Shown: positions 1 to 64,000 of the stretch, piece after piece
Layout: each line of letters opens with the position of its first letter
How positions within the stretch are numbered: the stretch's first letter is position 1
DNA from: Dulcicalothrix desertica PCC 7102
GTDB taxonomy: Bacteria; Cyanobacteriota; Cyanobacteriia; Cyanobacteriales; Nostocaceae
Assembly (NCBI RefSeq): GCF_003991905.1
Contig: NZ_RSCL01000017.1
Span: 124,001-188,000 of the forward strand
Direction of reading: 5' to 3'
Length of the DNA: 64,000 bases
The notes under the pieces: generated by a model
Database searches by the model: none
Seen by the model: the letters and a program-made list of their open reading frames with translations, nothing else
Told to the model about the DNA's origin: nothing
Translations under genes and position numbers: made by a program

Positions 1-119
1 ATTACTGAACTATTAAGGCGACTTTTTACACCTGCTATTCCTCCTAAAACGGCGCCTTCTTTCGGTGTTGAGGAGTTGCTAAGTACTGCGTCAAATTCTC
101 TAGGTTGTTTTTGTGACAT
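1..119 (-). CDS. N-terminus of a HEAT/LRR-type protein, cut by the window edge
   Basis: Reading the minus strand from the ATG at 119 gives an open frame of 39 codons that runs off the left edge. Its start (MSQKQPREFDAVLSN) closely matches the start of the next gene upstream (MSKSNQPRDFDAVLSS), and both continue into a GG-rich stretch (VLGGIAGVKSRL against VLGGILGAKTRL). It is therefore the first part of a tandem paralogue. Only 14 bases separate it from the stop of the neighbour, so the two are probably cotranscribed. Nothing can be said about its C-terminus. Confidence 0.75.
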   Translation of the reverse strand, partial: MSQKQPREFDAVLSNSSTPKEGAVLGGIAGVKSRLNSSV

Positions 120-133
120 CTTTCAAATTTTAT

Positions 134-1411
134 TTACTCAGCTACTGAACAATAACGATAATCTTCTTCTTCATAATCATCTTTCTTTTGCTCATTCGTC
201 ATTACACAAACGTTAAAATTACCTCTTGATTGCTGTAAAGATAATAAAGCAACTTTGTCGTCAGAAAGATAATTTTCACTAATATTTAAAATATCAAGCT
301 GTCTTACTCCTGGACTTGTGAGTAAAATATCGGCGCCTTTATCAGTAAGTGTTCCCATTGATAAGTCTAAAATTTTAATTGCGTCTATCAAGGGTGAATT
401 AATTACAGTTTCTGCAATATCATTAGAGTATATGCTGTTTCGCAAACCTAAATATATTAAGTTGGGAAATACTAATTCAGTTAGTATTGGAAGTAAATCA
501 TAAGTTGATGAATTTCCACCATACTCTGGCGAACCTAACCATAATTCTAAATGTGTTAAGTTTGGGAAATTACAAGTGCATATTTGAGCGATTGTATCAG
601 CATTTAATCCACCTGTTTCAACTATTAATGCTTCTAAGTTATCGTGCTGTACTGAACTAAATTCTAAACCAGTACCGCCGCGAACTTGTAATATCTCTAA
701 GTTGGGGTATGCTTGTAAAATTGGGCTAACATCGCTTTGTAAAATCCAAGAAATTTCTGATTCTTGATAGTGGATATCGCCTATAAATAACGCTTTAAGA
801 TTTATAAGTTTATACGAAGCAGCAACTAACGCTTCGATAATAGCACTCGAACTATAATCGGTGACTTCTCCACTCCAGGCGCCTATAATTAAAGCTTCAA
901 GTGTACCAGAAGAGGGATGTTGTAACAGTTCTTCTAACTTATCTACTGCACTTTCTTCTTCGTCGTATTCGCACCGCAATGCGTATGCTGTATTAATTGG
1001 GTTTGTAATACCGACTTCGGGAACAAAATTTTCTACTTGTCGATTTGCAAATATCGATACGTTGTCTCCCCTATATCCTGGGTAACGTCGTAAACGCTCT
1101 TCGAGATTCCAAGGTATATAGTTTTGTAACGCTTGCTTGACTTTTTCTTCGTCTCTTTTTTTTAATAACGAATAAGCTGTGCGTTGAAGTTGCTTTGATT
1201 CAGCTTGCAATGCTTGAATTACTAGGTCTAAACCAGGTTCACCATAATTTATTGCTTCCGAAAGTGCAGTTCGACGAACTTTGATGTCTGGACTTAATAG
1301 CCGAGTTTTGGCACCAAGAATTCCTCCTAATACAATACCATCAATAGGAGGAGGCGCCGTTTTTGAACTAAGTACTGCATCAAAGTCCCTAGGTTGGTTT
1401 GATTTGCTCAT
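134..1411 (-). CDS. HEAT-repeat plus leucine-rich-repeat protein (STM4015-like)
   Basis: The protein is about 425 residues. The N-terminal ~110 residues look like one or two HEAT-type helical repeats (IKVRRTALSEAINYG, LQRTAYSLLKKRDEEKV). From about residue 170 to the end there are leucine-rich repeats of the kind seen in the STM4015 family (LKALFIGDI, SEISWILQSDVSPIL, LEILQVRGG, LEALIVETGGL). No catalytic motif is visible, so a scaffold or binding role is inferred. The ATG at 1411 was chosen over the one six bases upstream because it aligns with the start of the tandem paralogue. The C-terminus is very acidic (KKDDYEEEDY). Confidence 0.75.
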   Translation of the reverse strand: MSKSNQPRDFDAVLSSKTAPPPIDGIVLGGILGAKTRLLSPDIKVRRTALSEAINYGEPGLDLVIQALQAESKQLQRTAYSLLKKRDEEKVKQALQNYIPWNLEERLRRYPGYRGDNVSIFANRQVENFVPEVGITNPINTAYALRCEYDEEESAVDKLEELLQHPSSGTLEALIIGAWSGEVTDYSSSAIIEALVAASYKLINLKALFIGDIHYQESEISWILQSDVSPILQAYPNLEILQVRGGTGLEFSSVQHDNLEALIVETGGLNADTIAQICTCNFPNLTHLELWLGSPEYGGNSSTYDLLPILTELVFPNLIYLGLRNSIYSNDIAETVINSPLIDAIKILDLSMGTLTDKGADILLTSPGVRQLDILNISENYLSDDKVALLSLQQSRGNFNVCVMTNEQKKDDYEEEDYRYCSVAE

Positions 1412-1463
1412 TTTCAAATCAAGGGGTTAAGTATGTTGTTGTAATTAGTTTGGCACACTTATT

Positions 1464-1784
1464 TTAGCTATAAACACTTACCAAGTGCCTGTGTCCAAGA
1501 ATTGCCCCAAAATTTGCTAATACACAAATAGTTGCCAGACTTAATAAAATGTACGTAGGCGCCATCACTACTCCAATCATAAACCAAGCAAGTACATGCA
1601 GCATCATCAGTGAGGCAAAGACACTGGCAATTGCGGCAGATTGCCAAATTTGAACTGATGGACGATGTAGCAGTGTTAAAATTATTGTCGATGAGGTAGC
1701 AAGCAAATTCGCTGGAATTAGAAAGGCACAAATGCCTATACAGTAAGTGCTTGAGAATTGAATTAAAGTGTTAAGGTCAAACAT
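1464..1784 (-). CDS. Small hypothetical membrane protein, three predicted helices
   Basis: This 106-residue protein is strongly hydrophobic. Three likely membrane segments lie at about residues 12-38, 48-72 and 75-96, with a short basic C-terminal tail (LGHRHLVSVYS). The family is not recognised and there is no motif that suggests an activity. It lies between the LRR gene and a small zinc-ribbon gene on the same strand. It could be a real small membrane protein or chance coding; the clean hydrophobic pattern favours a real gene. Confidence 0.5.
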   Translation of the reverse strand: MFDLNTLIQFSSTYCIGICAFLIPANLLATSSTIILTLLHRPSVQIWQSAAIASVFASLMMLHVLAWFMIGVVMAPTYILLSLATICVLANFGAILGHRHLVSVYS

Positions 1785-1815
1785 TATTTCTACAGATTGG
1801 TTTTCATCAAATTCT

Positions 1816-1880
1816 AGAAACCGGGTTTCTTATTTAAATATTGTAATAAAACAATAATTTTGCCTAGAAACCCGGTTTCT
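1816..1880. repeat. Pair of 15-bp palindromes (REP-like doublet 1)
   Basis: AGAAACCGGGTTTCT at 1816-1830 and AGAAACCCGGTTTCT at 1866-1880 start 50 bases apart. The spacer contains ATTGTAATAAAA, which is also found between the two copies near 61.3 kb. The right copy encodes the last residues (KKPGF) and stop of the zinc-ribbon gene on the minus strand. Confidence 0.85.
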
Positions 1881-2082
1881 TCATGTAAGGCATTTCTTGG
1901 TAACAATGACTACAACGCCAGTAAACTCCTCTCAAGCTGATATGGCGAAGCAAAGTGTAAGAGCAGCTAGGACAGGTGGAATTACTCAGCATAAGTTGCT
2001 TGGTATGTATGACAGAATCTTTCTGGCTAATTCTAGTTGCAGAACTAGATAACTTTTGAAGAGATTTATTTAATAATTGCAT
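1864..2082 (-). CDS. Small zinc-ribbon protein
   Basis: This 72-residue protein has two CxxC pairs about 20 residues apart (CPSC and CSHC), the arrangement of a small zinc ribbon. The first 30 residues are polar and basic. Such ribbons usually bind nucleic acid or a protein partner, but no specific role can be assigned. Its last residues come from a dispersed palindromic repeat that overlaps the stop codon, so the original C-terminus may have been altered by that repeat. Confidence 0.6.
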   Translation of the reverse strand: MQLLNKSLQKLSSSATRISQKDSVIHTKQLMLSNSTCPSCSYTLLRHISLRGVYWRCSHCYQEMPYMKKPGF

Positions 2083-2291
2083 TTTGACCTCATTTTTGTT
2101 AAAAATGGCTCAATCACTCTAAATACCAACAATCTTGCGATTCAGCCTACGGAGATTTTATTTTTGAAATTTTAAAATTTTTGATTTGAGCTTCTATAAA
2201 TTTCTCTATGCGTTGAGCTACATTCTTTTGCGGAAAATAACTTTCTTTGTTTTAATCATAGCACAAAATCTACTATTATGATTTTACCCAA

Positions 2292-2325
2292 AGAAACCCG
2301 GTTTCAACCAAGAAACCAGGTTTCT
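2292..2325. repeat. Two close copies of the GAAACCxGGTTTC palindrome
   Basis: AGAAACCCGGTTTC at 2292-2305 and AGAAACCAGGTTTCT at 2311-2325 lie 19 bases apart, just upstream of the WD40 gene. They belong to the same dispersed family as the copies near 1.8, 10.6, 22.6, 48.6, 51.5, 59.3 and 61.3 kb. Confidence 0.85.
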
Positions 2326-2374
2326 AAGATTTAAACGATGTAAAATTAAAAGTTGTTTGCACCTGGCAATATTT

Positions 2375-3427
2375 ATGAGTACATCAACAACTGTCAAAGA
2401 CTTTGACCTTAAATTTACTGCAACGCTGTCAGATTATATAACGTCTGTGACTTGGGCGCCTGTTGGCTCTACGCTTGCTGTTGTTTCTGCTGCGGGAGAA
2501 GTTGCTTTATGGCAGAATAATGAATTAGAAATTTTGCAAGCTGCTACGGGTCAGTCTATTGACTGTGTAAAATTTTCTTATGATGGTAAGTTTTTAGCTG
2601 CTGGGGGACAAGATGGACGAGTGACTATTTGGCAAGGAAGTGAAATAGTTACGACGTTAGAAAATGCTCCTGCTTGGGTAGATAAGCTTGTTTGGAACCC
2701 AACCAGCAACCAGCTAGCTTTTTGCTTGAACCGCTATATCCAAATTTGGGATGCTTCTAAAAACGAAGTTGTCGCTACACTCAACTTTGAAGATTCTTCC
2801 CCATTAGGTATGGGGTGGTCTAGCAATGGTAAAAATTTGGCTGCTGGTGGCAATCAAGGTGTTAAGGTTTGGAACTGTGAAAACTGGAACGAAGAACCTT
2901 ATGTATGGGAAATGCCTACAGTTAGTGTTGCACTCGCATGGTCAAAAGATGGAAAATTTTTGGCTTCGGGCAATATGGACCGTTCTGTGGGTGTAATGGA
3001 ATGGGGTAATTCTGAGCCTTGGTTGATGCGCGGTTTTCCTGGTAAGATTCGACAAGTTGCTTGGTCTGATATTAATACACCAATAGGCGCCCCATTACTT
3101 GCAACATCCAGTGTCGAAGGTATGGTAGTGTGGGAAAAACTCGAAGACGAATCTCAAGGATGGGAAGCACGAGTTTTAACTAACCACGTTGACGTTATTC
3201 AAGATATTGAGTTTGCACCAAAGAGTTTTCTACTAGCTTCTGCTGCTAGTGATGGATGGTTATGTTTATGGAAGGGAGCAAAACAAGTTTCCCAAGTTCT
3301 TACTACCGAAGCGGGTTTTTCTTGTTTAGCTTGGCACTCAGAAGGTAAGCTCCTTGCAGCAGGAGCTGATAATGGTAAAGTTATAATTTGGGCAAAATCC
3401 TCGCGTGGTCAAGGTTTTGGCAAGTAA
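2375..3427 (+). CDS. WD40-repeat protein
   Basis: The protein is about 350 residues and is built almost entirely of WD40 repeats. Repeats end in typical W/F-D pairs and carry the usual internal motifs (VTSVTWAPVGSTLAVVS, VKFSYDGKFLAAGGQDGRVTIW, LAWSKDGKFLASGNMDRSV, LAWHSEGKLLAAGADNGKVIIW). About seven blades can be counted, enough for one propeller and nothing else. It has no signal peptide or membrane segment, so it is probably a cytoplasmic scaffold. The ATG at 2375 (MSTSTTVKDF) is preferred to the upstream in-frame start at 2357, whose extra residues are not part of the propeller. Confidence 0.85.
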   Translation: MSTSTTVKDFDLKFTATLSDYITSVTWAPVGSTLAVVSAAGEVALWQNNELEILQAATGQSIDCVKFSYDGKFLAAGGQDGRVTIWQGSEIVTTLENAPAWVDKLVWNPTSNQLAFCLNRYIQIWDASKNEVVATLNFEDSSPLGMGWSSNGKNLAAGGNQGVKVWNCENWNEEPYVWEMPTVSVALAWSKDGKFLASGNMDRSVGVMEWGNSEPWLMRGFPGKIRQVAWSDINTPIGAPLLATSSVEGMVVWEKLEDESQGWEARVLTNHVDVIQDIEFAPKSFLLASAASDGWLCLWKGAKQVSQVLTTEAGFSCLAWHSEGKLLAAGADNGKVIIWAKSSRGQGFGK

Positions 3428-3534
3428 GGAACCAAACTGTATACAAAAAAGTCTTTACACGTAGCTTGCGATTAATGACTAATTGCTGCGAATTCGTTAT
3501 GCTTTATCACAAATGCCTTGTTTAGGTCTACATC

Positions 3535-3801
3535 ATGAAGTTGACTAAATTGATTTTATTTACTTTCCCGGTATTGCTAGCTTCGCTGCTTCTCATTAGT
3601 CCAGCAACAGCAGAAGTTACTCAACCTGCTCAATACCAACGGGTTGAACTAGTATCCAGTCACCCGAATGAAGCAACGGTTACTCCAAAATTCTCACAAA
3701 AATCCAATCCTATTAATGATGCGATGGGTTGTAGTTGTGCCGTTTGCGTCAATGCAAAGCTTCAACTCCAAGGTAAACTATCACTTTCGAGTATGCTATA
3801 A
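3535..3801 (+). CDS. Small exported hypothetical protein with a Cys cluster
   Basis: The 88-residue product starts with a clear signal peptide (MKLTKLILFTF, a hydrophobic core, then SPATAEVT), with cleavage likely after ATA near residue 26. The mature part is about 60 residues, polar, and has a tight cysteine cluster (CSCAVC) near the end. No family is recognised. The cysteines could bind a metal or form a disulfide in the periplasm. A strong intrinsic terminator follows about 30 bases after the stop, so it is a single-gene transcript. Confidence 0.6.
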   Translation: MKLTKLILFTFPVLLASLLLISPATAEVTQPAQYQRVELVSSHPNEATVTPKFSQKSNPINDAMGCSCAVCVNAKLQLQGKLSLSSML

Positions 3802-3830
3802 AAATAAATTATCTATATACATTTTTAATA

Positions 3831-3866
3831 AACCTGTCCTTATGCATTGTAATAGGACAGGTTTTT
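3831..3866 (+). terminator. Intrinsic terminator after the small exported protein
   Basis: AACCTGTCCT at 3831-3840 pairs perfectly with AGGACAGGTT at 3854-3863 across a 13-base loop, and a T-run follows. This is a textbook rho-independent terminator. The remaining ~300 bases up to 4170 are AT-rich and show nothing else I can name. Confidence 0.85.
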
Positions 3867-4169
3867 GTTATAAGTAAAACATTTTAATCCCCTTTGCAAT
3901 CCAAACATAATACTTAGTGCCTATAAACCTATAGAAGAATAAAGTTCTAAATTATATTTTGCTTCAAAAGTATAATTAAAGTTCTATATTACAATGTTGA
4001 CGTACATAAACCTAATCAAATCGTCATAATAACGACTTTAGTCTAGTTTCCCTATCTCTTTGTGTAAGTCATAATCAAGTTATAATTACATATTACTCAA
4101 TATTATAAAAATCAAAATTAAAATCAAGCGGCTAAATACATAATACATATATATAAGTAGGTATCTATC

Positions 4170-5483
4170 ATGATGAATCATGCATTATTGCGATTAGTGT
4201 CAAATATTGGTGCAACCATTCAAACTTATCCACTGGAAGATGCAAATGACGTATCTGTTGAAATTGGACGAGACCCTTCATCTTGTCAAATAGTTCTTGA
4301 CTCTAATGTTTACCCTAGCGTTTCCCGGCGCCATGCCAATATTACATCTTCATATTCACCGCAGGGTAGGATTTTCACACTTAAAGATTTAAATAGCTCG
4401 TGCGGTACGTATCTAAATAATAACCATTTGCAGAGCAGTCAGGAATTACAAAATGGTGACAGAATTAGATTAGGCGAAGATGGACCAGAGTTCATTTTTG
4501 AACATAAAGTATTACAAGCAACGGTTGCAGCTTCTTTTAGTGGCGGAAATAATAAAACTGAAGAAAGTGGAATTTTTCCAATTGGGTCAAAGGAAGTTAG
4601 AAAGCAATTATTTGCCAAAGGGTTTTTAATACCAGGAATAATTACAGTTATATTCGTTGTAATGTTATTTTTGGCAAGAGGCCAATATTATCAAATACTG
4701 CTTGGTACTTACCTCGCTTTTGCTGCTCTTTTCTTTGTCTATCAGTTATGCGGTAAACTAAAGCCTTGGTGGGTAATGGCGGGTTCTACTGTATTTTGTA
4801 TAATTATTTTACGTACAGTTTACTTTTTTTTAATCGCACCAGTATTTTATAAAGTTTTGCCTGGAAACCTATCTAGTTCACAGTCATTAATACCAGCACT
4901 AATTGGTAACTTTGTCGGCCCAGGAATGTCAGAAGAATTAACCAAAGCAATACCAATTTTTATATTTCATCTTTTGGGAAGGCGCCTAGCAGAACCGACT
5001 CGAAGTCGAATCGGGGTTGAGGAACCTTTAGATGGTATACTACTAGGCGCCGCATCCGCAACTGGTTTTACATTACTTGAAACTTTAGGTATATATGTAC
5101 CACGACAAGCCATGCAAATTGCACAACAGTTAGGAGGTGCTAATGGTGAACTAGCTGGGTTGCAACTATTAGTACCCCGAATACTAGGGCAAGTTGCTGG
5201 ACATATGGCTTGGAGTGGCTGGTTTGGTTATTGTATTGGTTTGAGCATTCTGAGACCAAATAAGCGCTGGCGAGTTCTAACAGTCGGTTATTTCAGTGCA
5301 GCTTTACTACATGGTTTATGGAATAGTGCTGCTGCCTTAGCTCAAATCATCGGTATTCTTGCAGTTGTCTGGTGGGTACTGATTGGTGGATTTTCATACG
5401 CTTTACTTATAGGCGCAATTCTTAAAGCACGCAGAATATCACCTACACGCAGTTCTAATTTTGCTACCCGCTTTTTTCAGTAA
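4170..5483 (+). CDS. FHA domain fused to a PrsW-type intramembrane protease
   Basis: Residues 1-110 form an FHA phosphothreonine-binding domain (IGRDPSSCQIVLD, SRRHANI, LNSSCGTYLNN, NGDRIRLG). After a short linker, residues ~150-430 are a multi-pass membrane domain with the PrsW motifs: an EE pair in GMSEELTKAIP, a Glu in FTLLETLG, a His in GHMAWSGW and a second His in LLHGLWNS. These match the metalloprotease site of the PrsW/CAAX-protease superfamily. The fusion suggests that membrane proteolysis is directed by a phosphorylated partner, which is inference. It stands alone, with no kinase next to it. The ATG at 4170 is followed in frame by a second ATG. Confidence 0.85.
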   Translation: MMNHALLRLVSNIGATIQTYPLEDANDVSVEIGRDPSSCQIVLDSNVYPSVSRRHANITSSYSPQGRIFTLKDLNSSCGTYLNNNHLQSSQELQNGDRIRLGEDGPEFIFEHKVLQATVAASFSGGNNKTEESGIFPIGSKEVRKQLFAKGFLIPGIITVIFVVMLFLARGQYYQILLGTYLAFAALFFVYQLCGKLKPWWVMAGSTVFCIIILRTVYFFLIAPVFYKVLPGNLSSSQSLIPALIGNFVGPGMSEELTKAIPIFIFHLLGRRLAEPTRSRIGVEEPLDGILLGAASATGFTLLETLGIYVPRQAMQIAQQLGGANGELAGLQLLVPRILGQVAGHMAWSGWFGYCIGLSILRPNKRWRVLTVGYFSAALLHGLWNSAAALAQIIGILAVVWWVLIGGFSYALLIGAILKARRISPTRSSNFATRFFQ

Positions 5484-5619
5484 CTAAGTTTAATATTCTC
5501 ATCTAGAGCCAAGGAATATTATATAAATTGTTAAAGATAGTGCAAAGCCTCTTTCGTAATTGCCCTTACGTCGCTACAATACCTCATAAATACTTACTAT
5601 TAAAGAGTAGTTTTACAAG

Positions 5620-6618
5620 ATGAGGAAGTTGCTGATATCGGTTTTAACACTTTCTATTTTATTATCAGCTTGTAGCAATCAAAACAATGCCCAAAATTCA
5701 ACAACTTTAACTATTAGAACAACGGCGCCGCAAAATACGCAAAAACCGAATCTTCCTCAAGTTGTCGTAACTACAAGTGTTTTGTGTGACCTCACAAAGC
5801 AAGTTGCAGGAAACACGGTTGATATAAATTGTCTTATTCCATCAGATACTAATCCTCGTAGCTATCAACCACAACTAAAAGACCGTCAAGCTATTGATAG
5901 AGCAAAATTAGTTCTTTACAACGGTTATAATCTTGAACCGGGTATATTTAATACAATTAAAGTCAGTAAAAACCCGGCGCCAAAAATCGCAGTTGCCCAA
6001 GTAGCAGTTCCTAAACCTCGTTTGAGTATTCAACAAGGCGACAAAAAACAAATTAATCCATATTTATGGCACAATCCAAAAAATACTACTGCAATGGTAG
6101 ATGTTATCAGTAATAACCTTAAAAAAGTGGCGCCGCAAAATGCTAAGTTGTATACGGCAAATAGTAATAAACTCAAAAATCAAATAGTAGCATTAGATAA
6201 ATGGATTAAATCGCGAATTGCTAGTATTCCATCTTATCAACGCACGCTAATTACCAATAATGTACAAATGGGCTATTATACAACAGCTTATGGACTTACA
6301 TATCAAACAGCGTTTTTAACTATTAACCCGAACGTAAACCCAAATTCTCCACAATTAAAACCTTTAATTACTAATATTAGAAAGACCCGTGTACCATCTA
6401 TTTTTATAACTAATGCCGCAAATCCTCAAGTAGTTCAAAGCGTAGCTAAACAAGCAAATGTCCGAGTATCCGAACGGTCGCTTTTTACGAATAATTTAGG
6501 CGCCAAGGGTAGTGAAAGCGATACTTATCAGAAAATGATGATTGCAAACACACGTACTATTGTAGAAGGGTTGGGGGGAACGTATTTGATATTTAGACCC
6601 ATAAATCCAAAATCGTAA
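5620..6618 (+). CDS. ZnuA/TroA-like lipoprotein that lacks the metal-binding histidines
   Basis: The 332-residue product is a lipoprotein (LSILLSAC lipobox) of the cluster 9 metal ABC transporter receptor family; the fold signatures are VVVTTSVLCDLTKQVAG, LVLYNGYNLEP and LWHNPKNT. In active receptors of this family the metal is held by His residues in DPHSYQP-, DPHxW- and SHxAF-like motifs. Here the corresponding stretches read NPRSYQP, INPYLWHNP and TNNVQMGYY, so all three His appear to be replaced. It also has no permease or ATPase gene beside it. It may have a non-metal ligand or a different role in the periplasm. Confidence 0.75.
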   Translation: MRKLLISVLTLSILLSACSNQNNAQNSTTLTIRTTAPQNTQKPNLPQVVVTTSVLCDLTKQVAGNTVDINCLIPSDTNPRSYQPQLKDRQAIDRAKLVLYNGYNLEPGIFNTIKVSKNPAPKIAVAQVAVPKPRLSIQQGDKKQINPYLWHNPKNTTAMVDVISNNLKKVAPQNAKLYTANSNKLKNQIVALDKWIKSRIASIPSYQRTLITNNVQMGYYTTAYGLTYQTAFLTINPNVNPNSPQLKPLITNIRKTRVPSIFITNAANPQVVQSVAKQANVRVSERSLFTNNLGAKGSESDTYQKMMIANTRTIVEGLGGTYLIFRPINPKS

Positions 6619-6629
6619 GGTGCGTGACG

Positions 6630-7247
6630 CTACCCTTTTTGTTGCCAATGTAGATAGTTGTATATGTTGACGGCACGGCTTACTATTTCTTTGTTTGGGT
6701 GTGTGAAAAGTTCTTTAAGATGAGGCATTGCAGCAGGTATACTCGATAATGGTGTAGCACAATCGCGACAATGTAATATATTTTCTGGAGTTAGCTGTAA
6801 TGTTTCTAATATAAAATTTTGGTAATAGGAGTTTGAGCATTCTGTAGCTAATCCTCCTAAGCGGATATCTGCTGCATTGTGAGCAGGTTCCCAGGTTACA
6901 AGCATAAATGGGTGGTTGACAACGCTAGCTTTGATTTGCTTTTTTGATGATTGTTTGAGCCATAGTTTACCTCGGCGCCGCATAAAGTCAGGAATATTTT
7001 GAGAAAATGGGCGTGAGGGGAGCATTAAACGCTTTTCACCTTCTGATATGTCATGAACGTTTGGCTCAAACCCAATAACAGTGGAAACTAAATTTTGCCC
7101 CGTCTGTGAAGGTAGACAAATATGGTCGCGCAGCTTAATAACTCCAGAACGAAGAATACCTATTAGTAAAGTCCAGTGACGGTAACTGTCTCCTCCAAAG
7201 TCGCGATGTACTTCACGGGTAGCAATAATTTCAAAAGCAAAGGGCAT
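6630..7247 (-). CDS. Hypothetical protein, about 205 residues
   Basis: I do not recognise this family. The N-terminal third looks like beta-rich sequence (HWTLLIGILRSGVIKLRDHI). The middle is basic (FMRRRGKLWLKQSSKKQIK). The last 60 residues are predicted helical, with a single CRDC motif followed by an ALPHLKELF-like repeat that resembles HEAT helices. There is no signal peptide. Its stop lies 11 bases from the end of the convergent lipoprotein gene. A cytoplasmic role is likely from the composition only. Confidence 0.55.
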   Translation of the reverse strand: MPFAFEIIATREVHRDFGGDSYRHWTLLIGILRSGVIKLRDHICLPSQTGQNLVSTVIGFEPNVHDISEGEKRLMLPSRPFSQNIPDFMRRRGKLWLKQSSKKQIKASVVNHPFMLVTWEPAHNAADIRLGGLATECSNSYYQNFILETLQLTPENILHCRDCATPLSSIPAAMPHLKELFTHPNKEIVSRAVNIYNYLHWQQKG

Positions 7248-7335
7248 ATTGTATACAGCAAGCCAAGCTTTAAGTTAGTTTAATCTTTAACCTCCAAATA
7301 TAGCATTCCTATATGAGTTGTAAAAAATGATAACC

Positions 7336-7363
7336 GTAGAGACCGAATTAATTCGGTCTCTAC
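7336..7363. repeat. 28-bp perfect palindrome with GTAGAGAC arms
   Basis: GTAGAGAC, a 12-base centre and GTCTCTAC form a perfect 28-base palindrome. It ends three bases beyond the stop of the epimerase gene and can act as its terminator. Two more 28-base copies with different centres are at 37258-37285 and 40038-40065. Confidence 0.85.
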
Positions 7364-7365
7364 TC

Positions 7366-8298
7366 CTAACTCTTTATAATTTCGTCGTCGCAAGAAAAGT
7401 CAATTTCTTTTTTGTCTCTTCCCGAAGGAATAAAGTCATTTTCATAAGCGTCTTTCAATCCTGATACTAAATCGTATTCAGGTTGCCAACCTAGCTCGGT
7501 TCTGGCTTTGCTAACTGAGGCAAAGAAGTGTTGTACTCGCATTGGGAATGCTTTACGTTTGCCGAAATCGAATTTTTTGGGGTCGTAGTGGATTATTTGG
7601 ATATCGTCTAATGATTTTCCTGCGGCAACTGCACACGCACGTGCTAGACCATCAAATGTAACAAAACGCTCTCCTGAAACGTTATAAGTTTGTCTAATTG
7701 CGCTTGAGTTATTTAAGACTGAACACATGGCATTTGCTAAATCTTTGACGTGTCCTAACTGTGTGATGTGCATACCGTTACCTGGAATAGGTATGGGACG
7801 GTTCCTGACTATTCGGTCAAAAAACCACGCTTCTAGGTCGTTGTAGTTTTGTGGCCCGTAAATATAAGTTGGACGAATTGATGTATACGGAACGTTTTGA
7901 TTCATTAAGTATTCTTCTGTATCAAATTTGCCTTTGTGGCGACTTTTTGGGTCAACGGCATCGCCTTCTCTGTGGGGCATTTGGTCAGATTTTAAATACA
8001 CACCAGCGGAACTCATATATATAAAATGTTGCACAGTATCTTGAAAAATTTCCGCTAATGGTTGAGTATCAGTAAGTTCTCTACCGTTATTGTCGAAGAT
8101 GGCATCAAATTTTTCGGCTTCTAGTTTTTGCTTTAATTGCTCTGGGTTAGTACGGTCACCTGTTATTACTTCTACCCCGGACACAGGTGCAGGACGATTA
8201 CCGCGATTAAACAAAACAACTTCATGTCCTTGTTCTACTAACTGTTGTGTGAGGTAAATACCAATGAAGCGGGTGCCACCCATAATTAAGATTCGCAT
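7366..8298 (-). CDS. NAD-dependent epimerase/dehydratase, CSP41-like
   Basis: From the ATG at 8298 the protein is about 310 residues of the extended short-chain dehydrogenase family. It has the Rossmann glycine motif GGTRFIGIYL, followed by VVLFNRGNRP, MSSAGVY, RPTYIYGPQNYND and a C-terminal substrate part. The sequence resembles the cyanobacterial homologues of the plastid RNA-binding protein CSP41, so an RNA-related or a sugar-nucleotide role are both possible. A longer frame extends to 8457, but the extra 53 residues are not part of the fold. It is divergent from the glycosyltransferase gene, about 200 bases away. Confidence 0.8.
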   Translation of the reverse strand: MRILIMGGTRFIGIYLTQQLVEQGHEVVLFNRGNRPAPVSGVEVITGDRTNPEQLKQKLEAEKFDAIFDNNGRELTDTQPLAEIFQDTVQHFIYMSSAGVYLKSDQMPHREGDAVDPKSRHKGKFDTEEYLMNQNVPYTSIRPTYIYGPQNYNDLEAWFFDRIVRNRPIPIPGNGMHITQLGHVKDLANAMCSVLNNSSAIRQTYNVSGERFVTFDGLARACAVAAGKSLDDIQIIHYDPKKFDFGKRKAFPMRVQHFFASVSKARTELGWQPEYDLVSGLKDAYENDFIPSGRDKKEIDFSCDDEIIKS

Positions 8299-8501
8299 AA
8301 ATACCCTTTGTATGTTTATGTATTTGGCTTGAGGTCGGAGCGTGTTCCCAACAACTAATCCCAACAACGAGGTTATCAGGTTGTGGTATACCTCTGGAAC
8401 TAGTAAAAGCAGAATCACGTCTTTGGTATGGGTAAAGCGTTGACTCAAGTCACGCAACGCACATTATTTTTTACACCATCGTTAATTTTTCCGCTAAGAA
8501 T

Positions 8502-9656
8502 GTGTCATCAAAATATGCTTTAGTACATGAATGGCTTACACCGAAAGCCACTGGAGGGTCAGAACTCGTTGTTCGCGAAATTCTGAATTCCTTTGATGCG
8601 GATTTATATGCCTTAATTGATTTTGAATCTCGTAACCCCGATAGTTATTTATATCAACGTCACGTCGGCGCCACTTTTCTCCAACATTTTCCTGGTTCCG
8701 AGAAAGGCGTACAAAAATACTTGCCTTTAATGCCATTAGCGATTGAGCAATTGGATTTGCGCTCTTATGACGTAATACTCTCTTCATCACACGCGGTTGC
8801 GAAAGGTATATTAACGACTCCTAAGCAGTTACATATTTGCTATTGCCATAGTCCAATGCGTTACGCTTGGGACTTAACTTTCGATTACTTAAATGCAAGT
8901 AATGTTGGAAAGGGCGCCGCTGGGTGGATATCTCGTTACATACTGCACCGTCTACGTCAGTGGGATGTGTTAAGTGCAAATCGAGTGGATTACTTTATTG
9001 CTAACTCTCATCATACACGCGCACGCATTTGGCGCTGCTATCGCCGTGAAGCCGAAGTTATCTATCCACCCGTTAATGTTGATGATTTTCCGTTTTTAGC
9101 CCAAAAAGAAGACTTTTACGTTATTGTGTCCCGTTTAGTAAGCTATAAACAAGTATCTTTAATTGTCAAAGCTTTCAATGAACTTCAAAAACCTTTGGTT
9201 ATTATCGGCACAGGACCAGAAATGAACAAAATACGACAGATATCAAAACCAAATATAAATATACTGGGATGGCAACCAGATGATGTGGTAAAAAAATATA
9301 TGTCCACTGCTAAAGCTTTTGTCTATGCAGCATGTGAAGATTTTGGCATTGCTCTGGTTGAAGCTCAGGCTTGCGGCACCCCAGTTATCGCTTTTGGTGC
9401 TGGAGGCGCCTTAGAGACTGTACGTGATATCCGCTCCTCACCTCGCACTGGTACTGGCGTACTTTTTAAAACTCAAACCATTGCGGCAATAATTGAAGCA
9501 GTAAGGGAATTTGAAACATGTATCGGTAAATTCGATTCAGAGTATACAAAGGAACATGCTGCTCAATTTGGCGCACAAGTATTTGCGCGTCGCTATGTTG
9601 AGTTCGTAAATGGGTGCGAAGAAAAAAGTAACGAAACCTGGTCTATGAAGTCTTGA
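8502..9656 (+). CDS. Glycosyltransferase family 4
   Basis: The 384-residue protein has the two Rossmann-like halves of a GT-B enzyme. The N-terminal half contains HEWLTPKATGGSELVVREIL and CYCHSPMRYAWDL. The C-terminal half contains the nucleotide-sugar site (VSRLVSYKQV, GTGPEMNKIR) and an EX7E-like motif (EDFGIALVEAQACGTPVI). It probably transfers a sugar, possibly mannose, during extracellular polysaccharide assembly. The start is a GTG at 8502. The sugar transferase gene follows 90 bases later, which supports a shared polysaccharide pathway. Confidence 0.88.
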   Translation: MSSKYALVHEWLTPKATGGSELVVREILNSFDADLYALIDFESRNPDSYLYQRHVGATFLQHFPGSEKGVQKYLPLMPLAIEQLDLRSYDVILSSSHAVAKGILTTPKQLHICYCHSPMRYAWDLTFDYLNASNVGKGAAGWISRYILHRLRQWDVLSANRVDYFIANSHHTRARIWRCYRREAEVIYPPVNVDDFPFLAQKEDFYVIVSRLVSYKQVSLIVKAFNELQKPLVIIGTGPEMNKIRQISKPNINILGWQPDDVVKKYMSTAKAFVYAACEDFGIALVEAQACGTPVIAFGAGGALETVRDIRSSPRTGTGVLFKTQTIAAIIEAVREFETCIGKFDSEYTKEHAAQFGAQVFARRYVEFVNGCEEKSNETWSMKS

Positions 9657-9746
9657 TTGGTATGCTTTTGGTAATAAGTCCCTAACTAGATGCCAACCAA
9701 AAAGCTTTAAGATTGGGACTATGTGTGGTGTGGATAATAAAGGAGT

Positions 9747-10499
9747 ATGATGACAGCCCAGAGCTCACTCCTCTCCGGTTCGCGAAACAAAAGGCAAACA
9801 ACTGGCGCGTCACCTACGCGCAGTATAATAAAGCGGGGTCAACCAAAAAAGACAACACCGCCTTTGCCATTTGAGAGCATCAACGGAGAGTTAGCCAAGC
9901 GATTGTTTGATATAGCGTTTTCGCTATTCATGCTAGTAGCTTTTTCCCCTGTATACCTACTGTTAGCTTTGCTAATTGCAATTAGCTCAACTGGCCCGAT
10001 TTTTTATATCCAAGAACGAGTCGGAAAAAACTATAAACGTTTTAATTGTATAAAATTTCGTACAATGGTGAGCAATGCTGACGAAGTTCTAGTGCAAATG
10101 ATGCAAACCTCACCGCAATTACAGCAGGAGTTTGAGTCAAATTTTAAACTTAAACACGACCCTAGAATTACGCTTATTGGTCGATGGCTACGAATAACTA
10201 GCTTAGATGAATTTCCTCAGTTCTGGAATGTGCTGATGGGAGACATGAGCGTTGTTGGCCCACGACCATTAGTAGAGGAAGAACTACCAAAGTATGGCTG
10301 CCACATCGAACAAATTTTAACTATTCGTCCTGGTATTACAGGGTTGTGGCAAGTTTCTGGACGTAATGATATTCCTTACCACAGGCGAGTTCAGATTGAC
10401 CTACATTATGTAAAATTTAGAACATTCTGGCTTGATTTGTGGATTGTCTTAAAGACTGTTGGGGTGGTCGTTATACCTAAAGATAACGGCGCATACTGA
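9747..10499 (+). CDS. Polyprenyl-phosphate sugar phosphotransferase (WbaP/CpsE type)
   Basis: This 250-residue protein is the bacterial sugar transferase domain that loads the first sugar phosphate onto undecaprenyl phosphate at the inner face of the membrane. A single membrane or reentrant helix lies near residues 50-75 (LFDIAFSLFMLVAFSPVYLL), followed by FIQERVGKNYKRFNCIKFRTM, DEFPQFWNVLMGDMSVVGPRPLVEEE and RPGITGLWQVSGRND. The usual N-terminal CoA-binding-like domain of longer homologues is absent. A strong Shine-Dalgarno (AAAGGAG) lies just before the ATG. Confidence 0.9.
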   Translation: MMTAQSSLLSGSRNKRQTTGASPTRSIIKRGQPKKTTPPLPFESINGELAKRLFDIAFSLFMLVAFSPVYLLLALLIAISSTGPIFYIQERVGKNYKRFNCIKFRTMVSNADEVLVQMMQTSPQLQQEFESNFKLKHDPRITLIGRWLRITSLDEFPQFWNVLMGDMSVVGPRPLVEEELPKYGCHIEQILTIRPGITGLWQVSGRNDIPYHRRVQIDLHYVKFRTFWLDLWIVLKTVGVVVIPKDNGAY

Positions 10500-10914
10500 C
10501 TCATTTAAATGTATATTTTTAATTATATCTGTAGAGCAAATATTTGCTTTACAGATATTTATTAGAAACCAGAAACCTGGTTTCTTTGCCAATATCTTGC
10601 AATCAAATCACAATTTTACTTAGAAACCAGGTTTCTTAGATTTAATAAACTCTTCACAAATACCCAAGTAATATAAAATTTTAATGAATATAAACATAAC
10701 GTCACTGAGATACTTAACATTTCGTAGTTAAGCTTATAGGGTTATGTACGTAAGTTACTACTAGTGAATTTACTGAGATATTTTTTGATATACGACTAAT
10801 AACTAGTAGCTTTCCCATTGGGGAATATAGCTAGCGCTTGCTAGCTTATATCAGGTTGTATATATCTATGACTTTCATCAGTAAATATAAAGCAGATAAC
10901 AAGGGATATAGAGC
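10500..10914. other. 415-bp intergenic region with a REP-like doublet
   Basis: AGAAACCTGGTTTCT at 10571-10585 and AGAAACCAGGTTTCT at 10622-10636 start 51 bases apart. The rest is AT-rich and must hold the gmd promoter. I see no RNA gene or small coding frame. Confidence 0.75.
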
Positions 10915-11994
10915 ATGACGCAAAGAAAGCGAGCGCTGATAACAGGTATTACAGGTCAAGATGGTTCTTATCTGAGCGAATTTTTACTTGAACAAGGTTA
11001 CGAAGTTCATGGAATTATCCGTCGTACTTCAACATTCAACACTGACCGTATCGACCACATGTACGAAGACCCTCACAAAGAGGGAGTACGGTTGTTTTTA
11101 CACTATGGTGACTTGACGGATGGTACGACGCTACGCCGCATTTTAGAGGAAGTTCAACCTGTAGAAATTTATAACCTCGGCGCCCAGTCTCATGTACGTG
11201 TCAGCTTCGACTCACCTGAATATACTGTTGATTCAGTAGGTGTAGGAACTCTACGTCTGTTAGAAGCAATTCGTGACTATCAGCAACGTACAGGTATTCA
11301 AGTTCGCTTTTACCAAGCGGGTTCATCAGAAATGTATGGTTTAGTACAAGCTGTACCTCAAAGCGAATCAACTCCTTTCTACCCTCGTAGCCCTTACGCT
11401 TGTGCGAAAGTGTACGCCCACTGGCAAACAATAAATTACCGTGAATCTTACAACATGTTTGCTTGTAACGGTATTTTATTTAACCACGAGTCACCACGTC
11501 GTGGAGAAACTTTTGTAACCCGTAAAATTACTATGGCAGTAGCTCGAATTGCTGCGGGTAAGCAGAAAAAGCTGTACATGGGTAATTTAGATTCTAAGCG
11601 CGACTGGGGTTACGCAAAAGATTATGTCCGCGCAATGTGGTTGATGCTACAAAAAGACGCTCCTGATGATTATGTAATCGCAACAGGTGAAACCCATACA
11701 GTACGCGAGTTTTTAGAGCGCGCGTTCGGTTATGTTAATTTAAATTGGGAAGATTACGTTGAATTCGACCAACGTTACTTACGTCCTGCAGAAGTAGATT
11801 TGTTAATTGGTGATTCAACAAAGGCACGCCAACAGTTAGGATGGGAACCATCTGTAACTTTTGAAGGACTTGTGCAGTTGATGGTTCAAGCTGACTTACA
11901 AGCTTTGGGCATTACTTCACCTAATGCTACTGGCACCTTAAAGCCAAGCGACTTTGCAACTGTTCGTCAAGAACTTGGCGCGTTACACTTCTAA
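10915..11994 (+). CDS. gmd: GDP-mannose 4,6-dehydratase
   Basis: The protein is 359 residues, the normal length. It starts with the NADP-binding motif [18 protein letters not shown] and continues with [22 protein letters not shown], the catalytic Ser/Tyr/Lys region ([23 protein letters not shown]) and [11 protein letters not shown]. It converts GDP-D-mannose to GDP-4-keto-6-deoxymannose. The next gene encodes the epimerase/reductase that completes GDP-L-fucose, so the two form a biosynthetic pair. Fucose is common in cyanobacterial sheaths and exopolysaccharides. Confidence 0.97.
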
Positions 11995-12001
11995 ATTTTA
12001 G

Positions 12002-13036
<1,035 letters not shown>

Positions 13037-13060
13037 ATGTCCACAGCACTTTACATCTAA

Positions 13061-13089
13061 AAATGTCCACAAATTGTGGACATTTTTTA
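13061..13089 (+). terminator. Intrinsic terminator after fcl
   Basis: ATGTCCACAA and TTGTGGACAT (13063-13083) form a nearly loopless 10-bp inverted repeat and are followed by six T. It ends the fcl transcript. Confidence 0.85.
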
Positions 13090-13211
13090 TATTTATAGTT
13101 CAGTTTTGTATACCATTCTTACAAACTGTCCAACCCTTTAATAAATCTTAACCTTGCTAATATATTTCTAAAGTTAGTTGATAAAATAACAAACTTGAAG
13201 GATGAGATACC

Positions 13212-14540
13212 GTGCGTCTAACAAATCGAATTATTAGTACAGTGTTTTTAAGCTTATTGGCTTTGAGTGGTTGCGCTCCTAGAAACACTTCGGGACAAGG
13301 CAACGTGATATTCATTCACCCCGACGGTACAAGTCCCTCACATTGGGGCGCCGCGCGGATGTTACATTATGGCCCCGATGGTAGGTTGAATTGGGATAAA
13401 GCATCTAATTTAGGTGTCTACTTGGGGCATATGAAAAACCAACTTACTGGTACTTCCAACGCAGGTGCAGTGACTCATGCGACGGGGGTAAAGGTAAACG
13501 CTGACTCATTTGGTCTAGATGAAAATTTTAGACCAATCGTTGCAGCATCAGGAAAAAATCAAACAATCGTTCAGGAAGCAATTGCAGCAGGGAAAAGCAC
13601 AGCCCTCATCAACTCAGGTATGATTCATGAACCGGGTACAGGTGCTTTTGTTGCCAAGGTTCCAACTAGACGTAACTTTGCCGAAATAACAAAGCAAATT
13701 GTCGAGTCGAATGTGGATATTATTATGGGTGGTGGTGAAATGTGGTATTTACCAAAGGGAACCGCTGGAAGACATACTCCCGCAGAACAAAGTCAGCGTG
13801 CGGATGGTGTAAATTTAATTGAAGTTGCCAAGCAGAAAGGATATACAGTAGTATATACTCGCGATGAATTATTAAAGTTACCAACTGATACCAAGAAAAT
13901 ACTAGGTGTATTTGCAGCAGATGATACTTATAATGATGCACCTGAAGAGCAATTAAAGTTAGAAAATAAAGGTTTCTACGTACCAACGGCGCCTACTGTT
14001 GGCGAGATGCTTGATGTAACTTTGAAAAACTTTGCTGCAAAGAATAAGAATTTTATAGTCGTATTAGAAGAAGAAGGTACCGATAACTTTTCTAACTTTA
14101 ATAATGCCGCAGGTGCCTTGGAAGCAATAAAGCGTGCAGATGATGCTGTTGGAGTTGCAATGAAGTTTATAGAAAATAATTCAAATACTCTTATGGTTAC
14201 TGCCGCAGATAGTGATGCAGGAGGTTTAGAAGTTGTAGGAGTTACAGAAAGAGATTTTCCCCTTGATAAACCACTACCAGAAAAAAGTGGAAACGGGGCG
14301 CCTTGGGATGGTAAAGACGGTAAAGCGACTCTACCATTTGTTTCGGCGCCGGATAAACAGGGAAAACGATTTCCATTTGCTATCGGTTGGTCAACGGGAG
14401 GAGATAACGCAGGTTCAATAGTTTCTAAAGCACACGGTCTAAATGCTGATAAGTTACCCAACACTTTAGATAACACCGATATATATCGTTTGATGTATTT
14501 AACATTGTTCGGTAAGGAAATTGCACCATACACGAAATAG
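13212..14540 (+). CDS. Alkaline phosphatase-family lipoprotein with altered active site
   Basis: The 442-residue product has a lipoprotein signal (SLLALSGC) and the overall layout of the PhoA family: NVIFIHPDGTSPSHWGA, a nucleophile region, VVLEEEGTDNFSNFNNAAGALEA and LMVTAADSDAGG. Compared with the family from memory, the nucleophile motif DSAxxxT reads SNAGAVT, TADHE reads AADSD, the DHAGH stretch reads DNFSN, and the final GHTG-like His is not seen. The Ser nucleophile and several zinc-binding His are therefore missing. It may be an unusual phosphatase or a non-catalytic relative. The start is a GTG. Confidence 0.8.
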   Translation: MRLTNRIISTVFLSLLALSGCAPRNTSGQGNVIFIHPDGTSPSHWGAARMLHYGPDGRLNWDKASNLGVYLGHMKNQLTGTSNAGAVTHATGVKVNADSFGLDENFRPIVAASGKNQTIVQEAIAAGKSTALINSGMIHEPGTGAFVAKVPTRRNFAEITKQIVESNVDIIMGGGEMWYLPKGTAGRHTPAEQSQRADGVNLIEVAKQKGYTVVYTRDELLKLPTDTKKILGVFAADDTYNDAPEEQLKLENKGFYVPTAPTVGEMLDVTLKNFAAKNKNFIVVLEEEGTDNFSNFNNAAGALEAIKRADDAVGVAMKFIENNSNTLMVTAADSDAGGLEVVGVTERDFPLDKPLPEKSGNGAPWDGKDGKATLPFVSAPDKQGKRFPFAIGWSTGGDNAGSIVSKAHGLNADKLPNTLDNTDIYRLMYLTLFGKEIAPYTK

Positions 14541-14554
14541 AAACAGTGCTTGTA

Positions 14555-14576
14555 GCACAGGTCAAAAAGCCTGTGC
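14555..14576 (+). terminator. Hairpin after the phosphatase-like gene
   Basis: GCACAGG and CCTGTGC pair across an 8-base loop, 15 bases after the stop. The sequence belongs to the same dispersed family as the hairpin at 20876-20897 and a decayed copy near 14720-14747. It may serve as a terminator, although no long T-run follows. Confidence 0.5.
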
Positions 14577-14753
14577 AGTAACATCTTGGCAACGGATGAT
14601 AAACGGATGTAACGGATAGATGATTTGAAATAATTAAGCTTTGTTTGTCACCAAGAATGTACAATTGTCCTAGTAATATATTAGGAAATTTTCTCTGTGG
14701 TAAAACACAAGATTTTATTGCACAGGTGAAGATGCCTATGCTACAAGATGTAA

Positions 14754-16049
14754 TTAAGATGATTGTTTGTTATCGTTGTGTTTGGTTGGAAGAACGGCCC
14801 CCACATTTTTGAAACGTTCTTTAGCTTCTTGAAACGCTGTTTGCATAACAGATTGAATTTGTTTCGGGTCGGGTTTTTTGCCTCCCACAACATCACCGAA
14901 ATAAACACAAGCAGCTTCACCTAATGCCCAGGTATATGAAGCAGCCCAATATGCGGCAATAACGCTACCGAAACCAGGTATAAATTTAACTAACTCTCGT
15001 CCTATAACTTGCGCCAGAAAACCACCAGCAATTGCACTAACGATACCTCCAGCTTGTGATTGCGTGAGGTTTTGCCCGTATAATTTTCCTAATAACCCAA
15101 CCATTGATACTTGTAATGCCGTTAGTACTGGCATAGTCGCGAAGGGTAACGGAACTGCGGCAAGTGTCGCTGCCATTACACAAAAAGCATACATATAGCG
15201 GCGCCCAACATTTCGGTATAAGTTACCAATTTGATTACTTGCTTGTTTATCTAAATCTAATAATTGGTAAATTGCGCGCGCTTCAGCTTCGGGCAATAAA
15301 TCAGCCAAAGTATCGCGTAATGTTTCTAGACCATAAAATACTGGCTCGTAACCGTCTTCTTCTAAAGTAAAGTCAATCAAAATTGACGCATCGTATAAAC
15401 CTTTAAAGTCTTCTTTAATTGCTGTATACGCACGGTTGACTTCTTCATAGTCAGGGGGATAGGCAGGATGATTATCTGCACTCTGTGGATAAACTTCGTG
15501 TAAACAAGTAACAGCAAGTAAAAAAGGAATATCTTTGTACTTGTCTCGTAGTTGTTTGGCGATTTGGCGTAATGTATCGGTAGCAAAATCGTTTATTTTT
15601 ATAGTTAATATCAAAACTCTGGCGCCGCGAGCTTGTTGCTGTAAATCGCCAATAAGCTCTTGAATAATACTTTGAGTATCCTGATTAACATCACCTAAGC
15701 CGACTGTATCAGTAAAAATCAACAAAGGTAAATCGTTAGAAGGGTAAGCATAACGTTCTGTATGCTGCGTATGCGGTCGAAATCCTTGTCCAATAATTTC
15801 AGGGGAGACACCTGTCAAACCTCTAACTATCGAGCTTTTACCAGCTTGCGGTTTACCAATTAGCAAAGCTTCTGTTGTCGGTAATTGCGCCTTGACAGTT
15901 TTCAATATTTCTGCTATCTGCGTATCGCTAACGTTAAATAAATTAACAACAGTTTTGGCTACTTGCTCAGTTGGCAGCAGTTCTACAAAGCGCGATGCAG
16001 TTTTGTTCCAAACATCCACAATTGGATTGGTATTTTTCGGCTGACTCAT
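14754..16049 (-). CDS. GTPase with C-terminal DUF697 membrane domain
   Basis: The ~431-residue protein has an Era/HSR1-like GTPase core (P-loop GKPQAGKSSI, switch/G3 DTVGLGD, and LLAVTCLHE near the G4 position) at residues ~75-240. It is followed by a hydrophobic DUF697 domain (AFCVMAATLAAVPLPFATMPVLTALQVSMV and a second hydrophobic segment). Proteins of this type are thought to act at membranes, but the function is not established. The ATG at 16049 (MSQPKN) is preferred over an upstream in-frame start at 16088. It is divergent from the toxin-antitoxin pair. Confidence 0.85.
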   Translation of the reverse strand: MSQPKNTNPIVDVWNKTASRFVELLPTEQVAKTVVNLFNVSDTQIAEILKTVKAQLPTTEALLIGKPQAGKSSIVRGLTGVSPEIIGQGFRPHTQHTERYAYPSNDLPLLIFTDTVGLGDVNQDTQSIIQELIGDLQQQARGARVLILTIKINDFATDTLRQIAKQLRDKYKDIPFLLAVTCLHEVYPQSADNHPAYPPDYEEVNRAYTAIKEDFKGLYDASILIDFTLEEDGYEPVFYGLETLRDTLADLLPEAEARAIYQLLDLDKQASNQIGNLYRNVGRRYMYAFCVMAATLAAVPLPFATMPVLTALQVSMVGLLGKLYGQNLTQSQAGGIVSAIAGGFLAQVIGRELVKFIPGFGSVIAAYWAASYTWALGEAACVYFGDVVGGKKPDPKQIQSVMQTAFQEAKERFKNVGAVLPTKHNDNKQSS

Positions 16050-16223
16050 TGCCCTTGAATCCCCCGCGTTTCGGTCATATAGATTCACCTGAATTCATTT
16101 TAAAGCATTCTGGATTATCGGTTCATGGGCGCCGTAACCAAAAATTTGCAGTGAAAACCGAATGTCGGGCGCCTGCGCTCTAAAATAGTGCTATGGCCAA
16201 ATGTTTTCCAGTTAGTCGTTCAT

Positions 16224-17078
16224 ATGAAAGCATACGAGTTTCCAGCACAAGTAAATGCAGAAGGTAAAATTGAATTACCAGATACACTTTTGCACCAGTT
16301 ACAGCAAAATCAGCAACTGAAAGTAATCATCGTGGTGAATGAGCCAAGTCAAGATGAAGTGTCTAATGAAGCTTGGCTGAGTCTTGCGGCTGAATCAATA
16401 AAAGGTGATCAAGATGATGCTGCATATACTTCGCAAATTACACCTACGGTTCTCAAAGTAATTTATATTTTGCTCAAAACCCCCGAAATTTTAACATTTC
16501 CATTATTAGAACTTGCTAATACGACTGGGGTAGCATTAGAAACTCTTAAGAAAATTTTAGAAAACTTATATAAATTAGGCTACCTTTACCGACAACCAAG
16601 AGGAGGTTATCGGATAGCTAACTATATTAAGCTTTTTGAACGTTGGGAAATTGGATATGTTGAAAGTTTACGTCCCAAATTGTTGCTTGAGACTTTTACT
16701 TATACCGAAGAAACTAAATTTTCTGAAGCTGCTATGAAGATAATCGAACTAGCAAATAAAAAGAATTTTTTGATAGGTGGAGAACTGGGAGCATCGCTTG
16801 CAATACCTTACTTGGTTCCTCAGCGTGCAACATTACACGTCGTCGATAATTATGATTCTATTATAGATAAACTCAAACTCAAGCCTAGTCCTAGAGGTGA
16901 AATTTCTTTTTTAAAGCAATTTGATAATTTTAATCATGGCAGTTATAATCAAGACTTGTATATTGCTGACCCATTATTAATTCATGCCGAGTTAATGATT
17001 GACAGTAATGATCGACTTGAAGAAACTGCCAAAAGAATATTTACTAAATATATTATAAGCAGGCAGCAAGATGAGTGA
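16224..17078 (+). CDS. AbiEi-type antitoxin with an extra N-terminal domain
   Basis: From the ATG at 16224 the protein is about 284 residues. The first ~45 residues (MKAYEFPAQVNAEGKIELPD, then VIIVVNEPS) look like a separate small beta-rich module often found as a stand-alone AbrB-like antitoxin in cyanobacteria. Residues ~70-150 are a winged-helix domain. Residues ~175-280 carry the AbiEi C-terminal motifs (IGGELGASLAIPYLVPQ, LKPSPRGEISFL, ADPLLIHAELM, ETAKRIF). The gene overlaps the next one by 8 bases, as in AbiEi/AbiEii pairs. It should bind its own promoter and counteract the nucleotidyltransferase. Confidence 0.75.
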   Translation: MKAYEFPAQVNAEGKIELPDTLLHQLQQNQQLKVIIVVNEPSQDEVSNEAWLSLAAESIKGDQDDAAYTSQITPTVLKVIYILLKTPEILTFPLLELANTTGVALETLKKILENLYKLGYLYRQPRGGYRIANYIKLFERWEIGYVESLRPKLLLETFTYTEETKFSEAAMKIIELANKKNFLIGGELGASLAIPYLVPQRATLHVVDNYDSIIDKLKLKPSPRGEISFLKQFDNFNHGSYNQDLYIADPLLIHAELMIDSNDRLEETAKRIFTKYIISRQQDE

Positions 17079-17883
17079 AGACCAGGGTAAAAAACAAGTT
17101 TTACTAGATATAAAAACTGTTGCTGATAAATTACAACTTCCTTTATTAGTAGTAGGAGCCGGAGCAAGAATTTTAGTTTTTGACAACCGCTATAATGTTG
17201 AAGGACGAACAACAATAGATTTAGATGTCGCCGTACAAGTTAATAACTGGTCAGATTTCCAAGTTTTAAGTGAGGAAATGACTCAGGGAAGCAATCCTAT
17301 TTTTCAAGCAACACGTGTTCAGCACAAATTTATACATATTGCAACTGGTATTGAGATTGATGTTGTACCTTTTGGCGCCATTGGAAAGCCAAACCAAAAA
17401 ATACAATGGGTTGATGGCAATCAAATGAATGTGCTTGGATTAGATGAAGCATTTTCGACGGCTGAATTACAACAAATTGAGGAACTAGAAATTAAGGTTA
17501 TTAGTGTTACGGCTTTTATTGTTCTGAAGCTAATTGCCTGGAGTGACCGAAAAGCTAGAAAAGATTTAGAAGATATTTATTTTATACTTGATAAATACGA
17601 TATTATAGATATACTTACCGAAGAGAATCAAGATTTACAAGGAATCGTTGAACATCAAGAAGCAGCAGCTTTCTTTGTTGGATGTCAAATTAAAAGAACT
17701 TTTAGCCAGACTGTAATCAACGAACTTGAGCAAATACTAACAAAAATATTGCAAAAACAAAATGTTTTATTTCCACAGCTAATTTCTCTTATATTTGACC
17801 AAGATGAATGGGATGCTAAATTTTATACGATTGTAGCTAAGTTTGAAGCTTTGCAGAAAGGAATTGAGTTTACTAGCTCATAA
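17071..17883 (+). CDS. AbiEii-like nucleotidyltransferase toxin
   Basis: The 270-residue protein starts with a nucleotidyltransferase-fold signature: LLVVGAGARILVFD in place of the usual GG(S/T), then a TTIDLDVAV stretch supplying the two metal-binding Asp, and later EIDVVPFGAI with the third acidic residue. A helical part follows that includes FIVLKLIAWSDRKARKDLEDIYFIL, typical of AbiEii/DUF6036-type proteins. Family members can modify tRNA or other targets and arrest growth. It overlaps the AbiEi-like gene, so the two are translationally coupled. The family call is good; the toxic activity is inferred. Confidence 0.75.
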   Translation: MSEDQGKKQVLLDIKTVADKLQLPLLVVGAGARILVFDNRYNVEGRTTIDLDVAVQVNNWSDFQVLSEEMTQGSNPIFQATRVQHKFIHIATGIEIDVVPFGAIGKPNQKIQWVDGNQMNVLGLDEAFSTAELQQIEELEIKVISVTAFIVLKLIAWSDRKARKDLEDIYFILDKYDIIDILTEENQDLQGIVEHQEAAAFFVGCQIKRTFSQTVINELEQILTKILQKQNVLFPQLISLIFDQDEWDAKFYTIVAKFEALQKGIEFTSS

Positions 17884-18037
17884 GCAATTAGTTAGTACTT
17901 TAATACTTTAGGACGGCGCCTACTATTTTTGCATATGTTTGGAGTTACTAGAAGTATTAGTTAGTGTTGCATAATAATATGACCTAACAAACGTGAGTTA
18001 TGTTGGGTTCCGTTCCTCCAACCAACCTACTGACCCT

Positions 18038-20308
18038 ATGTCTTATATAAAACGGCGCCAATTTTTACAATTTGCTGGTTCTGCACTAGCTGCTGCTGGT
18101 TTTAGTCAGTTGGATATTATGCGGCAATCGCAGGAGTATGGTAAGGTTCTGGCACAAAGTACTCCGCGTAAATTAGCGCTGCTTGTAGGAATTAATGAAT
18201 ATATCAATAATATTCCTCCTTTAGGTGGTTGCGAGCAAGATGTTTTGTTGCAGCGTGAGTTATTGATACATCGCTTTGGTTTTAAAGATGCGGATATTTT
18301 ACCTTTGATTGGTAAACAAGCTACACGTCAAGGTATTTTACAAGCTTTTAATGAACATTTAATTAAACAAGCTAAACCCGGTGATGTGGTTGTTTTCCAC
18401 TTTTCTGGTCATGGTTCGCTAGTACAAGACAAAGACCGTGATACACCTGATGGATTGAATAGTACTTTAGTTCCTGTGGATAGTTCTTTACCTGAAAATG
18501 GGGGTGTGGTGCTAGATATTATGGGACATACATTATTTATGTTAATGTATGCGCTGCAAACCGATAATGTCACGATGGTGTTAGATAGTTGTCACTCAGG
18601 GGGTGCGAAACGAGGTAGGTTTAGAGTTCGCTCACGTTCTGGTGGCAGTGATTTTCTACCGAGTCCCGCAGAGTTTGAGGAACAGCGTAAATGGTTGGCA
18701 AAAACGGGACTATCTCAACAGGATTTTATTAATAAACGGCGCCAAAATGTTGCAAAGGGTACTGTAATTACTGCTGTCAAGCGTGACCAATTCGCAATGG
18801 ATGGTCAATTTAGTGGCTTTGATGCAGGTGTTTTTACTTATGCGTTAACTCAATACCTTTGGCAGAAAACAGCGAATGAGTCTTTAACTACAACCTTTTC
18901 TAACGTTAATCAAAGCGCTAAAAAAATAGCATGGGAGCAAAGGGGAGGTTTAGATAAAGAGCCTGAAATTGAATCAAATTTGAAGCCAAATCAAAATAAA
19001 TTAATATATTTCTCTCCTGTTAAAACCATTCCTGCGGAAGCTGTAGTTACTGGTGTTAGTGGCGCCCCTCCAAACAGTAACATTGAGTTATGGTTGGGTG
19101 GTATAGAAGCGCAAAGCTTAGAAGGATTCAACGAAAAAGCAATTTTAAATATTATAGATGCCAAGGGTGAAGCAGCAGGACAGGTGCAAATCGAATCACG
19201 TCAAGGATTAAATGCCAAAGCGAGGTTACTGAGTGCGACAAAAGTCCAACCTACTCCTGGAACGCTTTTACAAGAAAGTATTCGCACCATCCCGAAAAAT
19301 TTAACTTTGAAAATTGGACTTGATGAGACTTTACTCGATAGTGCTGCCATTAGACAAGCACAACAAGCACTGCAAACTATTCCACGTGTTGAAGCAGTTA
19401 CAGGGCAACAAGAAACCCATTATGTGCTTGGTCGCATGAGTAAAACCCAGCATCAACAATTACAGCGAAGAGTAGCGAATTTACCTGCTGTTGGCAGTAT
19501 TGGTTTGTTTACCCCTACTTTAGATGGAATAGTTGCTACTTCGTTTGGAAAAAGTGATGAAACTGTAAGTGCAGCTGTTACAAGGTTACAACCGCAATTA
19601 AAATCACTGCTTGCTGGTCGAGTTGTTAGGTATATATTGGGCAATGCTGGCACATCAAAGGTAAATATCAGCGTTAGAATGATTGTTGCCGATAGTAAAA
19701 AAGTTCTTGGTCAAGCTTTTACAGCACGTGGTATTGGCAAAAATACAGGCGCCAGTCAACCAAATAAACCTGTTACACTATCAGACTTAGGAATACCAAA
19801 ATTACCAGTAGGGATGAAAGTTGCCTTCCAAATCGAAAATAACGAAACTGTACCGCTTTACGTCAGCATTTTATCGGTAGATAGCAGTGGCAAAATGGAC
19901 GTAATTTTTCCTTTCGACTGGTCATCTGCTGAAGGTGACGCTTTGATACAACCTGGTAAACAAGTTTTAATTCCTGAGTCTGGAGCAAATAATTCTACCT
20001 TACAAGTTTCTGAACCTCAAGGATTTTCAGAAGCTCTTATTATTGCTAGCACCTCACCTTTGCGCGACTCGCTTCGCGTTTTACAAACACTCGCAGCAAA
20101 AGCAGGAATTGCAGGTAAACGCAGCTTTATTCCCGCAGTCACGGGTGACGAATTTTTGAACTTGACCGATAGTTTAATTGATGATTTAGATAGAACTACT
20201 CGCGGTCGTAATACTGGTAGCACACCACTTGCTTCTGATGTGCGTGGAATTGACGTTACAAAAGTAGCCACAATGTCAATTCCATTTGAAGTCACAAAAC
20301 CAGTGTAA
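18038..20308 (+). CDS. Secreted caspase-like (C14) protein with DUF4384
   Basis: The protein begins with a twin-arginine-like signal (MSYIKRRQFLQFAG). Residues ~45-300 form a caspase/metacaspase p20-like domain: LALLVGINEYINN, the catalytic His in VVFHFSGHGS and the catalytic Cys in VLDSCHSGG, both intact. The C-terminal region (about 590-690) resembles DUF4384 (FQIENNETVPLYVSILSVD, MDVIFPFD). It is about 755 residues from the ATG at 18038; the frame is open back to 17993. Cyanobacteria often carry many such orthocaspases, some linked to stress or cell death. It has no obvious partner gene next to it. Confidence 0.88.
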   Translation: MSYIKRRQFLQFAGSALAAAGFSQLDIMRQSQEYGKVLAQSTPRKLALLVGINEYINNIPPLGGCEQDVLLQRELLIHRFGFKDADILPLIGKQATRQGILQAFNEHLIKQAKPGDVVVFHFSGHGSLVQDKDRDTPDGLNSTLVPVDSSLPENGGVVLDIMGHTLFMLMYALQTDNVTMVLDSCHSGGAKRGRFRVRSRSGGSDFLPSPAEFEEQRKWLAKTGLSQQDFINKRRQNVAKGTVITAVKRDQFAMDGQFSGFDAGVFTYALTQYLWQKTANESLTTTFSNVNQSAKKIAWEQRGGLDKEPEIESNLKPNQNKLIYFSPVKTIPAEAVVTGVSGAPPNSNIELWLGGIEAQSLEGFNEKAILNIIDAKGEAAGQVQIESRQGLNAKARLLSATKVQPTPGTLLQESIRTIPKNLTLKIGLDETLLDSAAIRQAQQALQTIPRVEAVTGQQETHYVLGRMSKTQHQQLQRRVANLPAVGSIGLFTPTLDGIVATSFGKSDETVSAAVTRLQPQLKSLLAGRVVRYILGNAGTSKVNISVRMIVADSKKVLGQAFTARGIGKNTGASQPNKPVTLSDLGIPKLPVGMKVAFQIENNETVPLYVSILSVDSSGKMDVIFPFDWSSAEGDALIQPGKQVLIPESGANNSTLQVSEPQGFSEALIIASTSPLRDSLRVLQTLAAKAGIAGKRSFIPAVTGDEFLNLTDSLIDDLDRTTRGRNTGSTPLASDVRGIDVTKVATMSIPFEVTKPV

Positions 20309-20625
20309 ATACTGATATTGTTTTCTAAACTTCTATGCCAATATCTAAATAATATAAATAATAATCTTACTTATTTTATCAGGTTATCTCATTTATCATC
20401 TACCCAATTCTGGCAAGTCTACCAAGCTACAAAGTTATACTTTATTCAGAAGATAATAACAAAGATGTTTACTTTAACGGCGCCACCATTTTCTTCAAGC
20501 AGGTGTAACATAGAAGCTTGTGTCCACTACCAAGCAAATTGCATAACTGATGGTAGACGAGATATAAGTTTAATTAGAAGCTGACTCTTAATAATTTAGT
20601 TTATATTTATCTGGTATAGAAACTT

Positions 20626-20868
20626 ATGGGTAGCAAGATAAACGTTATATTTGTTGTTCTACTTATTGCCGTTGCAACTCCTGTAACTCTCATTCCTGAC
20701 TCTTCTGGAGCAGCGCAGGTGGCGTATCAAACGCCATACGGTCGTAAGGCAAAAGCTAGTAGACTGTTTAAGCAAGGTATTAATCAGTACCAAAGTAATC
20801 AATATCGAGCAGCTTTACAATCTTGGGCACAAGCAATTACTATTTATCGGCAGACGAAAAAACGGTAG
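20626..20868 (+). CDS. Short exported TPR protein, possibly truncated
   Basis: The 80-residue product has a signal-peptide-like start (MGSKINVIFVVLLIAVATPV) and a single TPR-like helix pair (ASRLFKQGINQYQSNQYRAALQSWAQAITIYR). This is the usual beginning of long cyanobacterial TPR-CHAT proteins such as the one at 51589-54213, but it stops after one repeat. It may be a remnant of such a gene or a genuine mini-protein. A hairpin repeat follows directly. Confidence 0.5.
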   Translation: MGSKINVIFVVLLIAVATPVTLIPDSSGAAQVAYQTPYGRKAKASRLFKQGINQYQSNQYRAALQSWAQAITIYRQTKKR

Positions 20869-20875
20869 GGTAACT

Positions 20876-20897
20876 GCACAGGCAGGGATGCCTGTGC
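20876..20897. terminator. Hairpin between convergent genes
   Basis: GCACAGGCA and TGCCTGTGC pair perfectly across a 4-base loop. It lies between the stops of the TPR protein (plus) and the beta-lactamase homologue (minus) and could terminate both. It belongs to a dispersed repeat family. Confidence 0.6.
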
Positions 20898-20916
20898 TAC
20901 AAGAGGGGGTTTAAAT

Positions 20917-21978
20917 TTATACTTTGCCGTTGGGGTTTGTTGAAGTGAATTGTTGTGTGTGGTCGATGTAGTCGTATACGATATGTGAAACTTGACGGAT
21001 GAAAGCTGTTGCTCTCTTGTCGTGATTTGGTCTTTTAACTAATATTCCTGCTAAGTAGCGTTTACCACTTGCGGTTTGAATAATACCAGCATCACCAAGC
21101 ACAAATCGAAGTGTTCCAGTTTTATGAGCAATTACTGCACCTGCTCCTAAACCTGATGGCAACATACTTTGGTTATGGCAACGACGCATAATGTCTAAAA
21201 TTTGCGCGCGACTACCATCACTAAGTATTTGATTGTTGGCGATTAAACTTGACAAATGCACTAAATCTTTAGCACTGGTGGTGTTAGTACCATATTCATC
21301 TGCTAACAAATGACGAAGTGCGGTCTTTTGTAGTCCAAGACTCCGAAAACGCTCGTTTAATCGAGAAAATCCCCCTAAACGGTCAATAATCATGTTTGTA
21401 GCAGTGTTGTCACTGATAGTCATCATTTTGGTGGCTGTTTCCAAAACGGTGAACTTTTTCCCAGTACGCATGTTTTGCATGTCACCGGAACCACCAGCAA
21501 CCAAGTCACGTCTCATTACAAGAGTGTCGTCTAAACGAACTCTACCTGCTTCTATCTCTTGAAATAATGTTATTAATATTGGTAATTTAATTGTACTAGC
21601 TGCTGAAAATACTTTATTACCGTTAATATCTATATAATCGCCTGTTTGTAAATCAACAAAGAACATTCCTGGTGAAAGATAACTGTAGCGACTCATTAAT
21701 GCTCTAATTTGAGAATTAAGCGGTAGTATTTGTTTTCCTAACCGCATTTCCCCATTACTTGCAGGCGCCGGGATAATATTTATGGGATTATTTTGTATTG
21801 TTGGAGCAACGAAGCGAATATTTGGTAAAGGTGGTAACGGCGCCAATTTAGTATTATTTGACTGCTGTTGTAAAGATTGTAACTGCGAAGCCGTTGCAAT
21901 AGAAGGGAACAGTAGAAGTGTGAGACCAGCAAAGCGCACTAGGTGACGCAATGATGTCATTTTTGAATTTACGCTCAT
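20917..21978 (-). CDS. Class A beta-lactamase-family serine hydrolase
   Basis: The ~353-residue exported protein has the active-site motifs of the family: SxxK in SAASTIKLPIL, SDN in TISDNTATNMIIDRLGG, a Glu in LADEYGTN in the omega-loop region, and KTG in AHKTGTLRF. A signal peptide (MTSLRHLVRFAGLTLLLFPSIATA) precedes a ~55-residue proline-rich linker. It may hydrolyse beta-lactams or act on peptidoglycan-related substrates. Starts at 22008, 21978 and 21960 are in frame; the last two give a better signal peptide. Confidence 0.88.
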   Translation of the reverse strand: MSVNSKMTSLRHLVRFAGLTLLLFPSIATASQLQSLQQQSNNTKLAPLPPLPNIRFVAPTIQNNPINIIPAPASNGEMRLGKQILPLNSQIRALMSRYSYLSPGMFFVDLQTGDYIDINGNKVFSAASTIKLPILITLFQEIEAGRVRLDDTLVMRRDLVAGGSGDMQNMRTGKKFTVLETATKMMTISDNTATNMIIDRLGGFSRLNERFRSLGLQKTALRHLLADEYGTNTTSAKDLVHLSSLIANNQILSDGSRAQILDIMRRCHNQSMLPSGLGAGAVIAHKTGTLRFVLGDAGIIQTASGKRYLAGILVKRPNHDKRATAFIRQVSHIVYDYIDHTQQFTSTNPNGKV

Positions 21979-22008
21979 GTTGTGTGTGATTAGCTGTACA
22001 TCAGTCAA

Positions 22009-22414
22009 AGTTTGCTTATCTGCACCCTGAAGTTAAGATTAAAGTTGAGATAACTGATAGTGTTGCCATTAAATAAAAACGAACCTATTAATTTAAACCC
22101 ATAATTTAAATATTGGCAACAAGTTCATGAATCTTTCATTGTCGTTAAAAGCACTTGGGGAATATTTTTCCATAGCGTGCTATAGAATAACGCGATTCTA
22201 TGTTTTTAATTTAAAATTTAATAGTGAAGAATCTGTGAAGCTGCCGTTAGAACAGTAAAAAAAGTGGGAATACTAAGAGGATGTTTGAAAAGTCGGCTCA
22301 GGTATAAATTGTCCATATAAAGTATAAACTATTAATTCTTTCTAAAAGCATATGATATCATCCTTATCAGTCTGCTAATATCACATGGTAATCTTATTAC
22401 TAGGATTGTAAAAA
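22009..22414. other. Intergenic region without a recognisable gene
   Basis: About 400 AT-rich bases separate the divergent beta-lactamase and Mop genes. A small dyad (ATAGCGTGCTAT) lies near 22171. I see no coding frame, RNA gene or convincing promoter consensus here. Confidence 0.5.
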
Positions 22415-22624
22415 ATGAGAATTAGCGCACGCAATACTTTAAAAGCAAAAGTTAAAAAAATTATACCAGGCTCTGTGAACTCAGAGGTAATTTTAGAAAT
22501 ATCAGAAGGTATAGAAGTAACAGCAATTATTACTAAGGATGCCGTACAATCACTTAATTTGACTGAAGGCGCCGATGCTTATGCCGTTGTAAAATCTACC
22601 GATGTCATGGTAGCCGTTGATTAG
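22415..22624 (+). CDS. Mop-domain molybdate-binding protein (molbindin)
   Basis: The 69-residue protein is a single Mop/TOBE domain: MRISARNTLKAKVKKI, GSVNSEVILEI, VTAIITKDAVQSLNL and AYAVVKSTDVMVA. Such proteins form hexamers that store or buffer molybdate or tungstate. A second Mop domain, fused to a DNA-binding domain, is encoded convergently just downstream, and a NifE/NifN-like pair is 1.5 kb away. The group points to molybdenum-linked biology. Confidence 0.88.
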   Translation: MRISARNTLKAKVKKIIPGSVNSEVILEISEGIEVTAIITKDAVQSLNLTEGADAYAVVKSTDVMVAVD

Positions 22625-22629
22625 TTAAA

Positions 22630-22661
22630 AGAAACCGGGTTTCTTAAAAAACCCGGTTTCT
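22630..22661. terminator. Bidirectional hairpin made from two GAAACCxGGTTTC repeats
   Basis: AGAAACCGGGTTT and AAACCCGGTTTCT form a perfect 13-bp stem with a 6-base loop. It lies between the convergent Mop genes, five bases after one stop and four bases before the other, so it can terminate both. Confidence 0.8.
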
Positions 22662-22665
22662 AACC

Positions 22666-23127
22666 TTACTCGCTAGCAATCACTATATCTGTAGATTTAA
22701 TCACAGCGTAAGCTTCTTTACCTATATCAAGTTCCAATTCATCTGCTGAGACTCTAGTAATTACAGAGGTGAGTTTGACTTTATGCACAACTTCTAGCGT
22801 CACCTCACTATTAACTGGCCCATTTTTAACTTCAGTCACGACACCTTTAAGGAGGTTGCGTGAGCTAACTTTGAGCGGTTTCTTTTTAATGCTAGCTTCT
22901 ATGAAAGATACATTTGTATCTATTGGCTTTTCTTGAGTTGGTATACGTATCTCTGATTCGTACTCGGTTGGTATAGGCGATTGTGAAGATTTATCGGTTA
23001 AATTACGTAGTAACTCACGCAGCACCTCTGTTTTAGTACGCTGAGACGAGTGACAGAACTCCTCTAAGATTTTCCGCTCGTCTTCAGATGTTTGGAATGT
23101 TATCCATCCTTGTTCTTTTCTTGGCAT
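22666..23127 (-). CDS. Ribbon-helix-helix/Mop fusion, putative molybdate-responsive regulator
   Basis: The 153-residue protein starts with a short ribbon-helix-helix-like region (WITFQTSEDERKILEEFCHS, then TKTEVLRELLRNL). A ~35-residue linker follows, and residues ~85-152 form a Mop domain (VSSRNLLKGVVTEV, GPVNSEVTLEVV, AYAVIKSTDIVIASE) close in sequence to the neighbouring molbindin. The classical molybdate regulator ModE couples a winged helix to Mop domains; here the DNA-binding part would be RHH instead. Two strong dyads lie directly upstream and are the probable autoregulatory operator. Confidence 0.75.
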   Translation of the reverse strand: MPRKEQGWITFQTSEDERKILEEFCHSSQRTKTEVLRELLRNLTDKSSQSPIPTEYESEIRIPTQEKPIDTNVSFIEASIKKKPLKVSSRNLLKGVVTEVKNGPVNSEVTLEVVHKVKLTSVITRVSADELELDIGKEAYAVIKSTDIVIASE

Positions 23128-23132
23128 AGTTC

Positions 23133-23179
23133 TACCAAATTAATTGGTAAATGGGTTAAAAGTTGGTAATACATTACCA
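23133..23179. promoter_or_regulatory. Double dyad upstream of the RHH-Mop gene, putative operator
   Basis: TACCAA-N5-TTGGTA lies at 23133-23149, six bases before the start codon. TGGTAAT-AC-ATTACCA, a perfect 7-bp inverted repeat, lies at 23164-23179. Both are built from TTGGTA/TACCAA half sites, as expected for RHH dimers binding side by side. The remaining ~280 bases to the Crp gene hold no clear gene. Confidence 0.6.
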
Positions 23180-23461
23180 CACTATCTTACTTACGTCAGT
23201 GGCGCCCACTGTAAAGGTGCCATGACGGAAATTAAGGCAGTATTTAAAGATTGTATGAAGGTTTGGTTAAAATTTTCTATAAAAACAGTGAAGAAACGTA
23301 GATTAATGATTTATTTATTTTTATGAATATGAAATTTATATAAACACAATGTATAAAAATCATGTTTGTATTGGATTGCCCTATAGTCAGTATTAGAATG
23401 TGGAGTAGCTAATGATACTTGTCTTTATGTTACTTTAATAACTAATAATCTGGTATTTCTT

Positions 23462-24040
23462 ATGAATAAGGCTGTAGCGATAACAAATATGAATAACTCC
23501 ATATCCACATCTACTCATATTCAGCACCGCACTCTTGAACGGCGCCAATTAATACCTGAGCAGGAGCGAGTGCTATGGAAAATTCAAAGGGGAAGTGTGC
23601 GTGCGTTGACCTGGGATGAAAACGGAGTTTATACGACTTTGGGTTACTGGGGAGTTGGTGATATTGTTGGTTATTCGCTATCGCGTGTTCAACCTTATCA
23701 TCTTGAATGCATTAGTGGTGTAGAGCTAGCTAGCATTCCATCTGAAAAATTACACGAAAACTTAGACCAACTTTTATCGCGTATTCAACGAACTGAAGAA
23801 TTAGTAAGTATCGTTAACAGTAAACGTGTCTCTACCCGCATATGGCAATTTTTAATCTGGTTAAGCGATAAATTTAGCCGTGATTTAGAAGATGGTAAAT
23901 TAATTGATTTGCACATTACTCATCAAGAAATAGCCGATGTGTTAAATACGACTCGTGTTACGGTTACACGTGTATTGCGAGATTTAGAGGACGAAGGTAA
24001 ATTAAGGCGCCATAAGCGCTGGTTAATCATAAGTGCGTAA
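23462..24040 (+). CDS. Crp/Fnr-family transcription regulator
   Basis: The 192-residue protein has a short cyclic-nucleotide-binding-like beta barrel (residues ~25-105, including VLWKIQRGSVRALTW and GVGDIVGYSL) and a C-terminal winged helix (ITHQEIADVLNTTRVTVTRVLRDLEDEGKL). No Cys cluster for an Fe-S centre is visible, so it is not an Fnr-type oxygen sensor. It ends 14 bases from the convergent NifN-like gene, which suggests but does not prove a regulatory link to that operon. Confidence 0.88.
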   Translation: MNKAVAITNMNNSISTSTHIQHRTLERRQLIPEQERVLWKIQRGSVRALTWDENGVYTTLGYWGVGDIVGYSLSRVQPYHLECISGVELASIPSEKLHENLDQLLSRIQRTEELVSIVNSKRVSTRIWQFLIWLSDKFSRDLEDGKLIDLHITHQEIADVLNTTRVTVTRVLRDLEDEGKLRRHKRWLIISA

Positions 24041-24054
24041 ATAAAATATAACCA

Positions 24055-25365
24055 TCAGAGTGCATTTATTTCATTCGCGATATCAAATAAATACTGCATG
24101 GCGCCTCGATAACCAAGTTTGGTTGAGAAAATATTGCCCAAACGGTCAAAAATTGGAATTCCTTGATGATATATAGGAATACTTAAACGTTTTGCAATTG
24201 CCGAAGCATTGGAGTTAGCGATTAATAAATCTGAACCTGCGGCTAGTTGCTCAAAATCTTCTAAGTCACCAATAGTAACGCTTTGAATTGGTATTTTTTC
24301 GAGCAGTGGAGAGCGTCCAGTTGTCACTGCTGCATGAATAGATACTCCCATTGATTGCAGAAAATCAATAGTCAACCAAAGTAAATCAGGTTCTAACGCT
24401 ACAGAAACTTTTTTACAACTCAGCTTAAGGTGCGTAAACAACATTGCTTGCTGTAACTGGCGCCTATAAACTCGGTATTTTTCGGGTACAGCATTACCGC
24501 TAATTTTGAAGAGCGCGTACAAGAGTTTATCTGTAGCATCAAGTCCAACAAATTCTGTGAATACATCGTAAGGAACTTTGAATCTTTGTTGTAATATCCT
24601 CGCACTAGAGCGCATACTTTCACCCAGTGCCAAAGTGAAGCTAGAATTGCCAACTAATTGTAATCGTTCTAAAGTTGTGCCGCTACGAGTGACTGCACGA
24701 TTTAACGTACTATTATTAGTACTATCAAAATTATTAAAATCTATATCAAGTAAACCCGATAAGTCTGGTAGAACAATTGGGTCTAATTCAAAATCAAAAC
24801 ACATTTCCTTGATTTGTTGAATATCACCAGGTGTGAAAGCAGAACTAGCTAAAATTGTTATTTGTTTTGACTGCGTATTTGGTTTGCTGACTGTGGGAAT
24901 TTCCTTAACAATGCTCTCCACTCCTGCCGCATAGCCATCTTGTAAGCTACCTTTAAAATCTGGCGTAGATACCAAAACCATCGGTAAATTATTTAATTCT
25001 GGAATTTGGCGAATTTCTTTTAAAAAACGCGCCATATCATCCCCTCTGGTTTCGGTGAGTCCAGTTGTACAAAGACCCAGAATTTCCGGCTGATGCTGCT
25101 GTACTAACGAGATAATCGCTTGTTTAATGTTTTCCTCACAACCCAAAACGGTAACAACTTCAGTCATCCCTGTTGTCGAAAGAGGAATTATTTCACCCAA
25201 ATGTTGGGTTAAAGGTATTTGTGCGAACGTGCTACAACCAGGTGAACCATGTAGTACAGGCATTACTCCAGCAAACCCCATAAATGCTAAAGTGGCGCCT
25301 ACTGCTTGACTATGTTTAAAGGGGTTTACTGCTACCGACGTATTTGTGATGCTTACAATTGCCAT
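24055..25365 (-). CDS. nifN: NifN-like nitrogenase cofactor scaffold protein
   Basis: The 436-residue protein has the NifN signature at its N-terminus: VNPFKHSQAVGATLAFMGF, LHGSPGCSTFAQ with the cluster-binding Cys, and LSTTGMTEVVTVLG. LGLCTTGLTETRGDD and LVSTPDFKGSLQDGY follow. In diazotrophs NifN pairs with NifE as the scaffold on which FeMo-co is built. It lies 31 bases after the NifE-like gene on the same strand. No nifHDK, nifB or nifX is in the window, so this may be a second or an alternative-nitrogenase copy. Confidence 0.82.
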   Translation of the reverse strand: MAIVSITNTSVAVNPFKHSQAVGATLAFMGFAGVMPVLHGSPGCSTFAQIPLTQHLGEIIPLSTTGMTEVVTVLGCEENIKQAIISLVQQHQPEILGLCTTGLTETRGDDMARFLKEIRQIPELNNLPMVLVSTPDFKGSLQDGYAAGVESIVKEIPTVSKPNTQSKQITILASSAFTPGDIQQIKEMCFDFELDPIVLPDLSGLLDIDFNNFDSTNNSTLNRAVTRSGTTLERLQLVGNSSFTLALGESMRSSARILQQRFKVPYDVFTEFVGLDATDKLLYALFKISGNAVPEKYRVYRRQLQQAMLFTHLKLSCKKVSVALEPDLLWLTIDFLQSMGVSIHAAVTTGRSPLLEKIPIQSVTIGDLEDFEQLAAGSDLLIANSNASAIAKRLSIPIYHQGIPIFDRLGNIFSTKLGYRGAMQYLFDIANEINAL

Positions 25366-25396
25366 GATGATTAATTTAGAAAATAAAAATTACTTA

Positions 25397-26680
25397 TTAC
25401 CAAGGCGCCGATGTATTTAATTGCTTCCAAACAGTGCTTTTAAAAGCTGTATATAATTCTTGTGCAGCTTTGATTATTCCTGTATATCCTGCATAAGTAG
25501 ATTGATGATGATTATTGAGGAAAGAGATTTGTGCTTGAATCGCGATAGATTGATAATTGTATGGCGCCACTAACATATCTACTTCCTTCTCTTGAATTAT
25601 TTGTAAGACTTGATTTTTCTCATTTCCTTTATTTAAAATAATTACCTCTTGATTGAGTAATTGTGTAATTTTTGCTTTATTTTCTTCATTGAGATGCTCG
25701 GCAATAGGAATAATATCTAAATTGAGAATTTTAGCTGTAGAGATAATTGACAAGTTTCCACTTGTAACATCAATGATAATTCTCTTATTTTTTATATAGG
25801 AACGATATAAATCCAATTGGTAATTTAGATTATTAATTTGTGCTGTGATTAAATTTTCGGTTCGTTCTTTTAAGTCAGCGTCTAGTTTGAGTGCAATATT
25901 TATTAAACAGTTGTTAATTTCTTCTAAACTGTGTAAAGATTCTTCAATATAATCAATTCCATAGCGCTTTTGCATTTGCTTTGCTAATTTCAGCAGTGCT
26001 TTAGAGGATATAACCACATTCAGTTTTGCACGGTGTGCTTGAGCTATTTGTTTATATTGACTATTGCCTGCAATTTTTGCTAATACTCGAATTCCTATTT
26101 TTTCCAATAACGATTCAATTTCAACGGCGCCATCATCAAAGCTATCGCCAATCAAGTTAATATCATAATTGGTAGTAAATTCTGGTTCGACAGTACCGAT
26201 AACGTGTTCGAGTAAAATATCACCAGCAAGACGAATACCTGAATTTTTGTTACCAACAAAACCTGGTGAATCTATAGGGATAACAGGAATACTTAATTTT
26301 TCTGCTGCGTCGTGTGCGGCGCCGTTAATATCATCACCAATCATAGCAGAAACGCAGGTAGAATATACAAATATTGCTTTAGGATTATAGCGACGATGAA
26401 CTTCTAAAATTGCTTTGTATAACTTTTTGGCGCCACCAAAAATAATATCACTTTCTTCCATATCGGTAGTAAAGCGAATTTTATTAAGAATTGCAGCATC
26501 ATTACTACCAGACAAAAAAGAACCAACGCAACCGCTCGAACCATGAACTAAATGAGCAGCGTCTGCAATAGGCACTAAAGCCATCATTGCCCCATCAAAA
26601 GCACAATCTTGTTGATTTCGCTGTGCTAGTGATTTTTGCCCATCAGAAAAGCTTTCGATTTTATCGTGACTTGCTTCCAT
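25397..26680 (-). CDS. nifE: Divergent NifE-like scaffold protein
   Basis: The 427-residue product is shorter than typical NifE (about 450-480), mainly because the N-terminal arm is short. It keeps the three Cys that hold the shared cluster (QQDCAFDGAMMALVPIADAA, HGSSGC, VYSTCVSAMIGDD), FTTDMEESDIIFGGAKKLYKAI and the C-terminal PVWEQ..APW-like end (VWKQLNTSAPW). The stretch that in NifE reads CISGD with a Cys for the cofactor precursor reads AKIAGN here, and the later GGRSQ-like motif reads APYNYQS. These changes suggest a divergent role or substrate. It is the first gene of the pair. Confidence 0.8.
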   Translation of the reverse strand: MEASHDKIESFSDGQKSLAQRNQQDCAFDGAMMALVPIADAAHLVHGSSGCVGSFLSGSNDAAILNKIRFTTDMEESDIIFGGAKKLYKAILEVHRRYNPKAIFVYSTCVSAMIGDDINGAAHDAAEKLSIPVIPIDSPGFVGNKNSGIRLAGDILLEHVIGTVEPEFTTNYDINLIGDSFDDGAVEIESLLEKIGIRVLAKIAGNSQYKQIAQAHRAKLNVVISSKALLKLAKQMQKRYGIDYIEESLHSLEEINNCLINIALKLDADLKERTENLITAQINNLNYQLDLYRSYIKNKRIIIDVTSGNLSIISTAKILNLDIIPIAEHLNEENKAKITQLLNQEVIILNKGNEKNQVLQIIQEKEVDMLVAPYNYQSIAIQAQISFLNNHHQSTYAGYTGIIKAAQELYTAFKSTVWKQLNTSAPW

Positions 26681-27008
26681 TTTAGCCGTGATAGGGTAGA
26701 TTTATCGCAATTCATAATAAAATAAAAACTATAAATATTGTGTTATTTATGTTCTTTATAAAATTTTCACTTTGTATCTAAATTAATCTTCTCTTGTGGA
26801 GCGGGCATCCCTGCCCGCCTCCCAATCCCTAAACTACATAAGTAATCATACTGAGGTAAGTATTTTCAATACTTTGCTAGATTTTACTAACATACCAAGC
26901 CTTAAAAATTACTTACAACTTGATTCATTTGTAATTTTTAATACAAAATAAGTATAAAAACTTAGGAAAAATTATATACAACTAGTAAGGTGGGAGCAAA
27001 ATATTTTT
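26681..27008. promoter_or_regulatory. Divergent promoter region of nifE-like and Rieske genes
   Basis: A perfect 7-3-7 inverted repeat, AAGTATT-TTC-AATACTT, lies at 26858-26874 between the divergent genes and is a candidate operator. A hairpin repeat GCGGGCA-TCCC-TGCCCGC lies near 26803-26820. I do not see a canonical NtcA site (GTA-N8-TAC). No RNA gene is visible. Confidence 0.5.
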
Positions 27009-28028
27009 ATGTTAGTAACAAAGCAACCAGTATTAAAACGTTTTTGGTATCCTGTTATTCCCAAGAGTCATTTATCAGATGGTCATCCTAAACCATTTAC
27101 GCTATTGGGTCAAAAAATAGTCCTTTGGCTAGATGCCAAAGGGCGCCCAGGAGCAGCGCAAGACCGTTGTTGTCACCGTTCCGCGCAGCTATCGAAAGGA
27201 AAGGTTACAAACGGTAATATAGAATGTCCATATCATGGTTGGAGGTTTGATAGTGCAGGAACTTGTACACATGTACCCCAACTGCAAGATGGAATGATAT
27301 CACCTAGTTATAAAATAGGCGCCTATAACTGTGTAGAACGGTATGGTTATATTTGGGTATGTTTAGAGGAACCATTGTGCGATATTCCAGATATACCAGA
27401 AGCTAAAGACTCTAAATATCGTTTAATTCAAGAATTTTATGAACCTTGGAAGTGTGCAGGTTTGCGAGTGATGGAAAATGAGTTTGATACCGCACACCCA
27501 ACGTTTGTACACACAACAACTTTTGGTAGCGAAGAACATCCGATTCCCGATAAAATGCAATTGCAAGAACACGAGTGGGGAATTGATTTTTGGACGGTGC
27601 TAGGAGTAACAAACCCCAAGCTACAGCAAGAAAATTTGAAAATAGAGCAAAACCAGGTAGTGCGAACAATGCATATGACTTGGTACATGCCATTTACTGC
27701 CCAACTGCGTATAGGTTATCCTAACGGCTTAGTTCATATAGTCGTCAATACAGCCACACCAATCGACGATTCGACTTCTCAAATAGTACAATTTTGTTTA
27801 CGTAACGACACCGAAGCCGAAACAAAAGCAGAAAATATCGTAGCTTTTGACCGTGCAGTTACGCTTGAAGATAAAGTCATTTTGGAAACAACCGACTACA
27901 ACGTACCGCTTGATATCACCAAAGAACAGCATATGATGACCGATAAACCCGGCATTTTGATGCGTCGCAAGTTTTCGACGCTGCTAAAAACTTATGGAGA
28001 AGTTGAGTGTTGTGGCTATAATAGTTAA
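27009..28028 (+). CDS. Rieske non-heme iron oxygenase, alpha subunit type
   Basis: The 339-residue protein has an N-terminal Rieske [2Fe-2S] domain (CCHRSAQLSKG with Cys-x-His, then CPYHGWRFD with Cys-x2-His) and a catalytic domain with the mononuclear iron site E-x-D-x2-H-x4-H (NEFDTAHPTFVH). All ligands are present, so it should be an active oxygenase that needs an external reductase. The substrate is unknown. It is divergent from the NifE-like gene, and a second Rieske gene, now broken, lies further downstream. Confidence 0.88.
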   Translation: MLVTKQPVLKRFWYPVIPKSHLSDGHPKPFTLLGQKIVLWLDAKGRPGAAQDRCCHRSAQLSKGKVTNGNIECPYHGWRFDSAGTCTHVPQLQDGMISPSYKIGAYNCVERYGYIWVCLEEPLCDIPDIPEAKDSKYRLIQEFYEPWKCAGLRVMENEFDTAHPTFVHTTTFGSEEHPIPDKMQLQEHEWGIDFWTVLGVTNPKLQQENLKIEQNQVVRTMHMTWYMPFTAQLRIGYPNGLVHIVVNTATPIDDSTSQIVQFCLRNDTEAETKAENIVAFDRAVTLEDKVILETTDYNVPLDITKEQHMMTDKPGILMRRKFSTLLKTYGEVECCGYNS

Positions 28029-28052
28029 TACGAAATGAGCGTGCAAATAATT

Positions 28053-28340
28053 ATGCTAAATATTGGTAGTGATATTAATTCTCTCTCAAGCTTTAAACAG
28101 AACACCGTAGAATTTATTGAACAGTTACGGGAGACAGGAGAGCCAATGGTATTGACCGTTGACGGAAAAGCTGAAGTTGTAGTACAAGATGTAAAGTCTT
28201 ATCAGAAGCTTCTGGAGCTTGTGGAAAGATTTGAGACAATAGAAGCTGTTGAGGTCGCACTTCAACAAATGAGAGCAGGTGAAGGAGAACCAGTAGATAA
28301 AGCATTTAAGGAAATAATTGAATCGTTGGATGAAGAATGA
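28053..28340 (+). CDS. Phd/YefM-family antitoxin
   Basis: The ~95-residue protein has the typical Phd/YefM start: SDINSLSSFKQNTVEFIEQL, ETGEPMVLTVDGKAEVVVQD and VKSYQKLLELVER. The N-terminal part binds the operator and the C-terminal helix neutralises the toxin. Its stop overlaps the start of the toxin gene by four bases. The ATG at 28053 is preferred, but the frame is open from 28035. Confidence 0.85.
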   Translation: MLNIGSDINSLSSFKQNTVEFIEQLRETGEPMVLTVDGKAEVVVQDVKSYQKLLELVERFETIEAVEVALQQMRAGEGEPVDKAFKEIIESLDEE

Positions 28341-28711
28341 AATATCAAGTTATTATCCTTCCAGCAGCGAAAGTTGATATCAAACAAGCTGCAAAATGGA
28401 TTCGTCAAAATAACTCGCCTGAAAAGGCAAAATTATGGGTCAGGGAAGTAAACGACGCGATTCTCACGCTTGATACATTTCCAGCCAGGTGTGCATTAGC
28501 TTCAATTGATAATGCTTTTGAAGAAGAAATAAGGCAACTGCTTTTTGGAAAGGGCAAGAATACATATCGTGTTTTCTTTACGATTCAAGACACACTTGTT
28601 ATCATTCTTCGTGTTCTCTATACCGCACGAGATATAGAAGCAGAATTTGAAGCTTTTATAGATACTCAGATTAAGCTTGAAAACACAGTCATCTGTAACT
28701 ACACTACCTAG
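28337..28711 (+). CDS. RelE/ParE-family toxin
   Basis: The 124-residue protein has the RelE/ParE pattern: VIILPAAKVDIKQAAKWI, then FPARCALA, EIRQLLFGKGKNTYRVFFTI and VIILRVLYTARD. It is translationally coupled to the Phd-like antitoxin gene through an ATGA overlap. ParE-type members target gyrase and RelE-type members cut mRNA; the sequence alone does not tell which applies here. Confidence 0.85.
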   Translation: MKYQVIILPAAKVDIKQAAKWIRQNNSPEKAKLWVREVNDAILTLDTFPARCALASIDNAFEEEIRQLLFGKGKNTYRVFFTIQDTLVIILRVLYTARDIEAEFEAFIDTQIKLENTVICNYTT

Positions 28712-28902
28712 GTTTAATAATTTTGACCTCTGTTTGCAGTTTTTTAGATAATAATGTTAATTCTTGCAGTAATGTTGATATTTTATAAATAAACCTTTTG
28801 GTATGTTTTGACCCTATAGTGACTTCCTCTAAGGATTGAATTGCCCCTTAATTTGTACAGAGTAAGGTTTCTAGGTAATTATTAACGCAATGTGGGCTTT
28901 TA

Positions 28903-29459
28903 TTACCCATCCTCAAACAGACGTTCGCCTTTGTGCAAGCGGTAAGCCATTTGGTAAGTTTGAGCTTGGGAGCGCATTGTTGGAGCATGTGCCGCTAAAT
29001 ACCTTGTTGCTGCAATCAAAAGATTGTAGGCGCCTTCTTTATGAGATTTACCCAATAAATAATACTGTTTGAAGGCAGCTTCTATTTCTTGAATGACATG
29101 GAAATCGCGATTCTCTCGCAACATTAATTTACCTAACGTTGCCATTAATAACTCTGGTTTACCCCCACTATATAGATACTGAGCAACTAATTTGCAAGCT
29201 TCATTTACTTGTTGCTAACGGTTTAATAAATCTGGTAGCTGGTTAAGTAAATTTTCTGGATTATCTATAGTATCTTTTGGTTCAGGAATTCGTGCTGGTG
29301 GCACATTCAAAAAGCGGTTAAGGTATACACTCATGGCGCCATCGAACACACCGCGTAACAATTCAATTGAAGGTACGCGCCGTAGACCTTGATGGACTGC
29401 ATTAGCATAAGTAAAAGGATGGTGTGCTGCATCCCAATCGCCAAAGTCGTTATAAAGAA
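28903..29459 (-). pseudogene. 3' part of a Rieske-domain protein gene, split by an insertion and carrying a stop
   Basis: On the minus strand the sequence reads ILYNDFGDWDAAHHPFTYAN at the right side and continues to RLHKGERLFEDG at 28903. It is the C-terminal third of the protein encoded at 35824-37042. Joining the two parts gives an in-frame FHT-ILYNDFGDWD. Inside this part, LLNR is followed by TAG and then QQVNEA near 29215; a single CAG to TAG change explains it. The C-terminal part is therefore non-functional even apart from the insertion. Confidence 0.8.
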
Positions 29460-29549
29460 TATGTTGAAAACCCTGTCCTTTTAAGGCAGGGATGAAAACT
29501 TTTTTGTTGCCTTTTAAGGCTTTGTGGTATTGTAATTACAAGGACGTGG

Positions 29550-30180
29550 TTAGTCCATAAAGTAACCCTACCTGCGGACTGCGGGAAAGTCACGCTTAAC
29601 AGATATGTTCGGTTCGTTGAGGGACGAACAACTAGTAGTGATGCTAGCCAATAACCCCTCCAATATGTATATAAAAATCACATATTGAACTACCGATGAG
29701 ATGCAGGTGAAAGTCCTGCCCCTCAGGGTTAGAGGTGACTCCTTATCTGCCCCAGGCGAGCGTAGCTCGTACCTACACAGACCTTATGCGGGGGACAGGG
29801 CGCAATCAGAAATCTTACTCAGGATTACACTGGCGCTAACGGGGAGCTTGCACGGTGAAACAGAGCCTGGAAAAATGTCATATTAGGGAGCGGGGTGAGA
29901 AAGAATAATGTCCCCGACTTAACTGGAGATAATCCCGCCTCATACATGTCTGATAGTGGCATAACCCAAGGGCATCCAGTTGGCAAAGTGGCTACACCTA
30001 AACAAGCATAATAATCAAAACGGTGGAACGAATAAAAACGAATAGCAGGTCTAAGGAACGGTCGAACCAAGGTAGGCAGACGAGAGCGGAACCCCTGCAT
30101 TCGGGTAGGATGCGCCGCAACTGGCGCAAGGCACTCAGAAAACAATGTTAGGAGTAAATCATAGTTAGACACAATATCAA
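29550..30180 (+). ncRNA. Group II intron ribozyme, 5' domains
   Basis: The sequence from about 29550 to the RT gene has no long reading frame on the plus strand but shows the conserved blocks of a bacterial group II intron: GATGAGATGCAGGTGAAAG and AGTCCTGCCCCTCAGG, GGGAGCTTGCACGGTGAAAC, and CGAACCAAGGTAGGC. The exact 5' splice site is uncertain; a GTGGT near 29546 is the best candidate. An 115-codon minus-strand frame here is a by-product of RNA structure. Confidence 0.75.
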
Positions 30181-30256
30181 TATCGATGTTAGTGAACTCT
30201 GGAGAAAGCTACCTTGGAAGAAATTCCGCCGCCAGCTTTTCCGATTACAAGTAAGA

Positions 30257-30540
30257 TTGTTCAAAGCCGTTGCTGCTAACGATTCGAGGAAAGCTCGGTC
30301 TCTACAACGTCTTGTTCTGAAGTCCCTTGGAGCTAGATTTTTGGCGATACGTCAAGTAACACAGCTTAATCAGGGAAAGAAAACAGCAGGTATCGACGGC
30401 ATGAAATCCCTAAATTTCCTTCAACGCTTCCAGCTTGAAATGAGATTAGAGAAACATACCGGAAACTGGAAACATCAGGGACTGCGAGAAATTCCGATTC
30501 CGAAAAAGGATGGTACAACCAGAATGCTGAAGGTGCCGAC
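30257..30540 (+). pseudogene. Group II intron reverse transcriptase/maturase, N-terminal part
   Basis: This part ends with GLREIPIPKKDGTTRMLKVPT, the RT domain 0/1 region. It is cut at codon PT by a 3.75-kb element. The rest of the protein (INDRAWQCLVKYALEPA onward) resumes at 34292 in the same frame once the element is removed. The true start is unclear: the frame is open upstream through LWRKLPWKKF, and 30257 is a TTG. The rejoined protein would be about 530 residues, normal for a bacterial intron-encoded protein. Confidence 0.85.
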
Positions 30541-30824
30541 GGTGTGTTCATATTGCACCTCGAATCAAGACAGTTTAGGGATATTTTGTTTAACCCTGTT
30601 ATTTCCTTATGGTAGAGCTTTTTACTCAAAGCTAAAAGAGCAATTATAAAAATGACGAAGAGATTATCTTGAAGCAGCGCGCGTGTGCTACTAGTGAGCG
30701 ACTAGTAGCATTAAAATCGCTGCATCAAGTTTTGGACTACTAATAAGTAATAAGTGACTTACTGGTAATCTACTGGTAATTCAAAGTGGTTTAAAATAAA
30801 AAAGGAGTATATTGGGATGCATTT

Positions 30825-31648
30825 ATGGCAACGGATAATCCGCGCGTAGCAGCCTATCCACCACAACGAATTTATGAGCGTTTAGTAGAATTTAAGCGTG
30901 AACGAGGTTTAAAATCAGATTCCGCTGCAATTATCGCAATTCTTGAAAGTTACTTTTTTGGTAGCACACCTGACGCAGATAGTGACACACCAGAGACAAA
31001 TTTTCGCCTATCGGAGTTAGAGGTAAAGTTGTTAGCCTGCTTGAAGATGTAGCATTTCTCAAGCAGGCTCATGTCAGTGTGCAATCAAATTTAAGTGAGT
31101 CACCAGATGCCAAAGAAGAGCAAGCTGAATCCGACAGTGGTGTACCACTAAGTGAGTCACTCTTAGAGTCAAACCAGTCCTATAATTCGGATACAGAAAA
31201 CACTGGTGAGTTAAATGATTCATCTAGTGAGCCACCATTAGAGGCAATAAAAATTGATAGTATTGAAAAATCTGTATGTCCAGAAATTGTTACGGGTAGC
31301 TTACTAGAGGTTGAATTGTCATTAAGTGAGCTAAGTAGCGACTCACTAAGTGAGCTATCAGTGTCTGAAGAGAATAATCACCCAATTGTCACTGTTATAA
31401 ATAGTGAGCCATCAAGTGATTTACAAGATAGCTCACTTAAACCAGAAGAAAATCAAAATTCGTTGGCGCCTATTGAGCTAACTGGTGCGGCTTTAGCAAG
31501 AAGACTAAATGTTTCTCCCAGTACTCTTCGTCACAAGAAAAATGCTCGCAATTTTGGACAATGGACTTCTGGGCATGACCCAGATGGAATCGCTTGGTAC
31601 TTTGATGGTCAAAAATTTACTTCAAAGACTTTTGCAGATACACAATAA
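30825..31648 (+). pseudogene. DNA-binding-like accessory gene of the recombinase element, frameshifted
   Basis: The first frame (to 31052) begins MATDNPRVAAYPPQRIYERL and contains a short helical region (LKSDSAAIIAILESYF). The second frame continues as LLEDVAFLKQAHVSVQSN from within the overlap near 31025, so a one-base deletion around GTAAAGTTG has split one gene of about 270 residues. The middle is a low-complexity Ser/Glu-rich region, and the end has a HTH-like segment (LTGAALARRLNVSPSTLRHKK). The second frame can still be translated from an in-frame start near 31079, so a partial product is possible. Confidence 0.6.
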
Positions 31649-31720
31649 ACCCTTTGAGTAATTTTTGACTCAAAGGGTTGAACTCGTTCAAAATAGTTAT
31701 TTTGCGTCCCGAAGCAGAAA

Positions 31721-33799
31721 CTATTCAGATTTGACTGGTACGCGGCGGATTTTTTCACGTAAAGTTTCTAAAACTTCGGGTGTAACTATATACCACCAAG
31801 GACTTTTATCCTTTTCTTGAAAACCCTGGATAATTCCTTTTTCTCGCCAGTAGTGAATGGTATAAATACTAACGCCCAATTTTGATGCTAGGGCACTGGT
31901 GGAATAGTAACCTTCTGGGCTAATCCCAGATTTCGCAACCATTGGGGCGCTTAAAGGTTTATCAAGACCATATTTCCATCTCAGCCAAGCTACACCTTTT
32001 CTGGTAAAAGGTTGCCCAGTAGTATTGAGTAAACCCCGACGATTTAGTTCCAAAGCAATTTCGGCATCAGTTCGACCAGGAACTAATTCTTCAATCAATT
32101 GAATCACTTGGTTGGGTGTTCGGTATTTTTCTGTAGTTGTTGGACGTGTAGCAATTAGCTCGCTTATCGCTCCAGTATGCCAAAGTATTTGGATACGAGT
32201 AGAGCGTTTTGGAGCATCTATTGGTGTAATCGCAACTTGTTTGACTAACAACCCTAGCATCTCTTTACGCTCTTGGTGAGTAGTACTACTTGCGTGCCAA
32301 ATTGTTGGAATATCATTGGCTAATTGTAATATTTGTTGCCTTTGGGTTAGAGTCAATTCCAACCTTTCTACTTGGTGCGCTCTATTATACGCTTCTTCTA
32401 ATTCTGTTAACTGTTGTAATTTTTCATTCCAACGTTTTTCTAGTGTACGGGCGACTAAACGATTCTCTGGCTCAGTAGCATCATATTGTCGGAAGGCTCT
32501 ATCTGCTTCGTAATGTGCCCTTTCTAACCTAAGTTGCCATGTTTTATCCGCCTCATGTGCTTGATGCTCAAGCTCTCTAAGCACAGCTAGAGAAATATTG
32601 AGTTGTTCAAGAGTTAAAGCTTCAAGTACGTGTGCCTCAACCGCTGTATCAATTGCTGCCCCCGCAACGCTCCAACAAACACCCACGCTACCATCTTGTT
32701 TTCGAGCTTGTGTACATTCGTAAGCCACTCTCTTGCCACCATCACCGTGGTAGCGAGGACTCATACGCCGTCCGCATTTACCACAAATAACTAAACCTTG
32801 AAGAAGAGCAAAACCCTCTCTAGGTGTTCTTTGGCATCCATCAGATATATAACCTGTGTTATTGCGTCTGAGTTGCTCACAATTAGATAAATATTCAGAC
32901 CAACTAATATAAGGCTCGTGAGCGTCATGGATTACAACTTTCCACTCGTCTTGTGGTAGTAGCTGGGTTTTTACCTTGGTTATTTGTCCATTCTCAATTA
33001 CGTTTAGACTGCGCCGTCTACCATATACGTAAGTCCCCGTATAAGTTGGGTTACGTAAAATTGCTGTTATACGGCTAAGGTTAGCTGGTCCCCAATAAAG
33101 TGTGCCTATGTGACCAGGTCGCCAGCGCCTTCTTGGAAAAGGAATTTGGTTGATACAAAAATAGCGCATCACCTTAAACGCTGTTCCAAGAGCATGGAAT
33201 TTTTGGAAAACTAGCTTTATCGCTGCAACTACACCTTCGTCTGGGTCTAGCACTAATTTTCCTTCTGGGTCGTATACATAGCCAGTAGGCGGAGAACAGC
33301 GCAATTCCCCTTTTTTGGCCTTATTTAGTTTGGCGCCTTGTAAGCGTAAACGCATACCATGTAGTTCCGTGTGGCTCCAAGTTCCCTTAAACCCTAATAT
33401 TACTCGGTCATTAAAATCATTCGGGTCGTAAATTCCATCGTGGTCAATTACTAACGTATCTGTTAGGGCACAAATATCTAATAGTTTATGCCAATCTGCT
33501 TGCGAACGAGAAAATCTTGAAGCTTCCAAAGCTAAAACAGCCCCGACTTCTCCTAAACCAACAGCAGCCATTAGTTTATGAAAATCTTCCCGTCCTGTTG
33601 TTGTTTGACCACTTTTACCTAGGTCACTATCTAAAACGGATATTTGGCTTTTGTCCCAGCCCAAGTTTAACGCGCGGTCAGCCAAAGCATACTGTCTTTC
33701 TGTACTTTCACGGTGTAATTCTATTTGGTTAGGTGTTGATTGTCTTAAGTACACTACCGCGCGCCGTTCCAGATGCGTTGTTCTTATTTTACTATTCAT
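31721..33799 (-). CDS. Large serine recombinase
   Basis: The ~692-residue protein has an N-terminal resolvase/invertase domain with the catalytic Ser in AVVYLRQSTPNQIE and Arg residues in LEASRFSRSQADW. It is followed by a recombinase domain (SPPTGYVYDPEGKLVLD, ILRNPTYTGTYVYGRRR), a zinc ribbon (CGKCGRRMSPRYHGDGG, then C in YECTQARK), a coiled-coil region and a C-terminal MerR-like helix-turn-helix (STSALASKLGVSIYTIHYW). It is the integrase of the surrounding element. The ATG at 33799 is preferred; the frame is open to 33817. Confidence 0.92.
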   Translation of the reverse strand: MNSKIRTTHLERRAVVYLRQSTPNQIELHRESTERQYALADRALNLGWDKSQISVLDSDLGKSGQTTTGREDFHKLMAAVGLGEVGAVLALEASRFSRSQADWHKLLDICALTDTLVIDHDGIYDPNDFNDRVILGFKGTWSHTELHGMRLRLQGAKLNKAKKGELRCSPPTGYVYDPEGKLVLDPDEGVVAAIKLVFQKFHALGTAFKVMRYFCINQIPFPRRRWRPGHIGTLYWGPANLSRITAILRNPTYTGTYVYGRRRSLNVIENGQITKVKTQLLPQDEWKVVIHDAHEPYISWSEYLSNCEQLRRNNTGYISDGCQRTPREGFALLQGLVICGKCGRRMSPRYHGDGGKRVAYECTQARKQDGSVGVCWSVAGAAIDTAVEAHVLEALTLEQLNISLAVLRELEHQAHEADKTWQLRLERAHYEADRAFRQYDATEPENRLVARTLEKRWNEKLQQLTELEEAYNRAHQVERLELTLTQRQQILQLANDIPTIWHASSTTHQERKEMLGLLVKQVAITPIDAPKRSTRIQILWHTGAISELIATRPTTTEKYRTPNQVIQLIEELVPGRTDAEIALELNRRGLLNTTGQPFTRKGVAWLRWKYGLDKPLSAPMVAKSGISPEGYYSTSALASKLGVSIYTIHYWREKGIIQGFQEKDKSPWWYIVTPEVLETLREKIRRVPVKSE

Positions 33800-33804
33800 C
33801 TGGT

Positions 33805-34251
33805 TTACTCCTTGCAACTACCTCGTCGGAACTTTGGTTTCTGAGCATCTTGTCCACTAACCGTGCTGTTAGAAGAGTTAGACGACCCAGCCTTTCTGAG
33901 TTTTCGGGTTTTTGGGTTGGTAGATATTTCACCATGATTTTTTTCTATGTGTTCGACTCCTTCATTTTCGGCAACACAAGAAAATTCTTCCGTAAAATAT
34001 TTTTTACGCTCTCCTACCCATTCACTCAAACGCAGCAGTTTTTGTGGTGAAAATTTCTCAGTTCGTTGGGTAATGCTTGCTTGTTGCATCCATAAGTCAG
34101 TTTCTGAAGCTGGAAGAGACAAAAATCCTCCCAATGGACTTTTTATAGTGACTTTTGTCTCTTGCCCAACTTTGCGGATTTGCAGTATCTCAACAAACTG
34201 ACCATACAACGGGTGGATGGGGTTGGTGATTGTCACACAACTTCCCTTCAT
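33805..34251 (-). CDS. Accessory protein encoded upstream of the serine recombinase
   Basis: From the ATG at 34251 this is about 148 residues. The N-terminal half is a small beta-rich domain (SCVTITNPIHPLYGQFVEIL, VTIKSPLGGFLSLPASETDL). The C-terminal half is basic and Ser-rich. The gene ends a few bases before the recombinase ATG, so they are coupled. Similar small genes sit upstream of this recombinase family in other cyanobacteria; a recombination directionality or DNA-binding role is only a guess. Confidence 0.65.
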   Translation of the reverse strand: MKGSCVTITNPIHPLYGQFVEILQIRKVGQETKVTIKSPLGGFLSLPASETDLWMQQASITQRTEKFSPQKLLRLSEWVGERKKYFTEEFSCVAENEGVEHIEKNHGEISTNPKTRKLRKAGSSNSSNSTVSGQDAQKPKFRRGSCKE

Positions 34252-34291
34252 AGACTTGGAGTTATGTGCAGTGTTATTATAGCGTGCCAAC

Positions 34292-35585
34292 TATTAATGA
34301 TAGGGCATGGCAGTGCCTAGTAAAGTATGCACTAGAACCCGCTCATGAAGCAACTTTTGACGCTAACAGCTACGGATTCAGAACTGGAAGGTCAGCACAC
34401 GATGCACAAAAACAAATCTTCAATTTGTTGAATGCAAATCGCAACGGCGGACGGAAAGTGGTAATCGAGCTAGATATTGAAAAATGTTTTGACCGAATAT
34501 CACACACCACGATTATGGACAACCTCATAGCACCTAAAGCTATCAAAATCGGTATCTTTAGATGTTTGAAAGCAGGAACAAATCCAGGTTATCCGGAACA
34601 AGGAACCCCTCAGGGTGGAGTGGTTTCACCGCTTTTAGCCAACGTCGCACTTAACGGCATCGAACGCATCTACAGACACCATACAGTACATTTTCCGTCC
34701 AATAGCTACCCTAAAGGAAGGAGAATTACACCAAAAACACCAGAGAAGGACATAACCTACCCATCGATAAGATATGCCGATGATATGGTGATAATTATAC
34801 CTGAAGACGAAAACCCATTAAGAGTGTTGCAAAATATCGACGAATTTCTGGCTACAAGAGGAATGAAGGTTAGCGCCAAAAAGACCAAAGTAACCAAACC
34901 GACAGATGGATTTGACTTCCTTGGATGGCACTTTAAATATGTCAAAACCAAGAAAATCGAAAAACTAACGTGCGTACCCTCAGAGGAAAACTACGAAAGT
35001 TTCAGAAAGAAAGTCAAAGCTATAGTCAATAGCAGTAATTATGGGGCTGAAGTTAAAGCCGAGAAATTGGCTCCGATAATTAGAGGATGGAGAAATTATC
35101 ATAAGCATTGTCGCATGTCCGGTTCGAGATTCTCGCTATGGTTCATGAATCACGATGCTTACAGAAAATTCCTCAAGCAACCGAGTATAGATAGATACAA
35201 AGCAGAGTCACTAGTCAAAAAAGCATTTCCGGCTGTTGACCACTCACTCTTCGGGCACGTGAAAGTAATGGGTACAAAATCGCCGTATGACGGGGATATA
35301 ACGTACTGGACTGAACGCGAATCTAAATTATACGACGGAGCAACGTCCCAGGCAATTAAACGTCAGAAACATAAATGTGTCGTATGTGACATGGAATTCA
35401 TGCCGGGGGAACGAGTACATCTACACCACGTTGACGGCAACCACGAGAATTGGAAGACCAACAACCTGGTAGCAATACATGAGTCCTGTCACGACTACGT
35501 ACACATGGGCAATATCGATTTAGCAGAAATTCTGAAAAGAAAATCCAATCCCCGTAAGGACAAGCGTCAGGGAAAAGTAAGCTAA
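34292..35585 (+). pseudogene. Group II intron RT/maturase, C-terminal part with HNH domain
   Basis: This part carries the RT core (FDANSYGFRTGRSAHDAQ, TPQGGVVSPLLANVALN, the active site RYADDMVII), the maturase X domain (LAPIIRGWRNYHKHC) and a C-terminal HNH nuclease (CVVCDMEF, then HLHHVDGNHENWKTNNL and HESCHDYVH). All catalytic motifs look intact. The N-terminal 95 residues are encoded at 30257-30540, on the other side of the recombinase element. Excision of that element would restore a full-length enzyme. Confidence 0.88.
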
Positions 35586-35603
35586 TATCGTGTCGAATGT
35601 CGG

Positions 35604-35684
35604 GAGCGTGGTGAAGGGAAACTTTCACGCCACGATCTAAATGGGAGGTGCCCCGGATAATACCGGGCATCGACCCAACCCAAT
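35604..35684 (+). ncRNA. Group II intron domains V and VI
   Basis: A 34-nt hairpin from about 35606 (GAGCGTGG, GGGAAACT loop region, CCACGATC) resembles domain V with its AGC triad, though one pair opposite the triad is a mismatch. It is followed by a long hairpin (GGGAGGTGCCCCGG pairing with CCGGGCATCGACCC) that fits domain VI with a bulged A near its 3' side. The 3' splice site should lie at about 35680-35685. About 140 bases then separate the intron from the IS605-type right end. Confidence 0.6.
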
Positions 35685-35790
35685 ACGAATGTGGGTTGAG
35701 GTTAGGAACCATGTCTGAGAAGCAAGTGAGAATGAGAGTACCACTAGCTTGACAGACGGATAACTAGGGAATACGACAGAACTTCCTAGT

Positions 35791-35823
35791 GAATCACCGT
35801 ACCTTTAGGTCGGTGAGTGTCAA
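35791..35823 (+). repeat. IS200/IS605-type right end hairpin with TCAA
   Basis: GAATCACCGTACC, TTTA and GGTCGGTGAGTGTCAA form the hairpin and right cleavage motif. The remnant at 62881-62909 has the same design (GAATCCCC...GGGGAGTTAGTCAA). The flanking Rieske sequence resumes at 35824. Confidence 0.75.
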
Positions 35824-37042
35824 TGGTGTGGAAACGAGCAACGCGCAAAGCGGCGCCATAAGTTACAATAAGGGCTAATTGTTCTTCGTTGGCGCCAGAG
35901 CGTAAAGCATTGAGTAGTGCATCAGCTATAGCTTGAGCATCATCTCCTAAAAGAGTAGTAATTAATTCATCCTGAGCAGACCAACTATCGTGGCGCCTAC
36001 TTCCTGCTTCTAATGCAGCAGGTAACTGTTCAAACGCATTATTAACAATTGCTACTAAATCTATAGGATAACGCCATGAACTAGATTCTTCCATGCGAGA
36101 AGCACTTGTTAAAGGAACAACCAAACTTGCTAAGACCTGTTCGGCGCCTTGCCAGTCCACATAATCAAGTGCTTCTAACGCCTTATTAATAAAATCAACA
36201 GTATGACCAACATCAAGGTAACGGTGGTCTGTGGCAGCAGCAAACAGCATATCTACAATTTGCGCTCTCGATAAACCTGCACGAACAGCAGTTACCAAAC
36301 AACGTTCTGCTGCTTCGCTATCTCGTCGTTCGATAAATTCGCGAAACCAATTTTTGAGAGTGTTTGCATCAATATTTGAATTGGGCAATGGATGAACACC
36401 AAAATGTGGTGGTGCTTCCGAACTATCACGCGCTACAGCAGAAAGTCCTTGATAAAGGGCAAAAGGTTTATCGAGAGCATCTAAATAAGGCAACAAATTC
36501 ATCATGCAAGTTAGGATAGTTAAACCACTACTCCAACCTTGCTTATTATAACGGGCGCCGAATTCTAATCCCGTCCGGAAAATCTCAGCAGCATCAACAT
36601 GCTTATCCAGAGCAATCACAGACTTAGCAATAACAAGAGAAATACCCTGCTCTAGACCATCTTGAAGTCGCTGACGTTGATGTGTAACCAAATCAACTTG
36701 AGGTGTTAAATTTACCCAAATCTCGCCATCTCTAATTTCTACAGGAAACGCGCGCACATCATCAGCCCAGGAATCAAAAGTACCACCGCTATCAAGATCA
36801 AAGCGAGCGTAATGCCAAGCGCAAGTAACAATTCCATCTTTACAAATACTGCCATGTAACGGAAAACCCATATGTGGACAACGGTTATCAATGGCATAAA
36901 TTTTGCCATCACTGTAGAAAAGAGCAATAACATGTTGTTCCAAATTAACTACTTTACCGCCTACTGCTTGCACTTCGGCTAATTTAGCGGCAAAGACATA
37001 GCGCTCTGTTGTATGGGTTGAATTTTCAAAGGTTTGAGTCAT
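35824..37042 (-). pseudogene. 5' part of a Rieske-domain protein gene, interrupted
   Basis: From the ATG at 37042 the frame encodes about 405 native residues, then 12 foreign codons inside the insertion (to 35786). Residues ~15-125 are a Rieske domain with both ligand pairs (CPHMGFPLHG, CAWHYARFDLDSG). The rest is helical and resembles an AhpD-like/carboxymuconolactone-type helical domain (ERCLVTAVRAGLSRAQIVDMLFAAATDHRYLDVGH), with a second similar block near the end. The C-terminal third lies at 28903-29459 beyond a 6.4-kb insertion. A truncated protein with an intact Rieske centre could still be made. Confidence 0.82.
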
Positions 37043-37257
37043 AATGCTTTTGTCAAAAAGTGAAATAAAAGGGAGCAATTAGCAACAAATATTAATAAAA
37101 ATTAATTTTTTTTTTACTTATAAGCCTCTATTTTCTACTGTGACAAAAGAAACAGCTTTTTAGTCAGAATAAATTATAACTTTTGTAAACTTTGTTGAGT
37201 GATACAGTACATTTATAACGAATTAGAAGATAAGTCAATACTGCTCGGTTAACGTAT

Positions 37258-37285
37258 GTAAAGATGTGACATGTCACGTCTCTAC
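37258..37285. repeat. 28-bp palindrome with GTAGAGAC-type arms (one arm decayed)
   Basis: GTAAAGATGTGAC and ATGTCACGTCTCTAC make the same 28-base layout as the copies at 7336 and 40038, with changes in the left arm. The stop codon of the pentapeptide fragment on the minus strand falls within it. Confidence 0.7.
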
Positions 37286-37557
37286 GGGGGTTTCACGTTT
37301 CGCAATCGCCTTAACCGAGCAGTATTGGAAGCCAAGTGAGAACCATCCAGATTTGCCTCCGTAAAATCCGCTTCAATCAATTGTGTTTCTGTCAGTAGGG
37401 CATAGTCAAGACGTGTACCAATAGCTAGTAATTTTTGTGCGGTAAGTCCTGTCAAATCAACTTGACGTAAATCTAATCCTGACAAATTTATACCTTCAAC
37501 AATTTGCTGTTTGCTGATAGCCGAATGTAACAAATCCAATACAGAAGATACACTCAT
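37282..37557 (-). CDS. Short pentapeptide-repeat protein, probably a fragment
   Basis: The 91-residue frame contains pentapeptide-type repeats (INLSGLDLRQVDLTGL, QLIEADFTEANLDGSHL) with the A(D/N)LxX rhythm. It is shorter than most family members and its stop comes from a dispersed palindrome, so it is likely a remnant. Pentapeptide proteins form a right-handed beta helix; no specific role can be given. Confidence 0.5.
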   Translation of the reverse strand: MSVSSVLDLLHSAISKQQIVEGINLSGLDLRQVDLTGLTAQKLLAIGTRLDYALLTETQLIEADFTEANLDGSHLASNTARLRRLRNVKPP

Positions 37558-37560
37558 AGC

Positions 37561-37788
37561 TTATACTTTTAAGGGCGATGTTTGATGTAAGATAGGCTTC
37601 CAGTTTGCTCCTGGCTTGTATTCAAGAAATTTTGTATAATCGCCGAATATGCCTGAAGGCTCTAAATGTTTCATTACAGAAAGCTGGTTGCTGCTTAAAG
37701 TTTCTACATTTGATTCCCAAGGATGAGGCGCCAAATCAAGTTGTACTCCTCCCCAAGGTGTATATAAGATATTATGTAAGTACATTAT
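37561..37788 (-). CDS. Unassigned short frame next to the PrlF-like antitoxin
   Basis: This frame of about 75 codons has a protein-like composition (GGVQLDLAPHPWESNVETL, EPSGIFGDYTKFLEYKPG) and ends four bases before the pentapeptide fragment. It may be the last part of a lost gene. Its start overlaps the promoter of the antitoxin gene, which makes it doubtful as an intact gene. Confidence 0.3.
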   Translation of the reverse strand: MMYLHNILYTPWGGVQLDLAPHPWESNVETLSSNQLSVMKHLEPSGIFGDYTKFLEYKPGANWKPILHQTSPLKV

Positions 37789-37804
37789 GTACATACAAGT
37801 AAAC

Positions 37805-38131
37805 ATGAGCAACTCTTACAGCATTCGTAGTACAAAAATCGGTAATAGTGCGGGGTTTCGTCTACCTGCGGAGTTTTATCGAGAGCATCCTCAGTTTGCT
37901 AACGCAGACGGTTGGATAGAGGTATTATCTCCCGATACGGCAATTGTGCGGATAGTTCCGCGTGACGATGATGAAGAAGATTCGGTGATGATGCGGCTTT
38001 TTTTAGATTTTGCGATGACAGAAGCTCTCAAAAATAATACGTTGCAACCTTATACAATTGAGATGTCTGAAGCTGCTCATGAATTAATTGACGGTGTGGA
38101 ATTGGAAGATGAGTCAGAAGAAGATAGCTAA
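37805..38131 (+). CDS. prlF: PrlF/SohA-type (AbrB-fold) antitoxin
   Basis: From the ATG at 37805 the protein has 108 residues. It starts with a swapped-hairpin AbrB-like domain (YSIRSTKIGNSAGFRLPAEF, then GWIEVLSPDTAIVRI) and continues with an acidic helical tail that would cover the toxin. It overlaps the YhaV-like gene by about 23 bases. The pairing with YhaV supports the PrlF assignment; sequence similarity to E. coli PrlF itself is weak. Confidence 0.75.
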   Translation: MSNSYSIRSTKIGNSAGFRLPAEFYREHPQFANADGWIEVLSPDTAIVRIVPRDDDEEDSVMMRLFLDFAMTEALKNNTLQPYTIEMSEAAHELIDGVELEDESEEDS

Positions 38132-38585
38132 CTTTGTCAGTAACGGTTGGGAGGTTTATTTTCACCCGCAATTATTTGGCACTCAGTATCAAGAATTGTT
38201 TGACCGTGTTTCTAGTTTACGTGAAAAATTACCAGAAGCTGAATATAAAACCCACGCAGCAGTCAAGTTATTCGCAGCAATTACAGTTGCAATTGAAACT
38301 AAAATTTCGGCTGACCCAAGAGCGAGTTATTTTACATTAACAGGGGCTTTAAAACGATACTGCCGCCTAAAAAAGATGGGTTTACCTTCAAGATACCGCC
38401 TGTTTTTTCGAGTGTTTGACACCCCAGAACTGAAAGCAATTGTCATTTTGTGGCTAGGGTTTCCTCGTAAGGAGGGCGCCAAAGATGATTGTTACGAGGT
38501 GTTTACTAGGATGGTAGAGCAAGGAACATTTCCAGATAGTTTGGATGAATTAGTACCAGAAACTGATATAAATCAAAACAAATAA
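38109..38585 (+). CDS. yhaV: YhaV-family ribonuclease toxin
   Basis: The 158-residue protein has the YhaV pattern: FVSNGWEVYFHPQLFGTQY, AVKLFAAITVAI, FTLTGALKRYCRLKKMGLPSRYRLFFRVF, IVILWLGFPRKEGAKDDCYEVF and FPDSLDEL. YhaV is a RelE-superfamily RNase associated with ribosomes. The ATG at 38109 lies inside the antitoxin gene, so the two are coupled. All conserved blocks are present and it looks intact. Confidence 0.88.
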   Translation: MSQKKIANFVSNGWEVYFHPQLFGTQYQELFDRVSSLREKLPEAEYKTHAAVKLFAAITVAIETKISADPRASYFTLTGALKRYCRLKKMGLPSRYRLFFRVFDTPELKAIVILWLGFPRKEGAKDDCYEVFTRMVEQGTFPDSLDELVPETDINQNK

Positions 38586-38586
38586 G

Positions 38587-38960
38587 GTATAATCTTAATT
38601 TAATTGATGTTTCTGAAGTTTTAGCTGTTATATTCTTCTTTGCTTGCTGTTTTCCAGCAATTATTTTAAGTTCTTCTATTTCCTCAAAATCAACTTCTAC
38701 AAATGCATTTTTAAATTCTACGCCTAATGCGGTACTCACATCTAGAATTTATATAAAACTAGCACATTGATAATCTTTACTTTCACACTCTTTGATTCGT
38801 TCTTCTTCGATATCTAAAATATCAGCTAGTTCCTTCTGGCTCATTTTTGCCGCTATGCGAGCTTTTATCAATACATCTGGAAGGTGATAGAAGGAACTAA
38901 TTTTGAAGGTGCTAATCTTGATGAGGTTTTCTACGAGCAGGATATATAATGTATTAATCG
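38587..38960 (-). pseudogene. HTH (XRE-type) antitoxin gene remnant with an internal stop
   Basis: On the minus strand, LPDVLIKARIAAKMSQKELA and DILDIEEERIKECESKDYQC form an XRE-like helix-turn-helix; after ASFI a TAA at 38749-38751 stops the frame. The same frame then continues as ILDVSTALGVEFKNAFVEVD and FEEIEELKIIAG, the expected next part. The upstream end is also lost: on the plus strand 38897-38952 reads as a pentapeptide-like scrap (EGTNFEGANLDEVFY). It is a decayed antitoxin-type gene. Confidence 0.65.
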
Positions 38961-38963
38961 CTA

Positions 38964-39000
38964 AAAGGAAACAGTTAGCTCTTTGCTTTCTGTTTCCTTT
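38964..39000 (-). terminator. Hairpin downstream of xisI
   Basis: AAAGGAAACAG and CTGTTTCCTTT form an 11-bp stem with a 15-base loop, 19 bases beyond the xisI stop in the direction of transcription, next to A/T-rich flanks. It is a good candidate terminator for xisH-xisI. Confidence 0.6.
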
Positions 39001-39018
39001 GAATAATATAAACAAACT

Positions 39019-39360
39019 TTACGCTACTCCATAACCTGTATACGGACGCTTGTATGGTGCATGTAATCCTAGGATAATGTCTTCTTTCTCTACACCCATC
39101 TTGACCAATTCATCTGCTAAATCATCTTCCGTCATATTTTGCTGAATCCAAATTTTTCCATCTTTAATATCTATATGGATAAAGCAGTTATAAATACGAT
39201 TAAACCCTTCCCAACCAATATCTAAGAGTTGATAATGGTCATTTTGTGTATCACATATAAACTGGCATTCTACATCTGAATTTGGTTCACTGTAACCTAC
39301 GGCAGCAATTTTAGTTAATAACTGACGAATTACTTGTCTATATTTTTCTAATTTCTCCAT
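39019..39360 (-). CDS. xisI: XisI-family protein
   Basis: The 113-residue protein matches the XisI family: MEKLEKYRQVIRQLLTKIA, YQLLDIGWEGFNRIYNCFIH, DIKDGKIWIQQN and LGLHAPYKRPYTGYGVA at the C-terminus. XisI was first described as a factor needed for excision of the fdxN element during heterocyst development, but XisH/XisI pairs are now found in many cyanobacteria without such elements. The start overlaps the end of xisH by 13 bases. Confidence 0.92.
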   Translation of the reverse strand: MEKLEKYRQVIRQLLTKIAAVGYSEPNSDVECQFICDTQNDHYQLLDIGWEGFNRIYNCFIHIDIKDGKIWIQQNMTEDDLADELVKMGVEKEDIILGLHAPYKRPYTGYGVA

Positions 39361-39764
39361 TCGACAATTACCTCCTTAACTGGGTCATAAACTAAAAGTT
39401 TAACTTGATGAACTTTTATAGCTTCCTGAATAAACAATTGCTGAAAGAAAGTATTATATGTATCAATAGGGACAGCTAAATATAATAGTCTTTCGGATTC
39501 AGTCATTTGTAAACCCAAACGATAGTTTAAAAATTGCCCCAAGGCTGCATGGAAATCTGTTATCGCGGAAGTATTTAAGAAACTTTTAATTTCAACTGCT
39601 ATTTTTTGTCCTGCTCTTTCAGCAGCAACAACTTTGTCAGCAGCTAAATCAATCTCTAGTCTAACTTTTTCAATTTTGATTATTAGCGGGTCTCCTGTTA
39701 TGACCCACTGTTCTTTTAAAAGCGCTTGCTTGACTGCATCGTAAAATAAATCTTTAGCCGCCAT
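39348..39764 (-). CDS. xisH: XisH-family protein
   Basis: The 138-residue protein has the XisH pattern: AAKDLFYDAVKQALLKEQW, LEIDLAAD, KIAVEIKSFLN, DFHAALGQFLNYRL and a C-terminal VVYDP-like stretch. The EID...EIK arrangement resembles a PD-(D/E)xK nuclease core (E/D, then ExK), so it may be a nuclease. It is coupled to xisI. No XisF is adjacent; the nearest serine recombinase is the one 6 kb away inside the intron. Confidence 0.92.
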   Translation of the reverse strand: MAAKDLFYDAVKQALLKEQWVITGDPLIIKIEKVRLEIDLAADKVVAAERAGQKIAVEIKSFLNTSAITDFHAALGQFLNYRLGLQMTESERLLYLAVPIDTYNTFFQQLFIQEAIKVHQVKLLVYDPVKEVIVEWRN

Positions 39765-39893
39765 TATTCTTTGAATACTAACTTACTATCATAAATCATA
39801 TTCTTGTGTTAAAGGCTGATTTATAATCTTGACTCTTTGTCGGCGCCAATCTTGATGGAACTTTGTACAAGTAGGATATATGATGTATTTGCT

Positions 39894-39951
39894 GGTGCGT
39901 GACGCTACATGTCTTATCGCTTCGTTCATTTCTTTCATGGCATCACGCACC
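39894..39951. repeat. GGTGCGTGA/TCACGCACC inverted repeat
   Basis: GGTGCGTGA at 39894 and TCACGCACC at 39943 flank a 40-base centre. Similar sequence occurs near 6618 and in the gap before the bilin lyase gene (63511-63569). It explains part of a short minus-strand frame here. Confidence 0.6.
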
Positions 39952-40037
39952 CTACAGTTTTTATGTACCAAACGAAAATTAAATATTTCTTCAAAAATAA
40001 CAAAATTTTAGACACCTGTACTATATATAGATAACAT

Positions 40038-40065
40038 GTAGAGACGTTACATGTAACGTCTCTAC
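40038..40065. repeat. 28-bp perfect palindrome with GTAGAGAC arms upstream of topA
   Basis: GTAGAGACGTTAC and its perfect complement with a central AT pair make a 28-base palindrome. It lies 37 bases before the topA start codon and so may sit in its leader or promoter. Confidence 0.85.
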
Positions 40066-40101
40066 GGTTTGGTCGAATATTGCATCTTTGCTGTCAGGTT
40101 T

Positions 40102-42579
40102 ATGCCAAAACGCCTTCTAGTTGTAGAATCTCCTGGTAAAGTCAAAAAGCTTAGTCAAATACTCGGCGCCGACTGGATAGTTCGCGCGAGTTGTGGTCAT
40201 ATTCGGCAACTTAGCGATGAAGGTGAGGATTCGCTGGGTTTTACTATGGATGACAATCATGTTAAGTGTCGTTATATTGCGCGCGACCATCAAGCGAAGG
40301 AAACGATACAAAAATTAAAAGCTGCTTGTTCCCAGGTGCAGGAAGTTGTTTTAGCTACTGACCCAGATAGAGAGGGTGAAACTATTGCTTGGCACCTTAA
40401 AGAAGCTTTGGGACTTAGAGAACCGAAACGTGTCGTATATACAGAAATTACCGAAGCTGCTGTGCGTGCGGCTATTGCAAATCCGAGAAAGCTTGATTTA
40501 AATTTAATTGGCGCCGGTTTGTGTCGCGATTGTTTAGATAAGTTAGTTGGTTATAAAGGAAGTCCTTTAGTTTGGGCATTGAATAATGGCGCCAAAAGTG
40601 TCGGTAGAGTCCAAAGTGCCACTTTACATTTAATATGTCAACGCGAAAGGGAAATCCAAACGTTTGTACCCCAAGATTATTGGAGTGTATGGGTTGACTA
40701 TGCTGAGGGGTTTAGAGCTTTTTATAAAGCTTTATTAAATACTCAAACCGAGGCGCCTGCTAACCAAGAAGATGTAAACGATGACGCTGCTACTAAAAAT
40801 GATACACAGGTGCCTGAATCAACGCGCGTTCTTTCGGAACAAGAAGCAGACCGTTTAGTTGAAGAAGCAAAACGTCATCCTCATCATGTCGTTCAATACG
40901 AAGGAAAACTTAATTATCGTCAACCCCCTCCAGCGTTTATTACTTCGTCGCTACAACAAGCTGCTGGTTCAAGGTTGAAATTTTCTCCTGACAAAACTAT
41001 GCAGGTCGCACAAAAGTTGTATGAAGCAGGTTTAATTACTTACATGCGGACTGACTCTGTGATGTTAAGTCCTGAGTTTTGCGATAGCGCACGTAAATGG
41101 TTACAGCAGAACGACCCGCAAAACGTTCCTAAGAACACAGCTAAACACCGTAGTAGTAAAACTGCTCAAGAAGGTCACGAAGCTATTCGTCCTACAGATG
41201 TATTTAAACCTTCAGCACAGATACGGCTAGAAGTAACTAATGATGAATTTAGCTTGTATGTAATGATATGGAAACGCGCGATAGCTTCGCAGTGTTCTGC
41301 TGCTCAACTACGAAAAACCCTGATTATTACACAGTCGGGTGATATTTTATGGCAAGCGAGAGGTCAAGTCGTTGAATTTCTCGGTTACGCACGTTACTGG
41401 TCGAACTTAAGTAAAGATACACTTTTACCCAATTTACAGCAAGGGCAACAATTAACTTTAGAAGACGCAGGTCACGAAAAGAAAAAAACTCAACCACCAC
41501 CACGTTATACCGAACCCAAGTTAGTGCAATTAATGGAGCGTAAAGGTATCGGGCGCCCAAGTACATATTCTCCTACGATTGCCACTCTCAAAAAACGCAC
41601 TTATATAGAGTTAGCCAAAGATATATTACACCCCACAACACTAGGGTTAGAAGTCGATGATTTTTTACAAAAAGCATTACCAGATTTATTAGAAACCGAG
41701 TTTACCGCCAAAATGGAAGATGTGCTAGACACAATAGCTTCGGGTAAACAAGCTTGGCAGCGTTACCTCATCGACTGGAATCAAAATTATTTTGCCCCAG
41801 CTATTGCAAAAGCTAAAACAGTACCTATTACTGTATCTAATGTAAAGAATGCTGGTAGTACAACTCAACGTAATTATGAAACTTCTCGCAGCAAGTGTCC
41901 TGAGTGCAAAAACAACTTAGCCAAAATACCCAGCAGTAAAGTTAAGAAAAAATATTTTCTCAAGTGTGTAAGCGGATGCGACAATGTAGTTTTATTTTGG
42001 AGCGATTATAGCAAATCATGGGAGGCGCCTCGCTCATCTAATGCTGAAACTGCAAAAACAGATAGTGGCACCAAAACTGCGGCAAAATCTCAAAAATCAC
42101 CAGCTAAAGCTGCTAACTTAACAAAATTTCCTTGTCCTGTTTGCAAAAAACCTTTGGAAGAGTACAGTTATACGAAGGACGGGCAAGATAAAACAATGCT
42201 GCGCTGTTCTAATCCAGATTCGCAGAATGATAGTAAACACAAAGATGTAGCTTATTTTAATACAGCGAGCGGATGGTGGAGTCCTAAGTTTGGTGAGTTG
42301 AAGTCGGAATCGAACTCATCAGATGGCGCCTCAAAAGCCAAAACTACTAAAACACCCACTACAGGTAAAGTTACTAAATATCCCTGTCCAGTTTGCAAAA
42401 AACCACTCGAAGAGTACAGCTATACAAAAGACGGACAAAATAAAACGATGCTGCGGTGTTCTAACCCAGAGTCGCGGAATGATAGTAAGCACAAAGATGC
42501 AGCTTATTTTAATACGGCTAAGGGATGGTGGAGTCCTAAGTTTGGTGAGTTGAAATCTACTAAAGCTGATAATAAATAG
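40102..42579 (+). CDS. topA: DNA topoisomerase I (type IA)
   Basis: The ~825-residue enzyme starts with the TOPRIM domain (RLLVVESPGKVKKL, ATDPDREGETIAWHL). The catalytic Tyr is in GLITYMRTDSVML, and EGHEAIRPTD and KGIGRPSTYSPTI follow. After residue ~600 come a Cys4 zinc ribbon (CPECKNN, then CVSGC) and two nearly identical ~60-residue modules, each starting with PCPVCKKPLEEYSYTKDGQ and ending with GWWSPKFGELKS. It relaxes negative supercoils. The duplicated C-terminal modules replace the usual tail. The ATG at 40102 matches other TopA starts. Confidence 0.95.
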   Translation: MPKRLLVVESPGKVKKLSQILGADWIVRASCGHIRQLSDEGEDSLGFTMDDNHVKCRYIARDHQAKETIQKLKAACSQVQEVVLATDPDREGETIAWHLKEALGLREPKRVVYTEITEAAVRAAIANPRKLDLNLIGAGLCRDCLDKLVGYKGSPLVWALNNGAKSVGRVQSATLHLICQREREIQTFVPQDYWSVWVDYAEGFRAFYKALLNTQTEAPANQEDVNDDAATKNDTQVPESTRVLSEQEADRLVEEAKRHPHHVVQYEGKLNYRQPPPAFITSSLQQAAGSRLKFSPDKTMQVAQKLYEAGLITYMRTDSVMLSPEFCDSARKWLQQNDPQNVPKNTAKHRSSKTAQEGHEAIRPTDVFKPSAQIRLEVTNDEFSLYVMIWKRAIASQCSAAQLRKTLIITQSGDILWQARGQVVEFLGYARYWSNLSKDTLLPNLQQGQQLTLEDAGHEKKKTQPPPRYTEPKLVQLMERKGIGRPSTYSPTIATLKKRTYIELAKDILHPTTLGLEVDDFLQKALPDLLETEFTAKMEDVLDTIASGKQAWQRYLIDWNQNYFAPAIAKAKTVPITVSNVKNAGSTTQRNYETSRSKCPECKNNLAKIPSSKVKKKYFLKCVSGCDNVVLFWSDYSKSWEAPRSSNAETAKTDSGTKTAAKSQKSPAKAANLTKFPCPVCKKPLEEYSYTKDGQDKTMLRCSNPDSQNDSKHKDVAYFNTASGWWSPKFGELKSESNSSDGASKAKTTKTPTTGKVTKYPCPVCKKPLEEYSYTKDGQNKTMLRCSNPESRNDSKHKDAAYFNTAKGWWSPKFGELKSTKADNK

Positions 42580-42913
42580 TTTGAGGAGGGATTTTTATCA
42601 AAATGTAAAGAAATAATTATTGTAGCGCACGGTACATGACTGTAAATAATACTTATGGCAATAATACAGACATTGCAATCACCTCACATACTTAGTGACC
42701 TTCGTTGCGGCTCGGCTAACCACCGGGCTATTTATTTGCGCGTTTTTTGCGTTCACGGGGTGTCTCCGGAGGAGAATATTACTTAGAGTTGGGAGGAAGA
42801 AGTAACTAAAGTTACTATTACGACGAGGTTTTTTGGGTTTTTGGAGGGATGTGTTGGTGAATGGTGTAGAAATGTATAGTATTTTGAAGAGATAAAAACT
42901 TAAAATATTTAAG
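42580..42913. other. Intergenic region, no gene recognised
   Basis: About 330 bases lie between topA and the GDSL gene. The middle (about 42700-42780) is more GC-rich than its surroundings, but I could not fold it into a known RNA class and it has no tRNA-like TpsiC motif. The last 60 bases are AT-rich and probably hold the promoter of the next gene. Confidence 0.4.
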
Positions 42914-43609
42914 ATGCAAACTTTCTTAACACCTTCCCCAATGCAATTGTCGTTTCGACCAGCTAAACCTCAAACTCAACCGAAAAAGATTGTCGCGCTA
43001 GGGGATAGTTTAATATATGGTTTTGGCGACCCTGAAGGCGGTGGTTGGGTGGAAAGATTACGCCGCACTTGGATGTTACCAGATAGTCCGGGTCATGTAT
43101 TGTATAACCTGGGAGTGCGGGGTGATAGAACGATGCAAGTTGCCCAACGTTTAGAAGTTGAGTTTCGCCATCGTGGAGAGTTGCGAAATCGTGTTCCTGA
43201 TTTGATTATTCTTTCTGTAGGGGTTAATGACTCCGCACGTGTTGGTCGTATTGATGGTAAAAACTATACGGACTTTGACCGCTTTGAGCTTGAAATCACT
43301 ACATTACTTGAACAAGCACAACGGTTATGTCCTGTGTTTTTTGTCGGAATGGCGCCTGTTAATGAAAGTAAAATGCCTTTTTTAGATTGTTTATACTATA
43401 ACCATGCCGACCAGTATCGTTATAAAGAAGCAACCCGTAGAGCTTGTGTAGATAAAGAAATACCTTATCTTGATATTTTCGACACTTGGATGGTACACGG
43501 TCAAGAGTGGATTAAAGAGCGTATTGGTGAAGATGGGTTACATCCCAACACTCTAGGCTATAAAACTTTGTTAGAACAGGTTATAAATTGGGAACCACTC
43601 AAGAAGTGA
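42914..43609 (+). CDS. GDSL/SGNH-family hydrolase
   Basis: The 231-residue protein has the SGNH blocks in order: block I with the catalytic Ser (IVALGDSLIYGFGD), a Gly in GVRGDRTMQ, block III SVGVNDSARVG, and block V with the Asp/His pair (EDGLHPNTLGYKTL). It should be an esterase, lipase or acyl hydrolase. There is no signal peptide, so it is probably cytoplasmic. Confidence 0.9.
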   Translation: MQTFLTPSPMQLSFRPAKPQTQPKKIVALGDSLIYGFGDPEGGGWVERLRRTWMLPDSPGHVLYNLGVRGDRTMQVAQRLEVEFRHRGELRNRVPDLIILSVGVNDSARVGRIDGKNYTDFDRFELEITTLLEQAQRLCPVFFVGMAPVNESKMPFLDCLYYNHADQYRYKEATRRACVDKEIPYLDIFDTWMVHGQEWIKERIGEDGLHPNTLGYKTLLEQVINWEPLKK

Positions 43610-43675
43610 AAAGTCCTGATAATACCTATATACTAAATTCAGCTATTTACAATGCTAGAACCAAACTCCTGTACG

Positions 43676-43835
43676 GGCGGGTTAACCAACATCCCAATTA
43701 TTAACGAAAAATCTATTTAAACCCGCCCCTGCAACGGCACCTTTGCCGAATCGGAAATCTTTTCTGAACCTAATCCCTATATGGGCGGGTTTAGTTATAT
43801 TTTGGTAAATATGAGAATGGTTGGTTAACCCGCCC
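43676..43835. repeat. Two tandem GGGCGGGTT inverted repeats
   Basis: GGGCGGGTT...AAACCCGCCC occurs at about 43676-43731 and again as GGGCGGGTTT...AACCCGCCC at 43783-43835, with unrelated centres. They fill most of the gap between the GDSL gene and the next gene and match the copy at 12002-12056. Confidence 0.75.
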
Positions 43836-43846
43836 CTACGATTATT

Positions 43847-44281
43847 ATGACTCCTACTTTATTTGGTCGCTGGCAAACTCGCTTATTATTACTCGCAACG
43901 GTTGGTGTTATTGTCTCGTTACCTTTTGTAGCAGGTATAATCGGCGCCAGTCCAGGGTCGATATATTTCTGGATACTAGGTTATGTCGCTGTTTTTGGGA
44001 TTATTTGGGATGTTGTCTATGACCAAATACAAAAGTATCGGTGGGATAGAGACTGGCCCGCAGCATACCAGTTAATAGCGGGAATATGGGAAATGGTGTT
44101 TGTTTTCTGTGGAGCAAAACTATTTGGGTTTCTGCCAATTCCTATACCTAAAGAGCAATTAGACCCAGGAATGTTTTTGCTGCATTATAGCGCTGTATGG
44201 TTAGCAGTGTTTATCGCTTCGCAAAGCTTAATGCGGATTATTTTTGTACGTTGGCGGTTTCGTGGCGGACAGTGGCTCTAA
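43847..44281 (+). CDS. Conserved-type hypothetical membrane protein
   Basis: The 144-residue protein has about four hydrophobic segments: residues ~12-32, 38-58, 78-98 and 110-132. Between them is a charged loop (YDQIQKYRWDRDWPAAYQL). The N-terminus is short and basic-polar. I do not recognise the family. It lies 50 bases upstream of gltX on the same strand and may share its transcript. Confidence 0.7.
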   Translation: MTPTLFGRWQTRLLLLATVGVIVSLPFVAGIIGASPGSIYFWILGYVAVFGIIWDVVYDQIQKYRWDRDWPAAYQLIAGIWEMVFVFCGAKLFGFLPIPIPKEQLDPGMFLLHYSAVWLAVFIASQSLMRIIFVRWRFRGGQWL

Positions 44282-44331
44282 CTATATAATAAGTTTTGCC
44301 TCCCCACAATTAATTTAAGAGAGAATTTATT

Positions 44332-45771
44332 ATGACAGTAAGAGTTCGTCTTGCACCCAGTCCGACTGGAAATTTACATATTGGTACAGCAAGGACTGGT
44401 ATATTTAACTGGTTATTCGCACGTCATCTCGATGGTAAATTTATTCTGCGAATCGAAGATACTGACGAAGAACGCTCAAAAGACGAATTTACAGAAAATA
44501 TTTTCGAGGGTTTGCGCTGGTTAGGGTTGAATTGGGATGAAGGTCCTTTCTTTCAATCGAAGCGTTTAGATTTATATAAAGAGGCAGTACAAAAGTTATT
44601 AGACAAGGGTTTAGCTTATCGCTGCTATACAACTTCCGATGAACTTGATACATTGCGCGAACTTCAAAAAGCCAAAAATGAGGCGCCTCGTTATGATAAC
44701 CGTCACCGTAATTTAACACCTGATCAAGAAGATGCATTTAAAGCCGAAGGACGCAGCTTTGTAATTCGCTTTAAAATCGATGACGACCGAGAAATTACAT
44801 GGAATGATTTAGTGCGCGATCAAGTTGTATGGAAAGGAAGCGACTTGGGAGGTGATATGGTAATTGCACGCGCAGCAGATGATGGAGTGGGACAACCACT
44901 TTATAATTTTGCTGTGGTTGTTGATGACATGGATATGCAAATTACCCATGTTATTCGTGGTGAAGACCACATTGCTAATACTGCCAAGCAAATTTTGTTA
45001 TACGAAGCTTTCTCTTGCCCCGTTCCAGAATTTTCTCATACACCCCTCATTTTGAACCAAGAAGGGCGTAAATTATCGAAGCGCGACGGTGTAACGTCAA
45101 TTTTTGACTTTAAGAAGATGGGTTTTGTCGCTGAAGCGTTAGTTAACTATATGACGTTACTTGGTTGGTCTCCTGTTGATTCAACGCAAGAAATATTTAC
45201 TTTAGAAGAAGCTGCTAAACAATTTAGCTTTGAACGAGTTAATAAAGCTGGCGCCAAATTTGACTGGGCAAAGTTAGATTGGATTAATAGTCAGTATATT
45301 CACGCAATGCCTACTCTTAAGTTAATTCCTATGCTAATTCCATATTGGGAAGAGGCTGGTTATGATGTTAAAGGGCGCCCTCAAGAATGGCTAGAGAAAC
45401 TCACCGCGTTAATAGGCGCCAGTTTAACGCGCTTGACTGATGCAGTAGAAATTAGCAAACCCTTCTTTAATGACATTGAATATAACGAAGAAGCAAAAGC
45501 TCAATTACAACAAGAAGGTTCTAAAAATGCTTTGGAATTTGTACTAACAGCACTAGATAATACACAAGAACTTGCCGAAAATTCAGTGCAAGACATTATT
45601 AAACAGGTAATGAGAGCTACTAACCTTAAAAAACCTGCGGTCATGAAAGCCGTCCGTGCATCTCTGACAGGAGAAACCCACGGGCCAGACTTGGTACAAT
45701 CATGGTTATTACTTCACCAAAATGGCGCCGATGTGTCACGTATAAAAACTGCACTGCAACTAATCAGCTAG
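44332..45771 (+). CDS. gltX: Glutamyl-tRNA synthetase
   Basis: The 479-residue class I synthetase has the HIGH-type motif ([17 protein letters not shown]), the Glu-specific IEDTDEERS and [18 protein letters not shown], and the KMSKS-type motif ([10 protein letters not shown]). The C-terminal helical anticodon-binding part is complete. In cyanobacteria this enzyme normally charges tRNA-Glu and also tRNA-Gln, the latter being corrected by GatCAB; it also feeds tetrapyrrole synthesis. It is followed by a strong hairpin. Confidence 0.97.
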
Positions 45772-45773
45772 TA

Positions 45774-45798
45774 GTAGGGTGGGCAGTGCCCACCCTAC
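45774..45798 (+). terminator. Hairpin after gltX
   Basis: GTAGGGTGGGC and GCCCACCCTAC form a perfect 11-bp stem with an AGT loop, three bases beyond the gltX stop. No T-run follows, so it may be a dispersed repeat that also acts as a 3' end. Confidence 0.65.
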
Positions 45799-45893
45799 AT
45801 TTGGTAGCAAATTACTCTTCATCTGGAACTTTGCACGTAGCATAGATGTCATCTATCACACTTAGAGTACTATGCAATTAAACTTCTAATGCC

Positions 45894-46373
45894 GTGTTAA
45901 ATAAAACTTTTAAACTATCATTTTTGTTAGTAACCGTCGCTGTCACCTCGGTAATTAATACTCATGTACGCGCACAAGAGGCGCCTATATTTGGTGATGT
46001 GACTATAGGGCAAAAATTTGGGCCAGACCCAGTAACAGTAAGGGGAATGAGTGGTGGAGATGTTGCCGGAAGACGCATCACAAACTCACCAGACACACCA
46101 ACTGGTCCGTGTGCTGGCTTTTTTGATGAGAAACCAGACCATACTATTGAACTAAAAAATCGATTTGAATATTTAAAGCTACGAGTCGAAAGTCCTGCTG
46201 ATACAACTTTAATAGTCAAAGGTCCCGGTGGCGCCTGGTGTAACGATGATTTAGATGGCAAAAACCCCGGTATTGTAGGTGCATGGCTACCCGGAACCTA
46301 TAACGTCTGGATTGGTTCTTACCGAAAAAATAGTTACATTCCTTATACGTTACAAATTACAGAAACTAAGTAA
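45894..46373 (+). CDS. Exported hypothetical protein, PPC-like
   Basis: The 159-residue product has a signal peptide (MLNKTFKLSFLLVTVAVTSV, cleavage near VRAQEA). The mature part has a beta-rich core (FEYLKLRVESPADTTLIVKG, then GPGGAWCNDDLDGKNPGI and GTYNVWIGSY), similar to the small prepeptidase C-terminal type domains of exported cyanobacterial proteins. The start codon is a GTG. A hairpin terminator lies 20 bases downstream. Confidence 0.7.
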   Translation: MLNKTFKLSFLLVTVAVTSVINTHVRAQEAPIFGDVTIGQKFGPDPVTVRGMSGGDVAGRRITNSPDTPTGPCAGFFDEKPDHTIELKNRFEYLKLRVESPADTTLIVKGPGGAWCNDDLDGKNPGIVGAWLPGTYNVWIGSYRKNSYIPYTLQITETK

Positions 46374-46391
46374 GTGAGTTGTAGATGGTGT

Positions 46392-46425
46392 GATTCCCGA
46401 CTTTTAGTTGTCGTAGTCGGGAATC
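46392..46425 (+). terminator. Hairpin after the exported PPC-like protein
   Basis: GATTCCCGAC and GTCGGGAATC form a 10-bp stem with a 14-base loop, 18 bases after the stop. Confidence 0.6.
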
Positions 46426-46668
46426 TAGTCACCATCTTTGAGTAATGTCTAGTAAAATAAATAAGAATTAAGTTAAATTTAATTAAGATTCGTGTTGACG
46501 TTACGGTAATGTCGTAACACGAGCGTCGTGTTATCACAGCCTCGTCACGCATCCAAATTAAACATAATGGATTAAGAAACATCCGTTTAAGCGCGATTCG
46601 TAACCGAGTGTATAGCGCGGTTGCTTGAGCCATCGAAGTTGTATTGCAAAGAGGAACGACAAGTTAAA

Positions 46669-48555
46669 ATGAAATTTTCCTGGAGAGTACTGCTACTCTG
46701 GACACTACCCGCTTTAGTTATTGGCTTTTTCTTTTGGCAAGGAGCATTTGCAAGCGCTCCGGCTGAAATGACCAAAAATACAGCCGGTACACGCATGACC
46801 TACGGTCGCTTTCTAGAATATTTGGATGCGAATCGGGTATCGAGTGTTGATTTTTATGAAGGTGGTAGAACTGCGATTGTTGAGGCTTTTGACCCAGCAC
46901 TTGATAATCGTGTTCAACGGGTACGAGTTGATTTACCTGCAAGCGCACCAGAGCTAATAAGCAAGCTCAAAGAAAAAAATATTAACTTTGATGCTCATCC
47001 AGTACGGAATGATGGAGCTATTTGGGGATTGTTGGGCAATTTGATTTTCCCAGTACTATTGATTACGGGATTATTCTTTTTGTTCCGACGTTCGAGCAAT
47101 CTTCCTGGTGGCCCCGGTCAAGCTATGAATTTTGGTAAGTCGAAAGCAAGATTTTCGATGGAAGCTAAAACAGGCGTTAAGTTTGATGATGTAGCTGGTA
47201 TTGAAGAAGCTAAAGAAGAACTTCAAGAAGTTGTTACTTTCTTGAAACAACCTGAGAAATTTACTGCTGTTGGTGCCCGTATTCCTAAAGGAGTACTTTT
47301 AGTTGGTCCTCCAGGAACAGGTAAAACATTGCTCGCGAAAGCAATTGCTGGTGAAGCGGGTGTACCGTTCTTTAGTATTTCAGGTTCAGAATTTGTAGAA
47401 ATGTTTGTTGGTGTGGGTGCTTCGCGCGTTCGCGATTTATTCAAAAAAGCCAAAGACAATGCACCTTGTATTATCTTCATCGATGAAATTGACGCAGTAG
47501 GTCGTCAACGTGGTGCAGGTATTGGTGGTGGTAATGATGAACGTGAACAAACTCTTAACCAGTTGCTCACCGAGATGGATGGTTTTGAAGGTAACACAGG
47601 CATCATTATTATTGCTGCTACCAACCGTCCTGATGTCCTTGATGCTGCGTTATTACGTCCTGGACGCTTCGACCGTCAGGTAACAGTTGATGCACCAGAT
47701 ATTAAAGGCCGTTTAGAAGTATTAAAAGTACACGCACGTAACAAGAAGTTGGATGCAAGTGTTTCATTAGAAACTATTGCACGTCGCACACCTGGTTTTA
47801 CAGGCGCCGACTTGGCGAACTTGCTCAACGAAGCTGCAATTTTGACTGCTCGTCGTCGTAAAGATGCCATCACACTTTTAGAAATTGATGATGCAGTTGA
47901 CCGTGTTGTTGCGGGTATGGAAGGTACACCGTTAGTAGATGGCAAGAGCAAGAGATTAATTGCTTACCATGAAATTGGACATGCGCTCATTGGTACCCTG
48001 CTCAAAGACCATGACCCTGTACAAAAAGTTACCTTAATTCCACGTGGACAAGCTCAAGGTTTAACCTGGTTTACTCCTAACGAAGAAATGGGCTTAATAA
48101 CTCGTGCCCAACTACGTGCAAGAATTACTGGAGCATTAGGTGGTCGTGCCGCTGAAGAAGTTATATTTGGCAGCGCAGAAGTAACTACTGGCGCCGGAAA
48201 TGACTTGCAGCAGGTAACTGGAATGGCACGTCAAATGGTAACAAGGTTCGGAATGTCCGAATTAGGACCTCTTTGCTTAGAAAGTCAACAAGGTGAAGTT
48301 TTCCTTGGTCGTGACTGGACAACACGCTCAGAGTATTCTGAATCAATTGCAGCGCGTATTGATGCACAAGTACATACTATTGTTGATGAGTGCTACGCAA
48401 ACGCGAAGAAAATTATGCGCGAACAGCGTACTGCGTGTGACCGTTTAGTAGATTTGCTTATCGAAAAAGAAACTATTGACGGTGAAGAATTCCGTCAAAT
48501 TGTAGCAGAATACGCTGAAGTACCCGAAAAACTACAGTTTGTACCTCAGTTGTAA
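46669..48555 (+). CDS. ftsH: ATP-dependent zinc metalloprotease FtsH
   Basis: From the ATG at 46669 the protein is 628 residues, typical of cyanobacterial FtsH. Two membrane helices (residues ~6-26 and 115-135) flank a periplasmic/lumenal domain. The AAA domain has Walker A GPPGTGKT, Walker [12 protein letters not shown] and the SRH region ([13 protein letters not shown]). The zinc site reads HEIGH, as in the thylakoid FtsH group, with the third ligand in the later NDLQQVT region. It degrades damaged membrane proteins such as photosystem II D1. The frame is open to 46621, but the internal ATG begins the membrane anchor. Confidence 0.96.
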
Positions 48556-48578
48556 TTATTACAAGTTGAGATTCTATT

Positions 48579-48611
48579 AGAAACCAGGTTTCTTGAATAA
48601 ACCTGGTTTCT
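48579..48611 (+). terminator. Terminator after ftsH built from two repeat copies
   Basis: AGAAACCAGGTTT and AAACCTGGTTTCT pair perfectly over 13 bp with a 7-base loop and a T-rich tail. It is formed from the GAAACCxGGTTTC repeat family. Confidence 0.85.
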
Positions 48612-48742
48612 TTGTTTTATTTCCGTATTTATATAAATCATGTTTGTAGTTTCTATAGCAGGTAATTAACTTGTGAGTAAGCAATAAAGCCAAAGCAATA
48701 CGGTTGAAACTACACGCATTAAGATTTTATAAAGGATTTAAT

Positions 48743-49000
48743 ATGGAAACCTCAGAATCTCAACAACCAACTATGCGATTACTAGCCAACACTAATGGGC
48801 TACCTAATTTACGTTTCGGCAATTCGGGTGAGTCTGTTAGAGTATTGCAAAGGCTATTACGCTCTAATGGCTATCCTGTTACTATTGATGGCTCGTTTGG
48901 CGCCATAACAGAAAGTGCAGTTAAAGCTTTTCAAGCTCGACGTGGTTTAACTATCGATGGAATAGTAGGTGCCATTACTTGGCGTGAATTAACTCGATGA
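48743..49000 (+). CDS. Peptidoglycan-binding domain protein
   Basis: From the ATG at 48743 the protein is 85 residues. It consists of one PG_binding_1 domain: LRFGNSGESVRVLQRLLRSN, GYPVTIDGSFGAITESAVKAF and LTIDGIVGAITWRELTR. There is no signal peptide and no enzymatic domain. It may act as a cell-wall-targeting module or as a partner subunit. An in-frame upstream start (48704) adds only 13 residues. Confidence 0.85.
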   Translation: METSESQQPTMRLLANTNGLPNLRFGNSGESVRVLQRLLRSNGYPVTIDGSFGAITESAVKAFQARRGLTIDGIVGAITWRELTR

Positions 49001-49059
49001 ACTAACTTATTAAAAAATAGGACTTACACGTATCAGTAAGTCCCATAATTTGAAACTAA

Positions 49060-49497
49060 TTATTGTGCTTTCTGACCAGCAACAGTAGCTTCAACCTTAA
49101 CGGTTTTAACACCTTGGAATTTGTACTCTTTTACAGCAGGCTCAATTTTATTGAGGGTTGCTTGATCAGGTACAGTACCTTTAACTGTTAGTACACCTTC
49201 TTTCTCTTCTACAGATAGTTTGCTGCCAGGAAACTTTTCTTCTAAACGGTTTTTAACGATGGTTTTTACTCCACCTGCTCCCGTTACTGCTGTCTTGGCG
49301 CCATCGGTAGTACTTTTAGCAGCATTAGTTGCTTTAGTAGCTGTGTCTGTAGCAGTTTTGGAAGTTGCTTCTTTTGCAGTGGTTGCAGGAGCTTCGTTAG
49401 TAGTGCCTGCGTCTGAAGTTTTCGAGGCATCTTGTTGGCAAGCTACGGCACCAACCATCAAAATACCGCTAACTAAAAATGGGATTATCTTTTTCAT
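49060..49497 (-). CDS. BON-domain lipoprotein
   Basis: The 145-residue product has a lipoprotein signal (FLVSGILMVGAVAC), a long low-complexity Ala/Thr/Lys linker (residues ~25-75) and a C-terminal BON domain (VKTIVKNRLEEKFPGSKLSV, VLTVKGTVPDQATLNKIE). BON domains are linked to envelope stability and stress. It probably sits at the outer or thylakoid membrane facing the periplasm. Confidence 0.85.
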   Translation of the reverse strand: MKKIIPFLVSGILMVGAVACQQDASKTSDAGTTNEAPATTAKEATSKTATDTATKATNAAKSTTDGAKTAVTGAGGVKTIVKNRLEEKFPGSKLSVEEKEGVLTVKGTVPDQATLNKIEPAVKEYKFQGVKTVKVEATVAGQKAQ

Positions 49498-50044
49498 TTC
49501 TATCTCCGCTTTTGAGTAATGAACAGCGATTAGTTAATTGGGTGTGCGGTGCTGAGGAGCAAATCTTAAAACAAAATTAAATGTGAAATGGCAAAGGCAT
49601 TTTAGTCAAGCACTCAAATAACTGAGTACTAAACTGTTAAATATCTTTATCAATGGTGAATAGATAGTAACAAATTTAAGAAAATCTGCTATCTCTAGAC
49701 GCGCTTTAACTGAACTATTTTATTGCAATGCTTTTATTAGTCAATTAGTAGTTTAATTTTAAAATAAGTATTTTATATTACATTACCCTCTTGTGGAGCG
49801 GGCATCCTTGCCCGCCTTTGTATAAAGAACAGGCAAGGATGCCTGTTCCACAAGATTATTTACTGATGTACAATTTGAACAAGTACGAGTTTTAATTACG
49901 GATAAAGGTATTTGCGCGGAAATTGCCCTTTGCATGTTCGGTTCTACGACTTTCATACAGACGCAAATGCATATAACCTCGTAGTAGTTGTGTATGCTTA
50001 TCAAACCTATTGATATCGCGCTCTCTCTGAAGGGGTGAAAAATT
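49498..50044. other. 547-bp intergenic region with a 65-bp inverted repeat
   Basis: CTTGTGGAGCGGGCATCCTT at 49790 pairs with AAGGATGCCTGTTCCACAAG ending at 49854, giving a 65-base hairpin with a small internal loop. A shorter relative is at 26795-26820. The rest is AT-rich. A minus-strand frame through this region (49783-50208) overlaps the next gene and is not convincing. Confidence 0.65.
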
Positions 50045-51526
50045 GTGTATAAATGGATTCTGCCAAGCCTGAGTGATATTTTAGCCGCCAACCAAACACC
50101 TATGGCGCCTGCTTGCTCTGCAAAAGCGGAAAGCCAATGGCGCCTGAGTTTAGCAGCAACCGAAAAATTACTGTTAAATACACTCGGCAATAGTATTAAC
50201 GATAACACTCAAGGCTTAGTTTTAGCTGCACCTGCACCGCTTTTTAGCCAGCTTGAACTAACCCAGAATCTTCAAACAATTACTTTTACAGCAAAGCCAT
50301 TTAACCCGTTAGCATTAATGCCGTTTCAGATGCCTACTGTAAAGGTACCAGAATTTAGTTCGCATCCATCTGAACCTGTACTACCGTTACTTGCACAAGA
50401 CCCATTAGGTTCAGAACAATTTTGCTTAGTGTTTACAAATGCCTTTCAACTAGTGCTGGTTTTGGGTGAAGATGAAAATGGTAATAGATTATTTTCATTT
50501 TCGTTTGACCCCGAAGTTGTACAACAAGCTTGGAAAGCTTTAGGTGCGCGTATAATGTTGGTCAACCCTGATGAATTCGCTAATTTAGCTTCTTTAGTAC
50601 AAAAGTATGGAGAAGTGGCGCCTGATTTTCGGGTAGTAACACAGTTTAGCCAATTGGTTTTAACAGAGTTTTCAGAAAACAAAGATATAAAATCAGCTTC
50701 TACTAATGATAAAGATGATTCGCTAGTTGTAGAAAGCGATGGAAATCAATCTCATCACATCCCAATTTCCTCAGCTAGCTCATACCGTTCTGACGTGGAA
50801 CTTCTCCAAGCTTTTGCTCACGAAGTTCGTACTCCTTTAGCAACTATTCGTACAATGACACGGTTATTACTTAAATATAAAGATTTGCCAGCGAATGTCA
50901 TTAAGCGATTACAGATGATAGATGCAGAGTGTACAGAGCAAATTGACAGGATGGAGTTATTGTTTAGAGCAGCGGAATTAGAAACATCTAATACGTCGGG
51001 TAATTCCGGGACACAGTTAACACCAATGTGTTTAGAGCAAGTATTACAAGAAAGTATTCCTCGTTGGCAACAAGCAGCAAGCCGTCGTAATTTAAATTTA
51101 AATGTAGTTCTACCGCAAAAGCTACCAACAGTTATAAGTAACCCTAATATGTTGGATAGAGTTCTCACCAATTTGATTGAGAACTTTGCTCGAAATTTAC
51201 CATCTGGTAGTCAACTTCAAGTGCAATTTGTCACTGCTGGCAACCAGCTTAAGTTACAACTGCTGCCTTTGTTACAAGGTGATGATACAAATGCTAACAA
51301 ACATGAATGTACACCACCAATTCGCAAAGCTATCGGTCAGTTGCTAATGTTTCAACCAGAAACTGGAACCATCAGTTTAAATTTGGCAGCGACAAAGCAT
51401 TTGTTTCAAGCTATTGGCGGTAAGTTAATTGTACGTCAGCGTCCTAAACATGGTGAAGTTATGACTATTTTCTTACCATTAGAAGCTGTTAATGAGCCAG
51501 AAAGCGGGTTTTTGGTATCGAAATAG
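50045..51526 (+). CDS. Sensor histidine kinase with a degenerate ATPase domain
   Basis: The 493-residue protein has a ~230-residue N-terminal domain of unknown type, a Ser/Asp-rich linker, and a HisKA domain with the phospho-acceptor His in LLQAFAHEVRTPLATIRTM. The ATPase region keeps an N-box-like stretch (RVLTNLIENFARNLPSG) but the G1 (DxGxG) and G2 (GxGxGL) motifs are not seen; the equivalent parts read PLLQGDDTNANK and GTISLNLAATKHLFQ. There is no membrane segment. It may be a cytosolic sensor working with another kinase. The start is a GTG at 50045. Confidence 0.8.
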   Translation: MYKWILPSLSDILAANQTPMAPACSAKAESQWRLSLAATEKLLLNTLGNSINDNTQGLVLAAPAPLFSQLELTQNLQTITFTAKPFNPLALMPFQMPTVKVPEFSSHPSEPVLPLLAQDPLGSEQFCLVFTNAFQLVLVLGEDENGNRLFSFSFDPEVVQQAWKALGARIMLVNPDEFANLASLVQKYGEVAPDFRVVTQFSQLVLTEFSENKDIKSASTNDKDDSLVVESDGNQSHHIPISSASSYRSDVELLQAFAHEVRTPLATIRTMTRLLLKYKDLPANVIKRLQMIDAECTEQIDRMELLFRAAELETSNTSGNSGTQLTPMCLEQVLQESIPRWQQAASRRNLNLNVVLPQKLPTVISNPNMLDRVLTNLIENFARNLPSGSQLQVQFVTAGNQLKLQLLPLLQGDDTNANKHECTPPIRKAIGQLLMFQPETGTISLNLAATKHLFQAIGGKLIVRQRPKHGEVMTIFLPLEAVNEPESGFLVSK

Positions 51527-51589
51527 AAACCAGGTTTCTGATGAGAACTTATAATAAAAAAGCTAAATCGAAATAGAAACCAGGTTTCT
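51525..51589. repeat. REP-like doublet between convergent genes
   Basis: AGAAACCAGGTTTCT lies at 51525-51539 and 51575-51589, start to start 50 bases. Both copies are preceded by TCGAAAT, so a slightly longer unit is repeated directly. The left copy overlaps the stop of the histidine kinase gene, and the right copy ends at the stop of the CHAT gene. Confidence 0.85.
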
Positions 51590-54213
51590 TAAAGCCAGTC
51601 ACCAATTAAAACGAACGGCGCCCAGTAAAATGGATGTAAAAAGTCTTTATCTTTTAAGAATGTAATTTGAGTGTTACGTAATGCTTGAGCTTTAGTTATG
51701 CCAGGAGTACTGAGTTGTTTATAAAATTCCACCATAAATTTTGCAGTTGACTCGTCTTGTACTGCCCATAAAGTTGCTATAGTACTACGGGCGCCTGAAC
51801 GCACAGCGACTCCAGCTAATCCTAAAATTGCACGGTTATCACCTTTAGCAGTTTGACAAGCACTGAGAACAATTAAATCTACAGGTACTGACTCTGGTTC
51901 AGAACGGGTTTTTAATAGTTCATCTAAATCCTTAACGTTAATTCTGCCATTCCAAGTAACAATATATGTGTCATCTGACCTGCTACTAAATTGACCATGT
52001 GTTGCCAAATGTAAAACAGAAAAAGGTGTAGATTTGATTAAGTTTTTTAAATTTGAGTCAGTAAATTTATCATTAAGTAGTAACTTTGCTGACAATTCGT
52101 CAGAAATTTTTGTGACTTCAAATTTGACGGCAGGTAATGCTTTATATCCTTGATTTGCTTCGCTTAACCCTGCTGCGATTATTTTCAGGTGCCTGTTATT
52201 TACAGATTGCGAGCGCATAATTTGTAAGCCAGGAGACAGTGCAACATTATACTTTTCTAGCAAGTATTGTTTGCCATCGTGTAAAGCAGCCATTGGGATA
52301 TTGCGAAGCGAACCATCAAGCACAAAAACTAAAGTTTTAATACCGTGACTTGCTAATTTGTCTTCTGCTGAACGAATTAGCCAGTTATATAGTTGTTGTG
52401 ATGCCTTTAATCTTAATTCATTAGAGAATACAGGATTAAGCGATTGACGCATTAATTTTATTGTATTTTCAATCTCGCGTTGCCCAAGCTGTGTACGGTA
52501 ACTTGAAAGTGCTTCACCATTGGGCATTGATAAAATGACTTCTAGGCGGTCTTGTAAGATAATTGGATATATTACTGCTGCTTGTGTATCGATTGTATCG
52601 ATTTTTTGCTGTTTGGCATCAATACAAGCTTCGCGGAAAAAATTATCGAGTTCAGCAAGTTGCAACGCTTCTATAATTTCTCGTGCTTCTTTAAGGTTTT
52701 TTTGATTCGGATTTGAGGTTAGTAGTAATGATACGTATTCGCGATAAACAGGTTCAACACTTTCTTGAAACGAAAACTGAATATTCGGATTTACTGCCAC
52801 TAAATCACTACGTAGTGATTTGAGAATTTCTACAGCAGAGCTATATGCTGAAGATGCTACTTCAATATTACCTTTACTTTTATTCAGGCGCCCAATTTGC
52901 CAAGCAGCTTGGTAGGCAATATCAGAAGCATTAATCGCTTGTGCAATAGAAAGAGCTTCATTACTCAATTTTAACGCTAATTCTGGCTGCTGCGAAGACT
53001 CGTATAATTTTCCTAACTCGTTTAAAGAGTAGGATAAGGCGCGCAAATCACCTATATTTTCAGAATCTTTTATTGCACGAGCTAAAATTTTGGCTGCTTG
53101 ATGTTGCCAAGGTGTACTGTTGTCTTTCTGGGATAAATGCTTAATACTTGTAGCAAAATTAACTTCTGCATAAATTGACATCCGACTCGTTGGAAGCTTT
53201 GATAATAGCGGTTTGATTTTTGGTACAAGTTCAACAGCTTCGTTTATTTTTGATGTTTCAACATAGATACTTAATTGGTTAAGTAAAGCTTCTACCTGAA
53301 CTCTAGGATTCGTAGCTATTGAGAAAGCTTGTTTATAATAAGAGAGAGCTTGTTCGTTTTGTGGCAAGCTGCGTTTAGTATTGCCCAAACTAAATAAAAT
53401 TTCACTTGTGTCAGCAATTGAACCTAATTTTTGACTTATCGTAAGACTTTCTTTTAAAGCGTTTTCAGATTGCTGTAAATCACCAACAACTTGCAGTGCA
53501 ACACCCAAACTTCGTAAAGCTTTGAGTCTAAGCGATAAATCTTGTTGATTTCTTAATTTTTTATTAACTTCTGTTAACACGTCTTTAGCACGACGGTATA
53601 AACCTAAAGCTTGCAATGCTTGAGCTTGATTGATTTTGCTACCAATTTGACCGGATATATCGTTCGCTGCTGTATAAGCTTGTTCTGCTTCTTGCCAGCT
53701 TTTTAAGGCCGCTTCGGGTTGCCCGATGGAAATTTTTAAGCTACCCTTAGTATTTAAAACAACTGCTAATAATAGCTGATTTACGGTTTTGTTCGAGTTA
53801 TTTTGTAGTATTTTCAGACTATCATCAATTGCAGCTTGGGCTTTTTTCCACTCTCCTAAATTTTGGTAAGCAAGCGATAAGTAACTTAAAGTCCATGCTT
53901 GATTATTTATATCTCCTTGACGTTGATAATTAACTGCTGCTTGTTGCCAGATGTTGGCAGCTTCGGTAAACCGTCCAGCTTCATATCGAATTCTACCTTG
54001 GTCAAGAGATAATGTAGCACTTTGAATTTGAGCGGATTGAGCTAAACTATGTGATGATTCGTGCTTATTTGCATTTGCAGGCGCCATATTTACTACCAGC
54101 AAAAAAGCTAAAAATCCGATACTGAATTGGAACAGCGCACGAATTAAAAAATTACTTCTTAGTTTTGTACTAGTAATTAGACTAACATATTTTTTGGGAT
54201 TGGTCATACTCAC
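51589..54213 (-). CDS. CHAT-domain protein with TPR repeats, exported
   Basis: The 874-residue protein has a membrane/signal segment near the start (FLIRALFQFSIGFLAFLLVV, then NMAPANA). About 10 TPR-like helix pairs fill residues ~60-480 (IRYEAGRFTEAANIWQQAAV, LSYLSLAYQNLGEWKKAQ). The C-terminal CHAT domain (residues ~570-874) has the His in VLHLATHGQF and the Cys in VLSACQTAKGD, both needed for caspase-like proteolysis. It is the last gene of a minus-strand set with two kinases and a DUF928 protein. TPRs probably recognise a partner that triggers cleavage. Confidence 0.88.
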   Translation of the reverse strand: MSMTNPKKYVSLITSTKLRSNFLIRALFQFSIGFLAFLLVVNMAPANANKHESSHSLAQSAQIQSATLSLDQGRIRYEAGRFTEAANIWQQAAVNYQRQGDINNQAWTLSYLSLAYQNLGEWKKAQAAIDDSLKILQNNSNKTVNQLLLAVVLNTKGSLKISIGQPEAALKSWQEAEQAYTAANDISGQIGSKINQAQALQALGLYRRAKDVLTEVNKKLRNQQDLSLRLKALRSLGVALQVVGDLQQSENALKESLTISQKLGSIADTSEILFSLGNTKRSLPQNEQALSYYKQAFSIATNPRVQVEALLNQLSIYVETSKINEAVELVPKIKPLLSKLPTSRMSIYAEVNFATSIKHLSQKDNSTPWQHQAAKILARAIKDSENIGDLRALSYSLNELGKLYESSQQPELALKLSNEALSIAQAINASDIAYQAAWQIGRLNKSKGNIEVASSAYSSAVEILKSLRSDLVAVNPNIQFSFQESVEPVYREYVSLLLTSNPNQKNLKEAREIIEALQLAELDNFFREACIDAKQQKIDTIDTQAAVIYPIILQDRLEVILSMPNGEALSSYRTQLGQREIENTIKLMRQSLNPVFSNELRLKASQQLYNWLIRSAEDKLASHGIKTLVFVLDGSLRNIPMAALHDGKQYLLEKYNVALSPGLQIMRSQSVNNRHLKIIAAGLSEANQGYKALPAVKFEVTKISDELSAKLLLNDKFTDSNLKNLIKSTPFSVLHLATHGQFSSRSDDTYIVTWNGRINVKDLDELLKTRSEPESVPVDLIVLSACQTAKGDNRAILGLAGVAVRSGARSTIATLWAVQDESTAKFMVEFYKQLSTPGITKAQALRNTQITFLKDKDFLHPFYWAPFVLIGDWL

Positions 54214-54313
54214 GCTAATTGTAATGAATTATTTTTGTGATAATTTATAATGAGAATAGTATAGTTTGTTATAAAGTTCATATATATAATTTCTTTAAAA
54301 TTGATTTAAAAAA

Positions 54314-55630
54314 TTAAGAAACTGGAATTTTAATGGTAAATTCTGTACCTTGACCTAAATTAGATGTGCAAGAAATTGTTCCTCCATGCTTTTCAATAAT
54401 TTGCCGACTAATTGATAATCCTAAACCTGTTCCTTTACCAATAGATTTTGTGGTAAAAAATTGGTCAAAAATTCTTGCTTTTGTTTCTGCATTCATTCCT
54501 AATCCATTATCTTTAATTCTAATAGTGACGTACTCTTCTTTTTGCTGTTTGGTAATAATATTTATTGTTAAAATAACTTGATTTTTTTCTTGCTTTTCTA
54601 AAAGTTCTACACATTGTTCTAAAGCATCTATAGCGTTAGAAACAATATTCATAAAAACTTGATTAAGCTGCCCAGGATAACAGTTAACAAGAGGCAAATC
54701 TCCATACTGTTTGATAATTTCTATTTGTGGATGCTTTTTATTTGACTTTAAACGAGGTTTTAAAATCATTAAAGTGCTTTCAATTCCTTGATGAATGTCA
54801 AATTCAATTTTACTAGAAGTATCCGAACGCGAAAAATTTCTTAAACTGGTACTAATGTTGGAAATTCTATCAATTCCAACTTCCATTGAAGAGATAACTT
54901 CTGGAATTTCTTTAATTAATTCATCTAAACAAATTTCTTTTTCATTCTGAGTAATTTCTATAGCTGGTTCAGAATAATGACGACGATAAATTTGTAAATG
55001 ATTAATTATTTTATGAGTATAATCTGCTAAGTGACTTAAATTACCTGTAATAAATCCAACCGGATTATTTATTTCATGTGCAACACTGGCAACTAATTGA
55101 CCCAGCGTTGACATTTTTTCGCTTTGTACTAGCTGTAGTTGAGATTGCTGTAATTCGTGTAGTGCTTGCGATAGTTCATTAGTACGCGCTGCAACACGCT
55201 TTTCTAAATCTAGCTTTTGCTCTTCGAGTTGTTTATTTAAAGAGCGTAGTTGAAGATGTACATTAATGCGAGCTAAGACTTCCTCGGTGTGAAATGGCTT
55301 TGTAACATAATCAACACCACCAATAGAAAGACCTTTTACTTTATCGATTGTATCAGATAAAGCTGTCATAAAGATAATTGGAATTTCACGAGTTAAAGAA
55401 TTAGATTTAAGATGTTGACAAGTATCAAATCCATCGATTCCTGGCATCATGACATCGAGTAGTATCAGGTCTGGGTGAGCATATTGAGCTTGTTCTATAG
55501 CGCTTTCACCATCATTAGCTACTAAAATTTCCCAACCAGAATCTGCAATTGCCTCACATAACACTTTCAAATTATTTTGATTATCATCTACTATTAAAAT
55601 AGTGGCTTTATTAAATGTGTTTTGTTTCAT
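54314..55630 (-). CDS. Response regulator-histidine kinase hybrid
   Basis: The 438-residue protein starts with a receiver domain ([11 protein letters not shown], phospho-acceptor Asp in [12 protein letters not shown], Lys in YVTKPF). A coiled coil follows (residues ~125-175), then a HisKA-like domain ([20 protein letters not shown]) and a complete HATPase domain ([35 protein letters not shown]). Its start overlaps the stop of the CHASE2 kinase by four bases (ATGA), so the two are coupled and probably form one phosphorelay. It is cytoplasmic. Confidence 0.92.
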
Positions 55631-58365
55631 ACGTTTGCTTGACTAATAGTTTGAATAAATATTTTAATCTTTTTAGGTTGATAACTATCAGCTAGTTCTC
55701 GCACTTTCCAGACAAAAGGAGTAAATTCTTCACCCCTGCTTTCCAGTATATCCAATATTTTATGAATGTCTTTAACATTCCCTCGCATCGCGAGGTCAAG
55801 AATCTTATCTAAATCATTTGTAGGTGGAAGTACTAACTCTTGATTGAGGAGTGTATCATTTTTAATTGGTTCTGGTTTATCTATATAAATCCATTCCAGG
55901 TTTAAATATTTTTTTAACATGTTTAATAACAAATCAAGCTGTATAGGTTTTGGAATAAAATCATCTCCCCCGGCTGCCAAACTATTATTTTTATCGGTTT
56001 CAAAAGCACTAGCAGAAGAAACAATAAGTATAGTTTGTTGTAAACTTTGATATTTTTTAATGCTTCGCATTAACTCAAAACCATCCATTACTGGCATTGC
56101 TAAATCAGTAATAATTAAATCAGGATATATTTGTTCAGCTTGTAATAATGCTTCTTTCCCGTTGCTTGCTTCAAAACAGTCAAAACCAATCGGCGCCAGT
56201 AAATTACTAATTACCGAGCGGTTTTCCCATTGGTCATCAACAACAAGTATTTTCTTTTTATCACCTCGAAAACCAACAATATTTTTAATTGACTGTATTA
56301 TTGGAGGTTTAATTAATTCGCGCGAAACGACTAAATCAACATCGAACCAAAATCTACTTCCGGCGCCTAATTGGCTTTCAACATTTATTTTGCTACCCAT
56401 CAGTTCAATAATTTTAGAACTAATAGCTAACCCAAGTCCCGTTCCTTCAGACTGCTTTCTATTCTCTCCGACTTGTTCAAATGGTAAAAAAATCTTTTCT
56501 ATTTGAAGAGTAGACATTCCAACTCCAGTGTCAATGATTTCAAAGCGAATTTTATTAATTAAGGTTTGTTGCTCATTTGTGCTGGAATTTAAAAAATTAA
56601 CATTCAAATAAACTTGCCCTTCATCAGTAAACTTAATTGCATTACCAATCAAATTAATTAAAATTTGTCGTAATCTTTTTTCATCAGCATTAATCGCTAA
56701 GGGTAGCTGTTCATCTAGATTGGCAACGAAAACAATATTTTTTTGCTCCCCTCGAATTCGGCACATTTCAATAATGCCTGTTAGAAATGAATAAAAATGA
56801 AAATTACTATTGTGTAATTCTAATTTACGCGCTTCTATTTTGGATAAATCTAAAATATCATTAATTAAGGTTAAAAGATGTGTGCCACATTCCTGAATAA
56901 TATTTACACCATCAAGCTCGCGCTTCGCCATAGTTTGAGAACGTTGAAGAATTTGGGCGTATCCCAGAATACCATTAAGAGGTGTTCGCAACTCATGACT
57001 CATCGAAGCCAAAAATTCGCTTTTTGCTTGGTTCGCAATATCCGCACTTTCTTTAGCTGAAGCTAGTTCACGTGTACGTAAGTAAACTTTTTGCTCAAGG
57101 GTACGTGAGTATTCTTGAAGTTGTAGATTAGCTTGTTCGAGTTGAAACTGTTTATGATAGATAGTGCTAATAACTGTAGATACAAGTAAAGCTAAAATTG
57201 GCGAAATCGAAGGAATCCACCAACCGAATGTAAAAGCAGTAAAGTTAAAAACTAGTATTACACCAGCAGAAAATGTAATTACAAGTAACAATCCTGGAAA
57301 GGGTTTTTTGTATGATGCTCTGACTTTCAATAATTGCCAGCTAACCGAACTACCAAACAATGACCAACTCAATATCCAAACCCATGTTCCTGGTAAAGAT
57401 AATCCACGTAGTAAAGGTGTTCCATCAATTGCCGCGCTCAAAATTTGACTTGTTAAGTTGGCATGAATAATTACTCCTGGCATTCGTTTGTATTGGCGCC
57501 AACCACGTTTAAAGCCAACACTATGAAAGTCATTGCTGCTAGGAGCTATTGAACCTATCAAAACAATACGTGAATTGATTTTATATGAAGGAACTGACTC
57601 ATTCAGTACATCTTGCAGTGTAACCGTTTCAAAGTTATCTTGATAACCACGGAAATCAAGCAGAATTTGGTATCCTCCAAAGTCGGCACCATGATAATTA
57701 AATTCTTGATTTTTCTGGAGTGGTTGAAAGACAGCTTTACCCAAACCCAAAATAGTGCCACTTTCGTCAAGGGCTTTTAATTCTATTTTTTTGGGTTCTA
57801 AATACATTCGGCTTAAGCGTACAGCTAAACTTTCATAGATATTTCCATTTTTATCTCCTGCCGTCAACAAGCCTCGTCGCACTTTCCCGTCCGCGTCTAA
57901 TACAAAATCTGCGAGTGCTACACGGTCTAATAAAGCTAAAGTTTGAGGAGGCGCCACTCCTTGCCCTGCTAATTTTTTAACCCCAATCAAATTAGGTGTG
58001 CTTTTCATGACATCAACTAATTGTTCATGCCCTGATACCACTGGTAAGTCTCGGTAGATATCCATACCAATGGCAGCAGGATTTTGGCGCCTGATTTTTG
58101 TAATTGCAGAGGCAATAACACTATCAGGTATTAATGCTTTACCTGTATTGGTAATGTCTTTTTCGTCAAAAGTAACAACTAGTACGCGCTTTTCAGGTGG
58201 TTTTTGCGGACGCATCGCGAAAAACTGCTCTAGTGTTGCCCATTCTAATAGCTGAAACCATCCCAACATACTCCCGGCAATAATCATGATTGCTACGCTG
58301 GGAGATGTTATTAAGACAACACGCCATTGCCAAAGTCGTTTTTTTAGTTGGAACCACATCCGCAA
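55627..58365 (-). CDS. CHASE2 hybrid histidine kinase with receiver domain
   Basis: The 912-residue protein has an N-terminal membrane segment, an extracytoplasmic CHASE2 domain ([45 protein letters not shown]), then about three membrane helices (to ~residue 395) and a coiled coil. The kinase core has [41 protein letters not shown] and [12 protein letters not shown] receiver domain ([25 protein letters not shown]) and a ~90-residue helical tail with an HPt-like feel end the protein. It senses an unknown periplasmic signal and is the second gene of the DUF928-CHAT set. Confidence 0.93.
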
Positions 58366-58409
58366 CCTTTGAAGTTAAATTAAAAAATAATTACAATTGG
58401 GAGTTGGTG

Positions 58410-59150
58410 TTACTGTACCAACGGTTCGTTTGCAATTGCATCCAAACCAACCGAGTCTAGAAGTTCTTGCCAAGATGTTGCTAATAGCTGGTTATTAGGT
58501 TGATTCATTCGCAATTGTGCCAAAGTTGCAAGCGTATCGTACCAAATGCCTCTCTCAGCTAGCTTAGATACAGAGTCTAGGGTTATAGTTTTACTTTTAT
58601 TTCTGATGTTTGTTTTATATTCAACGCGACGAATCCATCCACTTACAAATGGGCTGTCTGGCTCTAAATCTGCGGTACATATCATTACCAAAGACCATTT
58701 GTAGTTTTTATTAGCTTTTAGCCCAGGTGCATCGGGTGGTAGTTTTAGCTGAATTACACCTGGCTGAGATGGCAACTCGATATCTGTCTGGTAAACATTA
58801 TTATTTTCTTGATCTTGAACGCTAAAAAATGCTTTACGTGCGGTTGAAAGCGGAATATAAACAAACACTGTTGGATGTTCGGTCAAAGTAAAGCCAATGT
58901 TAGTTGTTGGTAACACTGGTGTTACAGACTTACCAATACCAGTACGTGCGGAACTACAAGCGGTAGTTTCACTAACACCAGTTCGTGACGCTCCTCCCGC
59001 AGTCTCTTCTGGTGCTGGCTCTCCAGGTGGTTTGAAAGTTATCTTTCCTGCCGTACTAGGTAGTGATAGCAGGGGTATGGCTATCAATGTTACTAGTGCG
59101 GCTCTCAACACCCGTAAATACATGAACGAATGCTTATGGCTTTTAGGCAT
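58410..59150 (-). CDS. DUF928 protein, exported
   Basis: From the ATG at 59150 the protein is ~246 residues with a signal peptide (LRAALVTLIAIPLLSLPSTA). The mature part fits DUF928: KITFKPPGEPAPEETAGGAS, TACSSA, VTPVLPTTNIGFTLTEHPTV, FFSVQDQENNNVYQTDIELP and YKWSLVMICTADLEPDSPFV with a Gly-Trp-Ile-Arg-Arg-Val end. The function of DUF928 is unknown; in cyanobacteria it is often next to CHASE2 and CHAT-TPR genes, as here. It is the first gene of the four-gene set and lies 44 bases before the CHASE2 kinase. Confidence 0.85.
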   Translation of the reverse strand: MPKSHKHSFMYLRVLRAALVTLIAIPLLSLPSTAGKITFKPPGEPAPEETAGGASRTGVSETTACSSARTGIGKSVTPVLPTTNIGFTLTEHPTVFVYIPLSTARKAFFSVQDQENNNVYQTDIELPSQPGVIQLKLPPDAPGLKANKNYKWSLVMICTADLEPDSPFVSGWIRRVEYKTNIRNKSKTITLDSVSKLAERGIWYDTLATLAQLRMNQPNNQLLATSWQELLDSVGLDAIANEPLVQ

Positions 59151-59329
59151 AAAAGACTTAACTCTGAGCAATTTATGCAAAACTATATTGACTCTAATTT
59201 ACTAGAATATCAGTAGACGTTGGCATATAACTAGTCTATTTATATCACTTATTCTATGACATCCGTGCAATTGCGCGAATTATTTTTATATAGACTTTTA
59301 TCGCCCTTACAATTGCAACAAATCAATAA

Positions 59330-59397
59330 AGAAACCAGGTTTCGCTCGCAAAATCTTCATATTTACTATAAGATATCAACAAAGAAACCTGGTTTCT
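59330..59397. repeat. REP-like doublet upstream of the DUF928 gene
   Basis: AGAAACCAGGTTTC at 59330 and AGAAACCTGGTTTCT at 59383 start 53 bases apart. They sit just after the stop of the PotC-like gene on the minus strand. Confidence 0.85.
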
Positions 59398-59408
59398 AGG
59401 GTTTCTAG

Positions 59409-60215
59409 CTAATGCTTTGCTTCGCCTCTTATTCTTACATACTCAGCAATGCCAGCAATTATTGCAGATACAGCGATGAGAATCACACTTAAAGCATTAA
59501 TGTCTGGTTTCACACCTGTACGAATGCGACTAAATATTTCCATCGGCAATGTACTGGCGCCACTACCAGCGGTAAAAGAGGCAATTAAAAAATCATCCAA
59601 GCTCAGTACAAAAGCTAGCAAACAGCCAGCTACAATCGCAGGTGTTAACTGTGGTAGCAAAACTTGGGTAAATGCTTGTAATGGCGTGGCGCCTAAATCA
59701 AGGGCAGCTTCTTCTAAATACGGGTTAAGATTATTTAGCCGTGAAGATACTACTAAACCCACGTAAGCAAGGCAAAAAACTATATGCGCTGCAATAATTG
59801 TTGAGATACTTAAAGGCACAGCAAACGCAGCTAAAAAAACAAGTGTTGCAACTGCAATCGCAATATCAGGAATAATCAGAGGTAGATAAGCAATACCTTG
59901 ATATAAACTTTTACCAGGGAATCTATAGCGCGCTAAACCCACTGCCATCAATGTTCCCAGCACTGCCGATATTGCCGTTGCACTAAAGGCAACTATCAAG
60001 CTGTTTGTTAACGCTGAAGAAAGACGCTCATCACTAAATAATTTTTGATACCAAGTTAAAGTAAATCCTTGCCAAGCAGCACTATAAGGTGATTGGTTAA
60101 AGCTATAAAAACCAAGCACTATAATTGGTAGATACATAAAAAGGAACATTAGCAATGAGAAAACCGCCTGCCATGATGCGACACGCGGCTTCTTAGTAGT
60201 TAATGGTATACTCAC
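59409..60215 (-). CDS. potC: PotC-like ABC transporter permease
   Basis: The 268-residue protein has six membrane helices and the EAA loop (EEAALDLGATPLQAFTQVLL) of a spermidine/putrescine-type permease. YLPIIVLGFYSFNQSPYSAAW and FLIASFTAGSGASTLPMEIF also match PotC. It should work with a PotB partner, a PotA ATPase and a PotD receptor, but none of these lie on either side in this window. It may have separated from its operon or serve a transporter encoded elsewhere. Confidence 0.9.
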   Translation of the reverse strand: MSIPLTTKKPRVASWQAVFSLLMFLFMYLPIIVLGFYSFNQSPYSAAWQGFTLTWYQKLFSDERLSSALTNSLIVAFSATAISAVLGTLMAVGLARYRFPGKSLYQGIAYLPLIIPDIAIAVATLVFLAAFAVPLSISTIIAAHIVFCLAYVGLVVSSRLNNLNPYLEEAALDLGATPLQAFTQVLLPQLTPAIVAGCLLAFVLSLDDFLIASFTAGSGASTLPMEIFSRIRTGVKPDINALSVILIAVSAIIAGIAEYVRIRGEAKH

Positions 60216-60314
60216 GTTTTTATTTAATCAAATATATTTTTACCCTATGTAATTTCGTTGATAGCATATATCTAAAACCATGTCAAGTCTATTATAAACA
60301 TTAGTTTCAACAAG

Positions 60315-60506
60315 TTAATACACCGTTCTTGAAGGTTTTGCAGAACGCGACAAACAAGATTCAAGATGTTCACAATTTTCACACTCTATTTCTTTACCAG
60401 GGTTTAGGCAACCACACGGTGGGTTAACGTAGCAGCTTGAAGCTTTATTCTGAGTACATTTATCAGCAGTCATACGTAAACAAACTAAAAAATCGTTAAT
60501 TAACAT
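60315..60506 (-). CDS. Small Cys-rich protein
   Basis: The 63-residue frame has eight Cys, five of them in CGC-x8-CENC-x5-C spacing (PPCGCLNPGKEIECENCEHL, ESC). This is typical of a small metal-binding or disulfide-rich protein. There is no signal peptide, so a metal site in the cytoplasm is more likely. The internal ATG at 60473 (MTADKC) is an alternative start. I do not recognise the family. Confidence 0.5.
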   Translation of the reverse strand: MLINDFLVCLRMTADKCTQNKASSCYVNPPCGCLNPGKEIECENCEHLESCLSRSAKPSRTVY

Positions 60507-60847
60507 AAGCGAGTAGTCAAATTACCGTGTATACACTTAATTGCTGTATATATTATATTAAACACGAGCAATTAGAAATTTTATTTTCTCAACTATAATT
60601 ATCAAGATTTTTAATGATTATTTCTTCATCCCTAAAGCATGTATGGCGCCATCTCAAGTTATATTTATTAGTCTAGTTCAAAGATATTAAGGATATATAC
60701 TTACTCGTACCTCTAAAGTTATACTACTCGACAGGGTAAAAACTAAGACTTTAGTTGGTACTAAAAGTCTTACTGATGAAGGATTAAATGTGTAAATGAT
60801 TTGTCTAGATTGTAAAGAGCGTTGTTTAGAAATTTTTATATAGCATT
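60507..60847. other. Intergenic region, no gene recognised
   Basis: The 340 bases are AT-rich with one GGCGCC site near 60645. No coding frame, RNA gene or hairpin stands out. It must contain the divergent promoters of the flanking genes. Confidence 0.4.
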
Positions 60848-61174
60848 ATGAGTAGTAATTCCCACGAACCTATCAATCAACCCGTTAGTGTAGATAGACA
60901 TTCCAGAAATGAGCCAGACGTAAACGAAAGACATTTAACGGCGAACCCTGGAGATAGAATTGCTGACGAACCTCAGTCGATTGAGGAAAAATCTAAGCAA
61001 ATCGCCGTTGATTCTCCAGATATTACAGGAGACCATATTACTGTACCTACCTATTTTGTCGCAGAAGATGAAAGTGGTGAACAGAAAGCACTTCATCACG
61101 TCAAAGATGCAGAAGAAATATCTGACTTAATTCGTAAAGCGCGTGTAGATGAAAACGGTGAGAGAGTTTGGTAA
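60848..61174 (+). CDS. Hydrophilic hypothetical protein
   Basis: The 108-residue protein is acidic and strongly hydrophilic. Its first ~60 residues look disordered (NQPVSVDRHSRNEPDVNERH). The second half contains a short beta/helix unit (HITVPTYFVAEDESGEQKAL, then HVKDAEEISDLIRKARVDE). No motif or membrane segment is present. The ATG at 60848 follows an AT-rich leader. A terminator lies 67 bases after the stop. Confidence 0.6.
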   Translation: MSSNSHEPINQPVSVDRHSRNEPDVNERHLTANPGDRIADEPQSIEEKSKQIAVDSPDITGDHITVPTYFVAEDESGEQKALHHVKDAEEISDLIRKARVDENGERVW

Positions 61175-61240
61175 CTTTTTAACGATATATCGATTCGGAA
61201 TGTGAAAGCATAGGAAACTAAATAGTGGAAAGTTATTTGT

Positions 61241-61283
61241 GAAGAAAGGAAGCAGTTAACTCTGGTTCTCCTTTCTTCTTTTT
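61241..61283 (+). terminator. Intrinsic terminator after the hydrophilic protein
   Basis: GAAGAAAGGA (61241-61250) pairs with TCCTTTCTTC (61269-61278) and is followed by a T-run. The remaining gap to 61540 holds a REP-like pair. Confidence 0.75.
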
Positions 61284-61294
61284 ATTATAATCCT

Positions 61295-61376
61295 AGAAAC
61301 CGGGTTTATTCATTAAAATATTGTAATAAAAACGACAATTTGTCTGCGACAATGAATGCATAGAAACCCGGTTTCT
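61295..61376. repeat. REP-like doublet near 61.3 kb
   Basis: AGAAACCGGGTTTA at 61295 and AGAAACCCGGTTTCT at 61362 start 67 bases apart. The spacer again contains ATTGTAATAAAA, as in the doublet at 1816-1880, so the unit extends beyond the palindromes. Confidence 0.8.
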
Positions 61377-61539
61377 TTGTTTTCTATCTTGAGTCATAAA
61401 AAATTATAACTATTTATTAAATATTTTATTCCTCATGAAAGGGGTTAAAAGTTATATGAAATGCTCCACTAGAGAAAGAAGCTAGTAGAAACGATATTAG
61501 AACACTCAAGAATTACTGAACAATTAAAGGTTAATTTTA

Positions 61540-62277
61540 ATGGTTAATTTACTTAACAGCGATAAACTAAGCTATCGCAGCACTCAAGAATTGAAGAATG
61601 AACTTTTGGATTTGGTCAAAGACAAAGACACAGAAGCATTGAAGAGCAAAGTTTTATTTTATCAAAATGAACTGCTGCCATATTTTGAAGAGTTAAGCAA
61701 ACGTAATCCACATCCAGTAGTTGAAAATCAGATACCTATAGTACTTGGTGTTTGGACTCCAGTTTGGTCAACAATACCATTTCATGATGTATTACCTGGA
61801 CGTATTCACTCGTCATCATATCAGATTTTTCACGCGGATGGATTGTATGCTAACATCGCGCGTTATGCACCTGGTCAGCAATCATCATTATTAAAACAAG
61901 TCTCTGCAAAGCTTCCAGCTTATGACTTGATGGTGATGCAAAAGTATGAGGTAAAAAATAACCAGTGGTATATTCAAAATGTGGGAATATTCCAAGCATT
62001 TAGAAGCAGAGACATACCCTTAACTATTGATGATGCGGATGAGTGGTTTACTAACGTTGTAAACACAAAAATCAAAGACAAGTATCAAAATGGCGAATTA
62101 CCTAGTACTTTAAAGTTGGAAAATCTAGACAGAAATACAGTTCGCAAACTTGAGAAGACTTATTTGGCAACTCCTGCACTAGAACACGTATATGTAGATA
62201 ACGACTTACGACTGGTGAAAACTCAACGCGAGCAAAATCAGCGACCTAGTTATACAATTGCAATTCGCAGACGGTAA
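61540..62277 (+). CDS. Hypothetical protein, PAP/fibrillin-like core
   Basis: The 245-residue protein has a helical N-terminus (STQELKNELLDLVKDKD, LPYFEELSKRNP) and then a stretch resembling the lipocalin-like start of PAP/fibrillin proteins (VLGVWTPVWSTIPFHDVLPG, RIHSSSYQIFHADGLYANIA). The C-terminal part is mixed charge with a basic tail (YTIAIRRR). If the fibrillin-like reading is right, it could bind lipids or pigments near thylakoids. The assignment is tentative. Confidence 0.6.
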   Translation: MVNLLNSDKLSYRSTQELKNELLDLVKDKDTEALKSKVLFYQNELLPYFEELSKRNPHPVVENQIPIVLGVWTPVWSTIPFHDVLPGRIHSSSYQIFHADGLYANIARYAPGQQSSLLKQVSAKLPAYDLMVMQKYEVKNNQWYIQNVGIFQAFRSRDIPLTIDDADEWFTNVVNTKIKDKYQNGELPSTLKLENLDRNTVRKLEKTYLATPALEHVYVDNDLRLVKTQREQNQRPSYTIAIRRR

Positions 62278-62341
62278 TATTTCTTTAAGTGCGGCGCCGA
62301 CGACTCTTATACAGTTGTAACAAGAGCCTTTAAGTAGAGAA

Positions 62342-62460
62342 TTATGGAAAATTTGGGTTTAAAACCCCGTCATAACGGACGGCTTTTGAAGATGTTTGTA
62401 TATATTTTTTAATAATTTCAATTGGCGCACCTCCTAGTCTCGCTTTTCTTAAAGGGTTGT
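62342..62460 (-). pseudogene. Remnant of IS200/IS605 TnpA (Y1 transposase)
   Basis: The minus strand reads LGGAPIEIIKKYIQTSSKA and ends NPNFP-stop at 62342. The GGAPxExxxxYI motif is the C-terminal helix of Y1 transposases. A small hairpin (CCGTC..GACGG, 62367-62382) lies inside and fits the left end of the element. The catalytic HUH and Tyr parts are gone. Confidence 0.6.
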
Positions 62461-62536
62461 CAACATTTACAGACCTATGTATACTTTAATTGACAGACCA
62501 AATATAGCACAAGCCGGATACAAGAGGTGATAACGG

Positions 62537-62905
62537 TTGGGAAAATCTAAAAAAGATAAATGTTTGATGGGGATACAGCAAAACCTAATATATTGTGATG
62601 CAGACACAAAAGCTATTTTGACGTTTCTTTTAGATGGAGACTCCCTGCCCGAACATGGTAAAAAACCAGTCGGTTGGAAAGCGTCTGGAAGAAGATATCC
62701 ACGTGGTTTGTATCGTACAAAAAACGGTAGTTTAATTAATGCTGACCTACAGGCGGCAGCTAATATTTTACGCAAAGTAGCCGGAAACTTAGGCATTGAC
62801 CTAAGCAGACTGGGTAGGTGCTGCTTGACCAGCACTTCTAGAGTTCGTATTTGGGCAACCAAATTGGGCTTGACGAAAAAGAATCCCCTTAGCCAGGGGA
62901 GTTAG
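62537..62905 (+). pseudogene. Remnant of TnpB (IS605 OrfB)
   Basis: The ~110-residue tail contains YPRGLYRTKNGSLINADLQA and AANILRKVAGNLGIDLSRLG, the C-terminal part of TnpB including the last RuvC Asp (NADLQAAANIL). The upstream RuvC and helical domains are missing and the first ~30 codons do not fit the family. The stop (TAG at 62903-62905) lies inside the right-end hairpin, as usual for tnpB. The fragment cannot encode an active nuclease. Confidence 0.75.
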
Positions 62906-62909
62906 TCAA
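62881..62909 (+). repeat. IS605-type right end directly before the phycobilisome start codon
   Basis: GAATCCCC and GGGGAGT form the hairpin, followed by TAGTCAA; TCAA occupies 62906-62909 and the next base begins the ATG of the phycobilisome gene. The GGGGAG of the hairpin is at Shine-Dalgarno distance from that ATG. Confidence 0.75.
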
Positions 62910-63485
62910 ATGGCTCAATTAACGCAAAAAGTTAAAGAACTGATTACAAAAGCGAGAATTGTCAGCTTTGCCCAATGGCAACAAACGCACCCAAGCGAAG
63001 CTGTACAGATATTCCAAGCAGCAGATGACGCAGGCAAGTATCTGACAGATGAAGAGTTAACTTTTATTGAGTCGCTCACACCGCAGAGCAGTGAATTTAT
63101 TTCGGTTGTGAAATACTTACGCGACCATGTTACTGAAATTATAGATGAAGCCCGTGAACAAGTTTTAACTACTTTTCCTGATATTACTAGTCCGGGTGGT
63201 GGTCTTTATCCAAGCGAGCGGACAGCGGCTTGTTGGCGTGATTTTTGGCACTTTGAGCGCTGTATTACTTACGGTCTTGCTGGGCAACATGTTGAATATA
63301 CTAGTCCTGAAGGGTTGCATTATATGAAGCTATTGTATCAAGAGTTACAAGTACCTTTAGATGCGATGGTGGTGGGACTAGAAGGACTGAAAGCTGCAAG
63401 TTTAAAAAGATGTAAAGAAAGTCAACTATCTCTGGCGCCATATTTTGACCATTTAATTCAAAAAATGGCAGCTTTTAAGAATTAA
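62910..63485 (+). CDS. Phycobilisome (allophycocyanin-like) protein
   Basis: The 191-residue protein is of the phycobilisome superfamily. The bilin-attachment region is present: TAACWRDFWHFERCITYGLA, with a Cys at the usual position and the conserved Arg-Asp that contact the pigment. The helical globin-like core follows (ALDAMVVGLEGLKAA-type stretch near residue 155). It is longer than standard alpha or beta subunits and diverges from them, so it may be a minor or photoprotective relative. A CpcS/CpeS-type bilin lyase gene follows 93 bases later. Its upstream region was replaced by an IS605 remnant. Confidence 0.88.
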   Translation: MAQLTQKVKELITKARIVSFAQWQQTHPSEAVQIFQAADDAGKYLTDEELTFIESLTPQSSEFISVVKYLRDHVTEIIDEAREQVLTTFPDITSPGGGLYPSERTAACWRDFWHFERCITYGLAGQHVEYTSPEGLHYMKLLYQELQVPLDAMVVGLEGLKAASLKRCKESQLSLAPYFDHLIQKMAAFKN

Positions 63486-63510
63486 GTGTGGTTATGAGCT
63501 TGTTGTAAGC

Positions 63511-63569
63511 TGCGTGAAGGCTACGCTTGTTACTTGCTTCGTTGTAAAATTGTTGATAGCCTTCACGCA
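63511..63569. repeat. Inverted repeat between the phycobilisome and lyase genes
   Basis: TGCGTGAAGGCTA at 63511 pairs perfectly with TAGCCTTCACGCA at 63557 across a 33-base loop. It fills most of the gap between the two genes and may modulate readthrough. Confidence 0.7.
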
Positions 63570-63578
63570 CCCTACTCT

Positions 63579-64000
63579 ATGTCTACCTCAGAATTTCAAC
63601 AATTTTTTGATGATTGTGTTGGTAACTGGTCTACTGAACGTACATATCATTATTTGACACAGCAAGAAGTCGAGCGTTCACACACCAAGTTTGTCATTGA
63701 ACCAATAACAGAGTCGCTTAAGCTGAAAGTACTTGCAGATAATGCTTTTAGCGTCCCACCTCATGTTGACAGTTTACCTGGGTATCATCTCAAGTTTGAA
63801 ACTGTTTCAGAAAAAGGTGAGAAAGTTTCGCAGCAGTTGAATATGTTATTTGTGACACAAGAACAAGAGTCAAATTCTTTACAAGGAAAATATTTAAGAG
63901 ACCGCGCTTACGAGGAAGAGCGACCAATTATTGCTGATTTTCGCTTTGATAACACTAAGCGTGAACTATTGATGACTACTAATTATACTCGTGTAATCGC
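63579..64000 (+). CDS. CpcS/CpeS-type phycobiliprotein lyase, cut by the window edge
   Basis: The ATG at 63579 opens a frame of 140 codons that runs off the right end. It starts MSTSEFQQFFDDCVGNWSTE and continues with RTYHYL, FVIEPITESLKLKVLADN, LKFETVSEKGEKVSQQLNML and DRAYEEERPIIADFRFD. This matches the lipocalin-fold CpcS/CpeS/CpcU lyases that attach bilins to Cys-82-type sites. Its position after a phycobilisome-type gene suggests that that protein is its substrate. The C-terminal part lies outside the window. Confidence 0.88.
   Translation, partial: MSTSEFQQFFDDCVGNWSTERTYHYLTQQEVERSHTKFVIEPITESLKLKVLADNAFSVPPHVDSLPGYHLKFETVSEKGEKVSQQLNMLFVTQEQESNSLQGKYLRDRAYEEERPIIADFRFDNTKRELLMTTNYTRVI

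Follow-up and report, generated by a model that had tools for sequence, protein, structure and literature searches.

The closest described systems are NifEN and the Mo-controlled vnf genes of Anabaena variabilis. For A. vinelandii (Av) NifE, the part of PMC13128457 available to us reports that the C250A substitution inactivated FeMo-co formation and that, without the N-terminal site, a strain retained N2 fixation, which set in after a lag; C226 is absent from the cofactor ligands named in that part. In A. variabilis, VnfR1 and VnfR2 are described as Mo-dependent repressors and the vnfR2 promoter as serving vnfH (PMC4284476, accessible part).

The window (the whole stretch of DNA analysed, 64,000 nucleotides) contains a NifE-like gene, E2, and a NifN-like gene, N2 (Table 1). 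Such a pair had been proposed from the letters of the window (the original prediction), and it proved real, with ORFs of 427 and 436 aa that match the family models. N2 scored 479.6 bits on TIGR01285 (nifN), above the cut-off of 326.8, and E2 scored 394.1 bits on TIGR01283 (nifE), below the cut-off of 505.1; as model scores alone, DPOR models gave 54–60 bits on E2. E2 is indeed shorter than usual, as had been claimed, since the standard NifE of the same genome has 476 residues. Identity to this standard pair was 50% for E2 and 59% for N2. An AlphaFold prediction for E2 by itself (pLDDT 78.6 on average, poor N-terminus), used for fold confirmation only, had NifEN chains as its nearest solved folds. 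The dN/dS ratios were 0.25–0.36 for E2 and 0.10–0.15 for N2 (six pairs each), compared with 0.07 for standard nifE; both genes of the operon are under purifying selection. E2 evolves faster than standard nifE, and relaxation would give the same pattern.

Table 1. Features of the E2N2 locus, in window coordinates.
Feature	Coordinates	Strand	Basis or conservation
E2, NifE-like, 427 aa, first gene of the pair	25397..26680	-	ORF, nifE model, trees, fold
N2, NifN-like, 436 aa, 31 bases 3' of E2	24055..25365	-	ORF, nifN model, tree
E2 Cys26 (Av C37), kept	26603..26605	-	alignment
E2 Cys51 (Av C62), kept	26528..26530	-	alignment
E2 Cys109 (Av C124), kept	26354..26356	-	alignment
N2 Cys44, kept	25234..25236	-	alignment; 28/28 N' rows
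E2 Ser225, in place of Av NifE Cys250	26006..26008	-	alignment
Short E2 N-terminus before Cys26, 25 residues, 0 Cys; Av C15 and C25 absent	26606..26680	-	alignment
Mop (molbindin-type) protein, 69 aa	22415..22624	+	6/6 other Calothrix loci
Protein of 153 aa, C-terminal Mop/TOBE	22666..23127	-	5/6 other Calothrix loci
Crp/Fnr-type regulator, 192 aa, Pfam: C-terminal HTH only	23462..24040	+	5/6 other Calothrix loci
Rieske [2Fe-2S] oxygenase, 339 aa, divergent from E2	27009..28028	+	adjoins in 7/7 Calothrix loci including the window
GTAN8TAC palindrome, candidate NtcA-type, in the E2/Rieske divergent intergenic region	26931..26944	.	7/7 Calothrix loci

Descent was assessed with quick trees. The 38 E' rows (30 operon-linked, one cut by a contig end and seven from Calothrix, E2 included) were monophyletic within cyanobacterial NifE, with an SH-aLRT support of 100 and with proteobacterial sequences (three rows plus Av NifE) as the root; the N' rows were also monophyletic (support 98). 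Identical sequences were kept as one row, the partial copy L001 was left out of the NifE trees, and the NifN tree and counts omit 27 NifN rows for which no neighbour was assigned. In the trees the pair forms the Calothrix lineage of a NifEN paralogue clade of heterocyst-forming cyanobacteria, here called E'N', and by the same trees E'N' originated once, out of cyanobacterial NifEN. The stem of E2 is long (0.58), so that its exact sister may be misplaced. A genome with no other nifEN and a pair branching inside standard NifEN with its Cys kept, the outcome that would have spoken against the original prediction, was not what emerged: the phylogeny put the pair in its own paralogue clade, and the search for a second, standard nifEN was successful. 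Paper searches on a second nifEN in cyanobacteria, on its control by Mo and on NifE lacking Cys250 gave no paper in which we recognised the clade, which does not establish its absence from print.

The cysteines fall into two groups. E2 Cys26, Cys51 and Cys109 and N2 Cys44, which we take to be the [4Fe-4S] ligands, are in place, in line with the expectation that NifE keeps three Cys of the shared cluster and NifN its single one. Throughout the clade, C62 and C124 are present in 38/38 E' rows, C37 in all 37 rows reaching that position and NifN C44 in every N' row. The conversion-site residue C250 (motif CSKA) is lost in all 38 E' rows, being Ser in the seven from Calothrix and non-Cys in the other 31/31; it is present in 35/35 non-E' rows (29/29 standard, 2/2 nifX-linked, 3/3 proteobacterial and Av). 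No Cys precedes C37 in 7/7 Calothrix rows and in 28/31 other E' rows (the 28 include the cut row), and at least two do so in the 31/31 standard and nifX-linked rows. C15 is not strictly universal, being replaced by Ser in one of the three NifE rows from proteobacteria. By alignment, E'N' has thus lost the three known NifB-co ligands (Av C15 and C25 of the N-terminal receiving site, and C250) and has kept the [4Fe-4S] Cys set. The claim that a cofactor-precursor Cys is missing therefore stands for C250 and the N-terminal Cys and falls for the residue on which it was built, the Cys of CISGD (AKIAGN in E2): Av C226 is Ser, Ala or Gly in 29/29 standard cyanobacterial NifE rows, and its absence is no sign of divergence. 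The predicted loss of a GGRSQ-like motif was confirmed, the GGRNQ stretch having Av G400 replaced by P in six and by R in one of the seven Calothrix rows; the RG-loop positions are altered likewise. The non-E' rows share 147 conserved columns, 84 of which are retained by 80% or more of the Calothrix rows, and the new E' residues G61, R83, A99, R111 and G135 are fixed at 97–100%.

The Calothrix pair belongs to a conserved block that also encodes two Mop proteins, a Crp-type regulator and a Rieske oxygenase; the latter two are adjacent to it, as had been noted. Both Mop proteins match TIGR00638 (78.0 and 71.1 bits). The DNA-binding domain attributed to one of them was not recovered, Pfam giving TOBE alone for the 153-aa protein, and a DNA-binding N-terminus in it would be a guess. 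GTAN8TAC, presumably the NtcA-type site consensus, is near-identical in five of the seven Calothrix loci.

The genome has nine PF00148 places: the pair, the standard nifEN, nifK- and nifD-like pieces, and two ChlN/ChlB-like matches, a likeness judged by length and place and not by family-model assignment. The pair's contig carries no other PF00148 match and no PF00142 (NifH) match, in agreement with the claim that no nifHDK is nearby. The search for vnf genes, run at 1e-150, found VNFD neither here nor in any of the seven genus genomes examined; with the standard nifEN present, the pair is therefore an extra one. A putative vanadate-transport protein, named by its place and taken from locus L129, had no match in this genome in a search run without a positive control. 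NifH' is intact (324 aa) on another contig, C35, together with VnfR, which spans two frames in this assembly. The pair is thus not directly behind VnfR and NifH', and the Calothrix genome G426 has E2N2 and no clear NifH'.

In other genomes the usual order of the E' unit is VnfR-type regulator (HTH plus PBP_like), NifH', E' and N'. NifH was found in 20/20 E' loci, VnfR in 19/20 and nifX in 2/20, compared with 5/20, 1/20 and 19/20 for NifH matches, VnfR and nifX in standard loci; four of the standard-locus NifH matches (86–87%) are probably standard nifH. Closeness to Mop was rejected as evidence, since Mop genes occur in 13/20 standard nif loci and in 6/20 E' loci, some of the latter shortened by contig ends. 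ModA/ModB matches were found in 7/20 E' loci and 0/20 standard loci, a modest signal, as three of the seven reach only 30–36% identity and a single genus supplies three. No N' adjoins E' in four genomes. VNFD is present in 10 of the 30 E' genomes checked and absent in 20. By our identification, genome G529 has the layout published for the vnf region of A. variabilis; it retains N' relics behind its NifH.

We propose, with a probability of roughly 0.45, that E'N' is a NifH-fed module of the FeMo-cofactor pathway, linked to Mo scarcity, in which NifB-co is no longer bound by the known means. If A. variabilis is a guide, Mo depletion would switch on the E'N' unit. A NifH-type reductase would dock on E2N2, the C35-encoded NifH' being the likeliest candidate in this genome, and would send electrons by way of the [4Fe-4S] cluster to a cavity in which NifB-co is no longer clamped. 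In E'N' the NifEN fold and the intersubunit [4Fe-4S] site presumably persist, and the known NifB-co ligands are gone. The complex might then serve the FeMo-cofactor pathway at low Mo, perhaps through the priming of molybdate or homocitrate, a role other than that of a catalytic alternative nitrogenase. Mo control of the pair, NifH docking and electron flow are what we infer; the reaction carried out is our guess. Mo control of E2N2 itself is conjectural, because the pair is apart from NifH' and VnfR and VnfR lies in two frames. Counted against the proposal are E' without an adjoining N' in four genomes, the lack of a clear NifH' in G426 and, from the available part of the A. vinelandii report, N2 fixation after a lag without the N-terminal site. 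A bolder form is conceivable, and we hold it tentatively: E'N' and NifH' may be an undescribed nitrogenase-like two-component system derived from a cofactor maturase, in which the bare NifEN cavity and the [4Fe-4S] cluster perform a low-Mo reduction in heterocyst-forming cyanobacteria, with molybdate, homocitrate or some other small molecule as substrate. The nitrogenase-like complex with another cofactor or substrate that the original prediction suggested is conceivable too, and fits the loss of the NifB-co ligands. The odds given to these and the following readings partly overlap and need not sum to one.

In principle, E'N' could still mature FeMo-cofactor as an ordinary low-Mo spare, with other residues holding NifB-co. 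The predicted fold, the 84 retained columns, the score of N2 above the nifN cut-off and the reported dispensability of the N-terminal site after a lag are all consistent with this. However, C250, whose replacement by Ala reportedly abolishes FeMo-co formation in A. vinelandii, is gone from the whole clade, the GGRNQ and RG-loop positions are changed and nifX is rare at E' loci, so that we consider this reading unlikely. Alternatively, the pair may be a two-component reductase in the manner of DPOR or CfbCD, acting on a non-cofactor substrate with NifH' as donor. The retention of the [4Fe-4S] Cys with loss of the cofactor Cys, NifH at every E' locus and the five newly fixed residues point in this direction, as do the Clostridium and Alkaliphilus NifEN-like proteins, reported in the accessible part of PMC3464626 to be without cofactor ligands and encoded behind a NifH gene. 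But no metabolic pathway gene was recognised as recurring beside E'N', the regulator is of a Mo-responsive type, Mo-transport genes lie near some copies, and the Calothrix pair is separate from NifH'; we regard a non-cofactor substrate as somewhat unlikely.

E'N' might also act as a decoy or inhibitor that sequesters NifH, NifN or NifX and halts cofactor synthesis without Mo. A retained fold that has lost its cluster ligands, and E' genes without an adjoining N', which suggest that another partner is possible, would suit this role; tight constraint on N2 and the fixation of four [4Fe-4S] Cys, needless for a decoy, make it quite improbable. A scaffold remaining from a lost vanadium nitrogenase could be envisaged as well, since the vnf regions of A. 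variabilis (PMC4284476, accessible part) and of the similar G529 include VnfR and NifH', and a third of the E' genomes checked carry VNFD. The VnfE and VnfN encoded behind vnfK in a V-nitrogenase genome are distant, however, with best reference matches of about 26% identity and nifE-model scores of 176 and 137 bits; VNFD is missing from most E' genomes and from all seven genus genomes, and the pair is under purifying selection. On similarity, model scores and the VNFD search the VnfEN identity was rejected, a remnant scaffold is very improbable, and the originally suggested alternative-nitrogenase scaffold was not borne out.

E'N' would represent a natural separation of the electron-transfer part of NifEN from the part that holds the cofactor. 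The 38-row clade breaks both cofactor-ligand rules of PMC13128457 (as given in its accessible part), yet the Calothrix pair is under purifying selection. The clade is a testable example of a nitrogenase assembly protein changing function. Surveys of genomes with nifE and nifN as markers may count E'N' pairs.

Compared with known systems, E'N' shares with NifEN the fold, the subunit pair and the four [4Fe-4S] Cys, but E2N2 differs in the absence of the three known NifB-co ligands, the changed GGRNQ stretch and RG loop and the lack of an adjoining nifX; in the curated models only N2 passes. The VnfR2-vnfH unit of A. variabilis has the same regulator and NifH families, whereas E'N' has decayed in the A. 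variabilis-like G529 and the Calothrix pair stands apart from the unit. VnfEN belongs to the same superfamily as E'N', but its sequences are distant and encoded behind vnfK, and VNFD is found in 0/7 genomes of the genus. The Clostridium and Alkaliphilus NifEN-like proteins, compared by description only (PMC3464626, accessible part), resemble E'N' in lying behind NifH and in being reported without FeMo-co ligands, but belong to another phylum, and their NifN-like part is reported to lack conserved Cys.

The adjacent NifE-like and NifN-like genes of the original prediction were both recovered as open reading frames, E2 and N2, spaced by 31 bases. N2 scored 479.6 bits on the NCBIfam nifN model (cut-off 326.8); E2 reached 394.1 bits on the nifE model, below the cut-off of 505.1, and nifE was its top match among the single-subunit NCBIfam models. 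NifEN chains were the nearest solved folds to the AlphaFold model of E2. A GTAN8TAC palindrome was present between E2 and the Rieske gene in 7/7 loci, five of them near-identical and the count standing without a chance estimate.

Genes of the pair and its surroundings (window positions)
Feature	Position	Strand	Evidence or description
E2	25397-26680	minus	ORF, 427 aa
N2	24055-25365	minus	ORF, 436 aa
69-aa Mop protein	beside pair	plus	profile match
Crp-type regulator	beside pair	plus	profile match
Rieske oxygenase	beside pair	plus	profile match
153-aa Mop protein	beside pair	minus	profile match
Phd/YefM antitoxin and ParE-type toxin genes	28035-28711		immediately behind Rieske gene
Large serine recombinase	31721-33817		domains resolvase, recombinase, zinc-ribbon

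The original prediction had proposed searching the genome (11.42 Mb, 109 contigs; nearest named relatives, Calothrix) for a second, standard nifEN and for vnf genes. PF00148 matches occurred in nine places. The standard genes were found on contig C5 (nifE, 476 aa, 679.4 bits; nifN, 439 aa, 616.8 bits), and VNFD gave no match at 1e-150, either in this genome or in any of the seven genomes of the genus; in the family it matched 22 of 217 at that threshold. The window pair is thus an extra nifEN in a genome without detectable vanadium nitrogenase. The matches on C14 and C16 look like ChlN and ChlB, judged by length and place, not by family model. C5 also holds what look like pieces of nifK and nifD; the stretches at C5:285341-285664, 350117-351196 and 439785-440954 resemble a split nifK and a shortened nifD, as if by excision elements, a kind surveyed in PMC4874684. 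The standard nifH is split in three (L093:2355-2780, L094:11905-12264 and C16:62158-62238), two pieces lying beside genes that resemble recombinases (judged by eye and from one weak match), and the sole unbroken nifH-type match is NifH' on contig C35. The standard nifE of another genome, G427, likewise lies in two pieces ∼10 kb apart.

The phylogeny placed the pair in a paralogue clade of its own (E'N') within cyanobacterial NifE and NifN. In the first NifE tree (68 rows), 29 standard and two nifX-linked rows were split off by one branch (support 100/99), and the seven Calothrix rows (100/100) grouped within the operon-linked set, their neighbour there being Calothrix brevissima NIES-22 (95/89); this sister may be misplaced, because both the Calothrix rows and NIES-22 are on long branches. 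In a quick tree of 73 rows, rooted on three proteobacterial rows and A. vinelandii, all 38 E' rows formed a single clade (SH-aLRT 100) inside cyanobacterial NifE, the forks that place it there having supports of 68–96. The NifN tree, rooted on one distant row, likewise united 21 operon-linked and seven Calothrix rows (98) inside cyanobacterial NifN. At the level of sequence, these trees show a single origin of E'N' as a NifEN paralogue.

According to a 2026 study of NifENX (PMC13128457), the ligands or putative ligands of NifB-co, the cofactor precursor, in A. vinelandii NifE are C15 and C25 (N-terminal receiving loop) and C250 (inner cavity), and C250A abolishes FeMo-co formation. By alignment numbering, C250 falls within the CSKA motif. 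A. vinelandii and 29/29 standard, 2/2 nifX-linked and 3/3 proteobacterial rows all had Cys at this position; Ser stood there in 7/7 Calothrix rows, in 25 of the 30 operon-linked rows (the remaining five having F, F, A, P and D) and in the lone contig-cut E' row. Upstream of C37, no Cys was present in the seven Calothrix rows or in 28 of the 31 other E' rows (one row ends before the region), the other three having one; at least two were present in all 31 standard and nifX-linked rows. Among the four proteobacterial and A. vinelandii rows, three had two and one had one. Since Ser replaces C15 in one of the three proteobacterial rows, the N-terminal Cys pair is not invariably present beyond the cyanobacteria. 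C62 and C124 were kept in all 38 E' rows, C37 in all 37 that reach it, and NifN C44 in 28/28 N' rows. The alignments thus show loss of the known NifB-co ligands and retention of the [4Fe-4S] Cys set. The earlier argument from a lost Cys in 'CISGD' did not hold: that position is Av C226, and 29/29 standard rows have S, A or G there. G61, R83, A99, R111 and G135 were fixed in E' rows (97–100%) and rare in others; of 147 columns conserved in non-E' rows, 84 were kept in ≥80% of the Calothrix rows and 81 in ≥90% of the other E' rows.

A GTDB contig scan for relatives yielded 13 loci. Six Calothrix loci carried close orthologues (E2 63–94%, N2 76–97%), five sharing the window's gene block (Rieske, E2, N2, Crp, 153-aa Mop, 69-aa Mop) and the sixth, C42_A2020_038, having the Rieske gene, the pair and the 69-aa Mop; E2 was present in 7/7 genus genomes examined. 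Compared with the six orthologues, dN/dS was 0.25–0.36 for E2 and 0.10–0.15 for N2, both without inner stops (standard nifE, 0.065–0.066, two pairs). These ratios show purifying selection on the Calothrix pair; by this measure both genes are maintained, E2 less tightly than N2.

Remoter relatives (∼50% identity) followed a NifH gene directly and, in stretches of sufficient length, usually also a VnfR-type regulator (HTH and PBP_like domains). Elsewhere among the genomes examined, E'N' mostly forms a unit with both. Twenty E' loci (11–20 kb, several ended by contig edges) were compared with 20 standard nifE loci (10–20 kb). NifH was directly upstream of E' in 20/20, with VnfR in 19, N' in 16, nifX in two, Mop in six and a ModA or ModB match in seven. 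The standard loci had nifX in 19, Mop in 13, VnfR in one, ModA/ModB in none and a NifH match in five, one at 91% beside VnfR; the four at 86–87% identity are probably standard nifH. A Nostoc sp. C057 plasmid carries VnfR-type, nifH, nifE and nifN genes and, in the 14 kb after them, modB, modA, genes for two Mop proteins, and modD. VnfR-NifH'-E' units without an adjoining N' (L155, L156, L158, L160) occur in four genomes of a single genus; their E' may pair with standard NifN.

In C35 of the window's genome, VnfR and an intact NifH' (324 aa) were found, with no E' or N' match nearby; in NIES-4105, a 75-residue remnant of E' with 65% identity to E2 comes after NifH'. The pair was therefore probably moved or copied into the Rieske/Mop block, the older copy decaying. 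NifH' occurred in 6/7 genus genomes, the exception, G426, having only an 87% match (268-codon frame). The VnfR of the window's genome reads in two overlapping frames (L087:8499-9660; assembly error or real); it is intact in four relatives (one frame, 386 aa).

VnfR was present in 117 of 217 family genomes, 21/22 with VNFD and 96/195 without (two lists read together), and is thus not limited to V-nitrogenase genomes; VNFD occurred in 10 of 30 genomes with E' behind NifH, a non-random sample of mostly best-scoring genomes. The pair would answer Mo scarcity, with NifH docking on E'N' and passing electrons to it. Its reaction being a guess, participation in the FeMo-cofactor pathway when Mo is low is preferred by a small margin to action on an unrelated substrate: the regulator belongs to a Mo-responsive kind, and some copies have genes for Mo transport or Mo binding close by.

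VnfR1 and VnfR2 of A. variabilis act as repressors in a Mo-dependent manner, and vnfH uses the vnfR2 promoter (PMC4284476). By our own identification, the layout of genome G529 agrees with the published vnf region of that species; N' occurs there only as relics, behind the NifH of the vnf-type region. Its two proteins behind vnfK (best reference matches ∼26%; nifE-model scores, 176 and 137 bits), in the VnfE/VnfN position, are set apart from E2/N2 by similarity and model scores, without a joint tree. A third NifE type near vnf genes, beside nifX (L054:14598-16040, L129:14960-16375), retains the C15 and C250 equivalents. A second vnfDG-type fusion gene (L089:10307-12355, L095:12980-15016) adjoins NifH, VnfR-type and NifV-like genes, the NifV-like one identified by eye; the stretch retrieved contained no nifK-type match. 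Literature searches brought up no description that we recognised as the cyanobacterial E'N' clade; for Clostridium and Alkaliphilus, NifEN-like proteins that lack cofactor ligands and are encoded behind NifH have already been reported (PMC3464626).
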